Source: Candidatus Borrarchaeum weybense
GTDB taxonomy: Archaea > Asgardarchaeota > Sifarchaeia > Borrarchaeales > Borrarchaeaceae
Assembly (NCBI GenBank): GCA_019057385.1
Contig: JAHQJS010000004.1
Span: 946,727 to 1,010,726 of the forward strand
Length of the DNA stretch: 64,000 nucleotides
Direction: 5' to 3'
Below are positions 1-64,000 of the stretch, piece after piece. The notes below the pieces were generated by a model, which had not been told where the DNA came from, made no database searches, and was given only the letters and a program-made list of their open reading frames with translations. Position numbers and translations under genes: made by a program. The number at the start of each line of letters is the position of its first letter. Positions within the stretch are counted from its first letter, which is position 1.

Positions 1-501
1 TGGTCTGAGGGAACAGAACCTGCATTCACAATAATTCCAAATTATTTTATTACAGGTATTTTAGCAATGAGTATTGGTCTGTTAATGATTATTTGGGCTG
101 CTCTATTTATTGAAAGGAAATATGGTGTCCGAATACTATTTCTACTGTCAATTACATTATTTTTGGTAGGAGGAGGGTTTGCACCACTACCGGTCGCATT
201 ATTAGCTAGTTTTGTTGCAACTAGCATAAATAGTCCCTTAAACTGGTGGCGTACCCATCTCCCTGAGAACATTCAGAACATGCTTGTCAAGCTATGGCCG
301 TGGAATGTCATCGTAGCTGTATTTTTATTTTTGTTTGCTGTTTTTGTCGCAATATTTGGCTATCCCATAATATGGTTTTTGTCTGCTGAACTTACTGTAT
401 CATTTAACTTGATTATAGGTTTAATTGACCTTGGTATTATGGTGATTTCTATTCTGTCGGCAATTTCCTATGGTATCCAGAGCTCCCCAGATTCGAATTA
501 A
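1..501 (+). CDS. Membrane protein, 5' end truncated by window edge
   Basis: Frame is open from base 1 (WSEGTEPAFTIIPNYFITGILAMSIG...); several hydrophobic segments. Confidence 0.55.
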   Translation, partial: WSEGTEPAFTIIPNYFITGILAMSIGLLMIIWAALFIERKYGVRILFLLSITLFLVGGGFAPLPVALLASFVATSINSPLNWWRTHLPENIQNMLVKLWPWNVIVAVFLFLFAVFVAIFGYPIIWFLSAELTVSFNLIIGLIDLGIMVISILSAISYGIQSSPDSN

Positions 502-592
502 ACTGCTTAATGCAAATGAGTTTTTTGCAATTATTTAGGAATGAAAAGTGTGATTCTAATCAGGATTTGATTGATACTTTTTTAAAGAAATT

Positions 593-1456
593 TTATTTTT
601 TGGGTTTTCTAAAAGCCAGTATAAAGTCGTGAACCCTGGAAATTACCATAGTTGTCGGATATCCTAAAGGACGTGTTGTATAATGAGGATGCTCCCATAT
701 AATCATGTCTTGATATTCAAAGCCTATCTCTTTGCAGATGTGGATCATATCAATATGTATTGTGATTACTTCTGAACCTCTTCGAGAATCCTGAACTATG
801 ACCACAAAGTACTTTCCTTTTTTTAAAACCTCAAAAACAAGTCTATAGATTTTCTCAAGTTCAGAAATAAATTTATTGTAGGTCTGAATATTGCCCAAGT
901 CTCTGGAATCTTCACTATAAATTTTCCATTCTTTTTCAGTTTGTCCTGTATATTTACCGTTTATTCCATGAAGTCCGATCCAATAGGGCGGTGATGTCAA
1001 ACAAAAATCTACAGATTCTTTTTCAACATGAGAAAGAAGGTTTCTTGCATCATCGTAGATTATTTTATGATCATTAGATATTCTCGTTTTTTCATCAGAG
1101 TCGAACCAAGTCTCTATAGGTTTAGGGATTTCTTCCAGTCTTCCCTTAGCAATATTTGACCATTTTTCTGATAATTCTATTCCTAAGGCATCTCTATCTA
1201 AGTTCCTACTTACAACAACGGTTGTTCCAATTCCAACCATTGGGTCAAAAACAAAATCTCCTCTCTTAGTAAACATCCTTATCAAACGTTTTGCAACAAA
1301 ATCAGGAAAGATTGCTGGATGTCCATAATTATTTCTTACTGGTTGTTTAAATCTCCACGCAGATTTTGAGAATTGCACCCATTCTGCCCCAGTAAGGTCA
1401 TTTAGTCTATTCTCTCTCTTTTTAATTTTTTTATTGTTTTGGTTATTTTCATTCAA
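593..1456 (-). CDS. Site-specific DNA methyltransferase (N4/N6 amino class), orphan
   Basis: TSPPYW catalytic motif and FDPMVGIGTT SAM-binding motif; no adjacent restriction gene. Confidence 0.85.
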   Translation of the reverse strand: MNENNQNNKKIKKRENRLNDLTGAEWVQFSKSAWRFKQPVRNNYGHPAIFPDFVAKRLIRMFTKRGDFVFDPMVGIGTTVVVSRNLDRDALGIELSEKWSNIAKGRLEEIPKPIETWFDSDEKTRISNDHKIIYDDARNLLSHVEKESVDFCLTSPPYWIGLHGINGKYTGQTEKEWKIYSEDSRDLGNIQTYNKFISELEKIYRLVFEVLKKGKYFVVIVQDSRRGSEVITIHIDMIHICKEIGFEYQDMIIWEHPHYTTRPLGYPTTMVISRVHDFILAFRKPKK

Positions 1457-1702
1457 TTTAATCCTCTACATCTGTCAAGATCAACGATTTTCTTCTTGGC
1501 TTTAATATAGATCGTTTTTCATACAATTTTTCATTATATAAAAGACAGTTTTATCACAATAGTATGCGTGAATAATTCTATATACCTTAAGGTTCCCAAG
1601 ACGTATTGGGAATCATTATGACGAACATTACTGAAATTAGTTCCAAAGAATGGATTAAAGAACATGAACCTATTGATGATTTTCTCGCAAAATAAATGAA
1701 TA

Positions 1703-3195
1703 GTGAGCAAGGATGACATGACCCTCTATTTGGATAATTTTGAACAGATACAGAAAGGAATTCAATGGCTAAGAGAGTGGGTAATCTTTGATGAGGAGAA
1801 GTTAAAGCGACGGTTAGATCGTTCAATCGAGGCTAAAGAAGAAGATAGCTACAGTATATCTCTCGAAGAACGAATTCACGATCTAGAAATAAAATTAGAT
1901 ATAAAATATACTTCAAGAGATACACTCCCGATTTATGTGTTATCACTCTTCAACGATCCGATTGTTAAGGAATTTAAGAATGCCTCGAACTCCCCCGAGT
2001 TCTGGGAAAGTGAGTTATGCGTGAGACCTGAAGGATATTTATTGCATGAAATGGGGCTCTCATCAAATGTTTTTTTTCAAGAGGATATGACTCTCTTTAA
2101 GAGAAGTCGAAGCGTTGAAGGACGTTTATCTAATGATGATTATCACATTCCATTGTTGAGATTATTAGTAGCCTTAGAGCCAGAAAATTCTATCACAATA
2201 AGTGCCTTAAAATACAGTTTAAGTAATAAACACCATTTACTAGACATTCTTTTTGGATGTAGTTGCATTTTCATTTTAGCATTGATGGAACTTGATTATT
2301 CTAACTACATTGACATAATTGAAGATGGTATCAAACACATTAAAGGTAAACAAAACCAAGATGGATCTTGGGGGAAACACAAGCACTATGACGATATGCA
2401 TTTTGCAATAAAAGCAATATCGAGAATTAATGGAATTTATAATGACTATATAAAGAGAAGTATTGAATTCATAAAAACATCTCAGAATCCTGATGGAAGT
2501 TGGGGTGAAAAAGTCTCAATATTTCCAGAGGAGCCTGAAAAAGAGCCCATTTATGTTCATTCCGTTGATAATACTTCATACGCACTATTAAGCCTACTAG
2601 CAGTTACTCCGCCCCTTTCAATAACTCAAGAGCAATATCAGTTAGAAAAGATCCAGTACGAACAAAAAATAAATCGGAAAAAGTCAGACTTCATTCATAC
2701 GTCACCTCTCTATGACACAAAAGATAAGATACTCCATGTTACGACGTTACATGATAAAATAAGTGAAGTATTGAATAACGCAAAACACACGCTTCTCATA
2801 ATGTCTCCTTACATCGACATGCACTATAAGGAAATTACCAATTTATCAGCACGTAATCCATTACTTGACATACGAATAATCACCCGACCAAAGGATGAGA
2901 TCGGGGCGAGCGAAAGAAGATATCAAAGCATGCCATCAATTTGTTGAAAAAAGCAACCAAAGGAAAGCTAAAACATTTGGATATTATTCATTCAAGACTC
3001 ATAATTGTTGATAATCAAGAAATAATACTTTCCTCCGCTGATTTAACACTGGAAGGATTAGCCGACGAATTTAATGCGGGAATTTATACGAGAGATCCTG
3101 AACTTGTTAAACAGTCCATAGACTATTTTGAGAACACTTGGAACTATGAAGATATTGTTGCTAAGATAAAAAATGAAAAACAGTTAGAATATTGA
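1703..3195 (+). pseudogene. Prenyltransferase/squalene-cyclase-like repeat protein with C-terminal PLD-like domain, frameshifted near 2900
   Basis: Repeats QNQDGSWG and QNPDGSWGE. The PLD half starts in 1703..2947 (IMSPYIDMHYKEI) and continues in another frame (HSRLIIVDNQEIILSSADLTLEGLADEFNAGIY) in 2941..3195. Confidence 0.65.
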
Positions 3196-3228
3196 GGTCT
3201 TATATTTCTTTATTCCTTTTTTTTAGAA

Positions 3229-3426
3229 TTATAGCTTCTCGAACTGCTCAATGATCTCAAAAAATTCTTGTTTTTCCAACATTGACCTGTAGTTCTCCAG
3301 ATCTTTGATGAGTCCCTCCATACTTTCAGATTGTTTTGCTAGTTGAAGTACAAAAGCTAATGTTTTATTAATTGCGGTCTTGGTATCAAGAGATACGACT
3401 ATTTTTTTATTACTGGGAAACAACAT
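3229..3426 (-). CDS. Small hypothetical protein
   Basis: 65 aa; GAGGTGAG-like RBS just before the ATG. Confidence 0.4.
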   Translation of the reverse strand: MLFPSNKKIVVSLDTKTAINKTLAFVLQLAKQSESMEGLIKDLENYRSMLEKQEFFEIIEQFEKL

Positions 3427-3551
3427 CTCACCTCACATTTGTTGATGAATTCCACTATTTTTGTCGTATATCTTAGTATAAATAACTAACGGGAAGAACA
3501 GTCAGTTTAAACGAATATTAGGCGAGGAGAGAGACCCAGGTAAAAATGACC

Positions 3552-3613
3552 CCATCACTTGTTTTAAAAAAACGACAAAATCATGAAAAACATAATATAC
3601 GGGTATACTCATG
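3552..3613. repeat. Copy 1 of ~62-bp direct repeat with internal inverted repeat AATCATGA...TCATGATT
   Basis: Aligns with 5478-5540: ccatcact..tt.aaaaaaaacgaca.aaatcatgaaaaa.ataatatac..gtat..tcatg. Confidence 0.75.
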
Positions 3614-3647
3614 ATTTATTTTAAATAGAAAATAGGGAGGGACTTCT

Positions 3648-4922
3648 ATGAAGTTAAGCGAATTTTTACTCACCCTAAACAAGAACGAATTAACCAATAT
3701 TGCTCGGAAAAGTGGAGTAAGTGGATACAGTAAACTCAAAAAGGAAGCACTTATTGATTTGATAGTATCCCACATGAGCAATCCTGAAACCTTGGAAGAG
3801 CATCATCTATTCCTTTTAACGCCATCGGCCATAGAACTCTTAAAGATACTCCTAACGGCAGGCGGACGGATGAAAGATGATGGTCTGAGAAAAGAAATGT
3901 TGAAAATACGATCTAGCACAACCTACTATAAAGCTCTCAGGGAAGTCCAAGCGTTATCATTGGTATTCGAGGAGTGGGAAGAGGAAGAGAGAGAAGACTA
4001 TTGGGAAGAGAGCTATTTCTACACAATTCCTGAAGATTTGATCGCCCCACTATCAAAGATAACGGAAACCATTGTTCCAACCACGGTTGATGAGGAGGAA
4101 GAAGGGGATATCGGAGAAATAACATCTTTTGACGACCTTCTTGATACATTCTACACGAAGGACGAATTGAAGGAACTAGTAAGAGAAGCGGGACTCAAAG
4201 TAAGTGGTAAAAAGGCCGAATTAATCGATCGGGTACTTTATGAAAGCGTGTATGACCTCGATGTACTTCTTGATACCCTTTTCAGCAAGTCAATCCTACG
4301 TGAGATATGTTCCTTTCTCGGACTTCCAGTATCTGGGACGAAAATAACGCTCATCCAAAGAATAATCGATAAGGTGCCGCCAAAAAAAGAACGAAAAATG
4401 GCTCCCGTCACTCCAACACCAGAAGTACAGCCAGCCCTTGCGAAACCGTCTGTTGCTGCAGTTGAAACCGCTCCTGAGGTGACTCCTGAACCACTCGTAA
4501 GAATAAAGTCTAAGCAACTTTTTGAGGATCTCTATGAACTGATGAGACAGCTTCCCGTCGAGAGTTTAAAACTTTCTAGGAAAACAGGAGCAAAGGAAAA
4601 AGATATAGAACGATTTGTGTATGGCTCATTACTTACTTGGGGTCAACAAAAGGGAATTAATGTCGACAATCAAGCCGTAGGATTGTTAGGTCCAGATGTC
4701 AGGGTGCCAGATATAAGTATCGGAAATTACGATGTGGCCATTGAGTTGAAATATATTTCCGCTGTTGAGGATGCAAGAGCCGCCTTTGGACAGGCGCATG
4801 AATATGCAGACCGCTGGAAATATGTTATTCTCTATGTATTCGACCCAAATAACAACTTTACCCCGTCATTAGAGAAAGCACTCAAGAATAATCCGCAGAT
4901 CAAAGTCATCATTCGAAGATAG
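3648..4922 (+). CDS. SAP-repeat protein with C-terminal PD-(D/E)XK nuclease-like domain
   Basis: SAP-like helices (LTNIARKSGVSGYSKLKKEALIDLI; DELKELVREAGLKVSGKKAELIDRVL; ILREICSFLGLPVSGTKITLIQRII); C-terminal PDISIGNYDVAIELKYISAVEDARAAFGQAHEYA. Confidence 0.75.
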   Translation: MKLSEFLLTLNKNELTNIARKSGVSGYSKLKKEALIDLIVSHMSNPETLEEHHLFLLTPSAIELLKILLTAGGRMKDDGLRKEMLKIRSSTTYYKALREVQALSLVFEEWEEEEREDYWEESYFYTIPEDLIAPLSKITETIVPTTVDEEEEGDIGEITSFDDLLDTFYTKDELKELVREAGLKVSGKKAELIDRVLYESVYDLDVLLDTLFSKSILREICSFLGLPVSGTKITLIQRIIDKVPPKKERKMAPVTPTPEVQPALAKPSVAAVETAPEVTPEPLVRIKSKQLFEDLYELMRQLPVESLKLSRKTGAKEKDIERFVYGSLLTWGQQKGINVDNQAVGLLGPDVRVPDISIGNYDVAIELKYISAVEDARAAFGQAHEYADRWKYVILYVFDPNNNFTPSLEKALKNNPQIKVIIRR

Positions 4923-4954
4923 AATTATAAACCTCTTTTTCCTATTTTTTTACC

Positions 4955-5455
4955 ATGTATGTTGTCAGATTCAAGGATAAAAGCCTAGAAAAGCGTGTGT
5001 ATGACTATATCCAAGAAAATTCTGAAGTTGAGATATTTTTAGGCTTAATTGGTTTTTTACGAGGTAGTGGAACAAAAGATATTGAATACATGATTAATGA
5101 TGTTATTCCTTTTCCAAATCTTAGTTTACGACCTCAGGAAACCGTAATAGTCCCGCAAGTATGGTATGAAACCCTCACAATGTATATCCGATTAAAATTT
5201 AGGAAGGCAAACAGTATTCATCGCCCTCTAGGATGTCTTCATTCGCATCCTGGTGAGATCCCCCTACCTACTCCACATGACAAAAACTTCGCCAAGGCTC
5301 TTGCTAAAGATGCAGGAAACGCGCTTATGGTAATCGTGGGAAATAATAACCTCATGTATGCCTATAGAGCAGCAACTGATAACGATATGGAAAAAATACG
5401 TGTCCACTCAAATTATTTTAGGGTCAGAACTCGCCCTAAAAAGAATCGTTTGTGA
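4955..5455 (+). CDS. JAB/MPN (JAMM) metalloprotease-like protein
   Basis: JAMM-type motif HSHPGEIPLPTPHD (HxHPx6[S/T]xxD) plus upstream EVEIFLGLIGFLRG. Confidence 0.8.
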   Translation: MYVVRFKDKSLEKRVYDYIQENSEVEIFLGLIGFLRGSGTKDIEYMINDVIPFPNLSLRPQETVIVPQVWYETLTMYIRLKFRKANSIHRPLGCLHSHPGEIPLPTPHDKNFAKALAKDAGNALMVIVGNNNLMYAYRAATDNDMEKIRVHSNYFRVRTRPKKNRL

Positions 5456-5477
5456 AAAAGTATTACTATCTTTGAAA

Positions 5478-5540
5478 CCATCACTAATTAAAAAAAAACG
5501 ACACAAATCATGAAAAATATAATATACACGTATTTTCATG
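5478..5540. repeat. Copy 2 of ~62-bp direct repeat
   Basis: Aligns with 3552-3613; contains inverted repeat CATGAAAA...TTTTCATG. Confidence 0.75.
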
Positions 5541-6198
5541 CCTTCTCAAATATCTCTTTGGCTAATTTTAAAGTATCAACGGCCTGTTTCTTGTCAGGAA
5601 TGTTTCCTGAATGAACTATATCATTTCTTAAGTCTCTAATATTCTTTATTTCAGTTTCTTTATATACGGGTATTCCCTTTTTCTCAAGCCTTTTTATTTT
5701 ATCAGGAATACCCTCATCTAGCGGAGGACCCTTTATTCCCAGAGTTTTCATTTTTTCAGTAAGTATTATTTCGTTTGAGGTGTCAGCAAGGATTACCATT
5801 ACCATCCTCTCGAATTCATTGTCTGGGTTTAAATTTTCCGCAAACTCAAGGATACATCCAGCCCGTTGCAGCGTTATAGGTCGAGCGTCTATTAATTTTT
5901 TTACACATTCCTGAGCTAGGCGCACTACTTCAGTGGCAATACCCTTGAAATCTTCTAAGGATATGCTCGGAGTACCACTTATGTAAATAGTGTCAGTTGT
6001 GTGTATGCGCACATGCATGTCTTTTTTGTCTTCAAGATTAAGTCTACCATGATAAATAACATATTTACCTTTATCCTCAACTCGATGAGAGTTGAATTTT
6101 CTTTCTAAAGCATATTTAAGCCGATCTATGGCCTCTTTTGAAGAAATTCCAGAAACCGTTGCTTGCCTTTTATGGCTCTTATGCGTGCTCATCTTCAC
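5536..6198 (-). CDS. Hypothetical protein with HEPN-like C-terminal RNDIVH motif
   Basis: 220 aa; C-terminal IKNIRDLRNDIVHSGNIPDKKQA fits R-x4-H. Confidence 0.5.
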   Translation of the reverse strand: MKMSTHKSHKRQATVSGISSKEAIDRLKYALERKFNSHRVEDKGKYVIYHGRLNLEDKKDMHVRIHTTDTIYISGTPSISLEDFKGIATEVVRLAQECVKKLIDARPITLQRAGCILEFAENLNPDNEFERMVMVILADTSNEIILTEKMKTLGIKGPPLDEGIPDKIKRLEKKGIPVYKETEIKNIRDLRNDIVHSGNIPDKKQAVDTLKLAKEIFEKA

Positions 6199-6876
6199 AC
6201 ATCTACTTTGTATTACCTATTGTCGACGTAATTAACATAAACTTATGCCATCTATTTAATATACTTTTATTTCGTTGAGTGATAAAATAAGTGACCTAGT
6301 AAAGGAGAAAAAGTTTCACCACACAGTTATCTTCTTTATGGAGTGTGTTGTGATGTTTTCTCTTAACTTTCTATCAAGTCACTTTGGATTCTGTATATAT
6401 AGTATAATAGCGAAGCCACATATCAACCTTATTCTTTATGGAAGCCTAGTGTCCACAAATCCCTCACAGAGTAGCAATGACAAAAAATGCGCTGGCTTTA
6501 TATACTCTTTTTCATTGCAACAGGTGACTGTTTGCCTCGACAGTTGGACCTATGCCTTCAATACCCCAATCACCCACATTAATTTTGTATAAAAGGCGTA
6601 GCAGTCCAACTTCCCCCCTCTCTCAAGTATTACTCAAAACACCTTCATTTATAAAGAAAAGCAGCACCTGGACACAGATCCTGAGTACCAGGACACACTT
6701 GAGTATTATTTTGTGTCTTTTTTCGATATAAAATATCTTTCGAGTACACGCAGATAACACTCGAAGAAAGTCGGCTGTTAAGTGATCAAGTAAATAAAAA
6801 AAGAAAATTATGTAGGGAGTGATTTTTTCGTGGTTTGTAGACATCGTCTGTAAACTATTTTTGGAAGTTACGACAA

Positions 6877-9007
6877 TTATTTAACTTTAGGAAGTAGCAT
6901 ATGAAAGGTACTCCCTTCACCAATTCGACTTTCCGCCCATATTTTACCGCCGTGCATCGTCACATATCTTTTCGTGATAGCTAGTCCTAGTCCTGTGCGT
7001 TCGAACTCGGATGGGAAGTGAACGGATTCAGGAATATCTGCTACGTGAAACGGCTGAAATATCTTTTCAAGATCCTCTTCTGCGATACCTATTCCCGTGT
7101 CTTTCACCGTGACGTGGAGGTTTTCTGCCTCTTCCAGTAATGTGATATCGATTGTACCGCCGTCAAGAGTGTATTTGATGGCATTGGAAAGCAGGTTGCC
7201 AAAAATCCTATGTATTATTTCTTTATCTAGGTAAATAAAAGGCAACATCTTAGGAGTAGTGAGTTTAAGTATATGCCTGTGTTTTAATGCTAGTGGAAAG
7301 ACTTCTTTGACAGTTTGGATAGCAACGGTTTTAAGTGAGCCTAACGCCATCTTCGGTTTTATGGTACCTGCTTCTAGGTGAGAGTAATCAAGGAGGTTGT
7401 TTATAAGCACGGCGAGTCTTTTAGCATTCCGAGAAATAATCCCTATCCTTCTATTAACATCTGCAGGAAGATTCATGTTTTTACTTGTTATTTCAAGAAG
7501 TTCGACATGTGCTTTCAGGGCGCTTAATGGAGTTCGAAGTTCATGGGCAGCTACATTGATGAACTGTGTTTTCATTTGCTCAAGTTCCTGTCGCTCGGTG
7601 ATATCCTTCGCCACTTCCACAATAGCTACAATGCTTCCCTCGGCGTCTCGTACTGGAGAACTTGTGACCAGGATATGACTACGCCTTCCCTCCGGAAGTA
7701 TGTTAACTCGTTCCGAAATAACTGTTTTTCCTTCATTAAACACCGTCTCGAAATAACAGTCAGGACAGCGTTCATCTAAACCCTTATACGCTTCGTAACA
7801 CTTCTTACCGATGACGTCTCCCCAGACGTCCTTCATTGGCTGATTCATCCAGATGATGTCTAAAGCCTTATTTTGGATCGTGATTTGGTCTCCGATTCCA
7901 GCCAACATTGCCTTGAGTTTTTCTTCTGATTCTTTTAAGGCCTTTGTTCGTTCCTCAACGATCTTTTCCAGGTTTTCGGCATAGTCTTTCAGTTTTTTTT
8001 CCAATAGTTTTCGTTCAGTGATATCTTTAAACACTTCCACAACTGCTACAATGTGTCCCTCAGCGTCTCGTACTGGAGAACTTGTGACTAAAACAGGAAT
8101 ACTCCTTCCATCCAGAAGTACGCTAACTCGTTCCGAAACAACCGTTTTTCCTTCATTAAACACCGTCTCGAAATAACAGTCAGGACAGGGCGCATCTAAT
8201 CCCTTATACACTTCGTAACACTTCTTATCGATGACGTCCCCCCAGATGTCCTTTATTGGCTGATTCACCCAGATGATGTCTAAATCCTTATTTTGAATCG
8301 TAATTTGGTCTCCAATTCCGGTCAAAATTGCCTGCAGTTTTCCTTTCGATTCTTTTAAGGCCTTTGTTCGTTCCTCAACGATCTTTTCCAGGTTTTCAGT
8401 ATACTCTTTCAGTTGTTTCTCCAATTCCTTTCTTTTCTCAACGATCTTTTCTAGGTTTTCAGCATACTCTCTTTGTTTTCTCTCCAATAGTTTTCGTTCA
8501 GTGATATCCTTGCCCACATCCACAATAGCTACGATGTTTCCCTCGGCGTCTCGTACTGGAGAACTTGTGACCAAAATAGGAGTCCGCCTTCCATCCGGAA
8601 GTATATCAACTTGTTCCGAAACAACCGTTCTTCCTTCATTAATCATCGTCTCGACATAACAGTCAGGACAGGGCACATCTAACCCCTTATACACTTTATA
8701 GCACTTCTTACCGATGACATCTCCCCAAATATCCTTTACTGGCTGATTCATCCAGATGATGTCTAAAGCCTTATTTTGGATCGTGATTTGGTCTCCGATT
8801 CCGGTCAAAATTGCCTGCAGTTTTCCTTTCGATTCTTTTAAAGCCTTCGTTCGTTCTTCAATGTTCTTTTCGAGATTTGCAATATGTTCTGCTATCTTTT
8901 CCTCAGTCTGCTTGCGATCAGTGATCTCTCTTTTTATCGCATCCTTTACATCTGTTGGAACATCTTCCCTATCTAAATACTCTTGTAAGTCCGTTTATAT
9001 CACCCAT
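6877..9007 (-). CDS. Multi-PAS sensor histidine kinase; 5' end probably frameshifted near 8994
   Basis: Three PAS copies (GIGDQITIQNK..DIIW.NQP), HELRTPLSAL H-box, GNLLSNAIKYT N-box, DTGIGI G-box. Coding frame is open to ~8994; ATG at 9007-9005 (MGDI...) is in another frame. Confidence 0.85.
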
Positions 9008-9133
9008 ATCACCGATTTACGACTGCTTCTTGCCCCAAAATAATTCTTAGAACCTTTGCGAGAGATAACAATCAAGAAGAAGAAATACTTGTTTAATAAT
9101 TTAAACTGAAATATACAAATATATAAGAGTTCT

Positions 9134-9167
9134 GAGCACACTCTTCGGTGTTTTAGTTTGCTAGTAA
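9134..9167. promoter_or_regulatory. Shared motif copy 1 upstream of histidine kinase 1
   Basis: gagcacactcttcggtgttttagtttgctag resembles aacacgcttgtcggtgtcttaaatagtttgtag at 11371. Confidence 0.4.
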
Positions 9168-9286
9168 AATGCCTTCATATTCTATATTGAAGGACTAAAA
9201 GGTCTATATATTGTTTTAAAAGGCAAACTTAGACAGAATGAGAACTCTTAGATCCAATTAAAGTAAAAATCTGCGAAGAAGGCATA

Positions 9287-9568
9287 ATGTCTTTTAAACA
9301 TCTGGTTGAACTTACCTTCCTATTCGGCTGTATTGATGATAAAATTAGAGATAAGATAATCTGCTTTGATCGTGAGAGAAACCAAATCGCACATAGACTT
9401 CTAAAAATGGAAATTCCTTCGCAAAAGCTTAAGCAAATATGTTCACGGGGTTTGCAGTTGTTGGACGCATTGGAAACATCTTTTTCACAGATAATTCCAA
9501 AGCCCAAGTTCATAAAAATGAGAGCGTTTAAAATCATATCACTAACCCCTCCTAAATCGGGTACATGA
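9287..9568 (+). CDS. Small HEPN-like hypothetical protein, possibly 5'-truncated
   Basis: DRERNQIAHRLLK fits R-x4-H; frame is open upstream to 9242 without an ATG. Confidence 0.35.
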   Translation: MSFKHLVELTFLFGCIDDKIRDKIICFDRERNQIAHRLLKMEIPSQKLKQICSRGLQLLDALETSFSQIIPKPKFIKMRAFKIISLTPPKSGT

Positions 9569-9767
9569 AATCCTGTAAATGTTAGTTTTTCACTTATGTT
9601 CTAAGATAAAGTTCTCTTTTTTCGATGTTTTGCGACCGTTATCAAACTATGCCGATCTCAATTCTTAGAGCATTTCAGGATTTTAGTCTAAGTTCCTAGG
9701 ATGAATTTCTAAAAAACTAATTTGTTAGGAATTACTCTTATCAAAATCGTATCTGACAACCTGCTTA

Positions 9768-11150
9768 TCACTTTTCCCTCAATCTAGGCAAAGTAAAGAT
9801 GAAGGTGGCTCCCTTGCCCTCTCCCTCTGAATGAACCCAGATTTTGCCTCCGTGGGCTTCAATTAAGCCCTTGGTAACACTGAGTCCTAAATTCGCGCCT
9901 CTGAAGTAGGTGGGCTTCTTTATGTCGTCAAAAGGCTGGAAAATCCTTTTCAAGTCCTCCTTTCGGATTCCTATCCCCGTATCGGATACCTGTATATGAA
10001 TGACATTATCCTCTACTTCCACGCTAAGGGTTATAGTGCCATCTTCCGGTGTGAACATCGTAGCATTGTGGAGTATGTTCATTATTGCTTGCCTGAGCCT
10101 AATAGGGTCTCCCCGGATCATTAACAGGCCATTGGGAATTTCTAGGTGTAACTTTTGCTTTTTTTCGTTGATGAAGTCTTTAATGTCCTTCATGCAAATG
10201 TCTATTATCTCGGATAAGTTCAGATCCACAAGTTCTAGGTGGAGTTCTCCCGATTCGATTTGTTGGATGTCCAGTAGATCAGTGAGATAGAGAAGCTGGT
10301 CAATATTTCGTTTGACTACCTCCACACTCGTTTTGATTACTCCAGGCAATGATCCCAACTTTCCTGAATTGATGTAGTTAATGTATCCCTTAATGGAGAT
10401 TAGGGGCATTCTAAGTTCGTGGGTGGCTTTATCTATGAACTGGGACCTCACCTGGTCCAGTTTCTTCCGTTCGGTGATATCTCGGGCGATGCCTAACAAC
10501 AAAGATTGCCCTTTGATTTTTGCAGGGTACGTCCTTAATTCCACTAAAACTTGAGTGTTATCTTTTCGACTTACAATAAACTCATCTGGGCCAGTAGATT
10601 CGCCCATAGCATTTTTAACCAGAATGGCAGTCGCTTTTGGGATCTGATCTGGAGGCAATAGATTCAATTTTAAAAAACTCTTATTGATGAACTCTTCCCT
10701 CTTATAACCACTTAGTTTTTCTGAGGCTCTATTACCGTCAATGAAATTGCCTTTTAAATCACTAAAATAATACGCATCTGTTGCAAAGTCAAATAATAAC
10801 TTCAGCTGCTCTTCCGAACTTTTTAGTTCTTCCTCTATCCGATTGAACTCATTTTGTGGTGTTTCTAGTTCAGTAACACGTTGGCGCAATTCCATCAGTT
10901 CTTTTATAAATTGCTTCGCTCCTGAGGAATAATGCACAATGGTTTCCCTTAGGTCTTCTATTGAAAAATGTCCGTTTTCATAGGCTTCTACAGCTATTTG
11001 TAATATCTCAACTTTTGCAATGTTTTCGTCAGTATCACCTTTTTCTTGAACCTCATTCCAATAAAGAGAGAAACAATCCTTAATAGCAGAGAGAGGAGTC
11101 TCTTCTCGTAAAAAATTATTTAATTCGTTACATAATTCCGAATATTGCAT
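9768..11150 (-). CDS. PAS-domain sensor histidine kinase
   Basis: PAS domain, HELRMPLISIKGY H-box, NILHNATMFT N-box, DTGIGI and GLSVTKGLIEAHGG. Confidence 0.9.
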   Translation of the reverse strand: MQYSELCNELNNFLREETPLSAIKDCFSLYWNEVQEKGDTDENIAKVEILQIAVEAYENGHFSIEDLRETIVHYSSGAKQFIKELMELRQRVTELETPQNEFNRIEEELKSSEEQLKLLFDFATDAYYFSDLKGNFIDGNRASEKLSGYKREEFINKSFLKLNLLPPDQIPKATAILVKNAMGESTGPDEFIVSRKDNTQVLVELRTYPAKIKGQSLLLGIARDITERKKLDQVRSQFIDKATHELRMPLISIKGYINYINSGKLGSLPGVIKTSVEVVKRNIDQLLYLTDLLDIQQIESGELHLELVDLNLSEIIDICMKDIKDFINEKKQKLHLEIPNGLLMIRGDPIRLRQAIMNILHNATMFTPEDGTITLSVEVEDNVIHIQVSDTGIGIRKEDLKRIFQPFDDIKKPTYFRGANLGLSVTKGLIEAHGGKIWVHSEGEGKGATFIFTLPRLREK

Positions 11151-11368
11151 GCCGTTCTCCCATCCTCCTATGTTTCCAGTCTACGAATGCGTAGACCACG
11201 ATCTAGTGCCCTAGCTTCGAGTGCGAATAGCAACTTTCTACCTGTCGACCATTACAACTGCTACCACTAAAAAGTCTTGAAAATATGATAGTTCTTCTTT
11301 GAAAGAGTGTCTTAGCTTCAGAGATTCTGTTTCGTCGTATGAACGATGTATTTACTTATTTATGTAAT

Positions 11369-11405
11369 AGAACACGCTTGTCGGTGTCTTAAATAGTTTG
11401 TAGAA
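11369..11405. promoter_or_regulatory. Shared motif copy 2 upstream of histidine kinase 2
   Basis: Matches 9134-9167. Confidence 0.4.
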
Positions 11406-11670
11406 AAATTCTACGCATGTTCTAAGATCGTAAAAGAATAGCAGTCTGAACCTATCACGTGCGGAATAATTCCGGGGAGAAGTCTATTTATTATAACTAA
11501 CATACTCCTATAGGAGTAAATTCAGTATCGTTTCGATATCAATCAACTAAAAATAGTGTATTCGAGCGTTAATGTGGAGTTATAGTGACACTTCCAAGAC
11601 AATTTCAAAAATATCAATTTGAAAATTTTGAAATTGGCTTGTATCCACTTTATTTGGTCGAAAAATTCTT

Positions 11671-12549
11671 ATGGAGCATTTCTATGTAATAGTGGGTATC
11701 TACATGCCTTGGCCGTATGATCTGGATATAGATTTTCCTGATGAGAATTCAAACGAGTTTTCAGATGAGGCAGTAAAGGAGGATGTTAGGGACTTTTTTA
11801 CAAATCCAGATCATTTTCTTTATCAAAAATGGGGTGAAAAAGCAAACCACAGCAGAATGGAAGATCCTTATCATAAGAAACAAATTCAAGTGCTTTTTGA
11901 AGGAAGAGAATACTGGCACTGGGTTACGGATCGAGCAATAACAGAATTGCTCGAAGAAGGATTCTTAAAAGAAGTAAGAACAGATAATACGATATTTGTT
12001 ATGAGATCTGATGTCAGGTATTACAAACAGAAGATTAAGAAAAGAATGAAGCTGATTCGCAGATATTCAGATCCGTATATTTCTAGAGGATATGGTGTTT
12101 ATGCTGAAGACTTATTTCGTATGACTTTGGAAATCGAAGGATTTCGTACTCTTTCAAAAAATACTAATGAATATGATAACTCAATATGGGAAGAGACAGA
12201 TCACAACCTAGACTTCATTATTGAAAAAGAAGGAATTGTCTACGGCGTAGAAGTCAAAAATACATTGGATTATATTGAACAAGAAGAATTTAATATAAAA
12301 CTTGAGATGTGTGAATATTTTGGTATTATTCCTTTGTGGATTTTGAGAAATGCACCAGGGCTTCAATTTATGGTTATGAAACTACGAGGAGGCTTTATTA
12401 TGCGTTTTGGGACACAATTCTACCCACCTGGATTCAGACGTCTCGTGAGAGATATTTGGAATACCATGCGTCTCCCTGTCAATGTATGGAGATCAATTCC
12501 AGAAAAGATCATAAATGTGTTTTTGAATTTTCACAGTCAGCAAATATAG
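11671..12549 (+). CDS. PD-(D/E)XK nuclease-like protein
   Basis: YAEDLFRMTLEIEGF ... HNLDFIIEKEGIVYGVEVKN (D-x(n)-ExK core). Confidence 0.6.
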   Translation: MEHFYVIVGIYMPWPYDLDIDFPDENSNEFSDEAVKEDVRDFFTNPDHFLYQKWGEKANHSRMEDPYHKKQIQVLFEGREYWHWVTDRAITELLEEGFLKEVRTDNTIFVMRSDVRYYKQKIKKRMKLIRRYSDPYISRGYGVYAEDLFRMTLEIEGFRTLSKNTNEYDNSIWEETDHNLDFIIEKEGIVYGVEVKNTLDYIEQEEFNIKLEMCEYFGIIPLWILRNAPGLQFMVMKLRGGFIMRFGTQFYPPGFRRLVRDIWNTMRLPVNVWRSIPEKIINVFLNFHSQQI

Positions 12550-12899
12550 TTGTGGGCTCAAGAAAAAATTAGTACCCCCAATAAACACATACTCGTCAGT
12601 GCACCCTATAATTTTGAAATTGACCGAAGCATTATTTTGAATTTGGTATCCTGGAAACATGAAATTCACGAAAATGAGTTTTTTGGTTTGTGTATAGATC
12701 TCATATTAGTTTTTCAGAAGAACGAAGTATACAACAACGAGGACGTATTTTTTATGGTCTGCTTCGAGATCATCAAAAGATTATAAACTCACTTCTTCTC
12801 GAAGATACTCCCATTAAATGGGACTGAAACATGAATGAAAACAAGAAATGATGAAATAGTAAGGTAATTAATGACAGTTTTCACGTAACTATCGGAATA

Positions 12900-13508
12900 T
12901 TGATTATACATTTATTGAACAATTTTCGAGGGATAGTTATGATCAATATTGGTATAATAATTTTCGATGGCGCAGAAGAACTGGATTTTGTTGGTCCTTA
13001 TGAGATCTTTTCTATCATGAACACGCTTGATGATCAGAAAAGGATCAATGTCTTCACAATTGCGGAAAAAAAAGAATTAGTGAAATGTGCAAACAATCTA
13101 AAGGTAATGCCTGATTTCTCCTTTGAAGAAGCCCCGGAAATTGATGTGTTACTCATTCCTGGAGGCGATGGAAGAAGAAAGGAGATGCACAACGAAACTC
13201 TAAGAGATTTCGTACTAAAAACTGCTAAAACAGCAAAATATACTACTTCAGTGTGTACAGGAGTATTCATTTTAGCAGAAGCAGGACTTCTTGATGGGAA
13301 AAAGGCTACAACATGGAAAGGTGTCCTTAACGAACTCGATAACTATGAAAAAATAGAAATGGTCAAGGAACGATTTGTAGTTGAGGGAAATGTTATCACT
13401 TCGGCAGGAGTTACTGCGGGCATGGACATGGCACTTTATTTGGTAGAGGTTTTGTTTGGGAGCGATGCTAGAAAATTTGTTGCCGAAGAAATTGAATATA
13501 AATACTGA
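12900..13508 (+). CDS. DJ-1/PfpI family protein
   Basis: FDGAEELDFVGPYE, LLIPGG, TSVCTGVFILAEAGLLDGKKATTWKG. Confidence 0.85.
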   Translation: MIIHLLNNFRGIVMINIGIIIFDGAEELDFVGPYEIFSIMNTLDDQKRINVFTIAEKKELVKCANNLKVMPDFSFEEAPEIDVLLIPGGDGRRKEMHNETLRDFVLKTAKTAKYTTSVCTGVFILAEAGLLDGKKATTWKGVLNELDNYEKIEMVKERFVVEGNVITSAGVTAGMDMALYLVEVLFGSDARKFVAEEIEYKY

Positions 13509-13584
13509 ATTGTTTTCATTGAAAACAATTAAAAGTAAAAGTCTATAGCTTTGAAGACAGAGTTTTGAAGAGCGGAAGCGAATC

Positions 13585-14013
13585 ATGATGAAAGATAACG
13601 AATCAAGCACTGGAGAAATGAATCTTAAGAAATTACTTTATGATATTGCATGCCGACCTCTTTGCAGGTTTTATAAAGAAGGACAAGAAGACGATCCAGA
13701 GGAAACAGAATGTGGTGCTTGGGAAATTTTAAGTAAGCACATTATAGACGGGTCATTAACTGTCGATGAACTACGAAAATTTTCCGAATCTAGTAAAGAT
13801 GAAGTTGATATGACTGGAGAAAAAAAGCCACCCTTTGATACACTTGATCAATCGCTTACTAATAAGATATGCAAACCGCTCTGCGAATTTTATGCGGAAG
13901 GTCAGGAGCACTGGGAGAAAGACTATCAATGCGGGGCCTATAAACTTATAAAGACTCTCATCACATCAGAAAAATTAAGACTTGAAGACCTTAAGATTAA
14001 AAAAGACGATTAA
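13585..14013 (+). CDS. Duplicated Cys-motif small protein
   Basis: Two repeats: CRPLCRFYKEGQEDDPEETECGAWEIL and CKPLCEFYAEGQEHWEKDYQCGAYKLI. Confidence 0.6.
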   Translation: MMKDNESSTGEMNLKKLLYDIACRPLCRFYKEGQEDDPEETECGAWEILSKHIIDGSLTVDELRKFSESSKDEVDMTGEKKPPFDTLDQSLTNKICKPLCEFYAEGQEHWEKDYQCGAYKLIKTLITSEKLRLEDLKIKKDD

Positions 14014-14042
14014 GAAATAATCGATGACGCAAGAGGATTGTA

Positions 14043-14813
14043 ATGGATCCAATTCTGTATGCAATTGCAATAAGCACATTAGCAGGATCAGCAACGGGTT
14101 TGGGTGCTTTAATAGTTCTCGTTTTAGGGAAACGTAGTGATAACATTCTTGGAATGATGCTTGGATTTGCAAGTGGAACAATGATTGCTGTTGCCGCGCT
14201 GATTCTTATAATAGAAAGCGAAGCACTTACTAACGTAATATGGGCGGCACTTGGCTTTGCACTCGGAGCATTTGTAATGTTAATTGTAGATGCACGTTTA
14301 CCTCATTTTCATGTAACATGCGAATATGAGGGTGGTCAAAAAGAATCAACAACACGAGACTTAGCGTCACTCAAATGTGGAATGTTAATTGCAATTGGTA
14401 TCACAATACATAATTTCCCTGAAGGACTATCGGTGGCGACTGGGTTTGCGATCACACCAAGTCTTGGTCTTGTAATTGCATTATCGATTGGATTTCATAA
14501 TATTCCTGAAGGCATAGCTGTAGCTATACCCTTGTATAAAGCTGGCATGAGAAAAGACCAATTGTTTTTGGTTACTCTTCTTTCAGGACTATCGGAACCA
14601 CTTGCCGCGACAATTTCCCTGTTGCTCTTATTACAGGTTTCTATTTTTATTCAGGCTATATTTCTAGCCTTTGCAGGAGGAGCTATGATCTATTTGGTTT
14701 GCGACGAGTTAGCACCGCAGGCACATAGCGAAAAAACACACGAACATATACCAATAATAGGATTAGTTGCAGGTTTTTTGATTATTCTTCTTTTGAAGAG
14801 TCTTATTGCATGA
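14043..14813 (+). CDS. ZIP family metal transporter
   Basis: TIHNFPEGLSVATGF and SIGFHNIPEGIAVAIPL motifs; multi-TM. Confidence 0.9.
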   Translation: MDPILYAIAISTLAGSATGLGALIVLVLGKRSDNILGMMLGFASGTMIAVAALILIIESEALTNVIWAALGFALGAFVMLIVDARLPHFHVTCEYEGGQKESTTRDLASLKCGMLIAIGITIHNFPEGLSVATGFAITPSLGLVIALSIGFHNIPEGIAVAIPLYKAGMRKDQLFLVTLLSGLSEPLAATISLLLLLQVSIFIQAIFLAFAGGAMIYLVCDELAPQAHSEKTHEHIPIIGLVAGFLIILLLKSLIA

Positions 14814-14978
14814 AGTTCGCTAAAATTCAACGCAAAGTAATATTTACTTTAAAGTACAATTATTAAAAACTGGCATTTAAATTAGAGCGACATATACGAC
14901 TAGAAAAGTAGTACATAAGTTTTTATGATAAAATAACACTTTTCCTAATTTACCAATTCTAAGGAGTGATAATTTTAG

Positions 14979-15734
14979 ATGTTTTCTAATCATGATATCG
15001 AACTTATAGCAGAAATTCTCGTCAATTCAAAATACTTAGTTGCTTTTACGGGAGCAGGTGTTTCAACAGAATCTGGACTGCCTGATTATAGAGGTCCTGA
15101 GGGAGTTTGGACACTTCGAGATAAAGGACTCAAACCGAAATTACCAAGGAAACCAATCTCTGAAATCGAGCCAAATTCAGGTCACTATGCATTTGTTGAT
15201 TTATATGAACTGGGTATTTTAAAATATTTAATCTCGCAAAATGTTGACAATCTTCATTTAAAATCTGGAATTCCGCTTGAAATCATTGCTGAACTTCATG
15301 GCAACCATGCACTGACGAAATGTTTGGACTGTGATGCTCGTTTTACTAAACAGGAAATTGGTTGGGATGATCTGATCCATGGAAAGGGTTATCGGACTGA
15401 AAAGCCTAGATCAGATCAACCTAAATGCCCCCATTGCAAATCGCGAATAATTTCGTCAATTGTTAATTTTAATGATCCAATGCCTGAAAAGGAAATTATA
15501 GAATCTGATAACCAATCGAGAAAATGTGATGTAATGTTAGTAGTTGGTTCTTCGCTGAGCGTTTATCCTGCAGCCGAACTTCCGGTCATAGCTAAACGTT
15601 CAGGAGCGATACTTATCATAATTAATAAAGGTCCAACTCAACTTGATAATTTGGCTGATGTTCGTATTGAAGCAAAATCTGGCGAATTCTTGCCTAAAGT
15701 GGTAGAACAAATTAGGCAACTAAAAAACAGTTGA
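14979..15734 (+). CDS. Sir2-family NAD-dependent deacylase
   Basis: FTGAGVSTESGLPDYRG, SQNVDNLH, ELHGNHALTKCLDC, CPHC, VVGSSLSVYPA. Confidence 0.95.
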   Translation: MFSNHDIELIAEILVNSKYLVAFTGAGVSTESGLPDYRGPEGVWTLRDKGLKPKLPRKPISEIEPNSGHYAFVDLYELGILKYLISQNVDNLHLKSGIPLEIIAELHGNHALTKCLDCDARFTKQEIGWDDLIHGKGYRTEKPRSDQPKCPHCKSRIISSIVNFNDPMPEKEIIESDNQSRKCDVMLVVGSSLSVYPAAELPVIAKRSGAILIIINKGPTQLDNLADVRIEAKSGEFLPKVVEQIRQLKNS

Positions 15735-15756
15735 AAATTTGCTTCTTCTTTTTCCT

Positions 15757-16041
15757 TCAAGATTTTGTTTCTTCAAGCCTTTGTTTCTCAGTTAAATTTA
15801 ACAAAAAGGAGCGTGCTAGCTTTGGTGAACTAAATCTCGCAATTGCCCATTCTAGATGAATTGTGAAATTCTTTCCACAAAAAGGGCAACTCTTTTTTCT
15901 CGATTTGACGAATTTTTTGTGAGATTGGTAAATCTGAGGCTTATCACATGATGTACAACGGACGAGATAGTAGAAGTGCTTTGACTTTTGAGAATTTTCC
16001 ATTTCAACCGCTTCAATGAATATTGAATCTAGATGTACCAA
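15757..16041 (-). CDS. Small zinc-ribbon protein
   Basis: YYLVRCTSCDKPQIYQ ... CPFCGKNF. Confidence 0.6.
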   Translation of the reverse strand: MVHLDSIFIEAVEMENSQKSKHFYYLVRCTSCDKPQIYQSHKKFVKSRKKSCPFCGKNFTIHLEWAIARFSSPKLARSFLLNLTEKQRLEETKS

Positions 16042-16088
16042 GATTTGGTTAGAAAACTATACCTTTCGGTTTTATTTATTATAACGTC

Positions 16089-17663
16089 TTATGAGAAGTG
16101 GTTAATATAAAAATCTGCTGAGTTGTACTCTCTTTTTTTAATGATTTTATTGATCTCGTAATGTACCTGTTTTGATTTTAATTTTCTGAGATGACTGTTC
16201 TCTCGTTCACGTTTCTTAAATTCCAAAATTCCAAGCAAGAAAACATTTTTGTCTATACCCTCGTGATATTTGCTATTCTTACTTATTCTTACGCCTTTAA
16301 TGAAGCCTCCAAATTTTAGAAACTCTATACAAGCACTTATACTTTGATTTTTAAGTCGTAAAATTCCAGACCAGTTCGTTTTTGAACTTATTAAAGTTAG
16401 AATAATGTTAAACTGTTTTGCGATTTGCTGCAGTTGTTTGGATAAAACGGGATGAGTGCATGCGAGCATCAATGAAGGACAAAGGTATTCGTTTTTTATC
16501 CCACGTTTATTGTATTCTCTTGTTTTATAAAATGTCATACTTCCCTCAGTTGACATCCAAATTCTGAAGGCAATTTTCTTCTCAGTCTCAGGCGCACTAA
16601 TTAAATAGTCTAAATGCGGTTGTGGTTCTTTCAAATATTCATCAATAGTTTGTCTGGATGCAGGTGACGTTTTTGTATTTCCAGAATGTTTCGTAATGTC
16701 ATTTACGATTGTTTTTACTATCTTTTGAGTATAAGAAGTACGATACATCTTAGTTTCAGCATTGTATAAGCAATATGATGTGGGTAAAAGGTCGTACTCG
16801 TAATACATGGCATCTACAAAATAATTGTGCAAAATACTATTACGTCCATCAAAATGGATCATGTAATTATATTCATTGGAATTTGGTCGACTTACACAAC
16901 CGTCACTCTGGAGACATGGGATAATAATAGAGCGCTTCAGATCGACTCCCTCTTCATGCCAGAATCTTGCTTCACTTGTGAGCGGGGGGTATATTTTAGG
17001 GACTTTACTGTATTGAAAGAAGGTTGTAAGATAGTTGTATAAGTCTCTTGAGTAGATTCTTTTATCGCGGCTATTAATGTGAAGTGTTACATTTAGTGTG
17101 TCTTTGATTTCAGAAAGAGTCTCCATAGAACATTTGAGTAAAGTCAGAACATTTGGGGCACGAATACTGGCTGTTTGGGGGGAGATATAGGGTATAATAT
17201 CAATAATTTTCTCAAATTTTACTGGTAAGGTGACATTTTTCAGAGAGAGCTTTCCTTGATCAATAAATGAATATATTGTAGACTTTGATACACCAAATGC
17301 TTCAGCGATGTTAATTAGTGAGTGTAATGGTATTCTATTGACATTTTTTTCCCATTGGCTTGCAGTGCTCAAACCGGATTTGAAGATTTTAGCAATATCT
17401 ACCAATCTGAGACGATTTTTCATCCTTATATTCTTAATGAATTGTCCCGCGCCAGCTACACGTAAATTAGGGACTTTAACTAGATCAAAGAACCCTTGTT
17501 CAGTCAATACATCTTCTTTCAGTTCTACGTAGTATTTATAAACTGATGTTTCACGAATGAGTCCTTTAAAGGTTTTGGGTATATATTTTTTGTTATTTGC
17601 TGATTTTTTGTTTATTTGTGGAACTATAGCACCCAAAAACTCACCAATCATCTCATAGCACAT
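16089..17663 (-). CDS. XRE-like HTH protein with LAGLIDADG-like endonuclease domain
   Basis: HTH region (LRLVDIAKIFKSGLSTASQWEKNVNRIPLHSLINIAEAFGVSKSTIYSFI) followed by IPCLQSDGCVS and FRIWMSTEGSMTFYK helices. Confidence 0.6.
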   Translation of the reverse strand: MCYEMIGEFLGAIVPQINKKSANNKKYIPKTFKGLIRETSVYKYYVELKEDVLTEQGFFDLVKVPNLRVAGAGQFIKNIRMKNRLRLVDIAKIFKSGLSTASQWEKNVNRIPLHSLINIAEAFGVSKSTIYSFIDQGKLSLKNVTLPVKFEKIIDIIPYISPQTASIRAPNVLTLLKCSMETLSEIKDTLNVTLHINSRDKRIYSRDLYNYLTTFFQYSKVPKIYPPLTSEARFWHEEGVDLKRSIIIPCLQSDGCVSRPNSNEYNYMIHFDGRNSILHNYFVDAMYYEYDLLPTSYCLYNAETKMYRTSYTQKIVKTIVNDITKHSGNTKTSPASRQTIDEYLKEPQPHLDYLISAPETEKKIAFRIWMSTEGSMTFYKTREYNKRGIKNEYLCPSLMLACTHPVLSKQLQQIAKQFNIILTLISSKTNWSGILRLKNQSISACIEFLKFGGFIKGVRISKNSKYHEGIDKNVFLLGILEFKKRERENSHLRKLKSKQVHYEINKIIKKREYNSADFYINHFS

Positions 17664-17863
17664 TTATCTTAAAAATCTTTGTTGATAAATCATTCTTTTA
17701 AAAGGAATATGTTTTCTTTACTCAAAACATTATGTTAATGATCAAAAATGCATAAAAGTCCTTTTAAACAGCATTAACGCCCCTCATGTTTATTAATAAG
17801 AAGTCGAATTTGATCGGAAAATAAAACATGATTTCGTCCTAACTAAAGGAACAGGTAAAGGCA

Positions 17864-17968
17864 ATGAAAAAATATAAAGAATTCTTAACGTTCATAGGGG
17901 AAAATTTAGGAACCCTTTTGATTTTGCGCCATTTTAAAGAACTCCTTGTGAATTTCCATCAGGGATAA
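17864..17968 (+). CDS. Possible 34-aa small ORF
   Basis: MKKYKEFLTFIGENLGTLLILRHFKELLVNFHQG preceded by purine-rich RBS-like sequence. Confidence 0.3.
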   Translation: MKKYKEFLTFIGENLGTLLILRHFKELLVNFHQG

Positions 17969-17995
17969 TACCATAAGCTTTTACAGGTCATTGTT

Positions 17996-19429
17996 TTAGG
18001 TGTGGTGATTATACGGACAACTTACATCTGGTCCAAGCCAGTCTCCAGAACCTACAAATCCTGTAAATCGGCATCCTCCACAAAGAAAATTAAATTGACA
18101 GTTCCCACAATGTCCCTTTAACTTATTTCTCTTACGTATATGGTTCAGAAGTCGGCTATTTACCCATATATTTTCCAAATCGTCTTTTAGAAGATTTCCA
18201 GTTGTTTGAGGAGCAGGAACACACGGCTGTAAGTCTCCCTGAGCAGTTAACCCAGCGTATGTTATTCCGGCTGTGCAGCCCCCGAAGCCTGAGGCAAATC
18301 GATGTACGATCTTACTGAATTCATTACTAAACTCATCAAATTCAGGCAAATTATCATATCCAGAAAGAGCCTCGCCTACTGTGAAGATTTTACCTTGGGA
18401 ACGTGTATAACTATAACGCCCATAATAAGTCATTCCTCGTGCATAAACTTTAATCCCATTACCCTGTGTTATAGATTTTGAAAGTTTTTCGTACAAGTAT
18501 TTCAACGCTTCAAATTTCTCTTGTGAAGTAACATCATACATGTCAAAAATTCTTGCGCCTCGACCTGCGGGTATTAAACGATTCAGATAAAACCGAGTTG
18601 CCCCTAGTGTCTCTGCAAACTCTATGATTTTTGGAATCTCTTGAACGTTTAATTTGTTAAGAGTTGCAGTAACTGCAATTTCCTGAAAATTACCGTTTTC
18701 AGCACAGATTTTTATGCCCTCTACAGTTTTTTCAAAAGCACCTGGAGTATTTCGAAATCCATCATGAATTTCTGGACGTATTCCATCCAATCCGATTTCA
18801 ATTCTCTGAATTCCGGCTTTTGTCAACTTATCAACAACTTTATGTGTAAGAAGCGTACCATTTGTGGCAACTGTGCAAAGTAGATCATTTGAGCTCGCAT
18901 AATGTGCCAACTCAAAGAGATCTGGTCGTAGCAGGGGTTCTCCTCCAGAAAAAGTTAAAACAGAGATCCCAGCATTAGCCATGTTATCTATTACTTTAAA
19001 TCCCTGCTCGGTGTTTAACTCGTTATAATTATGCGCCATTTCGCCTGAATCTTGATGACAGTGTAAGCAGTTTAAATTGCATTGATTGGTAAAATTCCAA
19101 ACAATTACGACAGGCACGTTTGTAGGTTGAGGTTTCATCACGCCAAAGGTGGATATCCCTTTCACAAGATTAATTATAGTTCTTTGGTAAAGTGGTTTTT
19201 CTAATAATTTCAGTAAACGTTCTTTGGAAATTCTTAAGTGTAGTGACAAAAATTGGATGACGGTATTTATTATATGCCGAGTTATTTTACAACTTGAACA
19301 CAATATCTTTTTTCTGTTTAGTAATTGCGAAAACACGGAACTAATTCTGTCCTTACCACATGTGTCGCATTTCTCTGCAAGATAATCTGAAAGTTTCTTT
19401 GCAAAATAATAAGATGCTTTAATTTCCAA
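17996..19429 (-). CDS. Radical SAM/SPASM domain protein
   Basis: CNLNCLHCHQDSGE (CxxxCxxC), SGGEPLLRPDL, C-terminal Cys cluster GHCGNCQFNFLCGGCR. Confidence 0.9.
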   Translation of the reverse strand: MEIKASYYFAKKLSDYLAEKCDTCGKDRISSVFSQLLNRKKILCSSCKITRHIINTVIQFLSLHLRISKERLLKLLEKPLYQRTIINLVKGISTFGVMKPQPTNVPVVIVWNFTNQCNLNCLHCHQDSGEMAHNYNELNTEQGFKVIDNMANAGISVLTFSGGEPLLRPDLFELAHYASSNDLLCTVATNGTLLTHKVVDKLTKAGIQRIEIGLDGIRPEIHDGFRNTPGAFEKTVEGIKICAENGNFQEIAVTATLNKLNVQEIPKIIEFAETLGATRFYLNRLIPAGRGARIFDMYDVTSQEKFEALKYLYEKLSKSITQGNGIKVYARGMTYYGRYSYTRSQGKIFTVGEALSGYDNLPEFDEFSNEFSKIVHRFASGFGGCTAGITYAGLTAQGDLQPCVPAPQTTGNLLKDDLENIWVNSRLLNHIRKRNKLKGHCGNCQFNFLCGGCRFTGFVGSGDWLGPDVSCPYNHHT

Positions 19430-19540
19430 AATCTCCTTTCGTTATTATTTTCTTTTTATTTCGATCCCTGTTGTTCCCTCCATTATTTAAAAATAGTAGA
19501 TGAAAAAAAGGACTAGAATACTGAGATGTAAATTATTGTT

Positions 19541-20092
19541 TTATCGATACTTGTCTTTTAAATACGCTAAGATTTCGATGAGTGTTTTATCAGTAAAATA
19601 GGATTCAACGGCATTCCAAAACTCATTAAAAATTTCCTTTGGGTATCCTGCTTTTTGATATTCGACAGCCTGAAGAAGCATTTCTAATTTATCTATCTGA
19701 TGCAACAACTTTGCTTCTTCTGTTTCATTGTTAATATATTGTTCATAGATTGCGAATAATTGCTTTTGTTTCTTCTCGTCTATTAACTCGAACAATTTCT
19801 TAGTTGCTTCTTTTTCCAACTCTCTTTTATTTTTGTCCCCTCCTAGCAATTCAATCGAAGAAGGAGTTAGATCCCCTATTTTACTTTCACCTATATCGTG
19901 TAAAATGGACATTGTCAAAAGTTTTTGAAGGTTGATATCGTTTCTGTCCATACCTATAATAAGAGCCATGAGCGTAGTTGAAAATGAATGTGCTGCAATA
20001 GATTCAGGATCTTTGATACCTTTTACTACCCATCCTGTTCTTGGAAGTCTTTTCAAAACATTTGTAACTTCAAAAAATTTTACAAAATCCAT
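19541..20092 (-). CDS. HD domain phosphohydrolase (YfbR/5'-nucleotidase-like)
   Basis: SIAAHSFSTTLMAL, SILHDIGESKIGD. Confidence 0.85.
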   Translation of the reverse strand: MDFVKFFEVTNVLKRLPRTGWVVKGIKDPESIAAHSFSTTLMALIIGMDRNDINLQKLLTMSILHDIGESKIGDLTPSSIELLGGDKNKRELEKEATKKLFELIDEKKQKQLFAIYEQYINNETEEAKLLHQIDKLEMLLQAVEYQKAGYPKEIFNEFWNAVESYFTDKTLIEILAYLKDKYR

Positions 20093-20187
20093 AGACTCAC
20101 CATAATCTCATTTCTTTAATTCTTTATATAATAACAACTATTACAAAGATATCGTATTTAATTAAAATCAATAAAGAATGGAAACCG

Positions 20188-21000
20188 GTGAGAGAAATGA
20201 GTGCACAGAATTCATGGTTTGAAGTTACTGAAGTCCTGAAAGATGTATTTTTGATATCTGAGCCTGGCCATGCAGAATGGATTAATTCTTATTTGCTTAA
20301 AACAGATCCTCCTGTTTTAATTGATACCGGTATGGGAATAGGAGATATTAGTCTCGTCGTCCGTCAGTTACTAGGAAAAGATGATTTAAAAAATGTCTTA
20401 GTGATAAACACACATTCTCATTATGATCATATTGGAGGTAATCACCTTTTCAACAGAATCGCAATATATTACAGTGAAAGGGAATATCTTTACAAGCCTC
20501 AAAAGAAGGAAATTATTGACTGGATCATAGATAACTCGAATTTTACGAGATCTCCTCCTACAGATTTTGACGAAACGACTTTTCGGATTGTCCCTTCACA
20601 TGCAACAATGCTTCTTCACGATGGTGAGGTTATTAAACTCAAGGATAGACATCTAGAGATAATTCATGCACCTGGTCATTCACCAGGGAGCATTTGTTTG
20701 TTCGACTACGCTACTAAAACCTTATTTTCAGGAGATGTGATCTATAAAGGTCCTTTATATGCACATCTAGAAGAGAGCAATCTAAAAACATATTATAGAA
20801 CAATGCGAAAATTGATGTTAACTTGGCAACACAAAATTAAGAGGGTCCTTCCGGCACATAATGAGGTACCGCTCGTTCCAATGGTAATTGAGAGGATGGA
20901 AAAGGCATTTGAACAAATTCTTAACGGTACTGCAGAATTCACACTGGAAAATGATATTAAAAGATATTCCTTCAAACGGTTCTCAATATTGACAAAATAG
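20188..21000 (+). CDS. MBL-fold metallo-hydrolase
   Basis: NTHSHYDHIGGN, HAPGHSPGSICLFD, FSGDVIYKG. Confidence 0.9.
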   Translation: MREMSAQNSWFEVTEVLKDVFLISEPGHAEWINSYLLKTDPPVLIDTGMGIGDISLVVRQLLGKDDLKNVLVINTHSHYDHIGGNHLFNRIAIYYSEREYLYKPQKKEIIDWIIDNSNFTRSPPTDFDETTFRIVPSHATMLLHDGEVIKLKDRHLEIIHAPGHSPGSICLFDYATKTLFSGDVIYKGPLYAHLEESNLKTYYRTMRKLMLTWQHKIKRVLPAHNEVPLVPMVIERMEKAFEQILNGTAEFTLENDIKRYSFKRFSILTK

Positions 21001-21053
21001 AAACCCCTTTGTGAAAAAATAAGTAAAGGACGGAAAACCGTTCTATTAGCTTA

Positions 21054-21905
21054 TTATTTTTCCTCCTCTAGCTTTGCTACAATCATTTTTACAGCTTCTT
21101 TGAAGGCCTTTGCTGCAGGGCTATCTGGATGTTCTGCAACGAATGGATTTCCTTTATCAGAATCTTCTGGTATTTTCACATCCAGCGGAATCCGTCCTAG
21201 GAAGGGAAGGCCTAGTTCACCAGCCACTTTCTCACCGCCACCTTTACCGAAAAGGTCAATTTCTGTTACTTTTCCACAATCTGGGCACGTGAATATTAAA
21301 CCGCTCATATTTTCGAGAATACCGAGAACTGGAACATTCATCTTTCCTGCCATGCCTATACTCTTCCGCACATCGAGGAGAGCTACGTCTTGTGGAGTAG
21401 TTACGATTACAACACCATCAAGATCTGGAATAAGTTGACCAACTGACATTGGCTCATCTGCAGTTCCTGGAGGTAAGTCGATAATTAAGAAGTCTAGTTG
21501 ATCCCAATAAACTTCTGCTAGAAATTGACGTATTACAGTAGTTTTGAGTGGGCCTCTCCAAATCACAGGAGTGTCAGGGGTTTGGAGAAGAAATGCGAGA
21601 GACATAACTCGAATACCTGAATGATGCATTACAGGCATCATACCAAATGGACCGGTTTGCTCTATACGGCGTCCCTCCATACCTAGCATTAAGGCTACAT
21701 CAGGTCCAGTAACGTCTGCATCAAGTATACCTGTGCTATACCCCATCATTTTGAACCCCATTGCGAGATTTACTGCGGTCGTTGTTTTCCCGACGCCTCC
21801 TTTACCACTCATTACGGCTATCTTGTACTTTATAAGCGTCATATTATGTTCTAACATTTTCATTTGTTTTTCCATTTCCGCTTTTCGTTTTTGATGGTCT
21901 TCCAT
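21054..21905 (-). CDS. Mrp/NBP35 family ATP-binding protein
   Basis: [54 protein letters not shown]. Confidence 0.95.
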
Positions 21906-22365
21906 TTAATCCATCTCCTTTTACTTTAAACAATCTATAATCAGTTTCTAAATGTAATAACTCACCTAATATCAAATCTTCAAATTATTTAACAAAAGCA
22001 ACAAGTAATATTTTTGTGCATCTGAACAAAAATATTCAAATGAACGTTTGCGTTGAAACGTATTTAAACTTTCTTACAGAGATAAAAATCATACATAATC
22101 TATTATACTAAATGAAAAAGATTAAATGATTTTGAATAGAATCCTAAAAACAGTTTCATAGATAGACATTTTCAGTTAAGTACTATTCATCTGGCTCTAG
22201 AGTTTTTAAGTAGTTATCTATCCATGTTATCTCAGAATTCCATAAAAATCGAAGTACATCTAGCAATTTAGTGTCTGGATCCAATTCACTCAATTCTTCA
22301 AGTTTTTCTTTTAGTTCTTTTTTGTATAAAATAAACATTCTATCTGGTTTTTTTATAATGTGTCC

Positions 22366-23732
22366 GCAAGAAGACCCCCCAACTTGTTGGGGGGATAAAT
22401 GAATTGCGTGTGTTTACTGGTTTCACTTTCACGGTGGTGTCCCTCAGTTTAAATAGCAGTTTGTGGATACTAACTATCGGTAGTGATATGGCGCTCAAGG
22501 AAACCGAGGAAGACCTGTGATGAAACGCACGTACCAATTCCGCTTGTATCCCACCACACCACAGGCAACGATTCTCACACAATGGCTTACTACTTGCCGT
22601 CTGTTGTATAACAACTCTCTGGCAGAACGAAAACAGGCCTGGGAAACTCAGCAACACTCAGTCAGCTATTATGAGCAAGCCAACCAGCTAAAAGACGCTA
22701 AAAAGACCACTCCCTCTTTACAAAGCGTTCACTCACAGGTACTGCAAGATGTACTGAGACGCCTGGATAAGACCTTCCAGCACTTTTTTCGGCGCATTAA
22801 CAGGGGCGAAAAGGCCGGATACCCACGATTTAAAGGCAAATACCGCTATGATTCCTTCACCTACCCGCAAAGTGGGTTCGCCCTCGATTACCACCACAAG
22901 AAACTCCGCCTCTCGAAAATCGGAGCTATCACCATTACACTCCACCGCCGGATCCCAGTTGAAGGGGTGATCAAGACCTGTACCATTACTCGCGATGTCG
23001 ACCACTGGTATGCCTGTTTTGCAATAGCACTGCCTAATCCCGATCCTCAGCCTCAGAGAGACATACGGAAGGCCGTAGGTATAGATGTCGGGCTGAAGAG
23101 TCTAATCACGTGTAATAACGGAGACACCATCGCTAACCCACGCTGGTTGAGACACTCGGAGAAGCAGTTAGCCAAAGAACAGCGAAGGAAAGATAGGAAA
23201 CGTAAGGGTTCCCATAATCGTCACAAGCAGAACAGGAAGGTAGCACGGGTACACCGAAAGATACGCAACCAACGGAAGGACTTTCATCACCAGCTTAGTC
23301 GAATACTGGTCGATACCTATGACCTGATTGTGTATGAGAACCTTAGGATCACCAACATGGTGAAGAACCATCATCTTGCCAAATCGATTAGTGACGCCGG
23401 TTGGGGGCAACTCATGTGCTTTACCGAGTACAAAGCGGAGGAGGCTGGTTCTCTGGTAGAATATGTGAGTGCCTATAATAGCACCCAACGGTGTAGTAGG
23501 TGTGGCAAACTGGTACCCAAAACGCTGGCAACCCGCATCCACCGCTGTCCTTACTGTGGACTGGTGTTAGCGAGAGACCATAATTCAGCCATCACGGTGT
23601 TACACCGATCCACGCACTATTTAAAATCATGCTCATCATCAGGGCAGGAACTGTCCGTAGAGCCTGTTTGACATGTCCCGTTGGGGAATGGATGATTCAG
23701 GAAGCCAGTCTACTTGTAGGGTGGTAGTTCAC
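22366..23732 (+). mobile_element. IS605/IS1341-type TnpB-only element
   Basis: Left-end hairpin CCCCCCAACTTGTTGGGGGG; tnpB; right end ...GGGTGGTAGTTCAC; borders deduced from the interrupted reading frame. Confidence 0.7.
22517..23671 (+). CDS. tnpB: RNA-guided endonuclease TnpB family (IS605 OrfB)
   Basis: KAVGIDVGLKSLI (RuvC-I), LIVYENLRITNM (RuvC-II), CSRCGK..CPYCG zinc finger, ARDHNSAITVL (RuvC-III). Confidence 0.95.
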   Translation: MMKRTYQFRLYPTTPQATILTQWLTTCRLLYNNSLAERKQAWETQQHSVSYYEQANQLKDAKKTTPSLQSVHSQVLQDVLRRLDKTFQHFFRRINRGEKAGYPRFKGKYRYDSFTYPQSGFALDYHHKKLRLSKIGAITITLHRRIPVEGVIKTCTITRDVDHWYACFAIALPNPDPQPQRDIRKAVGIDVGLKSLITCNNGDTIANPRWLRHSEKQLAKEQRRKDRKRKGSHNRHKQNRKVARVHRKIRNQRKDFHHQLSRILVDTYDLIVYENLRITNMVKNHHLAKSISDAGWGQLMCFTEYKAEEAGSLVEYVSAYNSTQRCSRCGKLVPKTLATRIHRCPYCGLVLARDHNSAITVLHRSTHYLKSCSSSGQELSVEPV

Positions 23733-23978
23733 CATCACCAATCCATAGAGAACTTCATATTTTTCTATTATTTTTTCAATCTCATAAGCATAAAGAGGTT
23801 TTTCAACTCTGACATTAATCTTCATAAGTTTAAAACAAATTTTTCATACCACAAAGATACATGAACTTCTGCTAGACAAATTCACAAATTAATTGTGACT
23901 TTGCCGCAAACTCTACCTTTATACCTATGTCATATTAATATGATGTTAAATAATGACAAAAAATTAAAGGTGATAAAA

Positions 23979-24326
23979 ATGGGTGCATATGATTGTGATT
24001 CGTGTGGACTTAAATTTAAAACACGAGAAGAATTCGAAAAACATGCTGAGGAAAAACATGGCATGTCTGGTTTAGTAGACACAGCTATAGAGAAAATGGA
24101 TGAATCTGGAGAATGTCCGACGTGTGGCCTTAGCTACAAGAGCAAAGACGAACTGATGGCTCATATTGAGGGGAAACACGGGATGCCTGGCTATGTTGAC
24201 GTCATAATATCGAAAATGGACGAATCTGGTGAATGCGAGCATTGCGGATTGGAATATAAGAGCAAAGACGATCTAAAAGATCATTACGATGAACACCACG
24301 GCATGCCTGGGACAGGGGCAGTTTAA
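23979..24326 (+). CDS. Three-finger C2H2 zinc-finger protein
   Basis: Three fingers: CDSCGLKFKTREEFEKHAEEKH, CPTCGLSYKSKDELMAHIEGKH, CEHCGLEYKSKDDLKDHYDEHH; ATG at 23979 preceded by AAAGGTGAT. Confidence 0.85.
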   Translation: MGAYDCDSCGLKFKTREEFEKHAEEKHGMSGLVDTAIEKMDESGECPTCGLSYKSKDELMAHIEGKHGMPGYVDVIISKMDESGECEHCGLEYKSKDDLKDHYDEHHGMPGTGAV

Positions 24327-24534
24327 CTCTAGAAAACAAATATACTAGCTATTTTGACCGAAATGAAAATAAATTTTAAAATCTTTAGCCGGAAGAATCT
24401 TTTCTGGCGTCTTTTTTTAAGTTAGATTTAATAATTGCTAATTCATTGTCTGTAAGAATACGACATTTTTCGTTCTCTCAGAACATCTCTCTTCGTTATA
24501 AATAATATTATCATAGCTGTTTTTTTCTAAACTT

Positions 24535-25440
24535 TTATGTCCGCAAAAGAGGCAATGAAAGGCAAGTTGGTCCTCCGCTTCGGTTGTGGCAGATATCTTT
24601 TCCTTCAAATTCTAGGATTTCCACGCCATGATCTTCTAGTTTTCGCTTAGATTTATTTCCTTTTACCATGATTCCCTTTCTAGGTTTCAGCATCAATACA
24701 TTATTGCCATGTACCTTCAATTCATCATAGGTCAATTCAATGAGTTCAATACCTCTCTCTTGTAGAAATTCATACATATTAAGTGGCATGAGATCCAGAT
24801 ACGCGACAGCTAAATCTATGTCTAGAGGATGTATTATAGAGAGTAAATGGATAAGATCTTCGGGACCATGGAAGTAAGGTAAAGGAAATTGAAATACCTC
24901 TACTGATAACTCTTCTAAGGCCATTTTTAATTGCAGAAATCCTAATTCATTAGTTCGATGCGTTTTACCAACGATAACTGTTTGAGGGTCGAGCCATAAT
25001 ATATCTCCCCCTTCCAGTAATGCATCTCCATTAATCTTAAAATAAATTGGAATGCCTATTCGCTGCAGTTCTCTTTCGATAACAGGAACTTCCGCTTCTC
25101 TTAGTTTTTTCCCCATCTTACAAAGGATTGCACCGCTATTGGTCACTATTGCGTTATCAAATACAAAAATAGAATCAAGTAGCGTGTTTGAACCCTTTTC
25201 TTCATCTTGGGCTAGGATAACTTCTACACCTTCTCCTCTTAATAAATCAACGAGTTCTTCATGTTCGCGAATTGCTTGCTCCAGATCGGGTTTGTGAAAA
25301 TATCCAAAGTCTCTCCATGCCTCAGTTTCTTCAGGTTGATCTCGGGGCGATTTTAAGAGGATTTTTTTAAGGGGCTTGATCATTGATTGCCCCCCGAACT
25401 TGATAGTCTGCTGCATATCGTTCATATCCCTTAAGAGCAA
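24535..25440 (-). CDS. Amidinotransferase/DDAH/arginine deiminase family protein
   Basis: LEGGDILWLDPQTVIVGKTHRTNELG, HGPEDLIHLLS, C-terminal GGPTCLSLPLLR catalytic Cys region. Confidence 0.85.
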   Translation of the reverse strand: MLLRDMNDMQQTIKFGGQSMIKPLKKILLKSPRDQPEETEAWRDFGYFHKPDLEQAIREHEELVDLLRGEGVEVILAQDEEKGSNTLLDSIFVFDNAIVTNSGAILCKMGKKLREAEVPVIERELQRIGIPIYFKINGDALLEGGDILWLDPQTVIVGKTHRTNELGFLQLKMALEELSVEVFQFPLPYFHGPEDLIHLLSIIHPLDIDLAVAYLDLMPLNMYEFLQERGIELIELTYDELKVHGNNVLMLKPRKGIMVKGNKSKRKLEDHGVEILEFEGKDICHNRSGGPTCLSLPLLRT

Positions 25441-25584
25441 TGAGGATGTTCATCATTTAAAGATTGCACATAGTATTGAGAACCAATATCCATAGTCTTT
25501 TATTTATTACTGATGAACCCCATTTTGCCTATATTGTAAATGCATTAAAGTTCATTTTTACAGCATAATTAAGGCGATGCAACG

Positions 25585-27024
25585 ATGAAAAGCGAATTTC
25601 GTCAACTTTTAAAGATTGTGAATCAAGAAAATATTATTTCTGATGAAACAGACCTCTTAGCGTACTCACGTGACTTAACACCATATATCCTTAAGCCAGA
25701 CATAGTTATTTTTCCTGAAACGACTAAAGATGTTTCAGAAGTGCTAAAGTTTGCTAATGAAAAAAAGATTCCAGTCACAATGCGAGGCTCTGGTGCAAGT
25801 TTTACTGGATCCTCGCTTCCTCGAAAGGGGGGAATTGTACTCGATATGAGCGAAATGAATCACATCATTAAGATAATTCCTGAGGATTTTATCTGTGTTG
25901 CTCAACCGGGAGTGAGTCTAGGTGAACTTAACAGCGAACTAATGAAATATGATTGCATTTTTCCGCATGATATCGGCTCGAAGGATGTTAGTTCGCTTGG
26001 AGGAGTAGTTGCATCCGATTCTCACGGGCATCACGGTCTTAAAAATGGAAAGGTTGGCAACTGGATAATTGGTCTTGAAGTTGTCTTAGCCAATGGCAAG
26101 ATCGTAAAACTTGGAACAAATACCTTACGAAACAATTGCGGCTTTAATTTAATACGGCTATTTGCTGGATCTCAAGGCACTCTTTGTGCTATAACTGAAA
26201 TTACGATTTGTATCGCACCACTTCCGAAAACTTCAGCGACAATAGGCATATTTTTTGATGAGATGGAGAATGTGATGTCTGCTGTAAGAGCAATTATATA
26301 TGCAGGCGTCGAGCCAAGTGCAATCGAAATTGTAGATCAGTTTTCTCTAAATGCTGTGAATAAGACACTTCAATTAGGTTTTCCAAAAGCCGAAGCAATG
26401 ATGATTACCGATGTAGAAGCACCAGACGATGACTCACTTGAGAAAAAGGTAAATGTAGTCAAAGAAATGTGTATAGCACATGATGGGCGCGATATACTGT
26501 GGTCTAAAGACCCAAAAGAAATGGATACCTTGTGGTTGCCTAGGACGGGCATAGATATAGCCATTGCAAAAACTCACGCAGGTTATAGAGAAGTGGGCTT
26601 TGCCATTGCAGACCCATGCGTGTCCCTATCTGCAATGATAGACGTGATGATCAAGATGCGGCAAATCTTCGATGAACATGATGTCTTAGCAGCCGTGTTT
26701 GGGCATGTGGGACTCGGAATAATACACCCTGCAGTTTTTGTAAAGGTAGATGATCCCAATGAGTGGAAGGCTGCAAAAAAGGCTGAAAAGGAAATAGTGG
26801 ACCTCATAGCACAGGTTGGAGGGACAATTACAGGAGAACACGGGATAGGTTTGATCAAAAGCCCATTTGTTCCTGCAGAACTGGGAAACAGCTTGGACAT
26901 AATGAGGGCTATTAAGCAATTATTCGATCCTAATGGAATCCTAAATATTGGAAAAATGTGTTTAGATGAATTATCATTTGAAGAGCCTCCTCATTCAGCT
27001 TACTCAAAATATAAGGATGAATAA
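25585..27024 (+). CDS. FAD-binding oxidase, GlcD/D-lactate dehydrogenase-like
   Basis: PVTMRGSGASFTGSSLPRKGGIVLDMS; LGGVVASDSHGHHGLKNGKVGNWI; GTITGEHGIGLIK. Confidence 0.9.
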   Translation: MKSEFRQLLKIVNQENIISDETDLLAYSRDLTPYILKPDIVIFPETTKDVSEVLKFANEKKIPVTMRGSGASFTGSSLPRKGGIVLDMSEMNHIIKIIPEDFICVAQPGVSLGELNSELMKYDCIFPHDIGSKDVSSLGGVVASDSHGHHGLKNGKVGNWIIGLEVVLANGKIVKLGTNTLRNNCGFNLIRLFAGSQGTLCAITEITICIAPLPKTSATIGIFFDEMENVMSAVRAIIYAGVEPSAIEIVDQFSLNAVNKTLQLGFPKAEAMMITDVEAPDDDSLEKKVNVVKEMCIAHDGRDILWSKDPKEMDTLWLPRTGIDIAIAKTHAGYREVGFAIADPCVSLSAMIDVMIKMRQIFDEHDVLAAVFGHVGLGIIHPAVFVKVDDPNEWKAAKKAEKEIVDLIAQVGGTITGEHGIGLIKSPFVPAELGNSLDIMRAIKQLFDPNGILNIGKMCLDELSFEEPPHSAYSKYKDE

Positions 27025-27042
27025 CTAAAGGACGATGAGTTT

Positions 27043-27468
27043 ATGAACGAAAGTGCGTCAAACAGTGAAGAATTGGCAAAGCTTAGAGATGAAGTAATAA
27101 TATGTACAAATTGTGGATTGTGTAAAGCGGTATGCCCAATTTTTGAAGAAAACAGACGTGAACCATTCAGCGCAAGGGCTAAGATGATCTTAGCGTATTT
27201 TCTCTTATCAGACCAAATTGAATTAAACGATACGGTAGTATCGAGAATTTATCAATGCACCACATGCAAAAATTGTACATATACTTGCCTGTGTGAATTA
27301 GATGTGGCAAAAATTATCGAGAAATTACGGAAATTATTGGTAGAAAAGGGACATGCAACGGAAGTATCGTCTGAGCTTGTCACAAATATCGAGAAAACGT
27401 ATAATCCATTTGGGGAAGACCCTAAAGTACGTAACAACTTCCTTAAACTTGTCCAAGAAGAAGATTAG
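27043..27468 (+). CDS. 4Fe-4S ferredoxin-type protein (GlcF N-terminal-like)
   Basis: CTNCGLCKAVCP and CTTCKNCTYTC clusters. Confidence 0.85.
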   Translation: MNESASNSEELAKLRDEVIICTNCGLCKAVCPIFEENRREPFSARAKMILAYFLLSDQIELNDTVVSRIYQCTTCKNCTYTCLCELDVAKIIEKLRKLLVEKGHATEVSSELVTNIEKTYNPFGEDPKVRNNFLKLVQEED

Positions 27469-27478
27469 GGGTACAAAC

Positions 27479-28213
27479 ATGTTAGTGTATTATGTGGGTT
27501 GCATGGCGACATACAGACTACCCAGTATTGCTAAGAGTACGATTGAAATTTTAAAAGAGAGTGGAATTGATTTTACTGTTCTAGGAGACAAAGAATGGTG
27601 TTGCGGTTCAGTTGCCTTACGAACTGGATATATTGATATTGCAAAAAAACTGGCAGAGCATAATGTAGAGGAGATCAAGAAATTAGGCGCCGATCGAGTT
27701 GTTACGGCGTGTGCAGGTTGCTACAGAACATTCAAAGTTGATTATCCAGAATTACTTGGCACGGATGACTTAGGCTTTGAAGTGCTTCATGTTCCAGAAT
27801 TGCTTCACGAATTAATTGAAACGGGAAAAGTGGAGCTACAACAATTAGATAAAACTGTAACGTTTCACGATCCATGCCACATTGGACGTCATATGGATCT
27901 CTATGAAATACCAAGGGTTGTTTTACAGAAGGTGCCTGGTTTGGAACTAGTTGAAATGGAACGAAATAAAGAAAATGCGCGATGCTGCGGTGCAGGCGGT
28001 GGAGTACGTTCTGCTTTCAGAGACCTTTCAAGAAATCTCGCAAATAGAAGACTAGAAGATGCCGAAGAAACCAAAGCCGAGATCTTAACGACGGCATGCC
28101 CATTTTGCACTTACAATCTAAGAGAAGCCGTGGACCGAAATGGAACTGATATAGAGATGCTTGATCTCCCTGAATTATTTGTGAGACTCATTAAAAAAAA
28201 GAGTCGTGAATAA
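27479..28213 (+). CDS. CCG-domain (Fe-S)-binding protein, GlcF/HdrB-like
   Basis: YYVGCMATYR, CCGSVALRTG, CAGCYRTFKVDYP, HDPCHIGRH, CCGAGGGVRS, CPFCTYNL. Confidence 0.9.
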   Translation: MLVYYVGCMATYRLPSIAKSTIEILKESGIDFTVLGDKEWCCGSVALRTGYIDIAKKLAEHNVEEIKKLGADRVVTACAGCYRTFKVDYPELLGTDDLGFEVLHVPELLHELIETGKVELQQLDKTVTFHDPCHIGRHMDLYEIPRVVLQKVPGLELVEMERNKENARCCGAGGGVRSAFRDLSRNLANRRLEDAEETKAEILTTACPFCTYNLREAVDRNGTDIEMLDLPELFVRLIKKKSRE

Positions 28214-28248
28214 GCATGTATTAACTATAACGACAAATCTCTATTTTA

Positions 28249-29283
28249 TTAAAAGGAAATCTCTGTTCCTATGTTCTTCTTTTTTGCCGCCAGATATGCA
28301 TGTTTTGCGGCGCTTGCATCCTGAATTGCCATGCCAACCGATTTGAAAAATGTGATTTCGTCTTCTGATGTCCTTCCTGGTTTTTTACCGATAACAAGAT
28401 CGCCTAATTCCGCGTATATATGCTCTTTTGTTATAGCTCCATTCTCTAATGGTATAATAAGGTCTCCTGCTTCACTAAACGATGCTTCAAACGAATCAAC
28501 GACTACCTTAGCCTTTTTTACGGTGGCAACGTCCACTTCTTGCATTTGAGGCGTGTAGCTCCCAATACCGTTAATATGCGTACCTGGTTTAATCCAATCA
28601 CCAGAAAATGTAGGAGTTTTCGACCATGTAGCTGTCAGAATTATATCTGCATCTTCTACAGTTTCTTTGTTGCTTGTTGCTACATTAACAGGAATGTTCA
28701 ATTTTTCACTCATTTGTTTTGCAAAAGCCTCTTGCCTCTCTATTGGGTCTATAGAATAGATTTTTGCCTTTTCTATAGGTCTTACTTCACATACCGCCCA
28801 CAATTGTTTCTCTGCTTGAACTCCTGTGCCGATAAGACCCACTTTTTTCGCCTTTTCTCGTGCTAAGTATTTAGTAGCAACCCCACTAACGCCTCCTGTA
28901 CGCATAGCTGTGAGATAACCTCCATCCATTATGCTAAGAATTTGTCCAGTTTTTGGATCAATTAAGAGAACCGCAGCATGAATTGTTGGGAGATTGTAGA
29001 GTTGTGGATTATTTTTAAATACAGATACAACCTTACAGCTCATAGCCTCCATTTGTTCTAAATATGCTGGCATAAAAAGAACAATACCTTCCTCTTTTTC
29101 GACTTCTATCGGAACTCTTAGGGGGGCCTTCGCGGTTCGCCTAGAAAATTCAGCAAATGCGTGTTCAACTACATTAATAGCATCACTCATTGTTAAAACG
29201 GACTCTAAATCTGAACGAGAAAGGAATAGCACCATTTTTCTAACCTCAAATTTTCGTATGTTGGCTATATGTGTGACTTTCAC
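28249..29283 (-). CDS. Ornithine cyclodeaminase/mu-crystallin family protein (start may be at 29235)
   Basis: GGYLTAMRTGGVSGVATKYLAREKAKKVGLIGTGVQAEKQL; HINGIGSYTPQMQEVD. Confidence 0.9.
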   Translation of the reverse strand: MKVTHIANIRKFEVRKMVLFLSRSDLESVLTMSDAINVVEHAFAEFSRRTAKAPLRVPIEVEKEEGIVLFMPAYLEQMEAMSCKVVSVFKNNPQLYNLPTIHAAVLLIDPKTGQILSIMDGGYLTAMRTGGVSGVATKYLAREKAKKVGLIGTGVQAEKQLWAVCEVRPIEKAKIYSIDPIERQEAFAKQMSEKLNIPVNVATSNKETVEDADIILTATWSKTPTFSGDWIKPGTHINGIGSYTPQMQEVDVATVKKAKVVVDSFEASFSEAGDLIIPLENGAITKEHIYAELGDLVIGKKPGRTSEDEITFFKSVGMAIQDASAAKHAYLAAKKKNIGTEISF

Positions 29284-29467
29284 TAATTAAATGATTGTGC
29301 TCTAAATATAGCAGTTTTCTATTTGACTCGTTGAAGGTGTTAAATCGACTCGTCGACAAAATATGATAGATTTCGAAGCAAATTGACAAAAGTACGTTTT
29401 CACTTACACTACTCTCCCACTCTAGGTTTAAATCTATGAGTGACGTATCTGTAGATGATGATATAAA

Positions 29468-29644
29468 ATGTCAGACGAAGAGTTAAAAAACAAGGTAAAG
29501 GAACTCTCTGGCAAATGGAAAGAAAGTAGAGATTATCAATATATTCAAGAGGCACTACGTGCTGCTAAGCAGATTAAAGATGATAAAGTCCAGGTGTTTT
29601 TAGCAATATTACACGATATTGCCGAAGTATGTGCCGAGTGTTGA
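29468..29644 (+). CDS. 58-aa hypothetical protein
   Basis: MSDEELKNKVKELSGKWKESRDYQYIQEALRAAKQIKDDKVQVFLAILHDIAEVCAEC; below the ORF-track cutoff. Confidence 0.45.
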   Translation: MSDEELKNKVKELSGKWKESRDYQYIQEALRAAKQIKDDKVQVFLAILHDIAEVCAEC

Positions 29645-29748
29645 GACAAATTGATTGTCATTAACATAAGGTTTATTATGCCCCTCATAATTGACTTTTC
29701 TTAGGCATATATAATTAAACCTACATCCCTGCTTTAAGGTGATTAATT

Positions 29749-30015
29749 ATGACAAAATTCAGATTGTGCATTGACAATGCTAACGGGAAAGTTTTGGCTG
29801 AGAATGAGGTGATTTTACGCACTAAATTCAATTATCATATAGATAGGGGTTTTAAAAAATTGCTAGAAAAGATTGATTTAGCACCCTATTCTGGCCAATC
29901 ATTATTAGGTCAAGTGAAATATTTCACACCGTATAATGACGTGTTCTTCGTAAGCTCATTTAACATTGAAATATCTGATGACAAAACAGTATCTTCTATT
30001 GAGAGAATCAGCTAA
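29749..30015 (+). CDS. Hypothetical protein
   Basis: 88 aa; GGTGAT-like RBS before the ATG. Confidence 0.5.
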   Translation: MTKFRLCIDNANGKVLAENEVILRTKFNYHIDRGFKKLLEKIDLAPYSGQSLLGQVKYFTPYNDVFFVSSFNIEISDDKTVSSIERIS

Positions 30016-30181
30016 CTTATTGTACAAATTTGAAGCTTCTTATTCTAATTGATCAATAGTGTGACATTGGCTCGATGCTTCAACGTGAGGCAGTTTACTC
30101 GCAGACTGTTGCAATTAGTTATTTCGTTTCTGCTTTTCAACTTAAACTTTTTAAAAATGAGATACAATTAAAAAAATCCTT

Positions 30182-31084
30182 TTAAAAGGGCAGAAGTTGT
30201 GAAATCATTGGGATATAGACCGTTAGTATTTGTACCCATAGAGTTGCTGTGTTAAAGGCGCCAGTATTGAATTTAAACCACAGACAGAAGGCATACACTA
30301 AAATTGTTATAGCCAAAAATGCGATTTCTCTTGCATGAATTCCTACATCTTCCATGAACGTACGTTTTTCGGGGGCTCCAAATCCTCGGCTTTCAATTGC
30401 AATCTCTAAATCATTTGCTTGCCGCAGGAGTATGAGCACTAGGGGGGTCGTAATTGGTATGTAAGCACTTATTGCTTTTTTGATGAAATTCATTTTGTCG
30501 ATATTGAATGCTCGAAGTTTTTGCGCTTCTACGATTCGACTCCATGTGGCGTCCACCATCGGTACGAACCGAATCGCAGTGACGAGCATAAATGCAAAGC
30601 TAAAAGGAACTTTAATCTTTGTAAGCCCATCTAATAATTTGGATGGCGAAGTGGTCATTATTAAGAGCGGAAGCGCGCATACAGCGGTAATGACACGAAC
30701 AACAATCATTATTCCGAAGAGGAATCCTTCTAATGTAAAGACGCCTAAGTCAGCACCGCCAGCAATTTGATAACTCCATGGTAATTTGAAGAGTGGAGTC
30801 TGTGATTCTCCTAAGCCTACGCGCGCGTACATGAATCCCTGAATGACGATAATAAAGATACAAACAAATAGGAAAAGTCTGAAAACTTTAGCAAGATATC
30901 TTAACCTGATTTTGCCAAACTGCCATAAAATCAATGTATATACAAGCCAGACCAACAGCATCAGTATATCTGCTGTTCGTGTGACAATTAAGACTAAGGG
31001 GAGTGTGAGTAACACATAAATCAGTTTTGCAATAGGACTCATTCTGTGCATGAGTGAATTTGCTTTTATATATTCGATTGTCAT
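30182..31084 (-). CDS. ECF transporter T component (EcfT/CbiQ-like)
   Basis: Multi-TM; AIESRGFGAPEKRTF motif; adjacent to ECF ATPase. Confidence 0.85.
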   Translation of the reverse strand: MTIEYIKANSLMHRMSPIAKLIYVLLTLPLVLIVTRTADILMLLVWLVYTLILWQFGKIRLRYLAKVFRLFLFVCIFIIVIQGFMYARVGLGESQTPLFKLPWSYQIAGGADLGVFTLEGFLFGIMIVVRVITAVCALPLLIMTTSPSKLLDGLTKIKVPFSFAFMLVTAIRFVPMVDATWSRIVEAQKLRAFNIDKMNFIKKAISAYIPITTPLVLILLRQANDLEIAIESRGFGAPEKRTFMEDVGIHAREIAFLAITILVYAFCLWFKFNTGAFNTATLWVQILTVYIPMISQLLPF

Positions 31085-31102
31085 TGATTCCGTATCTCCC
31101 TT

Positions 31103-32854
31103 CTAGGATAAAATATGAATCATATCTTCAACAGAAAGCACATCTTGAGGAATATTATATTCTTGCAAAGCGAATGCTAATTGTGTCATTTGTGGAGGCT
31201 TCAGAAACGCCCGCTTTAATACATCTTTCTGATAAAAAACATCTCTTGTGGGACCATCGGCAATTATCTCTCCATCTGCCATGACTATTAGTCTCTTAGC
31301 GAATCTCGCCACGAGTTCCATATCGTGTGTAATCATAATTACAGTTTTCAATAAGCCTTTATCAAACAAGTCTTTGGCTAAATCCGCAAGTAAGTATCGT
31401 CCCCAATAATCTTGCGCTGTTGTCGGTTCATCCATAATCAGTATTTCTGGTCTCATTGCTAAGACCGTAGCTACCGCTAACTTGCGCCGATCTCCGAACG
31501 ACAATCGGAATGGAAATGTGTCATATTCTTTATCAAGACCCACAACTCGTAATGCATCTAGAACACGGTCTTCTATCTCGTCATCTGGCACTCCAATATT
31601 TTTTAAACCGAAACGGATTTCCTTGTCTGCCGAAATAGTGAATAATTGATAATCTGGATTCTGAAGTACCATTCCTACTTTTTTTGCTACGTCACTAACA
31701 TCAAGTTTACTAAGATCTTCGCCTCTGAAGAATGCGTTTCCTTCTGTTGCTTGTAAAATACCCACAAAATTCTTAACCAAAGTAGTCTTTCCGCTTCCAT
31801 TTTGACCAATTATGCCTACAAATTCGCCTTCATAGATTTTCAAATTGATGTTTTTTAACGCCTTAATATGTTCATAACCTTTGTAAGAATAGCTTAAATT
31901 TTCAGCAATTAAAATAGATTCTCCTAATTCCTTTTTTCCATCACCAGGTAACGCTTTTTTGACGGAAAGTTTTCTATCTTTAAAAAGGGCTTCCATTTTT
32001 CCTATTCCTTGATAGAGAGAAATTTGAGGTTCTACGTGAAATCTCTCTTGTAATTTTAGGAATAATTGAGAGATATCAGGCGGACGAACACCGTTTTCTT
32101 CGATTATTTTTGTGCGACTGAGGACTTCATCTGTTGGTCCGTAGTCAATACTCTTACCATCTCTTAAAATTAATATTTTGTCTGCAAGATCTATGATTTC
32201 TTCTGTTTTATGAGTAATCATGATTGTCGTGACTTTACCTTCTTTTTTTAACTGTTGAATTGCATCAAGCACTTCGACAGTGCCGAGTGGGTCTAATTGT
32301 GATGTAGGCTCGTCCAAAACCAATAAGCGGGGCTGCATGCACCACGTTGCAGCAAGAGCAACTCTCTGTTTTTGTCCACCAGAAAGTTCTTGAGGTGTTC
32401 TATCTTCAAATCCTGCAAGACCAACGATTTCTAGAGCATTTTTTGTGCGCATAAATATCTCTTCTTTTGGCACACCGAAGTTAGCTGGCCCAAAAGCAAG
32501 TTCCATATCCACCCCTGGCATGAGTAATTGAGTCTCTGGGTCTTGAAGAACAATCCCCACAGTTCTGGCAGTCTCATAAATCGGTTGTACCCAAGGGTCC
32601 TTTCCAAAAATGTTTATTTTACCTTTAATCTTCCCAGCCCATATTCCGGGGCATACTCCAGAAAGTAAAAAACAGAGCGTTGTTTTCCCAGCTCCGTTTG
32701 GTCCCATGACGGCAAGAAATTCGCCTTCAGACAACTCGAAACTGATGTTCTCTAGAGCAGGTCTTTCAGTATCTTCATATTTATACGAAACGTTGTCAAA
32801 GAAAACTGTACTAGTTTGATCCTTGCTTTCCATTGTCTCCGCTTTCCAATTCAT
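31103..32854 (-). CDS. Fused double ECF ATPase
   Basis: Two ABC domains: GPNGAGKTT/LSGGQKQRVALA and GQNGSGKTT/LSFGDRRKLAVA. Confidence 0.93.
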   Translation of the reverse strand: MNWKAETMESKDQTSTVFFDNVSYKYEDTERPALENISFELSEGEFLAVMGPNGAGKTTLCFLLSGVCPGIWAGKIKGKINIFGKDPWVQPIYETARTVGIVLQDPETQLLMPGVDMELAFGPANFGVPKEEIFMRTKNALEIVGLAGFEDRTPQELSGGQKQRVALAATWCMQPRLLVLDEPTSQLDPLGTVEVLDAIQQLKKEGKVTTIMITHKTEEIIDLADKILILRDGKSIDYGPTDEVLSRTKIIEENGVRPPDISQLFLKLQERFHVEPQISLYQGIGKMEALFKDRKLSVKKALPGDGKKELGESILIAENLSYSYKGYEHIKALKNINLKIYEGEFVGIIGQNGSGKTTLVKNFVGILQATEGNAFFRGEDLSKLDVSDVAKKVGMVLQNPDYQLFTISADKEIRFGLKNIGVPDDEIEDRVLDALRVVGLDKEYDTFPFRLSFGDRRKLAVATVLAMRPEILIMDEPTTAQDYWGRYLLADLAKDLFDKGLLKTVIMITHDMELVARFAKRLIVMADGEIIADGPTRDVFYQKDVLKRAFLKPPQMTQLAFALQEYNIPQDVLSVEDMIHILS

Positions 32855-32883
32855 TGTTATAGACTCTCAAAAGCACTTGACAC

Positions 32884-32946
32884 ACTAGGTGTCCGCTTCT
32901 TTGAAGCCCCCCAATAATGAGGATCGAAATAATCGTATGGTCTTTG
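32884..32946 (-). pseudogene. Remnant resembling the C-terminus of the neighbouring ECF membrane component
   Basis: Translates TIISILIIGGLQRSG, compare TIISIPIIEGLHRSG at the end of 33144..33941. Confidence 0.5.
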
Positions 32947-33143
32947 CATATTTCTCTTATATATATTTTAACTTATGCGGCACGAAGTCACATCCGATAG
33001 GGTGAGGTAGTTTACGAAGCAATCAGGCACTAAAAAACGATCTTTCACGATCTAGATTGTTAAACAACGTAACATTATTCTTGTAGTTAAAAAAAGAAAA
33101 AAAAGGTATGGTAATCAAGGCGTTTCCTTAAATACCACTAATT

Positions 33144-33941
33144 CTACCACAAAGCGCCTGGTACTTTCGGTAATCCGCTTCTATGGAGTCCCTCGATGAT
33201 GGGGATCGAAATTATGGTGATAACTACTGAAAAGGCAGGTCCCCACCAACTGTAACCGACGAATACCGCTTGTCCTAAATCTACAGGATACACGAAAAGG
33301 TACCAGAACGGCAGAAAGAATGGTATCAACCATACCATGACGGAGCTCATAATCGCGAGCAGTAGACCGACGAATTTCTTGCCTATACCTTCTATTTCTG
33401 TTTGACGTGCCCATTCTGGTATATATTTCCAACCAAGAGGACTAATCGTGATGATCAGCCAAGGAATCCAGTACCATCCACCAAGTGCAAAGAACAATCC
33501 TGGGTTTGTTGGATTGTCGAAAGTGGGTGGTCCAGGCACGTAGTATGGGAAGACACTTAACCAGATGCCCATAGCTATAGTGACAATGATATTTAGTCCC
33601 CAAATTATGCGCTTATTGCCGTTCGTAGCTAGATATACTAAAACTGCTGGCATCATTCCTACAACGAGCACATCTATTGGTCCTAGAGGAAACGAAGCTG
33701 GTGAAAGGAAGGCACCAATAATTCCACCAATAAGGGCTGCCAAGATACCAGCTGGTCCCAATACCAATGGTGCAATAGCTGAGAAGGCTACAGAAAGCGG
33801 GAGGAAACCTCCACCGCCTACATAGGGGAATAGTGGTACAAACGTCGTCGCACCTATCAAAGCCCCCCAAATCGCGATCCATGCTACAGAAACTCCTGCC
33901 GTACGTCCAGGGCTTTCTCTCCATTCGTCCCATTCTGACAT
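33144..33941 (-). CDS. Membrane protein, probable ECF substrate-binding component
   Basis: Multi-TM, Gly/Pro-rich; same strand and adjacent to the ECF A/T genes. Confidence 0.65.
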   Translation of the reverse strand: MSEWDEWRESPGRTAGVSVAWIAIWGALIGATTFVPLFPYVGGGGFLPLSVAFSAIAPLVLGPAGILAALIGGIIGAFLSPASFPLGPIDVLVVGMMPAVLVYLATNGNKRIIWGLNIIVTIAMGIWLSVFPYYVPGPPTFDNPTNPGLFFALGGWYWIPWLIITISPLGWKYIPEWARQTEIEGIGKKFVGLLLAIMSSVMVWLIPFFLPFWYLFVYPVDLGQAVFVGYSWWGPAFSVVITIISIPIIEGLHRSGLPKVPGALW

Positions 33942-34119
33942 TTAATATGCCCCAATTTTTTTTGTTATTTTTATAGAGTATGAAAGTGTCTTTAAGTATT
34001 AGAAATATATATTTCTTTGCGTATGTCTTGTATTTGTACAACAGTTAAACACAATTTTCAATATGTAACTATACAATTAGTTGGATTTTTACCTGATTTC
34101 TCTATGAAGTGGTGAATAA

Positions 34120-35256
34120 ATGATGATTGAAAAAACTGCACGGAGAGCATTAGACACTCTTGAACCATACGAGATTGAGATAAGCGACTTAGATGTTGTC
34201 AAACAATTCGCTCATGGACTAAAACCATCAGATGTGTTAAAATTTAATCTTAATACTAATCCATACCTTCCAACTCCTGTTCTTGAAGCATTCGCTCAAC
34301 AAATTACAGCACTTGACGTAAATGAATACCCCGATGCAACTTACATTTCTGTAAGAGAAGGTCTTACAAAATATCTTACCAGGTTTGGCGCGAAAGTTAA
34401 TGCTGAAAATATTATGATCACAAATGGTGCGGACGAAGCTCTAGATCATGTTACAAAATGTTTCATTGATGAACATGCTATTTCAATTCTTCCGCAACCA
34501 ACATACGCGATGTTTAAGGTACTTACAGAGATCATGGGAGGCAAAACTCTAGCTGTTCCTAGAAAAGAAGATTTTTCCATTGATGTTGATCTAATAAGGA
34601 AAAATATTAGTACTAAGACCAAATTACTCTTCGTCTGTTCACCAAATAACCCTACGGGTAATACTACGTCTAATTCGGATATAGAGGAATTACTTAATAT
34701 AGAAGATATTGTTGTCATGGTTGATGAAGCGTATGGGGAATTTGCTAAGGAAAGCGGTGAAGAAAGCGCTTTGAAATTCTTGAGCAAATATGATAACTTA
34801 ATTGTGGTTAAAACATTCTCCAAGGCATTTGGAATAGCAGGCGTGCGGGTCGGGTATATAATTACCAACACCGAAATTATGAATCTTCTTAACAAAATAA
34901 GATTTCCGAATTCTGTAGGAACAATTCCTGTAGCAATAGCAAATATAGCTCTGAATAACGTTGATTGGATGCTTTCTGTGGTAAAAAACCTCATCTCTGA
35001 ACGAAAAAGACTGGCACAAGAATTATCAGCATTTTCAGAGTTTCGTATCTTTCCTTCCTCAACAAATTTCTTACTCATTGAAGTTTCAAGCGATTGGAGT
35101 TCAGAGAACATAATGTTAGAGCTAATGAAACGCGGTATAGTAATAAGATCTTATCAAAATCCTTATATGAAAAATCACTTAAGAATAACGATCCGCTCAC
35201 CTGACCAGAATGACAAACTATTAGAAAATCTTAGCGAAATCATGCTTGAATCTTGA
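34120..35256 (+). CDS. Class I/II aminotransferase, histidinol-phosphate aminotransferase-like
   Basis: LNTNPYLPTP, ITNGADEALD, CSPNNPTGN, VDEAYGEF, VVKTFSKAFGIAGVRVGY. Confidence 0.88.
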   Translation: MMIEKTARRALDTLEPYEIEISDLDVVKQFAHGLKPSDVLKFNLNTNPYLPTPVLEAFAQQITALDVNEYPDATYISVREGLTKYLTRFGAKVNAENIMITNGADEALDHVTKCFIDEHAISILPQPTYAMFKVLTEIMGGKTLAVPRKEDFSIDVDLIRKNISTKTKLLFVCSPNNPTGNTTSNSDIEELLNIEDIVVMVDEAYGEFAKESGEESALKFLSKYDNLIVVKTFSKAFGIAGVRVGYIITNTEIMNLLNKIRFPNSVGTIPVAIANIALNNVDWMLSVVKNLISERKRLAQELSAFSEFRIFPSSTNFLLIEVSSDWSSENIMLELMKRGIVIRSYQNPYMKNHLRITIRSPDQNDKLLENLSEIMLES

Positions 35257-35433
35257 ACAACTTATGTTTTTGTAACCGATCAACGTATGACCTATTCTAT
35301 ATCAGATTTCAAAATAAATCATTAATTTCTATTTACGCTTTAAGGTCAATGTAGCTTGAATATGTTCGCAATCCAAAAAAAATTAAAAGAAAAACTGAAA
35401 AAAACAAAGAAAAGATACGCCGTATGATATCAC

Positions 35434-35619
35434 TTATTTACCTCTTCTAATAATCAGCCAGATTATCAAACCAATTATCCCTGTAATCAATACTATGATT
35501 AACCACAGTACACCGCTTTCACCCTTTGCTTCGGCATCTCTGTACACCCAGACTGCGATCAAAATTGCGATTATGAACCACACAATAAGTGGTATATACC
35601 ACAATAACCCATATTGCAT
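35434..35619 (-). CDS. Small membrane protein (paralog 1)
   Basis: VWVYRDAEAKGESGVLWLIIVLITGIIGLIIWLIIRR. Confidence 0.65.
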   Translation of the reverse strand: MQYGLLWYIPLIVWFIIAILIAVWVYRDAEAKGESGVLWLIIVLITGIIGLIIWLIIRRGK

Positions 35620-35840
35620 TTTATTTTACCTTCCTTTTTGTTATTTGTACTAAGTAAAAAATTTCAATACTTCTATATAAGGTTTGTTTACGTCTCTGAT
35701 CAAGCCTTGTTTACGGTTCTGATAATCGTACTAATTACCAAAAGATTTTTAAAGTGAGTTTGAAAAAAGGTGAAAAATATTATAGAAAAACTTTGCTTCT
35801 TTAATTTAAGTGTAGAAAAAATTGGAAAAAAGGAAGAAGT

Positions 35841-36038
35841 TTAAGATACTACCGGTTTATCTCTTCTAATAATCAGCCAGATTATCAAACCGATTATTCC
35901 TGCAATCAGTACAATAATTAACCATAGTACTCCGCTCTCTCCCCTGCTTTCTGCATCTTTGTACACCCAGACTGCGACCACAATTGCGATTACGATCCAT
36001 ATTATAATAGGTCCCAGAAATATTATCCAATTCTGCAT
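35841..36038 (-). CDS. Small membrane protein (paralog 2)
   Basis: VWVYKDAESRGESGVLWLIIVLIAGIIGLIIWLIIRR; near-identical to 35434..35619. Confidence 0.65.
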   Translation of the reverse strand: MQNWIIFLGPIIIWIVIAIVVAVWVYKDAESRGESGVLWLIIVLIAGIIGLIIWLIIRRDKPVVS

Positions 36039-36250
36039 TTTTTTTACCCTCTTTGTTTTATCCTACTCTATGTGAAAAATTTCTATACTTCTATATAAAG
36101 CTTGTTCTCACTATTTTCATCTTAGAACGCACTCTAGAAATCTATAAAGTCCTTCGTTTCATTATGGACACAAAAATCTTAAGAAGAAGACGAGCAAAAG
36201 ATAATCGAGATAAGATTCAAGAAAGAAAAGTGAAGTTTCTTAGAGAAGTT

Positions 36251-36718
36251 TTATAGCTTCAAAGAACCAAGCCATCCGCCAATAAGTGACCAGAGGATGG
36301 CGAGTGGGTAAACTATGAGAACAGTTGAGGTTAAAAGATAGTTAACGAAATCCTGTTGAAGCATTACCCCTAGAATGGCAAAGTCAAGCAGAAAATTAAG
36401 TATCATAATTATTAACCCTATCAGGAGAGAATCCGCAGCCCATACTGACATGGGTGTCCGGTAGACAGCTGCACGGACGATAAGAACCACAAGTATTGTA
36501 TTAATGACTCCTGTTATTAATACAGTAGTTAGATACAATTCGGGAGCATTTATAACAGCGTAACCAACAATTATGAAACCAATTATCCATGTAATGACAC
36601 CTAGGATCAAACCATAGACAATATCGTTTGTTATTTTGACCACCATTTTCACCACCATTAATACAGGTCTTATAATTTTCATTAATTTAAATCTAATCGA
36701 AAGATTTCTACTAGACAA
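36251..36718 (-). CDS. Multi-TM hypothetical membrane protein
   Basis: About four hydrophobic segments. Confidence 0.55.
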   Translation of the reverse strand: MSSRNLSIRFKLMKIIRPVLMVVKMVVKITNDIVYGLILGVITWIIGFIIVGYAVINAPELYLTTVLITGVINTILVVLIVRAAVYRTPMSVWAADSLLIGLIIMILNFLLDFAILGVMLQQDFVNYLLTSTVLIVYPLAILWSLIGGWLGSLKL

Positions 36719-36759
36719 GGAAAGCCAAAGGAATAAATTTCTTTAATTAAGTAGAAATA

Positions 36760-37938
36760 TTAGGTGCTTTGAACCGAGTTAGGATTCTCAAAAAATTGTG
36801 CAAGTACTGCAGTTGACTCGTCACTCCACGCCATTCCGATGTGACTGTGATTTTCCAATACAACAAATGCTCTGGCTTCGGGAGCTTGCTCAAATTGATT
36901 ACGTGTTTCGTCGATATCAAATAATGCGTCCTTATCGCCGATGATAAGCATTACGGGGACATTATAATACATCCAGAACATTGTGGCGCTTGTGGCTGCC
37001 ATGCCATTGACCATAGTCCACGTCCATTGATTCACCCTAAGTGGGTCTTGCATAGCGGTATTGATAGTTTCGTTAGCAAACTTGTGATTGAAGCCTACAC
37101 AGTATACGTGAGTGTCGCCAGATATCGCCTTTTGGATGGCATAATCATGGACTAAAGCGTAGTTGTCATTAGTCTCTCGAATATGATTTGGGGCTTGATA
37201 ATGATTGTAAGGAGCAACAAGAGCAATAGAATCGACTACTTCTGCTAAGTCCTTTTCTAGAGTCTTATTAACGTATTCGACAAAATGTGAAATGCATCCG
37301 CCTCCAGAACTATGTCCTGCTAGGTGAAACGTAGCTTTTGGCCATTTCTTTTTTAAGTCCTCGAGATGAGTGTTAAGATCACGCGAAATCTGATCCGCGT
37401 CTAAACAATCACCAATCCTGCCGGGATAATAGTTCGAATCGTCAACAGGAATTCTTGGGGTAAATGCAGGGTCACTACAATCTGTAGCTGACTTGCAGAC
37501 AGAAAGGCCATGCCCCCTCGTGTCAATGATTCGAGTAAAAACTCCTCGTTTCGCCAAGCCGTATCCCACCAAGGCATAGCGTCCTGAATGAGAAGTTGAT
37601 CCAGGAACGTATATTACTATAGGACCATTGCCATTCCATCCTTCTGGAACGAACTCTCGGTATGCTAAATTCAACCCTTCTTCTCCCGTCATGAATTTCG
37701 GTTCAGGCCCAGAAGGAGTGCCTGACAAAATAATCTCAGTTTCCCAGTCTGTTAGAGTATACGGTGTTGGTGGGGCCTGCTCAATCATTTCTTCTAACGT
37801 ACGTGAACGTTGGTTAAATAATGTCATAGCAAAAGTCACTACAGCAATCATGTAGATTATCGTACAAATTATGATAAAAGTCATCTTTTTTTTACGGATA
37901 ATTGATTTAATAGAACTAATATTATTCATCAAACCCAT
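36760..37938 (-). CDS. Alpha/beta hydrolase (lysophospholipase-like)
   Basis: GHSSGGG nucleophile elbow, DTRGHGLS, IIGDKDALFD, C-terminal HSHIG. Confidence 0.85.
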   Translation of the reverse strand: MGLMNNISSIKSIIRKKKMTFIIICTIIYMIAVVTFAMTLFNQRSRTLEEMIEQAPPTPYTLTDWETEIILSGTPSGPEPKFMTGEEGLNLAYREFVPEGWNGNGPIVIYVPGSTSHSGRYALVGYGLAKRGVFTRIIDTRGHGLSVCKSATDCSDPAFTPRIPVDDSNYYPGRIGDCLDADQISRDLNTHLEDLKKKWPKATFHLAGHSSGGGCISHFVEYVNKTLEKDLAEVVDSIALVAPYNHYQAPNHIRETNDNYALVHDYAIQKAISGDTHVYCVGFNHKFANETINTAMQDPLRVNQWTWTMVNGMAATSATMFWMYYNVPVMLIIGDKDALFDIDETRNQFEQAPEARAFVVLENHSHIGMAWSDESTAVLAQFFENPNSVQST

Positions 37939-38096
37939 CTGATTGTTTTATGGAGTTTACGTTATTGCACCCTCATTGTATTTATAATTTTACAATAATG
38001 TGGTTCTTGCTTATTTAAACTAATTAAAACACAAATAAATTGAATTATTTTGGTCCTATGCACTTGTACGGCTTTTTTCTAAATAAATGTAATGCA

Positions 38097-39341
38097 TTAT
38101 TCTTTTAAAACTGGTAATGTAAATGCACCTTCAGGCAGAACTAACACGGAATCACCTGGCTCAATGACTTTTCGAATTGCCTCTTTTGGTGAATCATGAT
38201 AAGCCATACGCCATGATTCAACTGTTTCTCTTTTCAGACCTTTCGAAACAATATGAATATCCGCCTTTTCTCTTGTGCGGTTTATGTCATCATAAGCAAC
38301 TAAAACTTCGATAAGATCACGTGCAGTTCCGCTAAGTAAAATTTCTTTTAGTTCCGCTTCACTGAGTGTCGAATAGTAAGCAAAATCTTCTCTTCCAACG
38401 CCCTCATAGCTTGGTGTAAACAGGATAATTTTTCCTCTTGGTCTGACAGCAACTCTTGCATTATCGAAACCTTTTGAACCCTGATAAAAATTAAGATCCA
38501 TTGGGAATGAAGTCGCAATTACAACATCGTATTCTTCTGGAATAGTTCTTTCATAAACAGTTTTGGCGATTTCTACTCCTGCATCAAAGGCCTTAATCGG
38601 GTCACCTGCGACCAAGCCTAGGGGTTCCAGTTTTTTACCAAGGATAGCATTGACGATATAATCCATGCTTGCTATTTTTGCAGCCTCGTTCATGTCTTCG
38701 CGAATTGGATTTCCTTTCGTAACTCCTAAAAACTTCACATTAGGAAGAGTCATCATCTGATGATTATGATTGATTGAACGTCTATTTGAGACACCTGGCA
38801 AGATTACTTTTGTTCCTCCTCCATATCCTGCCCAGGGATGCGGCGCTACATCGGCCAGACCAATTTTTATATCAGCTTCTAAGACCCTGTTGTTAATATT
38901 TACCTCAGTACCTCGTTTCGTTTTTCCTAAGATGGTTGTATTTGTATCGACTTCATGTTGATAAATTTGAAACCGATCATAATACTTTCCAATTAATGCA
39001 CGCATTTCCTTTTCATTCATCTGCGGGTGAGTTCCCAGAGCGAAGACAATACTTATATTCTTATCAGGAATAGGGACCTGAGATAATCGTGATATGACAA
39101 AATCTATAAGAAGTTCATTTGGAGTAGGTCGTGCCTTATCACAGGCTATAATCACGATTTGATCGCCTTTATCGACCAGTTCTTCTAATTTTTGTTGTCC
39201 CACAGGGTTCTCTAATATACTATCAACCTCTTGCTCGGAGAGTGGTTGTCTTATTCCTGCAGTTTCTAAAACATCAATTTTTGCCGTGTCTGGTAAGTCA
39301 AGCGTGAGTTTTTCTTTCCCATAAGGTAGATTGATCTTCAA
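38097..39341 (-). CDS. LarA-like (nickel-dependent lactate racemase family) protein
   Basis: ALGTHPQMNEKEMRALIG and HPWAGYGGGTKVILPGVSNRRSINHNH. Confidence 0.88.
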   Translation of the reverse strand: MKINLPYGKEKLTLDLPDTAKIDVLETAGIRQPLSEQEVDSILENPVGQQKLEELVDKGDQIVIIACDKARPTPNELLIDFVISRLSQVPIPDKNISIVFALGTHPQMNEKEMRALIGKYYDRFQIYQHEVDTNTTILGKTKRGTEVNINNRVLEADIKIGLADVAPHPWAGYGGGTKVILPGVSNRRSINHNHQMMTLPNVKFLGVTKGNPIREDMNEAAKIASMDYIVNAILGKKLEPLGLVAGDPIKAFDAGVEIAKTVYERTIPEEYDVVIATSFPMDLNFYQGSKGFDNARVAVRPRGKIILFTPSYEGVGREDFAYYSTLSEAELKEILLSGTARDLIEVLVAYDDINRTREKADIHIVSKGLKRETVESWRMAYHDSPKEAIRKVIEPGDSVLVLPEGAFTLPVLKE

Positions 39342-39507
39342 GACTAATCCCCTTTAATGAAGTGTACATACCCTCTATAAAGTTTTTAGTAGGCAAATTT
39401 TGGAGTGACGAATGTGGTGTTCAGTTCAAAACATTAATAACTGCAACACATGAAGTCTTCAAAACTAACATTTGAGCAACGCAAATATTTAAGGAATGCA
39501 TTAGGGG

Positions 39508-40419
39508 TTGACTGAGATCTCAAACGTTTCAGGGATAGACCGGGTAACCTTCACGATGATGATGGCTGCTGTTTGGATCTATTCTCTAGGCTGGATTGTT
39601 ATCAAAATTGGGCTTAATGAACTCCCGCCCGTAAGTTTCGCTACCTTGAGATTTACGATAGCTACGTGTCTAATGATGGTATTTATTGGCGCGACAAGGC
39701 AATTTTCTGCTATAAAAACTTTTGAAAAAAGAGATTGGGGTATATTTCTTATCTTAGGCTTTGTGGGGGTATTCTTATGTTATGTGTTAACTTTTAGTGC
39801 TCTTACTCTCACAACTGCAACAGATGGAGGGGTATTAATAAATCTCGATGCCGTATTTATTGCAATCTTATCTATTCTCTTTTTGAATGAGAAATTTACT
39901 TTTTTTAAATCCGTTGGCTTCTTTGCCGCATTCTTGGGAGTGATCCTGATTTTAACACAGGGCGATTTGTTTTTCGGTGCTCTGACATCAGCTAGAATTC
40001 TAGGAAATTTCTTAATCATAGCTTCTGCTATATGCTGGGCCGTTTTCAGTGTAATTGGTAAAACGGTAACTGATAGATTCGAACCAGCCCTCGTAACAGG
40101 TTTAAGTTTTGCTATTGGTGCACCCATGCTTGCTGTGCTGAGTTTTTCAATAGAAGACGTAGGCTTGGTTTTAGCGGCATCAATGATTTCTTGGTCTTGC
40201 ATTCTTTATCTAGGCGTTGCAAACTCAATTGCAACCTTATTGTTTTTTACATGCTTGAAAAGAACTGAAGAGGCTTCCCGCGTTAGTGTTTTTTTCCTTC
40301 TCTTGCCAATCTTTGTGCCGATCCTTGCTTTTTTCATCATTGGAGAAATCATTACATATTTTACAGTCTTAGGCGCTATCCTAATAATATTGGGCGTCTA
40401 TTTTGTGGAACATCATTGA
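39508..40419 (+). CDS. EamA/DMT family transporter
   Basis: About ten TM segments with a two-repeat EamA pattern; TTG start. Confidence 0.85.
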   Translation: MTEISNVSGIDRVTFTMMMAAVWIYSLGWIVIKIGLNELPPVSFATLRFTIATCLMMVFIGATRQFSAIKTFEKRDWGIFLILGFVGVFLCYVLTFSALTLTTATDGGVLINLDAVFIAILSILFLNEKFTFFKSVGFFAAFLGVILILTQGDLFFGALTSARILGNFLIIASAICWAVFSVIGKTVTDRFEPALVTGLSFAIGAPMLAVLSFSIEDVGLVLAASMISWSCILYLGVANSIATLLFFTCLKRTEEASRVSVFFLLLPIFVPILAFFIIGEIITYFTVLGAILIILGVYFVEHH

Positions 40420-40593
40420 GTTTGAATATTGGTTTTTGCTATTTTTAAACAGACGATCCAAAGCTGTCATAGCATTTATTAAAGAGTGTGTCGGAATTTC
40501 TTATAACGAATATACACGGTCAATCCAAACATCTGGAACATGCTATAAACTGCAAAGTTTGGTTGATCGCCTTATTATGAGGAGGACAAATAC

Positions 40594-41202
40594 GTGAGTG
40601 AAATCAAAGTATTTCGCGCAGAAAAAGATGATTTAGTAGAATTATCAGATTTTGATGGGACTTTTACGAATGGAGACTGTTATCTTGTTGATACTGGTGA
40701 ACTTGGAAAAATCTATGTGTGGCTGGGCTCAGAGTGTTCAGTTGATGAGAAATTTCTGAGTAGTGTATCTTCTACAATGTTAGACCAAAGCCGTGGAGGA
40801 TTGCCAGACATAGATACAATCGAGGAAGGTTCAGAACCTCCAGAATTTCGAAATCTCTTCTCACGTTTCCGCGTAGTCGAGGGAGATATCCCAGGATTTC
40901 TGGAAGCGCCACCAGCTGAAACCTTTGTCAAGAAGATGTATCAAGTTGCTGGTGAAACATTTGGAGAAGTTGAAATGGCTCAAATTACTGTGAGTGATGA
41001 CAATCTTGATTCTGGCAATGTATACCTAATTGAGACACTAGAAACGATTTTTATTTGGATTGGCAAAGGAGCATCAGGAATGGAAAAATTCCGTGGAAAT
41101 GTTATGGCTAGAAAACTTAGAAGTAACCGAGGTGGTCGACCGAAGGTTCGCAGAATAGAAGAAGGACAAGAAACTGATGAATTTAGAAGTGTTTTTGATT
41201 AA
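40594..41202 (+). CDS. Two-domain gelsolin-like protein (paralog 1)
   Basis: GDCYLVDTGELGKIYVWLGSECSVDEKFLSSV and SGNVYLIETLETIFIWIGKGASGMEKFRGNV; GTG start preceded by GAGGAGG. Confidence 0.88.
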   Translation: MSEIKVFRAEKDDLVELSDFDGTFTNGDCYLVDTGELGKIYVWLGSECSVDEKFLSSVSSTMLDQSRGGLPDIDTIEEGSEPPEFRNLFSRFRVVEGDIPGFLEAPPAETFVKKMYQVAGETFGEVEMAQITVSDDNLDSGNVYLIETLETIFIWIGKGASGMEKFRGNVMARKLRSNRGGRPKVRRIEEGQETDEFRSVFD

Positions 41203-41254
41203 TACCTTTAGAGTAGTTAATTAACTCTTAATTAAGAAGGAGGAAACGAGTAAA

Positions 41255-41854
41255 ATGAAAGTGTTCCGTGTGGAAAAAGGAGAACTTGTAGAAATGCCCG
41301 AAGGTTTTAGCGAGTTTACAAGAGGCGATTCCTATTTAGTCGACGCGGGTTTAAAGATGTATTGCTGGATTGGAAGTGAATCAAGTGTCGATGAGAAATT
41401 CCTTACTTCAGTTAGTTCAGTCCTACTAGACCAAAGTCGTGGAGGAGAAGCTGATATCGATACCGTAGACGAAGGAGAAGAACCCCCAGAATTTCGAAGT
41501 CTCTTTGAGAATTTTATGGTAGTTGAAGGAGATCAGGCGGCATCCATATTAAAGAAACCTCCACCAACAACGTTCGCGAACAAGATGTACCGCATCGCCG
41601 GCGAGACATTTGAAGAAGTAGAATTGGCAAGAGTTCCTCTCACTAAGAATAATTTAGACTCTGGCAACTGCTATATCGTAGAAACGCTGGACACAATCTA
41701 CCTGTGGATCGGCAATGGAGCTTCTGCGAAAGAGAAGTTCAAAGCTAACATAGTGGCTAGGAAACTACGAAGTGATCGAGGAGGTCGACCTAGGGTTCTT
41801 AGAATCGAGGAAGGTGACAAAGTAACACAAGCTTTTGAAGAAGCCTTCGAATAA
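41255..41854 (+). CDS. Two-domain gelsolin-like protein (paralog 2)
   Basis: GDSYLVDAGLKMYCWIGSESSVDEKFLTSV and SGNCYIVETLDTIYLWIGNGASAKEKFKANI. Confidence 0.88.
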   Translation: MKVFRVEKGELVEMPEGFSEFTRGDSYLVDAGLKMYCWIGSESSVDEKFLTSVSSVLLDQSRGGEADIDTVDEGEEPPEFRSLFENFMVVEGDQAASILKKPPPTTFANKMYRIAGETFEEVELARVPLTKNNLDSGNCYIVETLDTIYLWIGNGASAKEKFKANIVARKLRSDRGGRPRVLRIEEGDKVTQAFEEAFE

Positions 41855-42005
41855 CAAGTCCTCTTTTTTTTATATTATTGTAATGAACTATACTATATCT
41901 GATGTATTCCTTTTTTTTCAGGTATTAGTTCTATTAAGGCCTATAAATAAATAAAACAAAAAAAACTTGATTAAAAAAAAAGAAATATATTATGAGATTA
42001 TCTGT

Positions 42006-43142
42006 CTAAGATTTTGGATTTGCTGTATCTAAGAATTTCTTAGCAACTTGAGGTAAATCAATTTTCTGCGATCGAAGTAAGTCTTGTAGTACTTGAATAA
42101 ACGGAATAACTGCGCCTGCGATGCTGCCAAATGCGCTATTTGAGTCACCTATTACGTACATCTTTTCAATTGGGAGTTTCTGGAAGATTCCAGGAATCGC
42201 TTCAATGAGTTTTAATTGAAATAGGCGTTCATCTGATTCTTTTAAAGCCATGATTTGTTGCAAAACACCCTCAGCTTCAGCAACCAGATCTTGTTTTATT
42301 TTTGCAGCGTCACCTTCAGCAATTAATTGAAGGCGATTTTTTTCTGCAGTAGCTTCAACCTCAATACGTTGTCGTTCAAGTTCTTGTACTTTCACTTCCC
42401 GCTGTTTAGCTTTAGATTGAATTTCGAGTTGAATTTCTTGCTCTGCTACTCCAGTTTTCTCAAGGACATCCAAATCTCGCATTCTTGTTATCTCACGCAT
42501 TTCAGCCTGCCGAAGCTTAGCTTTTTGTTCCTCTGCTGCTTTCTTCACAGCTTCCATATTTCCCTTCAGTTCAGGATCTAAAACTTCGACATCACGTATC
42601 TCTACGCTGTGGGCGGTCACACCCCAGTTTGCCATGAGGTCATGAAGTTCGCTAATCACAGCATCAATAATTTTGGATCGTTCTCTAATTATATCCTCAA
42701 GCGCCATATTTGCACACGTGGTCCTGATGATACTCTCAGCAGCATTTTTGATTACAGTTTCAACATAATCTCCTGAACGTTTATCCCAACTAACACTTGT
42801 AAAAGCTGCACTCGGTTCAGTTACTTGCCAAAAAACGAATCCTGTAACTCCAATGTTCTGATATTCTCTTGAAACTACTTTTTCTTTTGCCTCAAGCGAT
42901 GTCTGTTGGATCGTAGTCGGTATCACAATTACTTCGTCAATCAGCGGGAGTAAAAACAATCGTCCACCAAGCCCTGCTCTCTTCACTTTACCATTTCTTA
43001 GAAAAATTACAAATTCATTTGTCTTGAATTTGCGATATCTGGTTAGCAGGTATAGCAGAAAGAAGAAGAACAGAACAGTCACAGTCACAATCCAAACGCT
43101 GTATGGACCTAAAACTCCTAACTGAAGCATTTTATAGTTCAC
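42006..43142 (-). CDS. SPFH/Band-7 (stomatin/flotillin-like) protein
   Basis: N-terminal TM, SPFH-type core, long Glu/Ala/Arg coiled coil. Confidence 0.85.
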   Translation of the reverse strand: MNYKMLQLGVLGPYSVWIVTVTVLFFFFLLYLLTRYRKFKTNEFVIFLRNGKVKRAGLGGRLFLLPLIDEVIVIPTTIQQTSLEAKEKVVSREYQNIGVTGFVFWQVTEPSAAFTSVSWDKRSGDYVETVIKNAAESIIRTTCANMALEDIIRERSKIIDAVISELHDLMANWGVTAHSVEIRDVEVLDPELKGNMEAVKKAAEEQKAKLRQAEMREITRMRDLDVLEKTGVAEQEIQLEIQSKAKQREVKVQELERQRIEVEATAEKNRLQLIAEGDAAKIKQDLVAEAEGVLQQIMALKESDERLFQLKLIEAIPGIFQKLPIEKMYVIGDSNSAFGSIAGAVIPFIQVLQDLLRSQKIDLPQVAKKFLDTANPKS

Positions 43143-43935
43143 TCTCCTTATTAATTCTTTTTACAAGGCAGGTGGTTCCTTCTGCGTCTAATATTTCAAC
43201 TATATCTCCTTTGTAGAATTCTTCGCCGGCTTCATATGATTTAGCGGGTAATAAGATTGACCCCATAGGGCCTTCTATAGTAACACGCACTGAGCCTCCT
43301 CGATACGTTGTCTGATGAACAATAGTGCCTTTTTTTCCCACAAGTTCTTTTGGATGAACAATGCTACCAAGTTCACTTTTTGCAATTCTTTTCCATAGCG
43401 CACGAACCGATGCTGAAAGAATTATCGGCGTTAAGAAGATTATTAGAGTTCTTAAAAATGAATCCATTTGGATTTGAAAGAGACTGATGCCCATCGCTCC
43501 AAAACTCAACATAAATGTTGATACAAGGAGAATTATCGGAGCACTATCACCACTTGCTTCAGTGTGTACATCTTCATGTCCCACTCCGTGTGAAAGGTCG
43601 TGATCTCCAACATCGTGCCCATCTATACTATGATCCCCAACGTCATGACTAATATCATGACTGACGTCGTGCCCATCTATGTCATGTCCATCTACACTAT
43701 GATCTCCGCCATGGTCAAAACTAACGCCGAGAAGAATGGCTGTCAGTACAAAGAGTATTATACCTGAAATGAAAAAACCGACCGATATATCTAATAGAAC
43801 TGCGTCAAAGCCGCTTATTTCCAGGAGGATTGCATTAAAGCCGTTTATTTCCAATAGGATTGTTCCCATACCCATACCCACCACTGCCAATGTATTTTTT
43901 AGAGAATAATCTACCCTGGTGCTAAAGACTAGCAC
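43132..43935 (-). CDS. NfeD-like membrane protein with His/Asp-rich repeat
   Basis: C-terminal LVGKKGTIVHQTTYRGGSVRVTIEGPMGSILLPAKSYEAGEEFYKGDIVEILDAEGTTCLVKRI; partner of the SPFH gene; internal DHGGDHSVDGHDIDGHDVSHDISHDVGDHSIDGHDVGDHDLSHGVGHEDVH. Confidence 0.8.
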   Translation of the reverse strand: MLVFSTRVDYSLKNTLAVVGMGMGTILLEINGFNAILLEISGFDAVLLDISVGFFISGIILFVLTAILLGVSFDHGGDHSVDGHDIDGHDVSHDISHDVGDHSIDGHDVGDHDLSHGVGHEDVHTEASGDSAPIILLVSTFMLSFGAMGISLFQIQMDSFLRTLIIFLTPIILSASVRALWKRIAKSELGSIVHPKELVGKKGTIVHQTTYRGGSVRVTIEGPMGSILLPAKSYEAGEEFYKGDIVEILDAEGTTCLVKRINKESEL

Positions 43936-44559
43936 AATATCACCGGTAGAATCATTCTCAAAGAATATATGGACGTTTGACTTTATAAATCTTTATGTAT
44001 GCAAGTTCACCTAATTTCAAGCCCATATTTCAGGGCTGGACAGTTGTTCGATGATATTTTAGAAGACGAAAAAGGTTAATTGATAAATCAAGGAAATGAT
44101 AACAATGAAAATAAAGCATTAGAGAATTTTTTAATAAATAAAACTTAAAATATACTTATTTATTACTTGCTATACTTATCGATCAGTTGCTTTGGTTTAG
44201 TATAAGAGAACTAGTGATTTTTGGCAAATTCCAAAAGTATTAATCTATAAAATCACAACTGAATGGTCTTTTCTTTATGAGGAATACAAATATGCAAGTT
44301 TTTCACAAAAAATCCACTAATTTTAGAGATACAAATTTCTAATAGTTTTTGACATAAAAAAAATTTACATAATTAAACTTTTTTACTGTTATTATATTTG
44401 TATTATTCAAAAAAAAATTACATAGACCATTATTCTATTTTACAAATATCAATATATTTTTCTTTTTACGACACAAAAGTTATAAATAGTACATTGTTTC
44501 ACAAACAAACATTTCCAGTTGTTTATACTATAGTTAAAAAAAATTAGGAGAAAACAAAC

Positions 44560-46158
44560 ATGGGCGAAGTCTTTGCTCGAAAAAGTTCTGGTTTAGTTAG
44601 AAACATTAGCGCATGGGAAACATTGATCTTCAATGTACTGGTTATGGCTCCTTCAGCGGTCTATATCTATGGTATCTGGGCGACAGTCACGTTTCCAGGG
44701 GTATATCTACCCACGACTGCTCTGATATGTATCCCTATCTGTCTGATCATAGCTATTTTCTATAGTCTCTATTCGGCGGCTGCACCACGTTCTGGTGGTG
44801 ACTATATCTGGATTAGTCGTACGGTTCATCCAGGTCTCGGTTTTATGACGAATTTCTTCCTGTTCATTGTACTTATTAGCTTAGTTGGAACGGAGATTCC
44901 TTGGACCTTGGAGTATGCGATCGCACCACTCTTAGTGAAAATGGGGAATCCAACGGGAGCAGCAGCAATTTTGAATCCAGTCACGATGATGGTACTCGGT
45001 ACAGTCTATATCATACTTGTTTCACTAATTGCAGCACTTGGATCAAAATGGAACGCTAGGGTGTTAACGATTGCATTCTTCGTTATTGTGGCAGGTATTG
45101 TCACTTTTACAGCAGTCTTTGCAAGTATAACACCCGCACAGTATGCTGCGAACTTTGATGCATCTTCCATCCCTGGTGATATGACCTATGCAGGAACCAT
45201 TGCTGCGGGAAACGATGTAGCGAATACGTATGGACTGCCACTAATGACCGTTTTTCCACTTGCAGCGACCATGCTAGGCGTAACATTCACAATGATCAAC
45301 TTCCTTGGATTTGCACAGTCAGTGTACATTGCTGGTGAAATCAAAGATGTTCGAAGATCACAATTCATTGCTATTCTAGGGGCAGTCATAGTCTTCGGTC
45401 TGCTCACGTTTATGATCTACCAGTCGGCATACAATGGTATGGGCGGTGCTTTCGTTAACGCAATCAGTACAACCTATGTTTATGAAAGCCCGTATTACTG
45501 GACTAATATGCCAGTTGATGCGATAACAGGACCATGGTTTACAGTGCTTGCCATTTTTGCCACAGATAATCTCGGAGCTTACTTCATTATATGCCTAGGA
45601 TTTATGATGATGACTTGGGCCGCTGGACTCACATATGTTTACACCTGCACAAGATTGATGTTCAGCTGGAGCTTCGACAGAATCTTACCTACAAAGGTTA
45701 GTGCTGTAGATACGCGCTTTGCAACACCATGGGTGGCTCTAATCATTTGTGGCATTGTGGCCTTTCTTTTCATGGTACTATGGATCTACACAACAATTAT
45801 GGCATTCTTTGTGTACATCATCACAGGATGGTTCGTAGGAAATTGCATCGCATCAATAGCTGGGTTTATATATCCAACGAAAATGAAAGAATCCTTTGAA
45901 TTAGCGCCGGACATTGTAAGAAAGAAAATCGGTCCATTCTACACGATCCAATGGGCAGCTATAGGCTCATTTATTGTCTCAGCCTGGATGGCATATGCCG
46001 GTATGACTCCAACGATCTCAGGTGCTGTAAGTGTAGCTAATCTCGCATTTACATTCGTGTTCTGGCTAATCGCTTGGATCATCTTCGGAATCGCTTGGAT
46101 CTATCATAAGAACAGAATTCCGCTATCATTAACATTCAAAGAGATTCCACCAGAATAA
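44560..46158 (+). CDS. APC-superfamily amino acid permease
   Basis: 12-TM pattern; AAAPRSGGDYIWISRTVHPGLGF motif. Confidence 0.88.
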   Translation: MGEVFARKSSGLVRNISAWETLIFNVLVMAPSAVYIYGIWATVTFPGVYLPTTALICIPICLIIAIFYSLYSAAAPRSGGDYIWISRTVHPGLGFMTNFFLFIVLISLVGTEIPWTLEYAIAPLLVKMGNPTGAAAILNPVTMMVLGTVYIILVSLIAALGSKWNARVLTIAFFVIVAGIVTFTAVFASITPAQYAANFDASSIPGDMTYAGTIAAGNDVANTYGLPLMTVFPLAATMLGVTFTMINFLGFAQSVYIAGEIKDVRRSQFIAILGAVIVFGLLTFMIYQSAYNGMGGAFVNAISTTYVYESPYYWTNMPVDAITGPWFTVLAIFATDNLGAYFIICLGFMMMTWAAGLTYVYTCTRLMFSWSFDRILPTKVSAVDTRFATPWVALIICGIVAFLFMVLWIYTTIMAFFVYIITGWFVGNCIASIAGFIYPTKMKESFELAPDIVRKKIGPFYTIQWAAIGSFIVSAWMAYAGMTPTISGAVSVANLAFTFVFWLIAWIIFGIAWIYHKNRIPLSLTFKEIPPE

Positions 46159-46284
46159 ATACAAACCAATTTAACGCATCTACACCATGCGCCAACTCTT
46201 TTTTTTATTTTTTAGTTATTTCTGATATGTCTTGCCTTTTAACTCAAACAGTGCGCGATATCCACAGCTTCTAGTTTTGTAACC

Positions 46285-46995
46285 TTATTGTGGATGCCCC
46301 AACTCTTTGAGTGTTTTACTAAAAATCCGATCAAGCTTTTTTTCAGGTGTAATATTATTAAGGATACTTGAAACCTCAGAGGGGCGTTTCTTAGCAAGAA
46401 GTTTACAAGCATAAATGCATGTCCATTTCAAGTTTATGTCGTTTTCTTGACTCCATTCGCTTAAGACATCAATAATTTCTATATTTTTACGTTCAATAGC
46501 CCTAAGTGCAAAAGCAGCGGTTTTTCTTTCGTTTTTATCATCGCTTTGTGCAAATTCCTTAATTAAGTCCATCAATGGCTTTTGTTTTTCTTTTCTGATG
46601 ATCTTTGCAAGCATATCACCAACAGATCTATTTACAATCGTAGTTTTATCCTTTGCTAAGGTACGAACCATACCTTTTAGTTGCTTGTTCATAGCAGGAA
46701 GATGTTCTAGGATTTTAGCTGTTGCCATTCTGACTTCCCAGGAAGGATCATTAATACCTATTTGCGAAAATCTCACCAACACTTCCGGTTTGTTTTTGAA
46801 GAGGTCACCTACAGCAAGTAAGGTCGTACGTCGTAAGTAGGGATTATTATCTGTTATCCATCTTTCTAAAAGAATTAATACTCTTTTCTTAGCTGAAGGA
46901 TGAGCCTTTCCTATCATTTTTAATATTTTTAATGCACGTGTACGTAATTCTGCCTTACTATTTCCTCCGAGCGCTCTGATTTCTTCTGCGTCCAT
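46285..46995 (-). CDS. HEAT-repeat/DNA-alkylation-repair-like protein
   Basis: Alpha-helical repeats (DPSWEVRMATAKILEHL, DDKNERKTAAFALRAI). Confidence 0.7.
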   Translation of the reverse strand: MDAEEIRALGGNSKAELRTRALKILKMIGKAHPSAKKRVLILLERWITDNNPYLRRTTLLAVGDLFKNKPEVLVRFSQIGINDPSWEVRMATAKILEHLPAMNKQLKGMVRTLAKDKTTIVNRSVGDMLAKIIRKEKQKPLMDLIKEFAQSDDKNERKTAAFALRAIERKNIEIIDVLSEWSQENDINLKWTCIYACKLLAKKRPSEVSSILNNITPEKKLDRIFSKTLKELGHPQ

Positions 46996-47191
46996 TTAAC
47001 CCCTTCATCAGTTACCAATTTTGAGTAGGGAAATAATTCGTAAATAACTCGAATTTTATGTATGATTTCTACATATTTTAAGGTTCAACTAAGTATAATA
47101 TCTTTGCCAAATAATTCACTAAATAAAAAGCGTGAGAAACGAAGTAGAGTATATACAATAAAGGGGAGCAAATTTTGATAAATATTATTTC

Positions 47192-49024
47192 TCACAATAT
47201 AGAATCTAAATTTAATCGCTTAATTGTCTCTGGGGTGGGTATACCTTGATCATCCCACCCGCGAAGCGCATAATATTCATCAAGCATAATATCTTGTTCT
47301 TCTCTAGTAATTACATGGCCTTTTGAAGCACCAGTTATTAAAGGCTCCTCAGAAAGACGTTTTGGCAGATAATCATCTTTTCTCGAAATACCCTCTCGTA
47401 CGCTATACATACGTGATAAGTCATGAATTCGTTCAGCAATTATTCTTAGTTGATTTTCATCATAATCAAAGCCCATGATCGTTTTACACAGTCTAATCAT
47501 TTTATCCCATGGGAATATATCACGGACGAATCGGCAAAGAATAAAGGAATCAAAGATTACAAACCTATCCTCATATTCTTTCACAAGAGGGGCCTTCTCT
47601 TCTGGTGCTAATCTATCCCCTGAAACTCCTCTAAAATCAAAAATGTAACCAGTGCATCGAAGATGGCATGCCCCACGAACCGAAGTCATATATCCTAACG
47701 CCATACAATATAACGCTCGGGGGTCGTATCCAGCTGGCTCTAAGCCCTTAACATGAATTGCTAGATCAGACAAGCCAAGTTTATCAGCAGCTTTTCTAAC
47801 TCCTTCTGAAAGTATATCACCAAAGCCCTCTCGTTTCACGATCTTGTCCATGATGTACATAACGCTTTCAGGATCTCCATAGTCTAATGGAATTTCTGAT
47901 TCTAGTCGTCCTCTCTTGTAAGCTTCAATTGCAAAAGAAACCACATTTCCCCCAGTCATTGAGTCAAAACCCATCTTATCACAGTAGTCATTCATTCTGA
48001 CTATTTCCCGCAGGTCGTTTATCATGTTTAGTCCGCCGAAACTGTAGATCGTCTCGTATTCCGGTCCCTCGATCCTGATTATAGTACCATCTTTTTGCTT
48101 TGCTTCACCCATTTTTCCGCATTTGATTTCACAAGCATAGCACCCTTTCGATTTTATCGTAATCTGTTCACGAACTGCCTCAGCATTGATTTTCTCATAA
48201 TCTTCGAAGAATCCGTCTTTCCAGTAACCACCTGTTGGGAATGATCCTGTGGTATTGACGAGGTTAACGGTTACTGGTGTTCCATAAGTTGGGTAGATTT
48301 CGCTTGTAGCTTTATTCGTTCTTATCTCTTCATTCATATCTTTGAGGAATTTCATGAACCCTTCTCGATCTGCAAGTTCAAAGCGTTTTTTTCCTCGTGC
48401 TGCAATTGCCTTCAGGTTTTTTGACCCCATCACTGCTCCAGGGCCACATCGTCCTGCAGATCGCCAGTAATCATTCTTTATGTTTGCGAACTTGACTAAA
48501 TTCTCTCCAGCAGGTCCAATACAGGCGACTCTAATCTTCTTATCACCTAATTCCTCCTTTATGGCATCTTCTGTGTCATATGTTATTTTTCCCCATAGAT
48601 GTGATGCGTCCTTAATTTCAACGCCTCGATCGCTAATCCAAAGGTAAACTGGGCTTTCAGCTTTTCCTTCTATAATCACTACATCGTAACCGGCAAACTT
48701 AAGCTGAGGTGCAAAATGCCCTGCCGAGTAGGACTCCGCGTATATGTCCGTTAAAGGTGATTTAAAAAAGACCCCATAGCGTCCGCCTGTTGGAAAGCCT
48801 GAACTAGTAGCAGGTCCAACTGTGATAATCAACTTGTTATCAGGGGAAAGTGGTTCCACATCTTTTCCTACTTCTTTGTAGAGTAGATATGTTCCGAACC
48901 CTTTGCCACCAATCCATTCTTTAGCAAAATCTTCCTGTAGAGGTTCTTCTGTGATTTCATTATTTGTGAGATTAACACGTAGAATTTTTCCAGCATATCC
49001 AAAGAGCAATTCTCTTGCCTCCAA
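47192..49024 (-). CDS. Tungsten-dependent aldehyde ferredoxin oxidoreductase
   Basis: GYAGKILRVNLTNNEI, WIGGKGFGTYLLYKE, GRCGPGAVMGSKNLKAIAARG, CYACEIKCGK, MTGGNVVSFAIE, EYEDRFVIFDSFILC. Confidence 0.95.
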   Translation of the reverse strand: MEARELLFGYAGKILRVNLTNNEITEEPLQEDFAKEWIGGKGFGTYLLYKEVGKDVEPLSPDNKLIITVGPATSSGFPTGGRYGVFFKSPLTDIYAESYSAGHFAPQLKFAGYDVVIIEGKAESPVYLWISDRGVEIKDASHLWGKITYDTEDAIKEELGDKKIRVACIGPAGENLVKFANIKNDYWRSAGRCGPGAVMGSKNLKAIAARGKKRFELADREGFMKFLKDMNEEIRTNKATSEIYPTYGTPVTVNLVNTTGSFPTGGYWKDGFFEDYEKINAEAVREQITIKSKGCYACEIKCGKMGEAKQKDGTIIRIEGPEYETIYSFGGLNMINDLREIVRMNDYCDKMGFDSMTGGNVVSFAIEAYKRGRLESEIPLDYGDPESVMYIMDKIVKREGFGDILSEGVRKAADKLGLSDLAIHVKGLEPAGYDPRALYCMALGYMTSVRGACHLRCTGYIFDFRGVSGDRLAPEEKAPLVKEYEDRFVIFDSFILCRFVRDIFPWDKMIRLCKTIMGFDYDENQLRIIAERIHDLSRMYSVREGISRKDDYLPKRLSEEPLITGASKGHVITREEQDIMLDEYYALRGWDDQGIPTPETIKRLNLDSIL

Positions 49025-49207
49025 TTGAGGAGTCTCTATAATTAGATGTTAAAATTTAGTGAAGTTAGTTACAAAAGGTCAATCTATTTATATTTTTGTT
49101 CTTTGGCGTAACTCTATCTCAACTGTTGTTTAGTCACAATTTCATCAACTTTAGCAATAGCTTTTAAAAACAATAGCTTTTAAAAACATCTAAAAACAAT
49201 TTCAGAT

Positions 49208-49495
49208 GTGAAAACAATGGCAGAAAAAACTCTAGAAGAATTGCTTCCAGAAGGACCTGAAAACTTTCCAGTAGGAGAAGGTGTGACCGTGCTAAGAGGA
49301 AAAACCTTGGCAAAAACAGGACAGTGGCTGAAAGCAATTCTCTTAACCGAATCAGGTAACAAAAAGCAATTACGACTATATGGATGGCAAAAGAACAAAG
49401 AAGGTCAATACAAAAATCGCCAAAAGTTCAATATTTCGCAAGGATATATGAAAATGCTTTCAAATATTATGCTGGCATTTCTAGACGAGAAATAA
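49208..49495 (+). CDS. Conserved-looking hypothetical protein
   Basis: 95 aa with a well-formed start and stop. Confidence 0.5.
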   Translation: MKTMAEKTLEELLPEGPENFPVGEGVTVLRGKTLAKTGQWLKAILLTESGNKKQLRLYGWQKNKEGQYKNRQKFNISQGYMKMLSNIMLAFLDEK

Positions 49496-49717
49496 ATGCG
49501 GTTTAGAGCACTGTATATCTGAGACGTATGTTTATACCTTCAAACTTTAGAGAAAATATACCCATTCCTTTCTCAAGAGATATCAGTTCTATTTTGCTGG
49601 AAAAACGTAAATACACCTTATTTTATTTCATTTTTCTATAAATCTTTATCAAGGATTTCTACTTACTAAACGAATAAGATGGGTAACAATTAAACGGATG
49701 AAAAAGGTGAAAAAGTA

Positions 49718-50962
49718 ATGCTTAACGGCGAGATCTTGACCATGGACGATTTTGATTTAAAAGGAAAGACAATCTTAATAAGATGTGATTTAAACTCACC
49801 TGTAGATCGCGAAACGGGTATAATCACTGATGATACAAGAATTAAGGCACATGCAAAAACTGTGAGGGAACTTTCTGAAAAAGGAGCTAAGACAGCAGTT
49901 ATGGCTCATCAAGGAGATCCTTTATTTCTTGAAAATTTCGTTCCCTTAAAAGAACATGCTCAGATTCTTTCTAAATACTCTGGGGTAGAAGTTACTTACA
50001 TCGATGACACATTTGGACCTGCAGCTCGAGTAGCAATAAAGAATTTGGAAAATGGCCAGGTTTTATTGCTAGAAAATACAAGATATTTTGCAGAAGACAC
50101 TAGATTATTTGAGGATACAATCACACGATCTCCAGAGGATCAAGCTAAATGTCAACTTGTGCAGAAACTTTACCCCTTAGCTGACTATTTTATGATTGAT
50201 GCTTTCGCTGCAGCTCATAAATCCCAACCTTCAATTGTTGGTTTTGCGGAAGTGCTTCCAACTCTAGCGGGTCGAGTAATGGAAGCCGAGGTGAGTGCAT
50301 TGATGAAGGTTAGAGATGATCCCGAAAAACCTTGTGTTTTCCTTTTGGGTGGAAAAAAAATCTCTGATAAATACGTAGTAATAGAGCCAGTTCTTAAGAA
50401 TAATACTGCGGACAAGGTTTTAACTTCTGGGGTCATAGGCATGATAATGCTAAAAGCTTCTGGTTACGAACTTGGAAAACCTTCAGAAATCCTCATTCAA
50501 GAGATGAAATTCGAGAAATATCTCTCACAATCTAAAAAATTATTAGAAGACTATGGTGACAAAATAGAGTTACCTGAAGATTTTGTTATTGATGGTGTAA
50601 AAGAGATAAACGTTTCTGAATTACCAGTAGATGCTAGCATTGGTGACATAGGTAGAAAAACGATTGAAAAGTATAAGACACAATTAGAAGGCGCAAAAAC
50701 AGTATTTTTCAGTGGTCCACCAGGAATATTCGAAAAGAGAGAATTTGAAACTGGAACAAAGGAGATCCTGAATGCAATTAGCGCTGCTGGGGCTTTCTCA
50801 GTAGTTGGTGGCGGACATTCAATCGCTGCAATAGAGCAATATAATGTCAATGTAAACCTCACTAGCACTGGTGGAGGCGCATTAGTGAGATATTTGTCTG
50901 GTGAAGAGTTACCTGCAATAAAAGCATTGAAGAAAGCTGCAAAACGATATTTGAATAAATAA
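49718..50962 (+). CDS. pgk: Phosphoglycerate kinase
   Basis: KTILIRCDLNSPVDRETG, AHQGDP, FFSGPPGIFEKREFETGT, VVGGGHSIAAI. Confidence 0.95.
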   Translation: MLNGEILTMDDFDLKGKTILIRCDLNSPVDRETGIITDDTRIKAHAKTVRELSEKGAKTAVMAHQGDPLFLENFVPLKEHAQILSKYSGVEVTYIDDTFGPAARVAIKNLENGQVLLLENTRYFAEDTRLFEDTITRSPEDQAKCQLVQKLYPLADYFMIDAFAAAHKSQPSIVGFAEVLPTLAGRVMEAEVSALMKVRDDPEKPCVFLLGGKKISDKYVVIEPVLKNNTADKVLTSGVIGMIMLKASGYELGKPSEILIQEMKFEKYLSQSKKLLEDYGDKIELPEDFVIDGVKEINVSELPVDASIGDIGRKTIEKYKTQLEGAKTVFFSGPPGIFEKREFETGTKEILNAISAAGAFSVVGGGHSIAAIEQYNVNVNLTSTGGGALVRYLSGEELPAIKALKKAAKRYLNK

Positions 50963-51084
50963 AAAATTCAATAATATCAAATCATTTCTTTTTCCTTACG
51001 AAGATATTATTGTGTGAACTACCTCACGCTAAAGCTGTGGTGCTTTCTTGCTTAGGTTCTGTAAAGACTAGCAAAACCGTTAAT

Positions 51085-51321
51085 TTATAATCCCGCATCT
51101 TTGCGAGCTTTATCTGCTTCTTCTCGACCAATATAACCTTTTTCTCCGTTCTGTAGCGTGATTTTGAGTCCTTCTAAATATTTGATCCCGCAATTTTGAT
51201 GCCAATAATAATTATAACCTTTAGATGGGGCAAATCTTAGCCTAATCGAGCCTTTTTTAATCACGTCTCTACAGTATTCACATTTTGTGACCCCTGAGGG
51301 TGCTTCTTCTATATGAAACAT
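51085..51321 (-). CDS. PARP-type zinc-finger-like protein
   Basis: APSGVTKCEYCRDVIKKGSIRLRFAPSKGYNYYWHQNC (CxxC...HxxC with KG.(I/L)R pattern). Confidence 0.7.
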   Translation of the reverse strand: MFHIEEAPSGVTKCEYCRDVIKKGSIRLRFAPSKGYNYYWHQNCGIKYLEGLKITLQNGEKGYIGREEADKARKDAGL

Positions 51322-51410
51322 TGCGTAAAATTCCTCATTCTGTCAAACCGTATTTTACGTTTACATCTTATTGAATTAAAAACTTTCTTAAAAACACCTC
51401 AATAGGAATT

Positions 51411-51485
51411 AACATCTCGGAGCCTGGGATCGGAAACGCATCCTCCGATGCCGAAGCAGACGATCGAAGGCGATCTAACTGCGTT
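51411..51485. ncRNA. Candidate structured RNA
   Basis: GC-rich island; CGGA-(GCCTG)-GGAT...ATCC-TCCG followed by GCAG-ac-GATCG-AAGG-CGATC-taa-CTGC. Confidence 0.45.
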
Positions 51486-51583
51486 TAAATCTAGATTTTA
51501 TTGCAGTTACAAATATTTCTGACAGTGGAAAAACTTAATAATAAAGAACTTCAAATTGGCTTACATTGGGAGTTGGGGGGAAA

Positions 51584-51748
51584 ATGGTCAAGAACGATTT
51601 TACAAACGCTATGCTTAATCTCTACAAGAAAGCACTCGCTATGTCTACAAGGGCGAAGAAAATCGAAGAACTCAATGCTTTTATAGAATTCCTGGCTTTT
51701 GAATTTAAGCGGAGAAAGAATCAAAGAGAGGTAAGGCTAGACAATTAG
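51584..51748 (+). CDS. Small hypothetical protein
   Basis: MVKNDFTNAMLNLYKKALAMSTRAKKIEELNAFIEFLAFEFKRRKNQREVRLDN. Confidence 0.4.
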   Translation: MVKNDFTNAMLNLYKKALAMSTRAKKIEELNAFIEFLAFEFKRRKNQREVRLDN

Positions 51749-51901
51749 AATCGAAGAGCTCGTGAAAATGAATTCATGCACCTTAAGATCTTTAGCAATT
51801 AATATCAAGATCTATAGACCAGATAGTTGATATCTAGATTTATTCTTGAGTCTCTTATATAAAAAGATTTAAAATTGATTGAAAAAAGTGGAAGATGGCA
51901 T

Positions 51902-52951
51902 TTACCATAGACGTCGTTTTGGTTCCATGCCCAAATACTTGTTTGTTAAGCTAACTGCCTCAAGACGGTCTGTTTGCAACTGGAGAGATGCTCGAATCCC
52001 GTCTAGCGACTCGGGAATGGTCACAGCTTCCTGCGGGATATATATGGCATACATTGCTAATTTTCCAATAGTCGTCACTGTCTCTTCCCACACCACAGTT
52101 TCATACATATCCGCAAAAGGCTTCCCTGCGAATCGATTGAACTGGAGAAGTGATGTATTCGTATTAAAACCATCAGCAATCCTTAAAACTTGAATCCTTG
52201 GATGCGCATTGAAGGCATCTAGCATTTCTTCCTTTGTCAGGGGTTTCTTTGGAGTTGCTACTACATTTATAATATGGCCATGTGTCACAGGCACATGAAC
52301 AAGGAATCCTGTGGCTTGAACATGAGGCATAATCTCCATCAGATCAACTGCTTGGTGATTTGGAACTGGTTCAGGTTTCAATATGTCAACATACCCTCTA
52401 TGGGTGTCACCTGGGTCAGCACATCGTCGGACGATTGTTACCGCGATATTTTCAATTCCATGAGTTCGATCCAAACAGTCAACGGTTCTGATCAGCCCTG
52501 TCGTGTTGCAACTCGTCAGTTTGAGATAAGATTGACCCACACCTTTTTCGTAATTGGCATATCCATGAAAGAACACATCTGCAACCTCACCTGCTTCCCC
52601 ACCTTGGAAAACTGCAGGAACCTTGAATTTTTCGTAAAGAATCTTATTTTTAGCGCCGATACCTCCCGGTGCCGCGTCTAATATAATATCTACCTCTTGC
52701 AGGAGATCTTCAGCAGTACCAGCAACTGGTATGCCAGCATCTTCAATACTTTTAGTGCGTGAAGGGTCAACGCAATATAACTTGACTTCTTTATCGGCAA
52801 GGCGCATCCCTCTTGCCTTTAGGGATTTGATTGCTAAAGTCGGAGCAATATCAGCTACACCAACAAGTTCCATATCTTTCTGAAGCGCCGCTCCATAAGC
52901 CAAACGAGTCCCAATTTGACCATAACCGAAAATGCCAACTTTTGTTACCAT
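51902..52951 (-). CDS. gap: Type II (archaeal) glyceraldehyde-3-phosphate dehydrogenase
   Basis: VGIFGYGQIGTRLA; LKLTSCNTTGLIRTVDCLD; VRRCADPGDTHRGYVDILKPEPVPNHQAVDL. Confidence 0.95.
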   Translation of the reverse strand: MVTKVGIFGYGQIGTRLAYGAALQKDMELVGVADIAPTLAIKSLKARGMRLADKEVKLYCVDPSRTKSIEDAGIPVAGTAEDLLQEVDIILDAAPGGIGAKNKILYEKFKVPAVFQGGEAGEVADVFFHGYANYEKGVGQSYLKLTSCNTTGLIRTVDCLDRTHGIENIAVTIVRRCADPGDTHRGYVDILKPEPVPNHQAVDLMEIMPHVQATGFLVHVPVTHGHIINVVATPKKPLTKEEMLDAFNAHPRIQVLRIADGFNTNTSLLQFNRFAGKPFADMYETVVWEETVTTIGKLAMYAIYIPQEAVTIPESLDGIRASLQLQTDRLEAVSLTNKYLGMEPKRRLW

Positions 52952-53171
52952 TTTGATTTCACCTCAATGAGTATATATCTAAAAAGTGATATCCTAAAGT
53001 GTATACCTAAAAGCTATTTAAGACTTAGCTTTTTTGCTGATAGACACTTACGTCACAGATCAGACAGGTCTTTACCTCACACAAATAGGGGTGCACGTCA
53101 TAAGTCTGAATCCTGCGAAATTGATGACTGGGTTTTGTTCAATATCGATTTTCTCACGTTTAAGCTCGATG

Positions 53172-53193
53172 CCTTGCGTGATAAGATGCAAGG
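53172..53193. promoter_or_regulatory. Hairpin CCTTGC...GCAAGG upstream of TnpB-related gene
   Basis: 6-bp stem, 10-nt loop; possible element left-end structure. Confidence 0.35.
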
Positions 53194-53257
53194 AATGCTG
53201 TACTAAATTTGTGGAGTTTAAAAATCAACTGTAATATAAGATAAATAGAAGGCGATC

Positions 53258-54784
53258 ATGATGATTCAGACCATCAAACTCCGAATGTATCCTGATGAGG
53301 CACAAGAATATCAACTCCATGAAATCTTTACCATCTATAACCGGGTGAAACGCATTGGTTACAACCTGCTGTTTCATAACGAGGACTACATGGTAGAGCG
53401 CTTCGATGAGGGTAAAACCATCCAACAGTGTTTGATGAGTCTGTGCCACAATAACCCTTATGTCAATACTATCTTGATTGACAACAAGGCGCAACTGGAA
53501 TCACAAAAGACGTGGCTGGAAAAACGACGCACACGCATGACACAGCAGCTACAAGTCATCATCAAGAAAATCAAAACAATAAAAGAGAAAGATACACATG
53601 ACAGACGGTTGAAGGGCTTATACGCCCGTAGATCCTCAATAATGGCTAAACTGCGCAATTTACACCTCGAACCTGTGGTATTTGGCACTAAGAAATTATT
53701 CAGAGACAGAATACGCGGCAACATAAGTAGGGAAGAGTTCAGGATACGACGGGATTCTTCTTTCAGTTGCATTGGAAAGCAACAGGGAAAAAACCTGAAC
53801 ATTAAAGTATTGCCCAGAAAAACCGTCAAGATACGCACCTTTTCCAAGCAAAAAGGATGCAAATGGCTGATCATTTCCCTTTCCGTAAACTCTGTGCAGG
53901 AAAAATGGTTTCAAGATATTTTTAATTCCGACAAATACACGGTGACCGTGAAACGGAAGTTTTTCAAGGGGACGGTGCGTTATTTTGTCCATGTTTCTTA
54001 TGAAATTCCAGAACCTGTACCACGTTGTGGCTACGAACATGGTGCCATCGGATTAGATTTCAACTATAATTTTGTTGCCCTGACCAATGTCGATCAACAT
54101 GGTACATTACTCTCTTATCATACCATTTCGTTTTGCAACCTCCACAGCTATCGAACAAATAAACGTAGCGATTACATCTCTTATAAGATGGATAAAGTCG
54201 TCAATTATTGCATCAATAAGGGCAAGGGCATCGTGGTCGAGGACTTACAATTCGGCCAAGAGTTTTACTATAATAAAAAACGCAACCGAAAATTCAGCAA
54301 TATGAAGACCACTGCCTTGCAGCTGTTAGAGAGAAAATGCAAAAAGCGAGGTGTGTCCTTTCGAAAGGTATTTCCTGGATATACCTCCATAATCGGGAGG
54401 TATAAGTATTCAGGATTACATAATTTGTCAACACATCACTTAGCAAGTTATGTAATAGCTCGAAGGGGTTTAGGTTTCAGGGAAGTCATTCCAGCCATCT
54501 ACGATTGGGTGTCCTCACAAGTCGGGGAGTTCATAGAACCCCGTTTGAAACAGGATAGTCCTTACCGTAGATGGTCGATGATCCATGACCTCTTCAAGCA
54601 CAGTGGGATAACTTCCTTCAAGGCTGCCGAAATACTTAAAAAAACAGTATTAATGAGGCATGTTTTGCACTCGGTGACGAGCGCACAGCCCGATAACCTT
54701 AAGGCTGGTTCTTCCTTCTTGAAAGCAGGGAGAATTGATGATTATTATAAAGTGTGGAATTTTATAACTAATCCCACATTATAA
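53258..54784 (+). CDS. TnpB-related protein lacking a zinc finger
   Basis: GAIGLDFNYNFVALTNVD (RuvC-I-like), KGIVVEDLQF (RuvC-II-like), STHHLASYVIARRGLGF in place of the usual RuvC-III; no CxxC pairs. Confidence 0.75.
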   Translation: MMIQTIKLRMYPDEAQEYQLHEIFTIYNRVKRIGYNLLFHNEDYMVERFDEGKTIQQCLMSLCHNNPYVNTILIDNKAQLESQKTWLEKRRTRMTQQLQVIIKKIKTIKEKDTHDRRLKGLYARRSSIMAKLRNLHLEPVVFGTKKLFRDRIRGNISREEFRIRRDSSFSCIGKQQGKNLNIKVLPRKTVKIRTFSKQKGCKWLIISLSVNSVQEKWFQDIFNSDKYTVTVKRKFFKGTVRYFVHVSYEIPEPVPRCGYEHGAIGLDFNYNFVALTNVDQHGTLLSYHTISFCNLHSYRTNKRSDYISYKMDKVVNYCINKGKGIVVEDLQFGQEFYYNKKRNRKFSNMKTTALQLLERKCKKRGVSFRKVFPGYTSIIGRYKYSGLHNLSTHHLASYVIARRGLGFREVIPAIYDWVSSQVGEFIEPRLKQDSPYRRWSMIHDLFKHSGITSFKAAEILKKTVLMRHVLHSVTSAQPDNLKAGSSFLKAGRIDDYYKVWNFITNPTL

Positions 54785-54918
54785 ATAATTGTAAGGTTTA
54801 AGAATATCCACATAATTTTTCTTGATTCCCAGTCCGTTTCGTAAGTTCAAAATTTGTCTTCCTCTTATAAGCTCTAAATTTAGAAAGTCAAATTAAGGAT
54901 TCAAAGGAGTTCCTAATT

Positions 54919-55326
54919 GTGAATAAACAAACTGATTTACAAAATAATAAGGAACTTTATGGCGTTTTCAATGAATTAAGGAACTATTTAGCCGGTATGG
55001 CTGCTGGTATGACTCGTGATGAAAGTTTAATACAAGAATTGATACCTCTTCTCTTTTGTAAAATTTATACTGAAAAAAATATAGATTTGAAAGATAAGTT
55101 TCGAGCAGAATCAAAAGAATCAGCCGGTGTTATAAAAAGGCGGATTTCAGCAATTTTCAAAATGGTTAAGAAAGAATTTGAGGATATTTTTGAAGAAGAG
55201 GAAAAAATTGATCTAAAGGCGGAATCAGTTAAGTTCATTGTCAGCAAGCTGCAAAATCATGATCTAACGACGGTGGATCAAGATGCAATCGGAAATCTGT
55301 TTGAATCCTTCCTTGGTCGATCGTAG
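54919..55326 (+). pseudogene. Truncated HsdM-like N-terminal fragment
   Basis: AGMAAGMTRDESLIQELIPLLFCKIYTEKN...VDQDAIGNLFESFLGRS aligns with VVGITRDEALIQEIMNLLFCKIYDELN...VDSNAIGDAFEVFIGKA in 58093..60666; stops at the insert. Confidence 0.75.
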
Positions 55327-55523
55327 CCAAAGATACCAATTTGCTCGTAGCTAAAACAACTAATACTGATACTAAAATGTTACTCAAGCAGATTTGATTG
55401 TTTTGTATAATTAGTAGATGGTATCTAGTGTACAACTGATTTTCTCATTATTTACAAACAACTAAAATCTCAAATAACGTCTATAAACCACGAAAATTTA
55501 CTATCATACTTTTACTGTGGTCT

Positions 55524-55566
55524 CTCTCTAGTAAAATATATTATATTTCATAATTTTTCTAGAGAG
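55524..55566. promoter_or_regulatory. 8-bp inverted repeat CTCTCTAG...CTAGAGAG flanking an AT-rich promoter-like tract
   Basis: Perfect IR just upstream of the RAMP-like gene. Confidence 0.45.
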
Positions 55567-55595
55567 CATGTATGTATTCTATCGAGGTTGTAAAC

Positions 55596-56408
55596 ATGAA
55601 ACAAACAAAAAAACAGATCGTGGTTCGTGCCTATACTCCAATAGCTAAACCTCATAATGTGTCTATTCAAAAAAATTCCACTATGCTTCTTCTAGGTGAA
55701 ATTTCTTATGAAAGTGGTTCGAAAGCATTCAATACAAAACTGTATTACATTAAAGGGGTACGCGGAATGTTGAGGCATGCCGCCATGTCTCTTGCTCAAG
55801 ATTGTGGTATAGAAGTCTGCCATTCCAGTGAAAAAACTGAGCTCAAAGATGGGACTCAACTCGTTCCTTCTGGTTTCCATCCTCTTGGCTCATGTGATCC
55901 TCCTTGTATTCTCCGAAGAATCTTTGGCACCTTCCGCGAAGAATCCTCAATCTCCGTCTTAGTTGATCCTATTGCTTCGATAAAGCATAAAGAATACACT
56001 ACTGAGTTACCTGCTCAAAAAGTCCATATCGCCACTGAAAATAGGATAGCCCTTACTTATGATAGAACGGCTATTCAAGATTTTCGTGAAAGCTATTTCA
56101 GCGGGTATTTTAACTTCGTAATCGACATCACAAATTTAACCGATGATGAGATCAAGTTCATCGTGGAATCGTTGCTCTACATCGAAACACTTGGCAGTGG
56201 CAAAAATGCTGGTTATGGATATATCAAGATTCTAGAGGTCGAAATCCAGAATGTACATGTTTTGCGAAACATCACGATGGATAACGGAGTATATAAGATC
56301 ATTGAAGAAATCGAAGTAAAACCGATACTACTTGAAAACATCGAAGAATGGAGAAACGCGTATATGAGAGAAAATCTGATAAAAATTGAACAACAACACT
56401 CCACTTGA
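55596..56408 (+). CDS. RAMP-superfamily (Cas7/Csm3/Csf2-like) protein
   Basis: IKGVRGMLRHAAM; CILRRIFGTFREESSISVLVDPIAS; Gly-rich loop ETLGSGKNAGYGYIKI; ATG 55596 preceded by GAGGT. Confidence 0.6.
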   Translation: MKQTKKQIVVRAYTPIAKPHNVSIQKNSTMLLLGEISYESGSKAFNTKLYYIKGVRGMLRHAAMSLAQDCGIEVCHSSEKTELKDGTQLVPSGFHPLGSCDPPCILRRIFGTFREESSISVLVDPIASIKHKEYTTELPAQKVHIATENRIALTYDRTAIQDFRESYFSGYFNFVIDITNLTDDEIKFIVESLLYIETLGSGKNAGYGYIKILEVEIQNVHVLRNITMDNGVYKIIEEIEVKPILLENIEEWRNAYMRENLIKIEQQHST

Positions 56409-56482
56409 TTAGTTGTGAAAGGGCGTGAGAAATAATGGAGATTTTCTCTTCTAAGACGCTCATCGCCCGCTTTTTCTCAGCT

Positions 56483-56610
56483 AAGACGGAATACTTCTTG
56501 TAATCTGCAAGAAGCACGTTCTTATGTGAGAGACAGTTATTATAGAGGTCCCAAACCTCGGTTGATGGGGAAAGAATGTCCGGCAGAGGGATGAATAAAA
56601 CGATAACTAC
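56483..56610 (+). ncRNA. Structured repeat RNA element, copy A
   Basis: Aligns with 57573-57698; hairpin CTTCTTG/CAAGAAG; CACGTTCTT; AGAGGTCCCAAACCTC...GGGGA possible pseudoknot. Confidence 0.65.
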
Positions 56611-56708
56611 TTTACCAAAAGGGTTACAAAAGCCGTTACTTTCCCATGGTCTTATATCTCCCGTTTAAATGACAAAAAATTTAAAACATCCTATAGTGGT
56701 GCTGAAAA

Positions 56709-57512
56709 ATGCCAAAAAGATGGTTTAAATTATCTGGTGTAACTAAAACTCCAGTGATCACGAAAAAAAGACATTTTTTTCATAAATTTGGGGTAATTAC
56801 CATTAATGGTAGTCCTAGAGTGTTCGGTAAACTTACGAAAGGTGAGAGACGCGCTCCTATGACCTTTAGGGCATGGCATGGAACAGTAGAGTTTATTATT
56901 CCTCACTCAAAACTCGAACCAGCGCTCGCTATTGAAAGTATCGGGAGATATACCCATGAAGGGATGGGGCAAATACTGTGGACAAGTGTAAAACAACTCC
57001 CCAAAAGACCTCTCTATACTCCAAAAAAAATTAGGATTCGTAAAATGCTCCCAAAACTTTCAGATACATGGGAAAAACTAATGATCGCCATGTTACTACA
57101 TGATTTCGTGAATACTGAAAAACATTCCAGCAAAATTTACTCTGAGGTTACTATCGTTGATGACGACGTATATAATCTAGCGAAAAATCATCATAATTAC
57201 GAGATGGATGAAAGGGAATTGCCCCTCCTCGCTACCCTCCAACATTATGACCAAGTTTCTTCCTCAATTTCTCGAAAGTTTAGGTGGTCTACCTCCTCAC
57301 GTTATCGTGCAGATATTCAAGAGAAAATAGATTTTGATACACTAAAAAGAGAGATAGAATTGAGAAAACATTCTCTTTATGCTCTTTATAGCTTCATCTA
57401 TAAGTCTCAAGTACTTAATGAGATCAATGAGGCAATAGAATTTGGTTTCTCTTCTTTAAAAAACCATCTTCTTCTGATGGTCAATCTCTTTCTTGATGAC
57501 CTTTATGGATGA
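56709..57512 (+). CDS. Cas6-like (RAMP half) protein with C-terminal HD-like domain
   Basis: AWHGTVEFIIPHSKLEPALAIESIGRYTHEGMGQILW resembles a Cas6 C-terminal half with Gly-rich loop; LMIAMLLHDFVNTEKHSSKI ... NHHNY ... LQHYDQVSSSI resembles a Cas10/Cas3-type HD domain. Confidence 0.5.
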   Translation: MPKRWFKLSGVTKTPVITKKRHFFHKFGVITINGSPRVFGKLTKGERRAPMTFRAWHGTVEFIIPHSKLEPALAIESIGRYTHEGMGQILWTSVKQLPKRPLYTPKKIRIRKMLPKLSDTWEKLMIAMLLHDFVNTEKHSSKIYSEVTIVDDDVYNLAKNHHNYEMDERELPLLATLQHYDQVSSSISRKFRWSTSSRYRADIQEKIDFDTLKREIELRKHSLYALYSFIYKSQVLNEINEAIEFGFSSLKNHLLLMVNLFLDDLYG

Positions 57513-57572
57513 GTTTTTATGTCACAAGTTATGGTGTTGCAATCCCTCTTTACAGATAAATATACAGGATGC

Positions 57573-57698
57573 AAGACGGACTGTTCATCGCATATCGCGA
57601 TGAACACGTTCTTGTACATGAGACTGAACCCGAGAGGTCCCACGCCTCAGATGACGGGAATGGATGACAGGCCAAAGGACGAGAAAAGTGATAAATAC
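57573..57698 (+). ncRNA. Structured repeat RNA element, copy B
   Basis: Aligns with 56483-56610; hairpin TGTTCATCGC/GCGATGAACA at the same position as copy A but different sequence; GAGGTCCCACGCCTC...GGGA possible pseudoknot. Confidence 0.65.
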
Positions 57699-57800
57699 GG
57701 ACACTTTTTCACGCCAAGAAACGTTGTCAGATTCGCTATTACCATTAATGATCCTAGGAATGGTAATGGCATCCTCCCTATTTTTTTATTTTTTCAATAA
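57695..57800 (+). pseudogene. Second fragment of the broken HsdM-like gene
   Basis: KYGHFFTPRNVVRFAITINDPR matches GQFFTPRNVVRMAVEILDPQ in 58093..60666 and continues from where 54919..55326 stops. Confidence 0.7.
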
Positions 57801-58092
57801 TAGTTTTACATGAACCTCTCTTTTAAAAAAATGCCATTCATCCACATTATCATAGAAACTTCTAGCGAGATTACTAAGACTTGCCCAGAGCATCTATCTA
57901 TAACACACGAAAGATCAAACTTACTATAACAAAATAAACGTCAGAGGGGTTCTGGTAAAATGCTTCATAATTTTGAATAGTTTTGTCGGTTCCCCATACA
58001 ATTTTATAGATGTTGTTTGCAAAAAAGAACATCAAATTAGATTTCCTAGTTTTTTAACTTAAGTCAATGATTGCTCAGGTTGGTTAAGAATT

Positions 58093-60666
58093 ATGCCGAC
58101 ACGAACGAAATCAGTTGAAAAGGTTTCCTTTGCTGAGGAACGCGTCAAAGGACAGATGAGACTTATTGATTTTATTTCTGGAAGTTTAGTTGAAGCCACA
58201 CCTGAAGAGGTAGAGGCTGTTCAGGTCTTTTCTCGCAGATTGGTCGAAGAGTTTGGATATGATAAAAATCAAATCCAAACAAGACCTCAATTTAAAATCC
58301 GGGGCGCACCGTCAGGTAAACCAAAATATCCTGTTGACATAGCCGTCTTTAATGACGAAAAAAAAACCCATGGCAACTTGTTTATGATTGTCGAATGCAA
58401 ACGAAAGACTCGTCGAGATGGAGAAAAGCAACTGAAAATATATTTGGGACTATCAAGTGCTCAGATAGGAGTTTGGTTCAATGGTAGTGAGCACCTCTAC
58501 CTACAGAAGATTCTCGACAAAGAGGGAAATGTAACCTACAATTTAATTCCCACGATTCCCAAAAAAGGACAAAGAATTGAAGATATTGGCAAATACAAGC
58601 GAAAAAACCTGACGAAACCGAGTAATATAATCTCTTTGTTCAAAGATATTAAGAATCACTTATACGGAAACGTCGTAGGAATTACTCGTGATGAAGCTTT
58701 AATACAAGAAATAATGAATCTACTATTCTGCAAAATATACGATGAACTGAATACTGCTCCGGAAGATGATGTTGCTTTCAGAGTAGGAATCAATGAAGAC
58801 TCGAATCAGGTCAAGGAGAGAATCTCTGAGCTATTCAAGTTTGTGAAAATAGCATACGAGGATATCTTCGAAGAGCGAGACGAATTACGTCTTGATCCTG
58901 ACTCACTTTGTTATGTTGTTGGCGAATTGCAACCTTATAGTCTGTCAGAAGTAGATAGTAACGCAATAGGCGATGCGTTCGAGGTATTCATTGGAAAGGC
59001 GCTCAAGGGTGCCGAGGGGCAGTTTTTTACACCTCGAAATGTGGTTCGAATGGCTGTTGAGATACTTGACCCACAACCCTACGAACATATCGTTGATCCT
59101 GCATGCGGTAGCGGAGGTTTCTTAATATTTGCAATGGAACATGTGTGGCAAAAACTTAAGATTGAAGCTAAAAGAAAGAATTGGTCAACCGAAATGCTAC
59201 AGAAAAGAAAGACAGAAATTGCGAGCAAATTTTTTGGTGGAATTGACAAGGACATGTTCCTAGCAAAAGTCACAAAGGCTTACATGGCACTAATAGGTGA
59301 CGGTAGAGGCGGAATATTCTGTGAAAACTCTTTAGAATTCCCAGAAAAATGGCAGGCGACTACCCAACAAAGAATAATGCTTGGTAAATTTGATGTTCTA
59401 TTTACTAATCCTCCCTTCGGATCAAAGATCACTATCAAGAAATCATTGTATTCTCAGTTCGAGTTAAGCTTTAAATGGAATAAAAACAAAAAAACTGGTA
59501 AGTGGAAGAAGGGTAATAAACAGGCAGACAAAAGACCACCGCAAGTTCTGTTTATTGAGCGATGTTTACAATTTCTTGCTCCAAACGGAAGAATGGCAAT
59601 CGTTTTACCTGATGGTTTATTAAGCAATCCCAGCGATGGTTATATTACACAGTATATCAAGGATAATGCTGAGATCATTGGACTCGTCGATTTACCAATG
59701 AGTACTTTCTTACCTAATACACCCACGAAGACACATATTTTGTTCTTAAGAAAGAAAAAACCTGAGGGGAACTATCCAATCTTTATGGCCTACGCGAAAA
59801 CTTGTGGACATGATAAGAGAGGGAAGATCATCTATAAAGTCGGTGAAGCTGGTCAAAATGTTGTTGATGATGACATTTATGAAATATCAAAGCATTTTGC
59901 TCGCAGATATGAAAGAGTTAATAAATATGATAGGAAGGGATTTCTTGTTTATCTTGACGATTTAAAGTCAGGTATACTGTTACCGAAATATTATAATCCA
60001 GAATTGAATGAGAGATTAGAAGCGTATCGACAGACTGGTGAATATGACGTTTATTCTATAGGTGATTTAGTTAAACTGGGAAAGTTGTGGATAAGGAGAG
60101 GCCATGAAGTCGGATCTGTGAATTATGGAACTGGCGATATCCCGTTTATTCGGACTTCGGAAATATCAAATTGGGAACTAACTGCCGATCCTACTCATTG
60201 TTTAGCCGAGGATATATACGAGGAATACAAGGATCGCCAGAAACTAAAAAAAGATGATATCTTAATTATAAATGATGGTACGTACCTAATGGGTCGAACC
60301 GCGATACTTTCTGAAAATGATACAAAAATTGTTGTTCAAAGTCACATCAGAATTCTTACAGTCTTAGACCGAGAATTTATTCACCCTTATCTTTTGTTGT
60401 TCCTCTTAGGATTGAGAATTGTTCAAGAACAGATTGAGTCGAAATCCTTTAGACAAGCTACTATCTCTACTCTAGGAAACAGACTTCTTGAAATCAGAAT
60501 CCCACTACCAAAAGATGAAAAAGTAAGAAAAGAAATTGTTGAGCAAGTTTCTAACATAGTTGAGAAGCGCTCGATGCTAAGACATAAGGCGATGAATATT
60601 GAATTCAATGGAACATCAGAGAGTGTTATGGGTATAAAAAACAAGGCAACCTTGGGAAATCTATAG
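58093..60666 (+). CDS. Single-chain restriction-modification protein: HSDR_N-like nuclease + N6-adenine methylase + HsdS-like target recognition domain
   Basis: PVDIAVF...FMIVECKRKTRRDGEKQLKIY (PD-D/ExK-like); VDPACGSGGFLIFA and FTNPPFGS (methylase); GDIPFIRTSEISNWEL...QATISTLGNRLLEIRIPLP (S domain). Confidence 0.85.
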   Translation: MPTRTKSVEKVSFAEERVKGQMRLIDFISGSLVEATPEEVEAVQVFSRRLVEEFGYDKNQIQTRPQFKIRGAPSGKPKYPVDIAVFNDEKKTHGNLFMIVECKRKTRRDGEKQLKIYLGLSSAQIGVWFNGSEHLYLQKILDKEGNVTYNLIPTIPKKGQRIEDIGKYKRKNLTKPSNIISLFKDIKNHLYGNVVGITRDEALIQEIMNLLFCKIYDELNTAPEDDVAFRVGINEDSNQVKERISELFKFVKIAYEDIFEERDELRLDPDSLCYVVGELQPYSLSEVDSNAIGDAFEVFIGKALKGAEGQFFTPRNVVRMAVEILDPQPYEHIVDPACGSGGFLIFAMEHVWQKLKIEAKRKNWSTEMLQKRKTEIASKFFGGIDKDMFLAKVTKAYMALIGDGRGGIFCENSLEFPEKWQATTQQRIMLGKFDVLFTNPPFGSKITIKKSLYSQFELSFKWNKNKKTGKWKKGNKQADKRPPQVLFIERCLQFLAPNGRMAIVLPDGLLSNPSDGYITQYIKDNAEIIGLVDLPMSTFLPNTPTKTHILFLRKKKPEGNYPIFMAYAKTCGHDKRGKIIYKVGEAGQNVVDDDIYEISKHFARRYERVNKYDRKGFLVYLDDLKSGILLPKYYNPELNERLEAYRQTGEYDVYSIGDLVKLGKLWIRRGHEVGSVNYGTGDIPFIRTSEISNWELTADPTHCLAEDIYEEYKDRQKLKKDDILIINDGTYLMGRTAILSENDTKIVVQSHIRILTVLDREFIHPYLLLFLLGLRIVQEQIESKSFRQATISTLGNRLLEIRIPLPKDEKVRKEIVEQVSNIVEKRSMLRHKAMNIEFNGTSESVMGIKNKATLGNL

Positions 60667-60709
60667 TACCTTAGTTGATTTTTGGTCTCTTATATATCTA
60701 AGAATATAA

Positions 60710-61555
60710 GTTAAAGGCTATAAAATCGATAAGAATGGAGATAAACAACTCGATGATGATCTTTTGCAAATAGGTAAGCGATATCATGATCTACGTCAAA
60801 ATTTTAATGAAAAATATGACCATCTAGGTTTTTTCATTGACGTACAGAATTTAAAAAAAGGAATTCTCATGCCAAAATATTACAACCCAGAAATCAAGAA
60901 TGAATTAAGGAGGCTTAAAGAAACAGGCCATTATGATTTGGTAAGTATTGGAGAGTTGGAGGGACAAAACACACTCCAGATAAGTTGTGGTCACGAGATA
61001 GGTTCTATAAATTATGGCACAGGAGATATTCCTTTCATTCGCACCTCTGAAATAAGTAACTGGGAGATTGCAGCAGATCCGACTCATTGTGTTTCAGAAG
61101 ATATCTATGAGATGTACAGAACAAAGCAGGATCTACAGAAAGACGATATTCTTATTGTAAATGATGGGACCTACTTAGTTGGTCGAACTGCAATTCTATC
61201 AGAATTTGATGTGAAAATTGTTATTCAAAGTCATTTTAGAAAAATTCGTGTTCTTGATTGGAGTGACTTGACGCCGTATCTTTTGCTTTATCTGTTAGGT
61301 TTGAGAATAGTTCAGAATCAAATAGAAGCGAAAACATTTCGCCAGGCTACTATCTCGACTCTTGGAAATAGACTGCGAGAAATCATTCTGCCTATTCCAA
61401 AGAATTCCAAACTTAAAGCAGAAATTTCTGAAAGTGTAGAACTCATCGTTGGGAAACGTGCAAAATTACGGAATCAGGCTATGCACATGCAATTTGATGA
61501 TAAAAAAGAGAATGTGATGGGACTGCAAAATAAAGCAGCCCGTGGTAATATCTAG
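60710..61555 (+). pseudogene. C-terminal (S-domain) paralogous fragment of an M-S protein; may be expressed as a half-S subunit from a TTG at 60764
   Basis: GHEIGSINYGTGDIPFIRTSEISNWEI...FRQATISTLGNRLREIILPIP closely parallels the 58093..60666 C-terminus; frame is open upstream to 60710 without an ATG. Confidence 0.65.
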
Positions 61556-61626
61556 TGAAGTTCTAAAGGTTCGGTTTCAGATAATTGACAAACTAGTCTC
61601 GGGCTAATAAACACACTCAATAAAAT

Positions 61627-61992
61627 TCACGGAAAGGGTCTGATTTCATAAATTATCTTCCCTGTTTTTAATACATGCCGTAAGAATCTACTAATTGGAA
61701 TATGTTCATTTAGTTCCTCTTCTGTATACGCTAGTATATCACAGTCTACAGCCCTCTCTATAATCTCATAGATCTCTTTCATCCATTCTTTTCCTGATTT
61801 TGTGGGAGGCATAATAACAAAGAGGTCTAAATCACTCCATCTACCGACTTTTCCATGAGCTACAGAGCCAAACAATATTATTCTTATAACTCCCATCTCT
61901 TTAAGTTGTTGTGTAATTTCTTTTAGCCCTTGAAACAACTTCTCTTTTCTTTTTTCCTTTTGTGCGCGAAGTTCTTTCAATGTTAGACTCAT
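61627..61992 (-). CDS. Nucleotidyltransferase-domain protein (MNT-like)
   Basis: IRIILFGSVAHGKVGRWSDLDLFVIM. Confidence 0.85.
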   Translation of the reverse strand: MSLTLKELRAQKEKRKEKLFQGLKEITQQLKEMGVIRIILFGSVAHGKVGRWSDLDLFVIMPPTKSGKEWMKEIYEIIERAVDCDILAYTEEELNEHIPISRFLRHVLKTGKIIYEIRPFP

Positions 61993-62165
61993 TGGTATCT
62001 CCAGTCTTTAAACTCGAATAAGTTCTTATAAACCGTATAATTATTCATAGAAATATAATAATCCTCTGAAAGGATAAGAAGTCACTTTTGGCAAATAGTA
62101 ATTATACTTTTGATTTGCACACATTTATCATCATGTGCAAAAATATATTATATTAGATAGAATCC

Positions 62166-62642
62166 TCACACCTCTATTTTGTATATGAATTCACAATAGG
62201 GGTCCCCTGCACACATGGATTTTGGACGTTCAACCGCAGCCTTTGGGTTTATAGTTTTAACAACGATATTTGGAAAGATTAAGTCCCATTCACTGATATC
62301 TTTTGGTTCTGTTTTAAACGGACATTCAGTAATTCTTTGTGTAATGCTTGTCTTAGATCGCTCAAGCCAAGAACTTTCAGCACCAGTGACCTCCCACCAT
62401 ATATCATAAAACTTTTCTATTTTTTCAATATCATTTCCTTCTATTTTAAAGATCTTCATAAGTGACTTTGTCATATTCCTTATTCTATCATCCATTTTAC
62501 TGACCATTTCATAAATTTCGAGTGCTGCAAAGGCTCCGTATTTCTTGCGAATCGCATATAAGAACCCTTTGAGTATAGTTGTCCATGCTCCTAAAACAAA
62601 ATCATATTTAAATTCCAAAGGTATCGCCACTTTCTTAACCAT
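62166..62642 (-). CDS. L-2-amino-thiazoline-4-carboxylic acid hydrolase-like protein
   Basis: C-terminal KSMCAGDPYCEFIYKIEV and all-alpha N-terminal half. Confidence 0.45.
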   Translation of the reverse strand: MVKKVAIPLEFKYDFVLGAWTTILKGFLYAIRKKYGAFAALEIYEMVSKMDDRIRNMTKSLMKIFKIEGNDIEKIEKFYDIWWEVTGAESSWLERSKTSITQRITECPFKTEPKDISEWDLIFPNIVVKTINPKAAVERPKSMCAGDPYCEFIYKIEV

Positions 62643-63005
62643 AGTCTCCTCCTCTCCAGTCTTTCGGCGTTATTTAAGGTTCTAGAAACTCTACATGAAT
62701 TACTAGGGTACATTTATTATTCGCTATTCTCGTTTCTATACTATTCTCACTTTTATACTTATATTCGCTATTCTCAGCTTTAAAACTAGTTTGAAATGCA
62801 AATGTGTTGGTAATAGCAACTAGAGAGCTGGAAACAAATAATTCGCTCAAAGTTGCTTCAAATCACAAAAATCATCTAAAAAATACAAGAAAAACCCGAG
62901 CGATACAAAAAATGATTTCAGTTGATATGCGAACAATAAATATATCTTCAAGTTAAATAAAAAAAAAGAAACTGAAAGTTGAGATCCTGCGGTTGGCAGC
63001 GTGTT

Positions 63006-63323
63006 TTAAGGGTTTAGAGCGGTAATAGCTTTATCAGGATAGAATTTTATGATGGTCTCAAAATCGACACAGGGTAATATTTCATACTCCAGTAGATCCA
63101 TCCAATAGCGATTAAATGCCGATAAATCCCTCATATCACCCTCAGCCACATAGACACTCGTAGTTTGACCGTAGGCGCTAGGAAAATCCCATGTAATGAA
63201 ATTTAACCGTTTAAAAGCTTCCGTAGCTGCTGAATCCTTTCCCTTTAGAAACTCTGCAAAGCGTTGTAAAACCGCTGGCGTTTGTTCAGGCTTCCATCTA
63301 GATATTCCAACAAATCTTGGCAT
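63006..63323 (-). CDS. DUF3303-like small protein
   Basis: MPRFVGISRWKPEQTPAVLQRFAEFLKG...; GGGAGGGG RBS upstream. Confidence 0.5.
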   Translation of the reverse strand: MPRFVGISRWKPEQTPAVLQRFAEFLKGKDSAATEAFKRLNFITWDFPSAYGQTTSVYVAEGDMRDLSAFNRYWMDLLEYEILPCVDFETIIKFYPDKAITALNP

Positions 63324-63358
63324 TTTTTCATCCCCTCCCTATTCTGGGTACTTATAAA

Positions 63359-63465
63359 GCGCCCCTCCTCGGCGCCTGGAGGTGTAAGAGTCATGTTTCC
63401 CTGAGAATCATTCATACAACTCCTCAGGTATCGACTCTCTTTCGACTGGGGGTGAAATCACCCCC
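63359..63465 (+). ncRNA. Candidate structured RNA
   Basis: Consecutive GC-rich pairings: GCGCC/GGCGC with interlocking CCTCC/GGAGG; AGAGTC/GACTCT enclosing CCTGAG/CTCAGG; GGGGGTGA/TCACCCCC; TATA-like TTATAAAG just upstream. Confidence 0.5.
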
Positions 63466-63474
63466 TCCCCCACG

Positions 63475-63604
63475 ACTTGTCATAGTACAAGTTTTGATAG
63501 ATCGTTTGTCGCTATATGACAAACAACTTATCAGTTTATGACAAGTTAAATTACTATATATGACAACTTATATATATAGTTTTCTTTTACAAATGACAAA
63601 CTTG
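63475..63604. repeat. Cluster of ATGACAA-type iteron-like motifs
   Basis: CTTGTCAT, TTTGTCgctatATGACAAAC, TTATGACAAGTT, ATATGACAACTT, AAATGACAAACTTG within ~130 bp. Confidence 0.6.
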
Positions 63605-63783
63605 AATTCACTCTTAGTCAAGGAATATCAAATAAGTACAAATTCAAAAGAATATCAAAAAAAGAACTGAGCAGAAAGGATACACGATCATGTAGGTATT
63701 ATATGACCAAGTTTTCCTTATATTAGACTTCTGCTGGCTACTAGTACCAAAAACAGAAGTACCAAACAAAAAAGGTTACTGGC

Positions 63784-64000
63784 ATGTCGAACTCGTCATT
63801 AAGATCATCTACTCCCTTCCGAAAACTCTCTGAACTTGGAGAACAAATTGAAGCTGCCACAAAACGTCTAAAAAAGATGTATTTGGCAGGTGAGTTCCTT
63901 GACAGCATACCTCTAGAAGAGGTAGAAGCTGCGTCATTACTACTAATCGGACAACCGTTTCCCCGCACTAGCCAGCGAACATTAGATCTCGATTGGTCTG
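63784..64000 (+). CDS. ATP-dependent DNA ligase N-terminal region (3' truncated by window)
   Basis: FRKLSELGEQIEAATKRLKKMYLAGEFLDSIPLEEVEAASLLLIGQPFP resembles a DNA_ligase_A_N domain. Confidence 0.65.
   Translation, partial: MSNSSLRSSTPFRKLSELGEQIEAATKRLKKMYLAGEFLDSIPLEEVEAASLLLIGQPFPRTSQRTLDLDWS

What the first reader, a model, noticed from the sequence alone, without database searches (positions are those of the whole stretch)
55524..57698. Compact RAMP plus Cas6-like/HD-like two-gene locus with a structured RNA 3' of each gene
Seen: the 55596 gene has RAMP hallmarks (GVRGMLRHA; Gly-rich GSGKNAGYGYIKI). The 56709 gene pairs a Cas6-like Gly-rich half (GTVEF...SIGRYTHEGMGQILW) with an HD-like module (LLHDFVNTEKH...NHH...HYDQVSSSI). 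Each gene is directly followed by a copy of the same ~127-nt structured element. No CRISPR array, Cas1/2, Cas10 palm or Cas3 helicase is in the window. Inference: a minimal Cas-derived ribonucleoprotein that uses a dedicated non-CRISPR RNA.
Basis: partly seen in the sequence, partly recalled or inferred. Interest (0 to 1): 0.88.

Follow-up and report, generated by a model that had tools for sequence, protein, structure and literature searches.

The report
Self-guided Cas-RNA mobile element, Asgard archaea
This is one of about ten copies of a jumping DNA element in an Asgard archaeon whose Cas-like proteins appear to carry a built-in guide RNA, one copy of which is aimed at the element's own switch and another at well-conserved host genes where the element sits, so it looks like a new type of RNA-guided mobile DNA built from CRISPR parts.

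Summary
The locus (about 55323-57692) is a 2.37-kb insertion in an hsdM gene; two congeners keep the site empty. It is a truncated copy of a multi-copy family found only in Asgard archaea. Complete copies add a helicase-Cas1 fusion. Gene 1 is a Csm3/Cas7-like RAMP. Gene 2 is a RAMP joined to a Cas10-type HD domain. The 124-nt repeat is a covarying structured RNA with a single-stranded tail, followed by a guide. The ~42 nt after the internal RNA match the element's own RAMP promoter. Guide and target co-vary across four families, and mismatches fall at every sixth base (74% versus 2-10% elsewhere), the Cas7-filament signature. Another guide matches the 16S rRNA gene. The terminal RNA runs into host DNA, usually the start or stop of a housekeeping gene, with every sixth base on a codon wobble position at 17 of 20 sites. 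Best reading: an RNA-guided homing element that regulates itself and takes each new guide from its insertion flank. The proteins are probably the published 'ARAMP', whose mechanism was called enigmatic. No experiment was done; integration chemistry and the left end are unknown.

The parts
54919..55322 (+). 5' fragment of the interrupted hsdM (N6 methylase) gene, the left host flank (ends ...FESFLGR(S))
   Evidence: Aligns to the uninterrupted gene in G003 (86%) and G001 (83%), with identity ending at ...GGTCGATC
55323..55595 (.). Left part of the insertion. The big helicase-Cas1 gene and the self-targeted RAMP promoter found in complete copies are absent here; the exact left end is not defined
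   Evidence: No tblastn match of the 1330-aa protein anywhere in the window, no promoter match
55596..56408 (+). RAMP (Csm3/Cas7-like) gene, 270 aa
   Evidence: Pfam RAMPs E=4.8e-7, above cut-off; PADLOC Csm3 5e-8; homologues in all well-preserved copies
56480..56604 (+). Internal scaffold RNA copy; handle diverged (AAAACGAT instead of AAARGTSAT)
   Evidence: cmsearch R1, 70.9 bits, E=7e-17
56605..56650 (+). Guide position of the internal RNA; the homologous position targets the RAMP promoter in complete copies, no target found for this copy
56709..57512 (+). RAMP-HD gene, 267 aa: N-terminal RAMP half, C-terminal HD (Cas10-type) half
57570..57692 (+). Terminal scaffold RNA = right end of the element; 3' tail GAGAAAAGTGAT
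   Evidence: 129.5 bits, E=2e-33; covariation
57693..57740 (+). Predicted guide of the terminal RNA = hsdM coding DNA (conserved FFTPRNVV stretch); guide bases 6, 12, 18... lie on codon third positions
57693..57800 (+). 3' fragment of the interrupted hsdM (right host flank), decaying

Best explanation
An RNA-guided, self-regulating mobile element built from class 1 Cas parts. SHOWN BY SEQUENCE: it is an insertion, multi-copy, Asgard-restricted. Complete copies have the order [SF2 helicase - Cys cluster/zinc ribbon - Cas1] - RAMP - RNA - RAMP/HD - RNA. The RNA is a conserved structured scaffold, and the ~42 nt 3' of the internal copy match the element's own RAMP promoter with a 6-nt mismatch period. 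INFERRED MECHANISM: (1) scaffold plus downstream sequence is cut out of the transcript; (2) Csm3/Cas7-like RAMP subunits polymerise on the 3' guide, one per 6 nt, with every sixth base flipped out, while the scaffold tail (A-AAA-GTSAT) acts as 5' handle; (3) with the internal guide the complex sits on the RAMP promoter (next to the TATA box) and represses it; (4) with the terminal guide, which is simply the host DNA beside the insertion, it finds the same conserved gene in an uninfected chromosome; (5) the HD domain and/or helicase-Cas1 then cut and insert, or copy, the element exactly at the handle-side edge of the target. The new copy takes the flank as its guide, and its own site is protected because the handle-side flank has been replaced. 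The window copy is a non-autonomous remnant that would need Cas1 in trans.
For: Guide/target: nine self-guides; over positions 1-40, 40 of 54 six-k positions mismatch (74%, about the 75% of no constraint) against 2-10% in the other five classes. Fisher p=1.7e-30; one guide per family still gives 19 of 26 mismatches at 6k, p=3e-10. Family specificity: 1-3 mismatches to own promoter versus 12-17 to other families'. Independent guide L078:9548 matches the 16S rRNA gene, mismatches at 2, 3, 6, 28, 30, 42 of 49 nt. Every-sixth-base flipping is established for Cas7-backbone complexes (PMC9945777). Mobility: empty sites; ~10 copies at unrelated loci; RNA-only unit present in G000, absent in G003. Cas1: 41 best Foldseek hits all Cas1 or casposase, E-H-DxxE motif shared between two divergent clades. 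Homing logic: wobble phase 17/20 sites, p=2.8e-6, same gene used in several species (EF-2, ESCRT-III, RpoE'). Guides occur in both orientations relative to genes, and self-guides are sense, so DNA rather than mRNA is the target.
Against: Nothing shows that the RNA is transcribed, processed or bound. The Cas1 model has low confidence (pLDDT 47) and sequence profiles miss it. Cas1 is absent from the window copy and from several others, and Heimdall neighbourhoods vary. No terminal inverted repeats or target duplication were found, and the left end is undefined. The wobble phase at start-codon sites could instead reflect the scaffold end GGTGAT serving as a Shine-Dalgarno motif 6 nt before the start; at L050, L077 and L104 the scaffold end supplies the antisense gene's stop codon. 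Three sites break the phase rule (L029, L086, third RNA of L049). The window's internal RNA has a damaged handle and no target.
Confidence: 0.78

Rival explanations
1. ARAMP as a non-programmable defence or regulatory island: the RAMP and HD proteins act on foreign nucleic acid without a guide, and the repeats are unrelated hairpins.
For: Published view places ARAMP/HRAMP near defence with unknown mechanism (PMC8730458). RAMP and HD components are shared with type III defence.
Against: Guide/target matches with 6-nt period that co-vary family by family; RNA conserved beside the genes; insertions in host genes with empty sites; the guides whose targets were found match host genes and the own promoter.
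Confidence: 0.07
2. The ~124-nt repeats are DNA-level transposon ends or MITE-like units bound by the Cas1 integrase; their secondary structure matters as ssDNA and the flank is not used as a guide.
For: The repeat is the right end of the copies examined, and RNA-only units insert alone. Not exclusive with the main model.
Against: Does not explain promoter-matching sequence with 6-nt period behind the internal copy, nor the 16S match. The structure contains many G-U pairs, which favours RNA.
Confidence: 0.1
3. Self-regulating guide system that is mobile but not RNA-guided in its transposition: guides only regulate the element, while insertion is by Cas1 or homing nucleases with no role for the terminal guide; gene-edge positions reflect purifying selection (SD or stop codon rescue).
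For: The self-guides are the best-proved part. SD-like scaffold end plus 6-nt spacing and scaffold-supplied stop codons give a purely selective reason for gene-edge sites. LAGLIDADG genes lie beside Heimdall copies.
Against: The hsdM insertion is deep in the gene and still in phase; antisense sites with their own stop at 6-8 are in phase too; the 16S-matching internal guide shows that guides to conserved host genes exist; the same host gene is used in several species.
Confidence: 0.2
4. Debris of an ordinary type III CRISPR-Cas locus.
For: Csm3-like and Cas10-HD-like sequence signals.
Against: About ten copies with the same layout in one genome, no array, no Cas10 polymerase domain in the elements, conserved private RNA.
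Confidence: 0.01

Closest known systems
ARAMP (Asgard RAMP systems; Makarova et al. 2020, doi 10.1089/crispr.2020.0012, known here only through PMC8730458)
   Same: Asgard archaea, diverged Cas5/Cas7-type RAMPs, distinct Cas1, no array; very probably the same proteins.
   Different: As cited here: no guide RNA, no self-targeting, no flank-derived guides; mechanism described as enigmatic. Original paper not held, so gene-level identity is not tested.
CRISPR-associated Tn7-like transposons (CAST, type I-F3/I-B)
   Same: RNA-guided class 1 effector in a transposon; guides aimed at conserved chromosomal genes with tolerance of wobble variation (PMC11406308).
   Different: No Tn7 transposase, TniQ or CRISPR repeat; Cas1 instead; insertion at the edge of the target, so the flank itself is the guide; a single long structured scaffold per guide.
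OMEGA systems (IscB, TnpB) of IS200/IS605 elements (own knowledge)
   Same: Structured RNA at the element's right end whose guide is the flanking target DNA.
   Different: Multi-subunit RAMP/HD effector with 6-nt period, not RuvC/HNH single proteins; an extra internal guide for autoregulation.
Casposons
   Same: Cas1-family integrase in a mobile element; fusions with zinc-binding and HTH domains are known there (PMC9939771).
   Different: No PolB in the complete three-gene copies; no TIR or target duplication found; carries an RNA-guided effector.
CreR/CreA crRNA-like regulators
   Same: crRNA-like RNA with partial match to a promoter recruits a class 1 complex to repress it (PMC12737573).
   Different: Here inside a mobile element, on a 124-nt private scaffold without CRISPR repeats.

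Membership tests
CRISPR-Cas type III | Cas10 large subunit with palm/polymerase domain | tested here: not met
   Complete copies encode helicase-Cas1, RAMP and RAMP-HD only; Cas10 profile hit only in the HD-bearing protein
CRISPR-Cas type III | CRISPR array | tested here: not met
   No short direct repeat array in the window region or in complete copy L047; the only repeat of note is the scaffold RNA
CRISPR-Cas type III | Csm3/Cmr4-type backbone RAMP with 6-nt guide segmentation | tested here: met
   Csm3 profiles and 6-nt mismatch period
Casposon | Cas1-family integrase encoded | tested here: met
   Complete copies only: Foldseek to Cas1/casposase E~1e-6 on a low-confidence model plus E-H-DxxE motif; absent in the window copy
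Casposon | Family B DNA polymerase | tested here: not met
   Not among the ORFs of the complete copies
Casposon | Terminal inverted repeats and target site duplication | tested here: inconclusive
   Right end defined, left end not; no clear duplication at the hsdM site
CAST (Tn7-like) | TnsB/TnsC/TniQ transposition proteins | tested here: not met
   None among the ORFs of complete copies
CAST (Tn7-like) | Guide directed at conserved chromosomal attachment genes | tested here: met
   By sequence only: flanks are EF-2, RpoE', ESCRT-III, S19e and others; 16S-matching guide
OMEGA (IscB/TnpB) | RNA-guided RuvC/HNH nuclease of IscB/TnpB type in the element | tested here: not met
   Not among the ORFs of complete copies; the window's TnpB-like gene (53258-54784) lies outside the insertion
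OMEGA (IscB/TnpB) | Guide taken from DNA flanking the element's right end | tested here: inconclusive
   Anatomy and wobble phase fit, function untested
ARAMP | Asgard RAMP (Cas5/Cas7-like) genes with a distinct Cas1 and no CRISPR array | tested here: met
   against the description quoted
ARAMP | Sequence identity to the published ARAMP loci | not testable with these tools
   Original paper not held

The most novel reading that the evidence does not exclude
A separate natural kind of RNA-guided mobile element: a Cas1 (casposase-like) integrase with helicase, steered by a Csm3-type RAMP/HD complex that uses a private structured RNA. Its guide is acquired automatically as the 3' flank of each insertion, kept on wobble-phased stretches of the most conserved genes so that it can home across species, and an internal guide shuts down the element's own promoter. 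Internal RNA arrays (L078) would keep guides of earlier targets such as the 16S rRNA gene.
Probability: 0.62. Interest if true: 0.97.

Novelty: categorically new. Interest (0 to 1): 0.93.

Why it matters
If right, RNA-guided transposition arose from class 1 Cas proteins without Tn7 and without CRISPR repeats. It would supply the missing guide and function for the 'enigmatic' Asgard RAMP/Cas1 systems. It links casposons, OMEGA elements and CRISPR effectors in one element, in the archaea nearest to eukaryotes. It is directly testable, because the guide, its numbering and its targets are predicted base by base, and a programmable Cas1 integrase would also interest genome engineers.

Tried and rejected
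TnpB ownership of the RNA: the window's TnpB-like gene has no scaffold copy next to it and lies outside the insertion. Known RNA family: no Rfam match in the window. Phage or viral origin: no relatives in IMG/VR with either protein or the alignment. Solved-structure sequence searches for RAMP, RAMP-HD and the Cas1-like domain found nothing useful. AlphaFold of the Cas1-like region was poor, so only its Foldseek ranking and the motif are used. Left-end mapping by aligning regions upstream of the big gene gave no sharp boundary. Targets for guides L078:9281 and L045:2719: none for the first; the second matches only DNA about 50 nt beyond the right end of its own element, left unexplained. The window's internal guide has no target among the fetched copies.

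Full report
1. What is there. The first gene matches Pfam RAMPs above its cut-off (4.8e-7) and Csm3 profiles (5e-8). The second is a fusion: homologues hit the Cas10 profile with the HD half (9e-5) and Csm3/Cmr1 profiles (1e-4 to 6e-4), and the HD residues (LHD, H, HH, D) are invariant in all aligned copies. AlphaFold gives a confident model (pLDDT 86), whose best solved-structure matches are type IV, Csm, Cmr3 and Cas6 chains but weak (E 0.03 or worse). 'Cas6' as such is not shown.

2. It is an insertion. Left and right of it lie the two parts of one hsdM gene. Two genomes of the same genus hold the uninterrupted gene across the junction (G003 86%, G001 83%). The right edge coincides with the 3' end of the second RNA; the left edge is near 55323 but not exact.

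3. It is a multi-copy family. In the same 4.18-Mb genome there are about ten RAMP copies, twelve RAMP-HD hits including fragments and some twenty-six RNA hits at unrelated loci. Five copies (plus one with a broken frame) carry a third, ~1330-aa gene upstream. It has a Ski2/Hel308-like helicase, a CxxC..C..C cluster and zinc ribbon, and a C-terminal domain that conserves E, H and DxxE in both Borrarchaeum and Heimdall versions. A model of this region is poor (pLDDT 47), yet its 41 best Foldseek matches are all Cas1 or casposase chains (4n06, 6opm; E about 1e-6). The window copy, L029, L050 and L051 lack this gene. A database scan of 85,462 species found the RAMP-HD family only in Asgard archaea: Borrarchaeum, Heimdall, Hod and others, 34 loci; 23 of 232 genomes of the phylum have it, many with several and broken copies. 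The RAMP + RAMP-HD pair is the constant core.

4. The RNA. Eighteen copies give a consensus fold: a 10-bp hairpin, a long-range CGTTCTT/GGGACG stem, a GAGGT hairpin and an unpaired 3' tail A-AAA-GTSAT. Double-sided pair changes number 31 against 8.7 +/- 2.5 in shuffles, and sliding the pairing by 1-3 columns destroys it. Rfam has no match. A covariance model finds the RNA in all Borrarchaeum copies, sometimes several in a row (L078 has four, L101 two only 36 nt apart). Related RNAs overlap the end of the RAMP-HD gene in Heimdall copies.

5. The RNA is followed by a guide: the central result. Behind the internal RNA, the next ~42-48 nt match the region just upstream of the RAMP start in the same element. 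Counting from the first base after GTSAT, mismatches fall at 6, 12, 18, 24, 30, 36 and 42. For nine elements and positions 1-40, 40 of 54 such positions differ (74%, what no constraint predicts), but only 2-10% of the others; Fisher p=1.7e-30, and with one guide per family p=3e-10. Guides fit the promoter of their own family (1-3 mismatches at the other 34 positions) and not those of other families (12-17), so guide and target have changed together. Every-sixth-base flipping is the known behaviour of Cas7-backbone complexes (PMC9945777; own knowledge for type I). A duplicated promoter would not give this period. The guide is sense to the RAMP gene and covers its TATA region, so it can pair only with DNA; autorepression, as in CreR (PMC12737573), is the natural reading. 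One more guide, the second in the L078 array, matches the archaeal 16S rRNA gene of the related genome (43 of 49 nt; mismatches 2, 3, 6, 28, 30, 42).

6. The terminal guide. The last RNA runs directly into host DNA. These flanks are the starts or stops of housekeeping genes: EF-2 (three or more species), RpoE', ESCRT-III (four loci), S19e, a zinc-ribbon protein, GIY-YIG, HerA-like, aldolase-like, tRNA-synthetase-like and TFS-like genes; in the window it is a conserved hsdM motif (gene names are mostly by eye from the sequence). In 17 of 20 independent sites the codon wobble bases fall on guide positions 0 mod 3, so that flipped-out bases 6, 12, 18... lie on wobble positions (p=2.8e-6). CAST elements also aim guides at conserved genes with tolerance of wobble variation (PMC11406308). 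Two confounders are admitted: the scaffold end GGTGAT resembles a Shine-Dalgarno sequence and stands 6 nt before the start codon at most sense sites, and at three antisense sites it supplies the stop codon. The hsdM site and three antisense sites (L047, L041, L115) are free of both.

7. Recent activity. Between G000 and the congener G003 (about 93% identical here), one site differs by an RNA-only unit of about 150 nt inserted at a gene end, which replaced the stop codon TAA by TGA from the RNA tail.

8. Reading. Shown: insertion, copy family, structured RNA, guide/target pairing with Cas7 period, Cas1-type domain in complete copies (fold ranking on a weak model plus motif). Inferred: repression, DNA targeting by the terminal guide, cutting by HD, integration by Cas1. 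Rivals are listed with their weights. The strongest is that only the self-regulation is guided and gene-edge sites reflect selection alone.

9. Relation to the known. The protein set fits ARAMP as summarised in PMC8730458: Asgard RAMPs distantly related to HRAMP, mostly with a distinct Cas1, mechanism enigmatic. The original paper was not available, so this is probable, not tested. It is not a type III locus (no Cas10 polymerase, no array), not a CAST (no Tn7 proteins), not OMEGA (no RuvC/HNH guide protein) and not a classical casposon (no PolB, no TIR found), though it works like parts of each. I call the working whole categorically new while the proteins are likely already named.

Noticed in passing
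L079, L080, L081, L082, L083, L084, L087, L094, L099, L107 (upstream of RAMP, opposite strand): ~530-aa proteins with a LAGLIDADG-like domain (Pfam LAGLIDADG_3, 1.9e-8 for L080) lie divergently beside most Heimdall copies, sometimes two in a row.
   Followed up: partly
L080, L082, L091, L094 (L079 in part): An operon with a 672-aa Cas1-like protein (Cys cluster + zinc ribbon + E-H-DxxE), a PD-(D/E)XK/Cas4-like protein (Pfam PDDEXK_1, 1.2e-9) and two further small proteins, one wHTH-like, sits near Heimdall copies.
   Followed up: partly
L088, L090, L095: Hodarchaeal/B3_Heim copies share a different neighbourhood: ~1000-1440-aa protein on the other strand and two ~240-aa proteins before RAMP; no Cas1 seen. 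Their RNA seems to be a further diverged version.
   Followed up: no
L049 oriented ~15400-15547 versus L154 (G003): RNA-only insertion present in G000 and absent in G003; the RNA tail supplies the stop codon of the antisense gene.
   Followed up: yes
L045, L046, L047, L049 left of the big gene; L108: Leucine-rich-repeat or TPR-like proteins, similar to one another, neighbour most complete copies on the left; cargo or a shared hot spot.
   Followed up: no
L045 2719-2842 (-) and its 3' flank: An extra internal guide matches DNA about 50 nt beyond the right end of the same element (87% over 31 nt).
   Followed up: partly
L047 8518-8565; L155 1400-1447: A hairpin repeat (ATTCTACCTGAAAATAGG...TTTCAGGTAGAAT) occurs beside a complete copy and beside a 65-nt relic of the terminal RNA in G003.
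   Followed up: no
window 53258-54784: A diverged TnpB-family gene directly left of the interrupted hsdM.
   Followed up: no
window 58093-61555: An intact second hsdM-like (857 aa) gene with a tandem specificity-like ORF right of the insertion.
   Followed up: no

Follow-up and report, generated by a model that had tools for sequence, protein, structure and literature searches.

Candidate guide RNAs of a probable Cas7- and Cas1-encoding mobile element in Borrarchaeota

Two similar sequences, A and B, lie on either side of a gene for a conserved protein in the window (the whole 64,000-nucleotide stretch of the Candidatus Borrarchaeum weybense genome analysed here), and they raise the question of what such a repeated element is and what it does. 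The original prediction described A (56483-56610) and B (57573-57698) as homologous structured RNA elements. Both are present at these positions, and the covariance model sets the conserved units, both on the plus strand, at 56483-56604 for A (85 bits, E=1.5e-17) and 57573-57692 for B (129 bits), the earlier repeat ends having lain slightly further 3ʹ. Loci examined carry L-numbers, G000 is the window's genome and G001-G004 are its relatives; the window locus is L009, whose coordinates become window positions when 53773 is added (A, L009 2710-2831; B, the query of the DNA search, L009 3800-3919). Each unit consists of a scaffold of about 120 nt followed by about 36-42 nt that differ from copy to copy. 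On the best reading of the evidence given below, A and B function as guide-RNA scaffolds of a mobile element that encodes Cas7 and Cas1 proteins, a role that the original prediction did not see.

A structured RNA family

A covarying hairpin had been proposed from the two copies in the window, and its covariation becomes significant once further copies are collected, the very test that had been suggested. Hairpin 1 occupies columns 11-20/26-35 of alignment A4; eight of its nine pairs show two-sided changes, double-change cells number 42, where shuffles give 13.3 +/- 2.7, and 97% of the cells are paired, a value that drops to 40-57% once the partner is slid. The proposed H-type pseudoknot stands in part: the GAGG/CCTC pairing is a real, nearly invariant stem, whereas the TCCC/GGGA pairing is compatible with the alignment and unproven, with three of its four pairs forming in most copies, the fourth failing in 14 of 23, and marginal covariation, so that we do not count the pseudoknot among the established features. 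The unit also includes a long-range helix of seven nearly invariant pairs, which joins CGUUCUU to the GGGACG close to the 3ʹ end, and a GAC/GUC hairpin that closes the unit. The scaffolds can be translated into similar peptides in places, yet the reading frames shift and the stems co-vary, which agrees with the earlier view that A and B are non-coding; no tRNA was detected.

The family is far larger than the pair from which it was recognised. The window's genome holds 25 copies, far beyond chance, both by DNA search (E down to 3e-61) and by a covariance model built from 23 of them, and the same model finds 88 copies across five Borrarchaeota genomes (genus and class), including 20 in G003 and 33 in G004; a further 54 genomes of the phylum gave none. 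Such a model search and a comparison with Rfam had both been called for; the former recovered the family, and the latter gave nothing above the gathering score and chance-level matches only (up to E=10), so that no known RNA family in Rfam accounts for it. No relative was found in viral contigs.

Many copies are solo RNAs, apart from any protein gene of the element. The same solo RNA stands at the 3ʹ end of a prolyl-tRNA synthetase-like gene in two species (L020 4519-4617 and L168 3102-3200) and is an old insertion. Two scaffolds just 39 nt apart at L161 3202-3480 are the nearest approach to an array. The 33 copies in G004 (L130-L157) occur with almost no intact RAMP or HD gene in a genome that is 80% complete, and many of their guides start TATAAAAGT and have no coding target. 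In another Asgard family (family g34, L075-L078), a short RNA-like element follows the HD-like gene and runs into the neighbouring gene; it comprises CCGTT, a hairpin with four different complementary stems (covarying) and then a second hairpin, and it possibly serves that lineage as its guide RNA.

The element proteins and the window locus

In full copies the gene order is a protein of about 1,330 aa, a RAMP protein, RNA A, an HD-like protein and RNA B. The first of these joins a Hel308-like helicase to a Cas1 domain at the C terminus (Pfam Cas1 3.9e-9, NCBIfam Cas1 2.6e-7), and E..H..DFRE is conserved in eight copies; E, H and D/E residues are those expected for Cas1 catalysis. The window RAMP protein (55572-56408, plus strand, likely start ATG at 55596) matches Pfam RAMPs at E=5e-7 and the Csm3 profile at 5e-8, and a fold search with its AF2 model returned type IV-A3 effector chains, Csm3 and Cas7-11 as best matches (E to 5.6e-6), pointing to a Cas7-like protein. 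The second conserved protein (56709-57512, plus strand; Pfam HD E=0.022, below cutoff) combines an N-terminal beta domain with a C-terminal helical HD-like domain (LLHDFV.T..H.SKIY..NHH..YD) in which H131, D132, H139, H161, H162, D167 and D181 are invariant. Its N-terminal domain gave weak, non-significant RAMP/Cas6-like fold matches from a model of moderate quality, and comparison of the protein with PDB sequences and structures gave no significant match, nor was any family recognised by sequence. The HD-like protein occurs in 20 of the 295 related genomes searched, and wherever there is enough flanking sequence to judge, fragments excepted, the RAMP gene adjoins its gene. One divergent pair (39% and 36% identical; L024 5631-7275) has no recognisable RNA. 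In family g40 the pair lies directly upstream of the EF-2 gene in two genomes (L072 2693-6063, L073 5706-9061), and in loci related to it a divergent LAGLIDADG-domain protein stands beside the pair (L067 10684-12258).

The window copy is not full. To its left, on the plus strand, a 5ʹ fragment of the host gene hsdM (54919-55326; 42% identical to residues 169-303 of the product of the hsdM gene at 58093) ends in ...FESFLGRS, immediately before the motif encoded by guide B. The left end of the element presumably lies within 55327-55571, where no terminal inverted repeat was found; full copies have the helicase-Cas1 gene at this place and the window copy has none. RNA A is followed by guide A (56605-56650, 3ʹ limit approximate), and RNA B by guide B (57693-57734), whose in-frame translation is KYGHFFTPRNVVRFA, a conserved motif of hsdM, and then by a terminator-like hairpin read from the sequence, ATTACCATT...AATGGTAAT (57735-57770), all on the plus strand. 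A complete hsdM-hsdS gene follows at 58093-60666 (plus strand; Pfam N6_Mtase, HSDR_N_2). Guide B and the protospacer-like stretch of this gene (59008-59055) disagree at each of the seven every-6th positions and at six others. By analogy with the architecture of L027 and L028 described below, the 5ʹ part of this gene up to about 59055 is read as an element-borne replacement, and an architecture shared with those copies would explain why an hsdM fragment lies to the left and the complete gene to the right.

Just left of the hsdM fragment and outside the element, a degenerate TnpB/Cas12f-like ORF of 508 aa (53258-54784) has sub-threshold Pfam matches; in the ORF lists of the element loci, TnpB and IscB nucleases are absent from the element. 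Elsewhere, at 40594-41854, the window encodes two gelsolin-like proteins, of a kind typical of Asgard archaea.

Guides to the element's own promoter and to host genes

In class 1 effectors every sixth guide nucleotide is flipped out on the Cas7 backbone and left unpaired. In eight copies of the element, the stretch 3ʹ of RNA A has its match immediately 5ʹ of that element's own RAMP gene, and the mismatches concentrate at guide positions 9, 15, 21, 27, 33 and 39 (35 of 48 cells, against 10 of 224 elsewhere; Fisher p=2e-24, a pooled value that overstates independence since the copies are related). This is the pattern expected of a functional guide under selection, because the flipped nucleotides do not pair; a simple duplicate of the promoter would leave the every-6-nt mismatches unexplained. 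The signal is present in single copies (L026, p=6e-5; L029, p=1e-4; the divergent L065, p=3e-4) and is non-significant in L025 taken alone (p=0.095), which has few mismatches. Moreover, guide and promoter co-vary between elements: four divergent guide groups match their own promoters at 25-28 of 28 non-flipped positions, compared with 12-20 for the promoters of other groups. The match covers the core promoter, including a TATA-like sequence, which would not be expected in transcripts, so that guide A is likely to target DNA and not RNA. For the window's own guide A no target was found within the loci examined, and the RAMP promoter of the window is non-homologous to that of other copies, which would fit a copy in decay.

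The guides that follow RNA B and the solo RNAs match instead the host gene at the insertion site. In 19 of 26 distinct genes the third codon positions fall at guide positions divisible by 3 (p=4e-5), a count restricted to guides lying over or next to an ORF of at least about 140 aa, with orthologues de-duplicated by eye; seven of the 26 genes are out of register. In this register the flipped guide positions land on wobble bases. Where the RNA is sense to the gene, ATG or GTG occurs at guide position 10 (four to five loci: L158, L160, L161, L164, L030, plus orthologues) and the scaffold tail GGUGAU is positioned like the ribosome site of that gene; where it is antisense, a stop codon begins at position 0 (from scaffold GTCA or GTTA) or 9. 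Within the loci examined, no coding target was found for several solo RNAs of G004.

Since the tail can serve as the ribosome site of the next gene or supply its stop codon, the RNAs might be thought cis-acting leader or terminator elements of mRNAs, in the manner of riboswitches. We consider this very improbable, as it is at odds with the 6-nt periodic matches between guide and target, with the co-variation of guide and promoter between elements, and with the antisense orientation of some copies to the neighbouring gene.

Insertion, restoration and kinship with known systems

Comparison of the loci with G003, G002 and G001, in which the G003 allele serves as a proxy for the ancestral allele, revealed empty sites in congeneric genomes and insertions of 7-10 kb with an edge at the boundary of guide and target. 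At L027, 6.9 kb are missing from G003, with an 8-bp overlap, and the right flank starts exactly at protospacer position 1; insertions of 10.56 kb at L026 and 10.3 kb at L028 are likewise missing from a relative. The reciprocal case is L066, where a 6.9-kb solo-RNA element in G003 is missing from G000 and the right flank starts from guide position 9. The cargo of this element (L066 2462-9392) includes cytosine methyltransferase-like, DNA glycosylase-like and EVE-like proteins, named by eye, and no Cas genes, which makes it non-autonomous, with cargo that may serve defence. Left flanks end at guide positions 6-9 where the guide can be placed, and the right flanks of solo and 3ʹ-end cases start at guide position 9-10 (14 in L010). 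Judged against the empty sites, the guide is the sequence flanking the right end of the element in L066, L064 and L011.

This placement of the scaffold at the right edge of insertions is what would be seen if the repeats were DNA ends recognised by an integrase and the RNA were incidental. That explanation has very little probability: RNA A lies inside the element, the helices change by compensation with G-U pairs included, and the periodicity of the guides requires an RNA on a Cas7 backbone. Neither terminal inverted repeats nor constant target duplications were found at the elements examined, which speaks against a simple insertion sequence, and an apparent 114-bp target duplication in L028 proved to be a diverged element-borne copy of the start of the gene.

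On sequence comparison, the element restores the start or end of the gene it enters, sometimes in re-coded form. Against the element-free allele of G003, the L027 guide has one mismatch in 32 positions, at an every-6th one; against the present G000 gene, whose new start comes from the element, it has six in 32. In L028 (an FtsY-like gene) and L025 a diverged 5ʹ gene part lies to the right of the element, and L028 also has a host 5ʹ fragment to the left. Their guides are hardly closer to the G003 allele than to the present gene (7 v 8 mismatches in L028, 9 v 10 in L025), so that the case for re-coding against the guide rests mainly on L027; the L028 and L025 result would be expected if G003 itself had diverged, or if re-coding were no general rule.

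We consider it highly probable that A and B encode guide RNAs of a homing element that is directed by RNA and has Cas7/Cas1 machinery and an autoregulatory guide. The scaffold of the transcribed RNA would lead at its 3ʹ end straight into a guide of about 36-42 nt, and the RNA, the Cas7-like backbone and the HD-like protein would bind one another as probably one unit. Guide A would pair with the Cas7-operon promoter of its own element and thereby mediate autoregulation, while guide B and the solo-RNA guides at the edges of other elements would pair with a conserved host gene, mostly at its first or last codons. The complex would thus be directed to the DNA of an element-free gene copy and promote insertion at the boundary of guide and target, full elements adding the helicase-Cas1 fusion; once inserted, the element would restore the start, the ribosome site, or the last codons and stop of the gene, in some cases as a re-coded copy poorly matched by its own guide.

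The same RNAs could instead be the guides of a non-mobile complex for defence or gene regulation, which, like CreR and natural single-guide RNAs, silences its own promoter and neighbouring genes. The A-guides do match the core promoter, other guides match neighbouring genes, and ARAMP is classed with CRISPR-like systems (PMC12669027); this alternative is nevertheless unlikely in view of the reciprocal empty sites, whose edges coincide with the guide boundary, the intact genes restored at the junction, the many solo RNAs at gene ends and the Cas1 integrase in the element.

How a homing element would be copied is a separate matter, and either Cas1 integration or recombination may be responsible. 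Self-rescuing homing, in which a one-piece guide RNA leads a Cas7-type complex to alleles of conserved genes that lack the element, helicase-Cas1 integrates the element, the re-coded gene end escapes the guide and the RNA family also moves RNA-only cargo elements, seems to us as probable as not. A variant in which the complex merely nicks or cuts the empty allele and homologous recombination copies the element, as with homing endonucleases, Cas1 having another role such as guide capture, we judge to have slightly less than an even chance. It accords with the missing inverted repeats, the variable junction overlaps, the lack of Cas1 in solo elements and the window copy, and the presence of an HD-like nuclease candidate; on the other hand, a helicase-Cas1 with conserved catalytic residues accompanies the full copies, and elements at many unrelated sites require a route to new targets. 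The homing reading has difficulties of its own: a cutting complex sits badly with a promoter guide that targets the element itself, and the absence of terminal repeats and constant duplications, the seven genes out of register, a window copy with neither helicase-Cas1 nor an empty counterpart site, and the window guide A and G004 solo RNAs with no target found all count against it.

The proteins of the element (Cas7-like, HD-like and Hel308-like helicase-Cas1) correspond to those of ARAMP (Asgard RAMP), which reportedly goes back to Makarova et al. 2020. Both share an Asgard host, a Cas7-like RAMP protein, a distinct Cas1 in full copies and the lack of a CRISPR array; ARAMP was published as array-less and mechanistically enigmatic, whereas the present loci add a dedicated guide RNA, targets for the guides and sites of insertion. 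As for the Cas5-like subunit of ARAMP, the N-terminal domain of the second protein has weak RAMP/Cas6-like fold matches. ARAMP has been described as a derived CRISPR system of Asgard archaea, with a distinct Cas1 in most loci and an enigmatic mechanism (2022 review, PMC8730458), and the 2025 classification treats ARAMP and HRAMP as array-less, with no guide described there (PMC12669027). We found no description of an ARAMP guide RNA in open-access papers.

Several better-known systems resemble the element in part. It has in common with class 1 CRISPR-Cas systems the pairing gap at every sixth nucleotide and differs from them in the absence of a repeat-spacer array (no run of three repeats in twelve loci by a crude exact-word test). 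Like the omegaRNA of TnpB and IscB (IS200/IS605, IS607), its RNA is structured, lies at the right edge, carries a flank-derived guide and would recognise the empty site; it differs in lacking a single-protein RuvC/HNH nuclease and in having a Cas7-type 6-nt periodicity, Cas1 and restored gene ends. With type I-F3 CASTs, which are thought to tolerate wobble variation at attachment genes (PMC11406308), it shares a guide to a conserved chromosomal gene, wobble tolerance, insertion beside the target and defence cargo; CASTs, however, are Tn7-like with CRISPR arrays, while here solitary scaffold-guide RNAs are found with insertion at the guide boundary, and no Tn7-like transposition proteins were recognised in the ORF lists, flanking ORFs having been scanned in part. 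Casposons are likewise mobile elements encoding Cas1, but here there are RNA guides and neither inverted repeats nor target duplication, and no ORF of the size of a family B polymerase was found in the best-delimited element. As in CreR and natural single-guide autoregulators, a guide RNA targets the promoter of its own cas operon; the present scaffold shows no recognisable descent from a CRISPR repeat, and the homing guides use it as well.

What is new, on the best reading, is a guide-RNA gene for systems thought to be array-less and guideless, in a layout like that of TnpB and its omegaRNA and with Cas7/Cas1 machinery. According to a 2024 review (PMC11406308), every known case in which CRISPR has been co-opted for transposition concerns a Tn7-like element; if the proposal is true, it represents a further, independent route to RNA-guided mobility. 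It gives ARAMP a candidate guide RNA, targets and a testable role, and it would provide a natural example of a homing element that restores the gene it has entered. By joining Cas7 effectors and Cas1 in one mobile element, it also bears on the origin of CRISPR.
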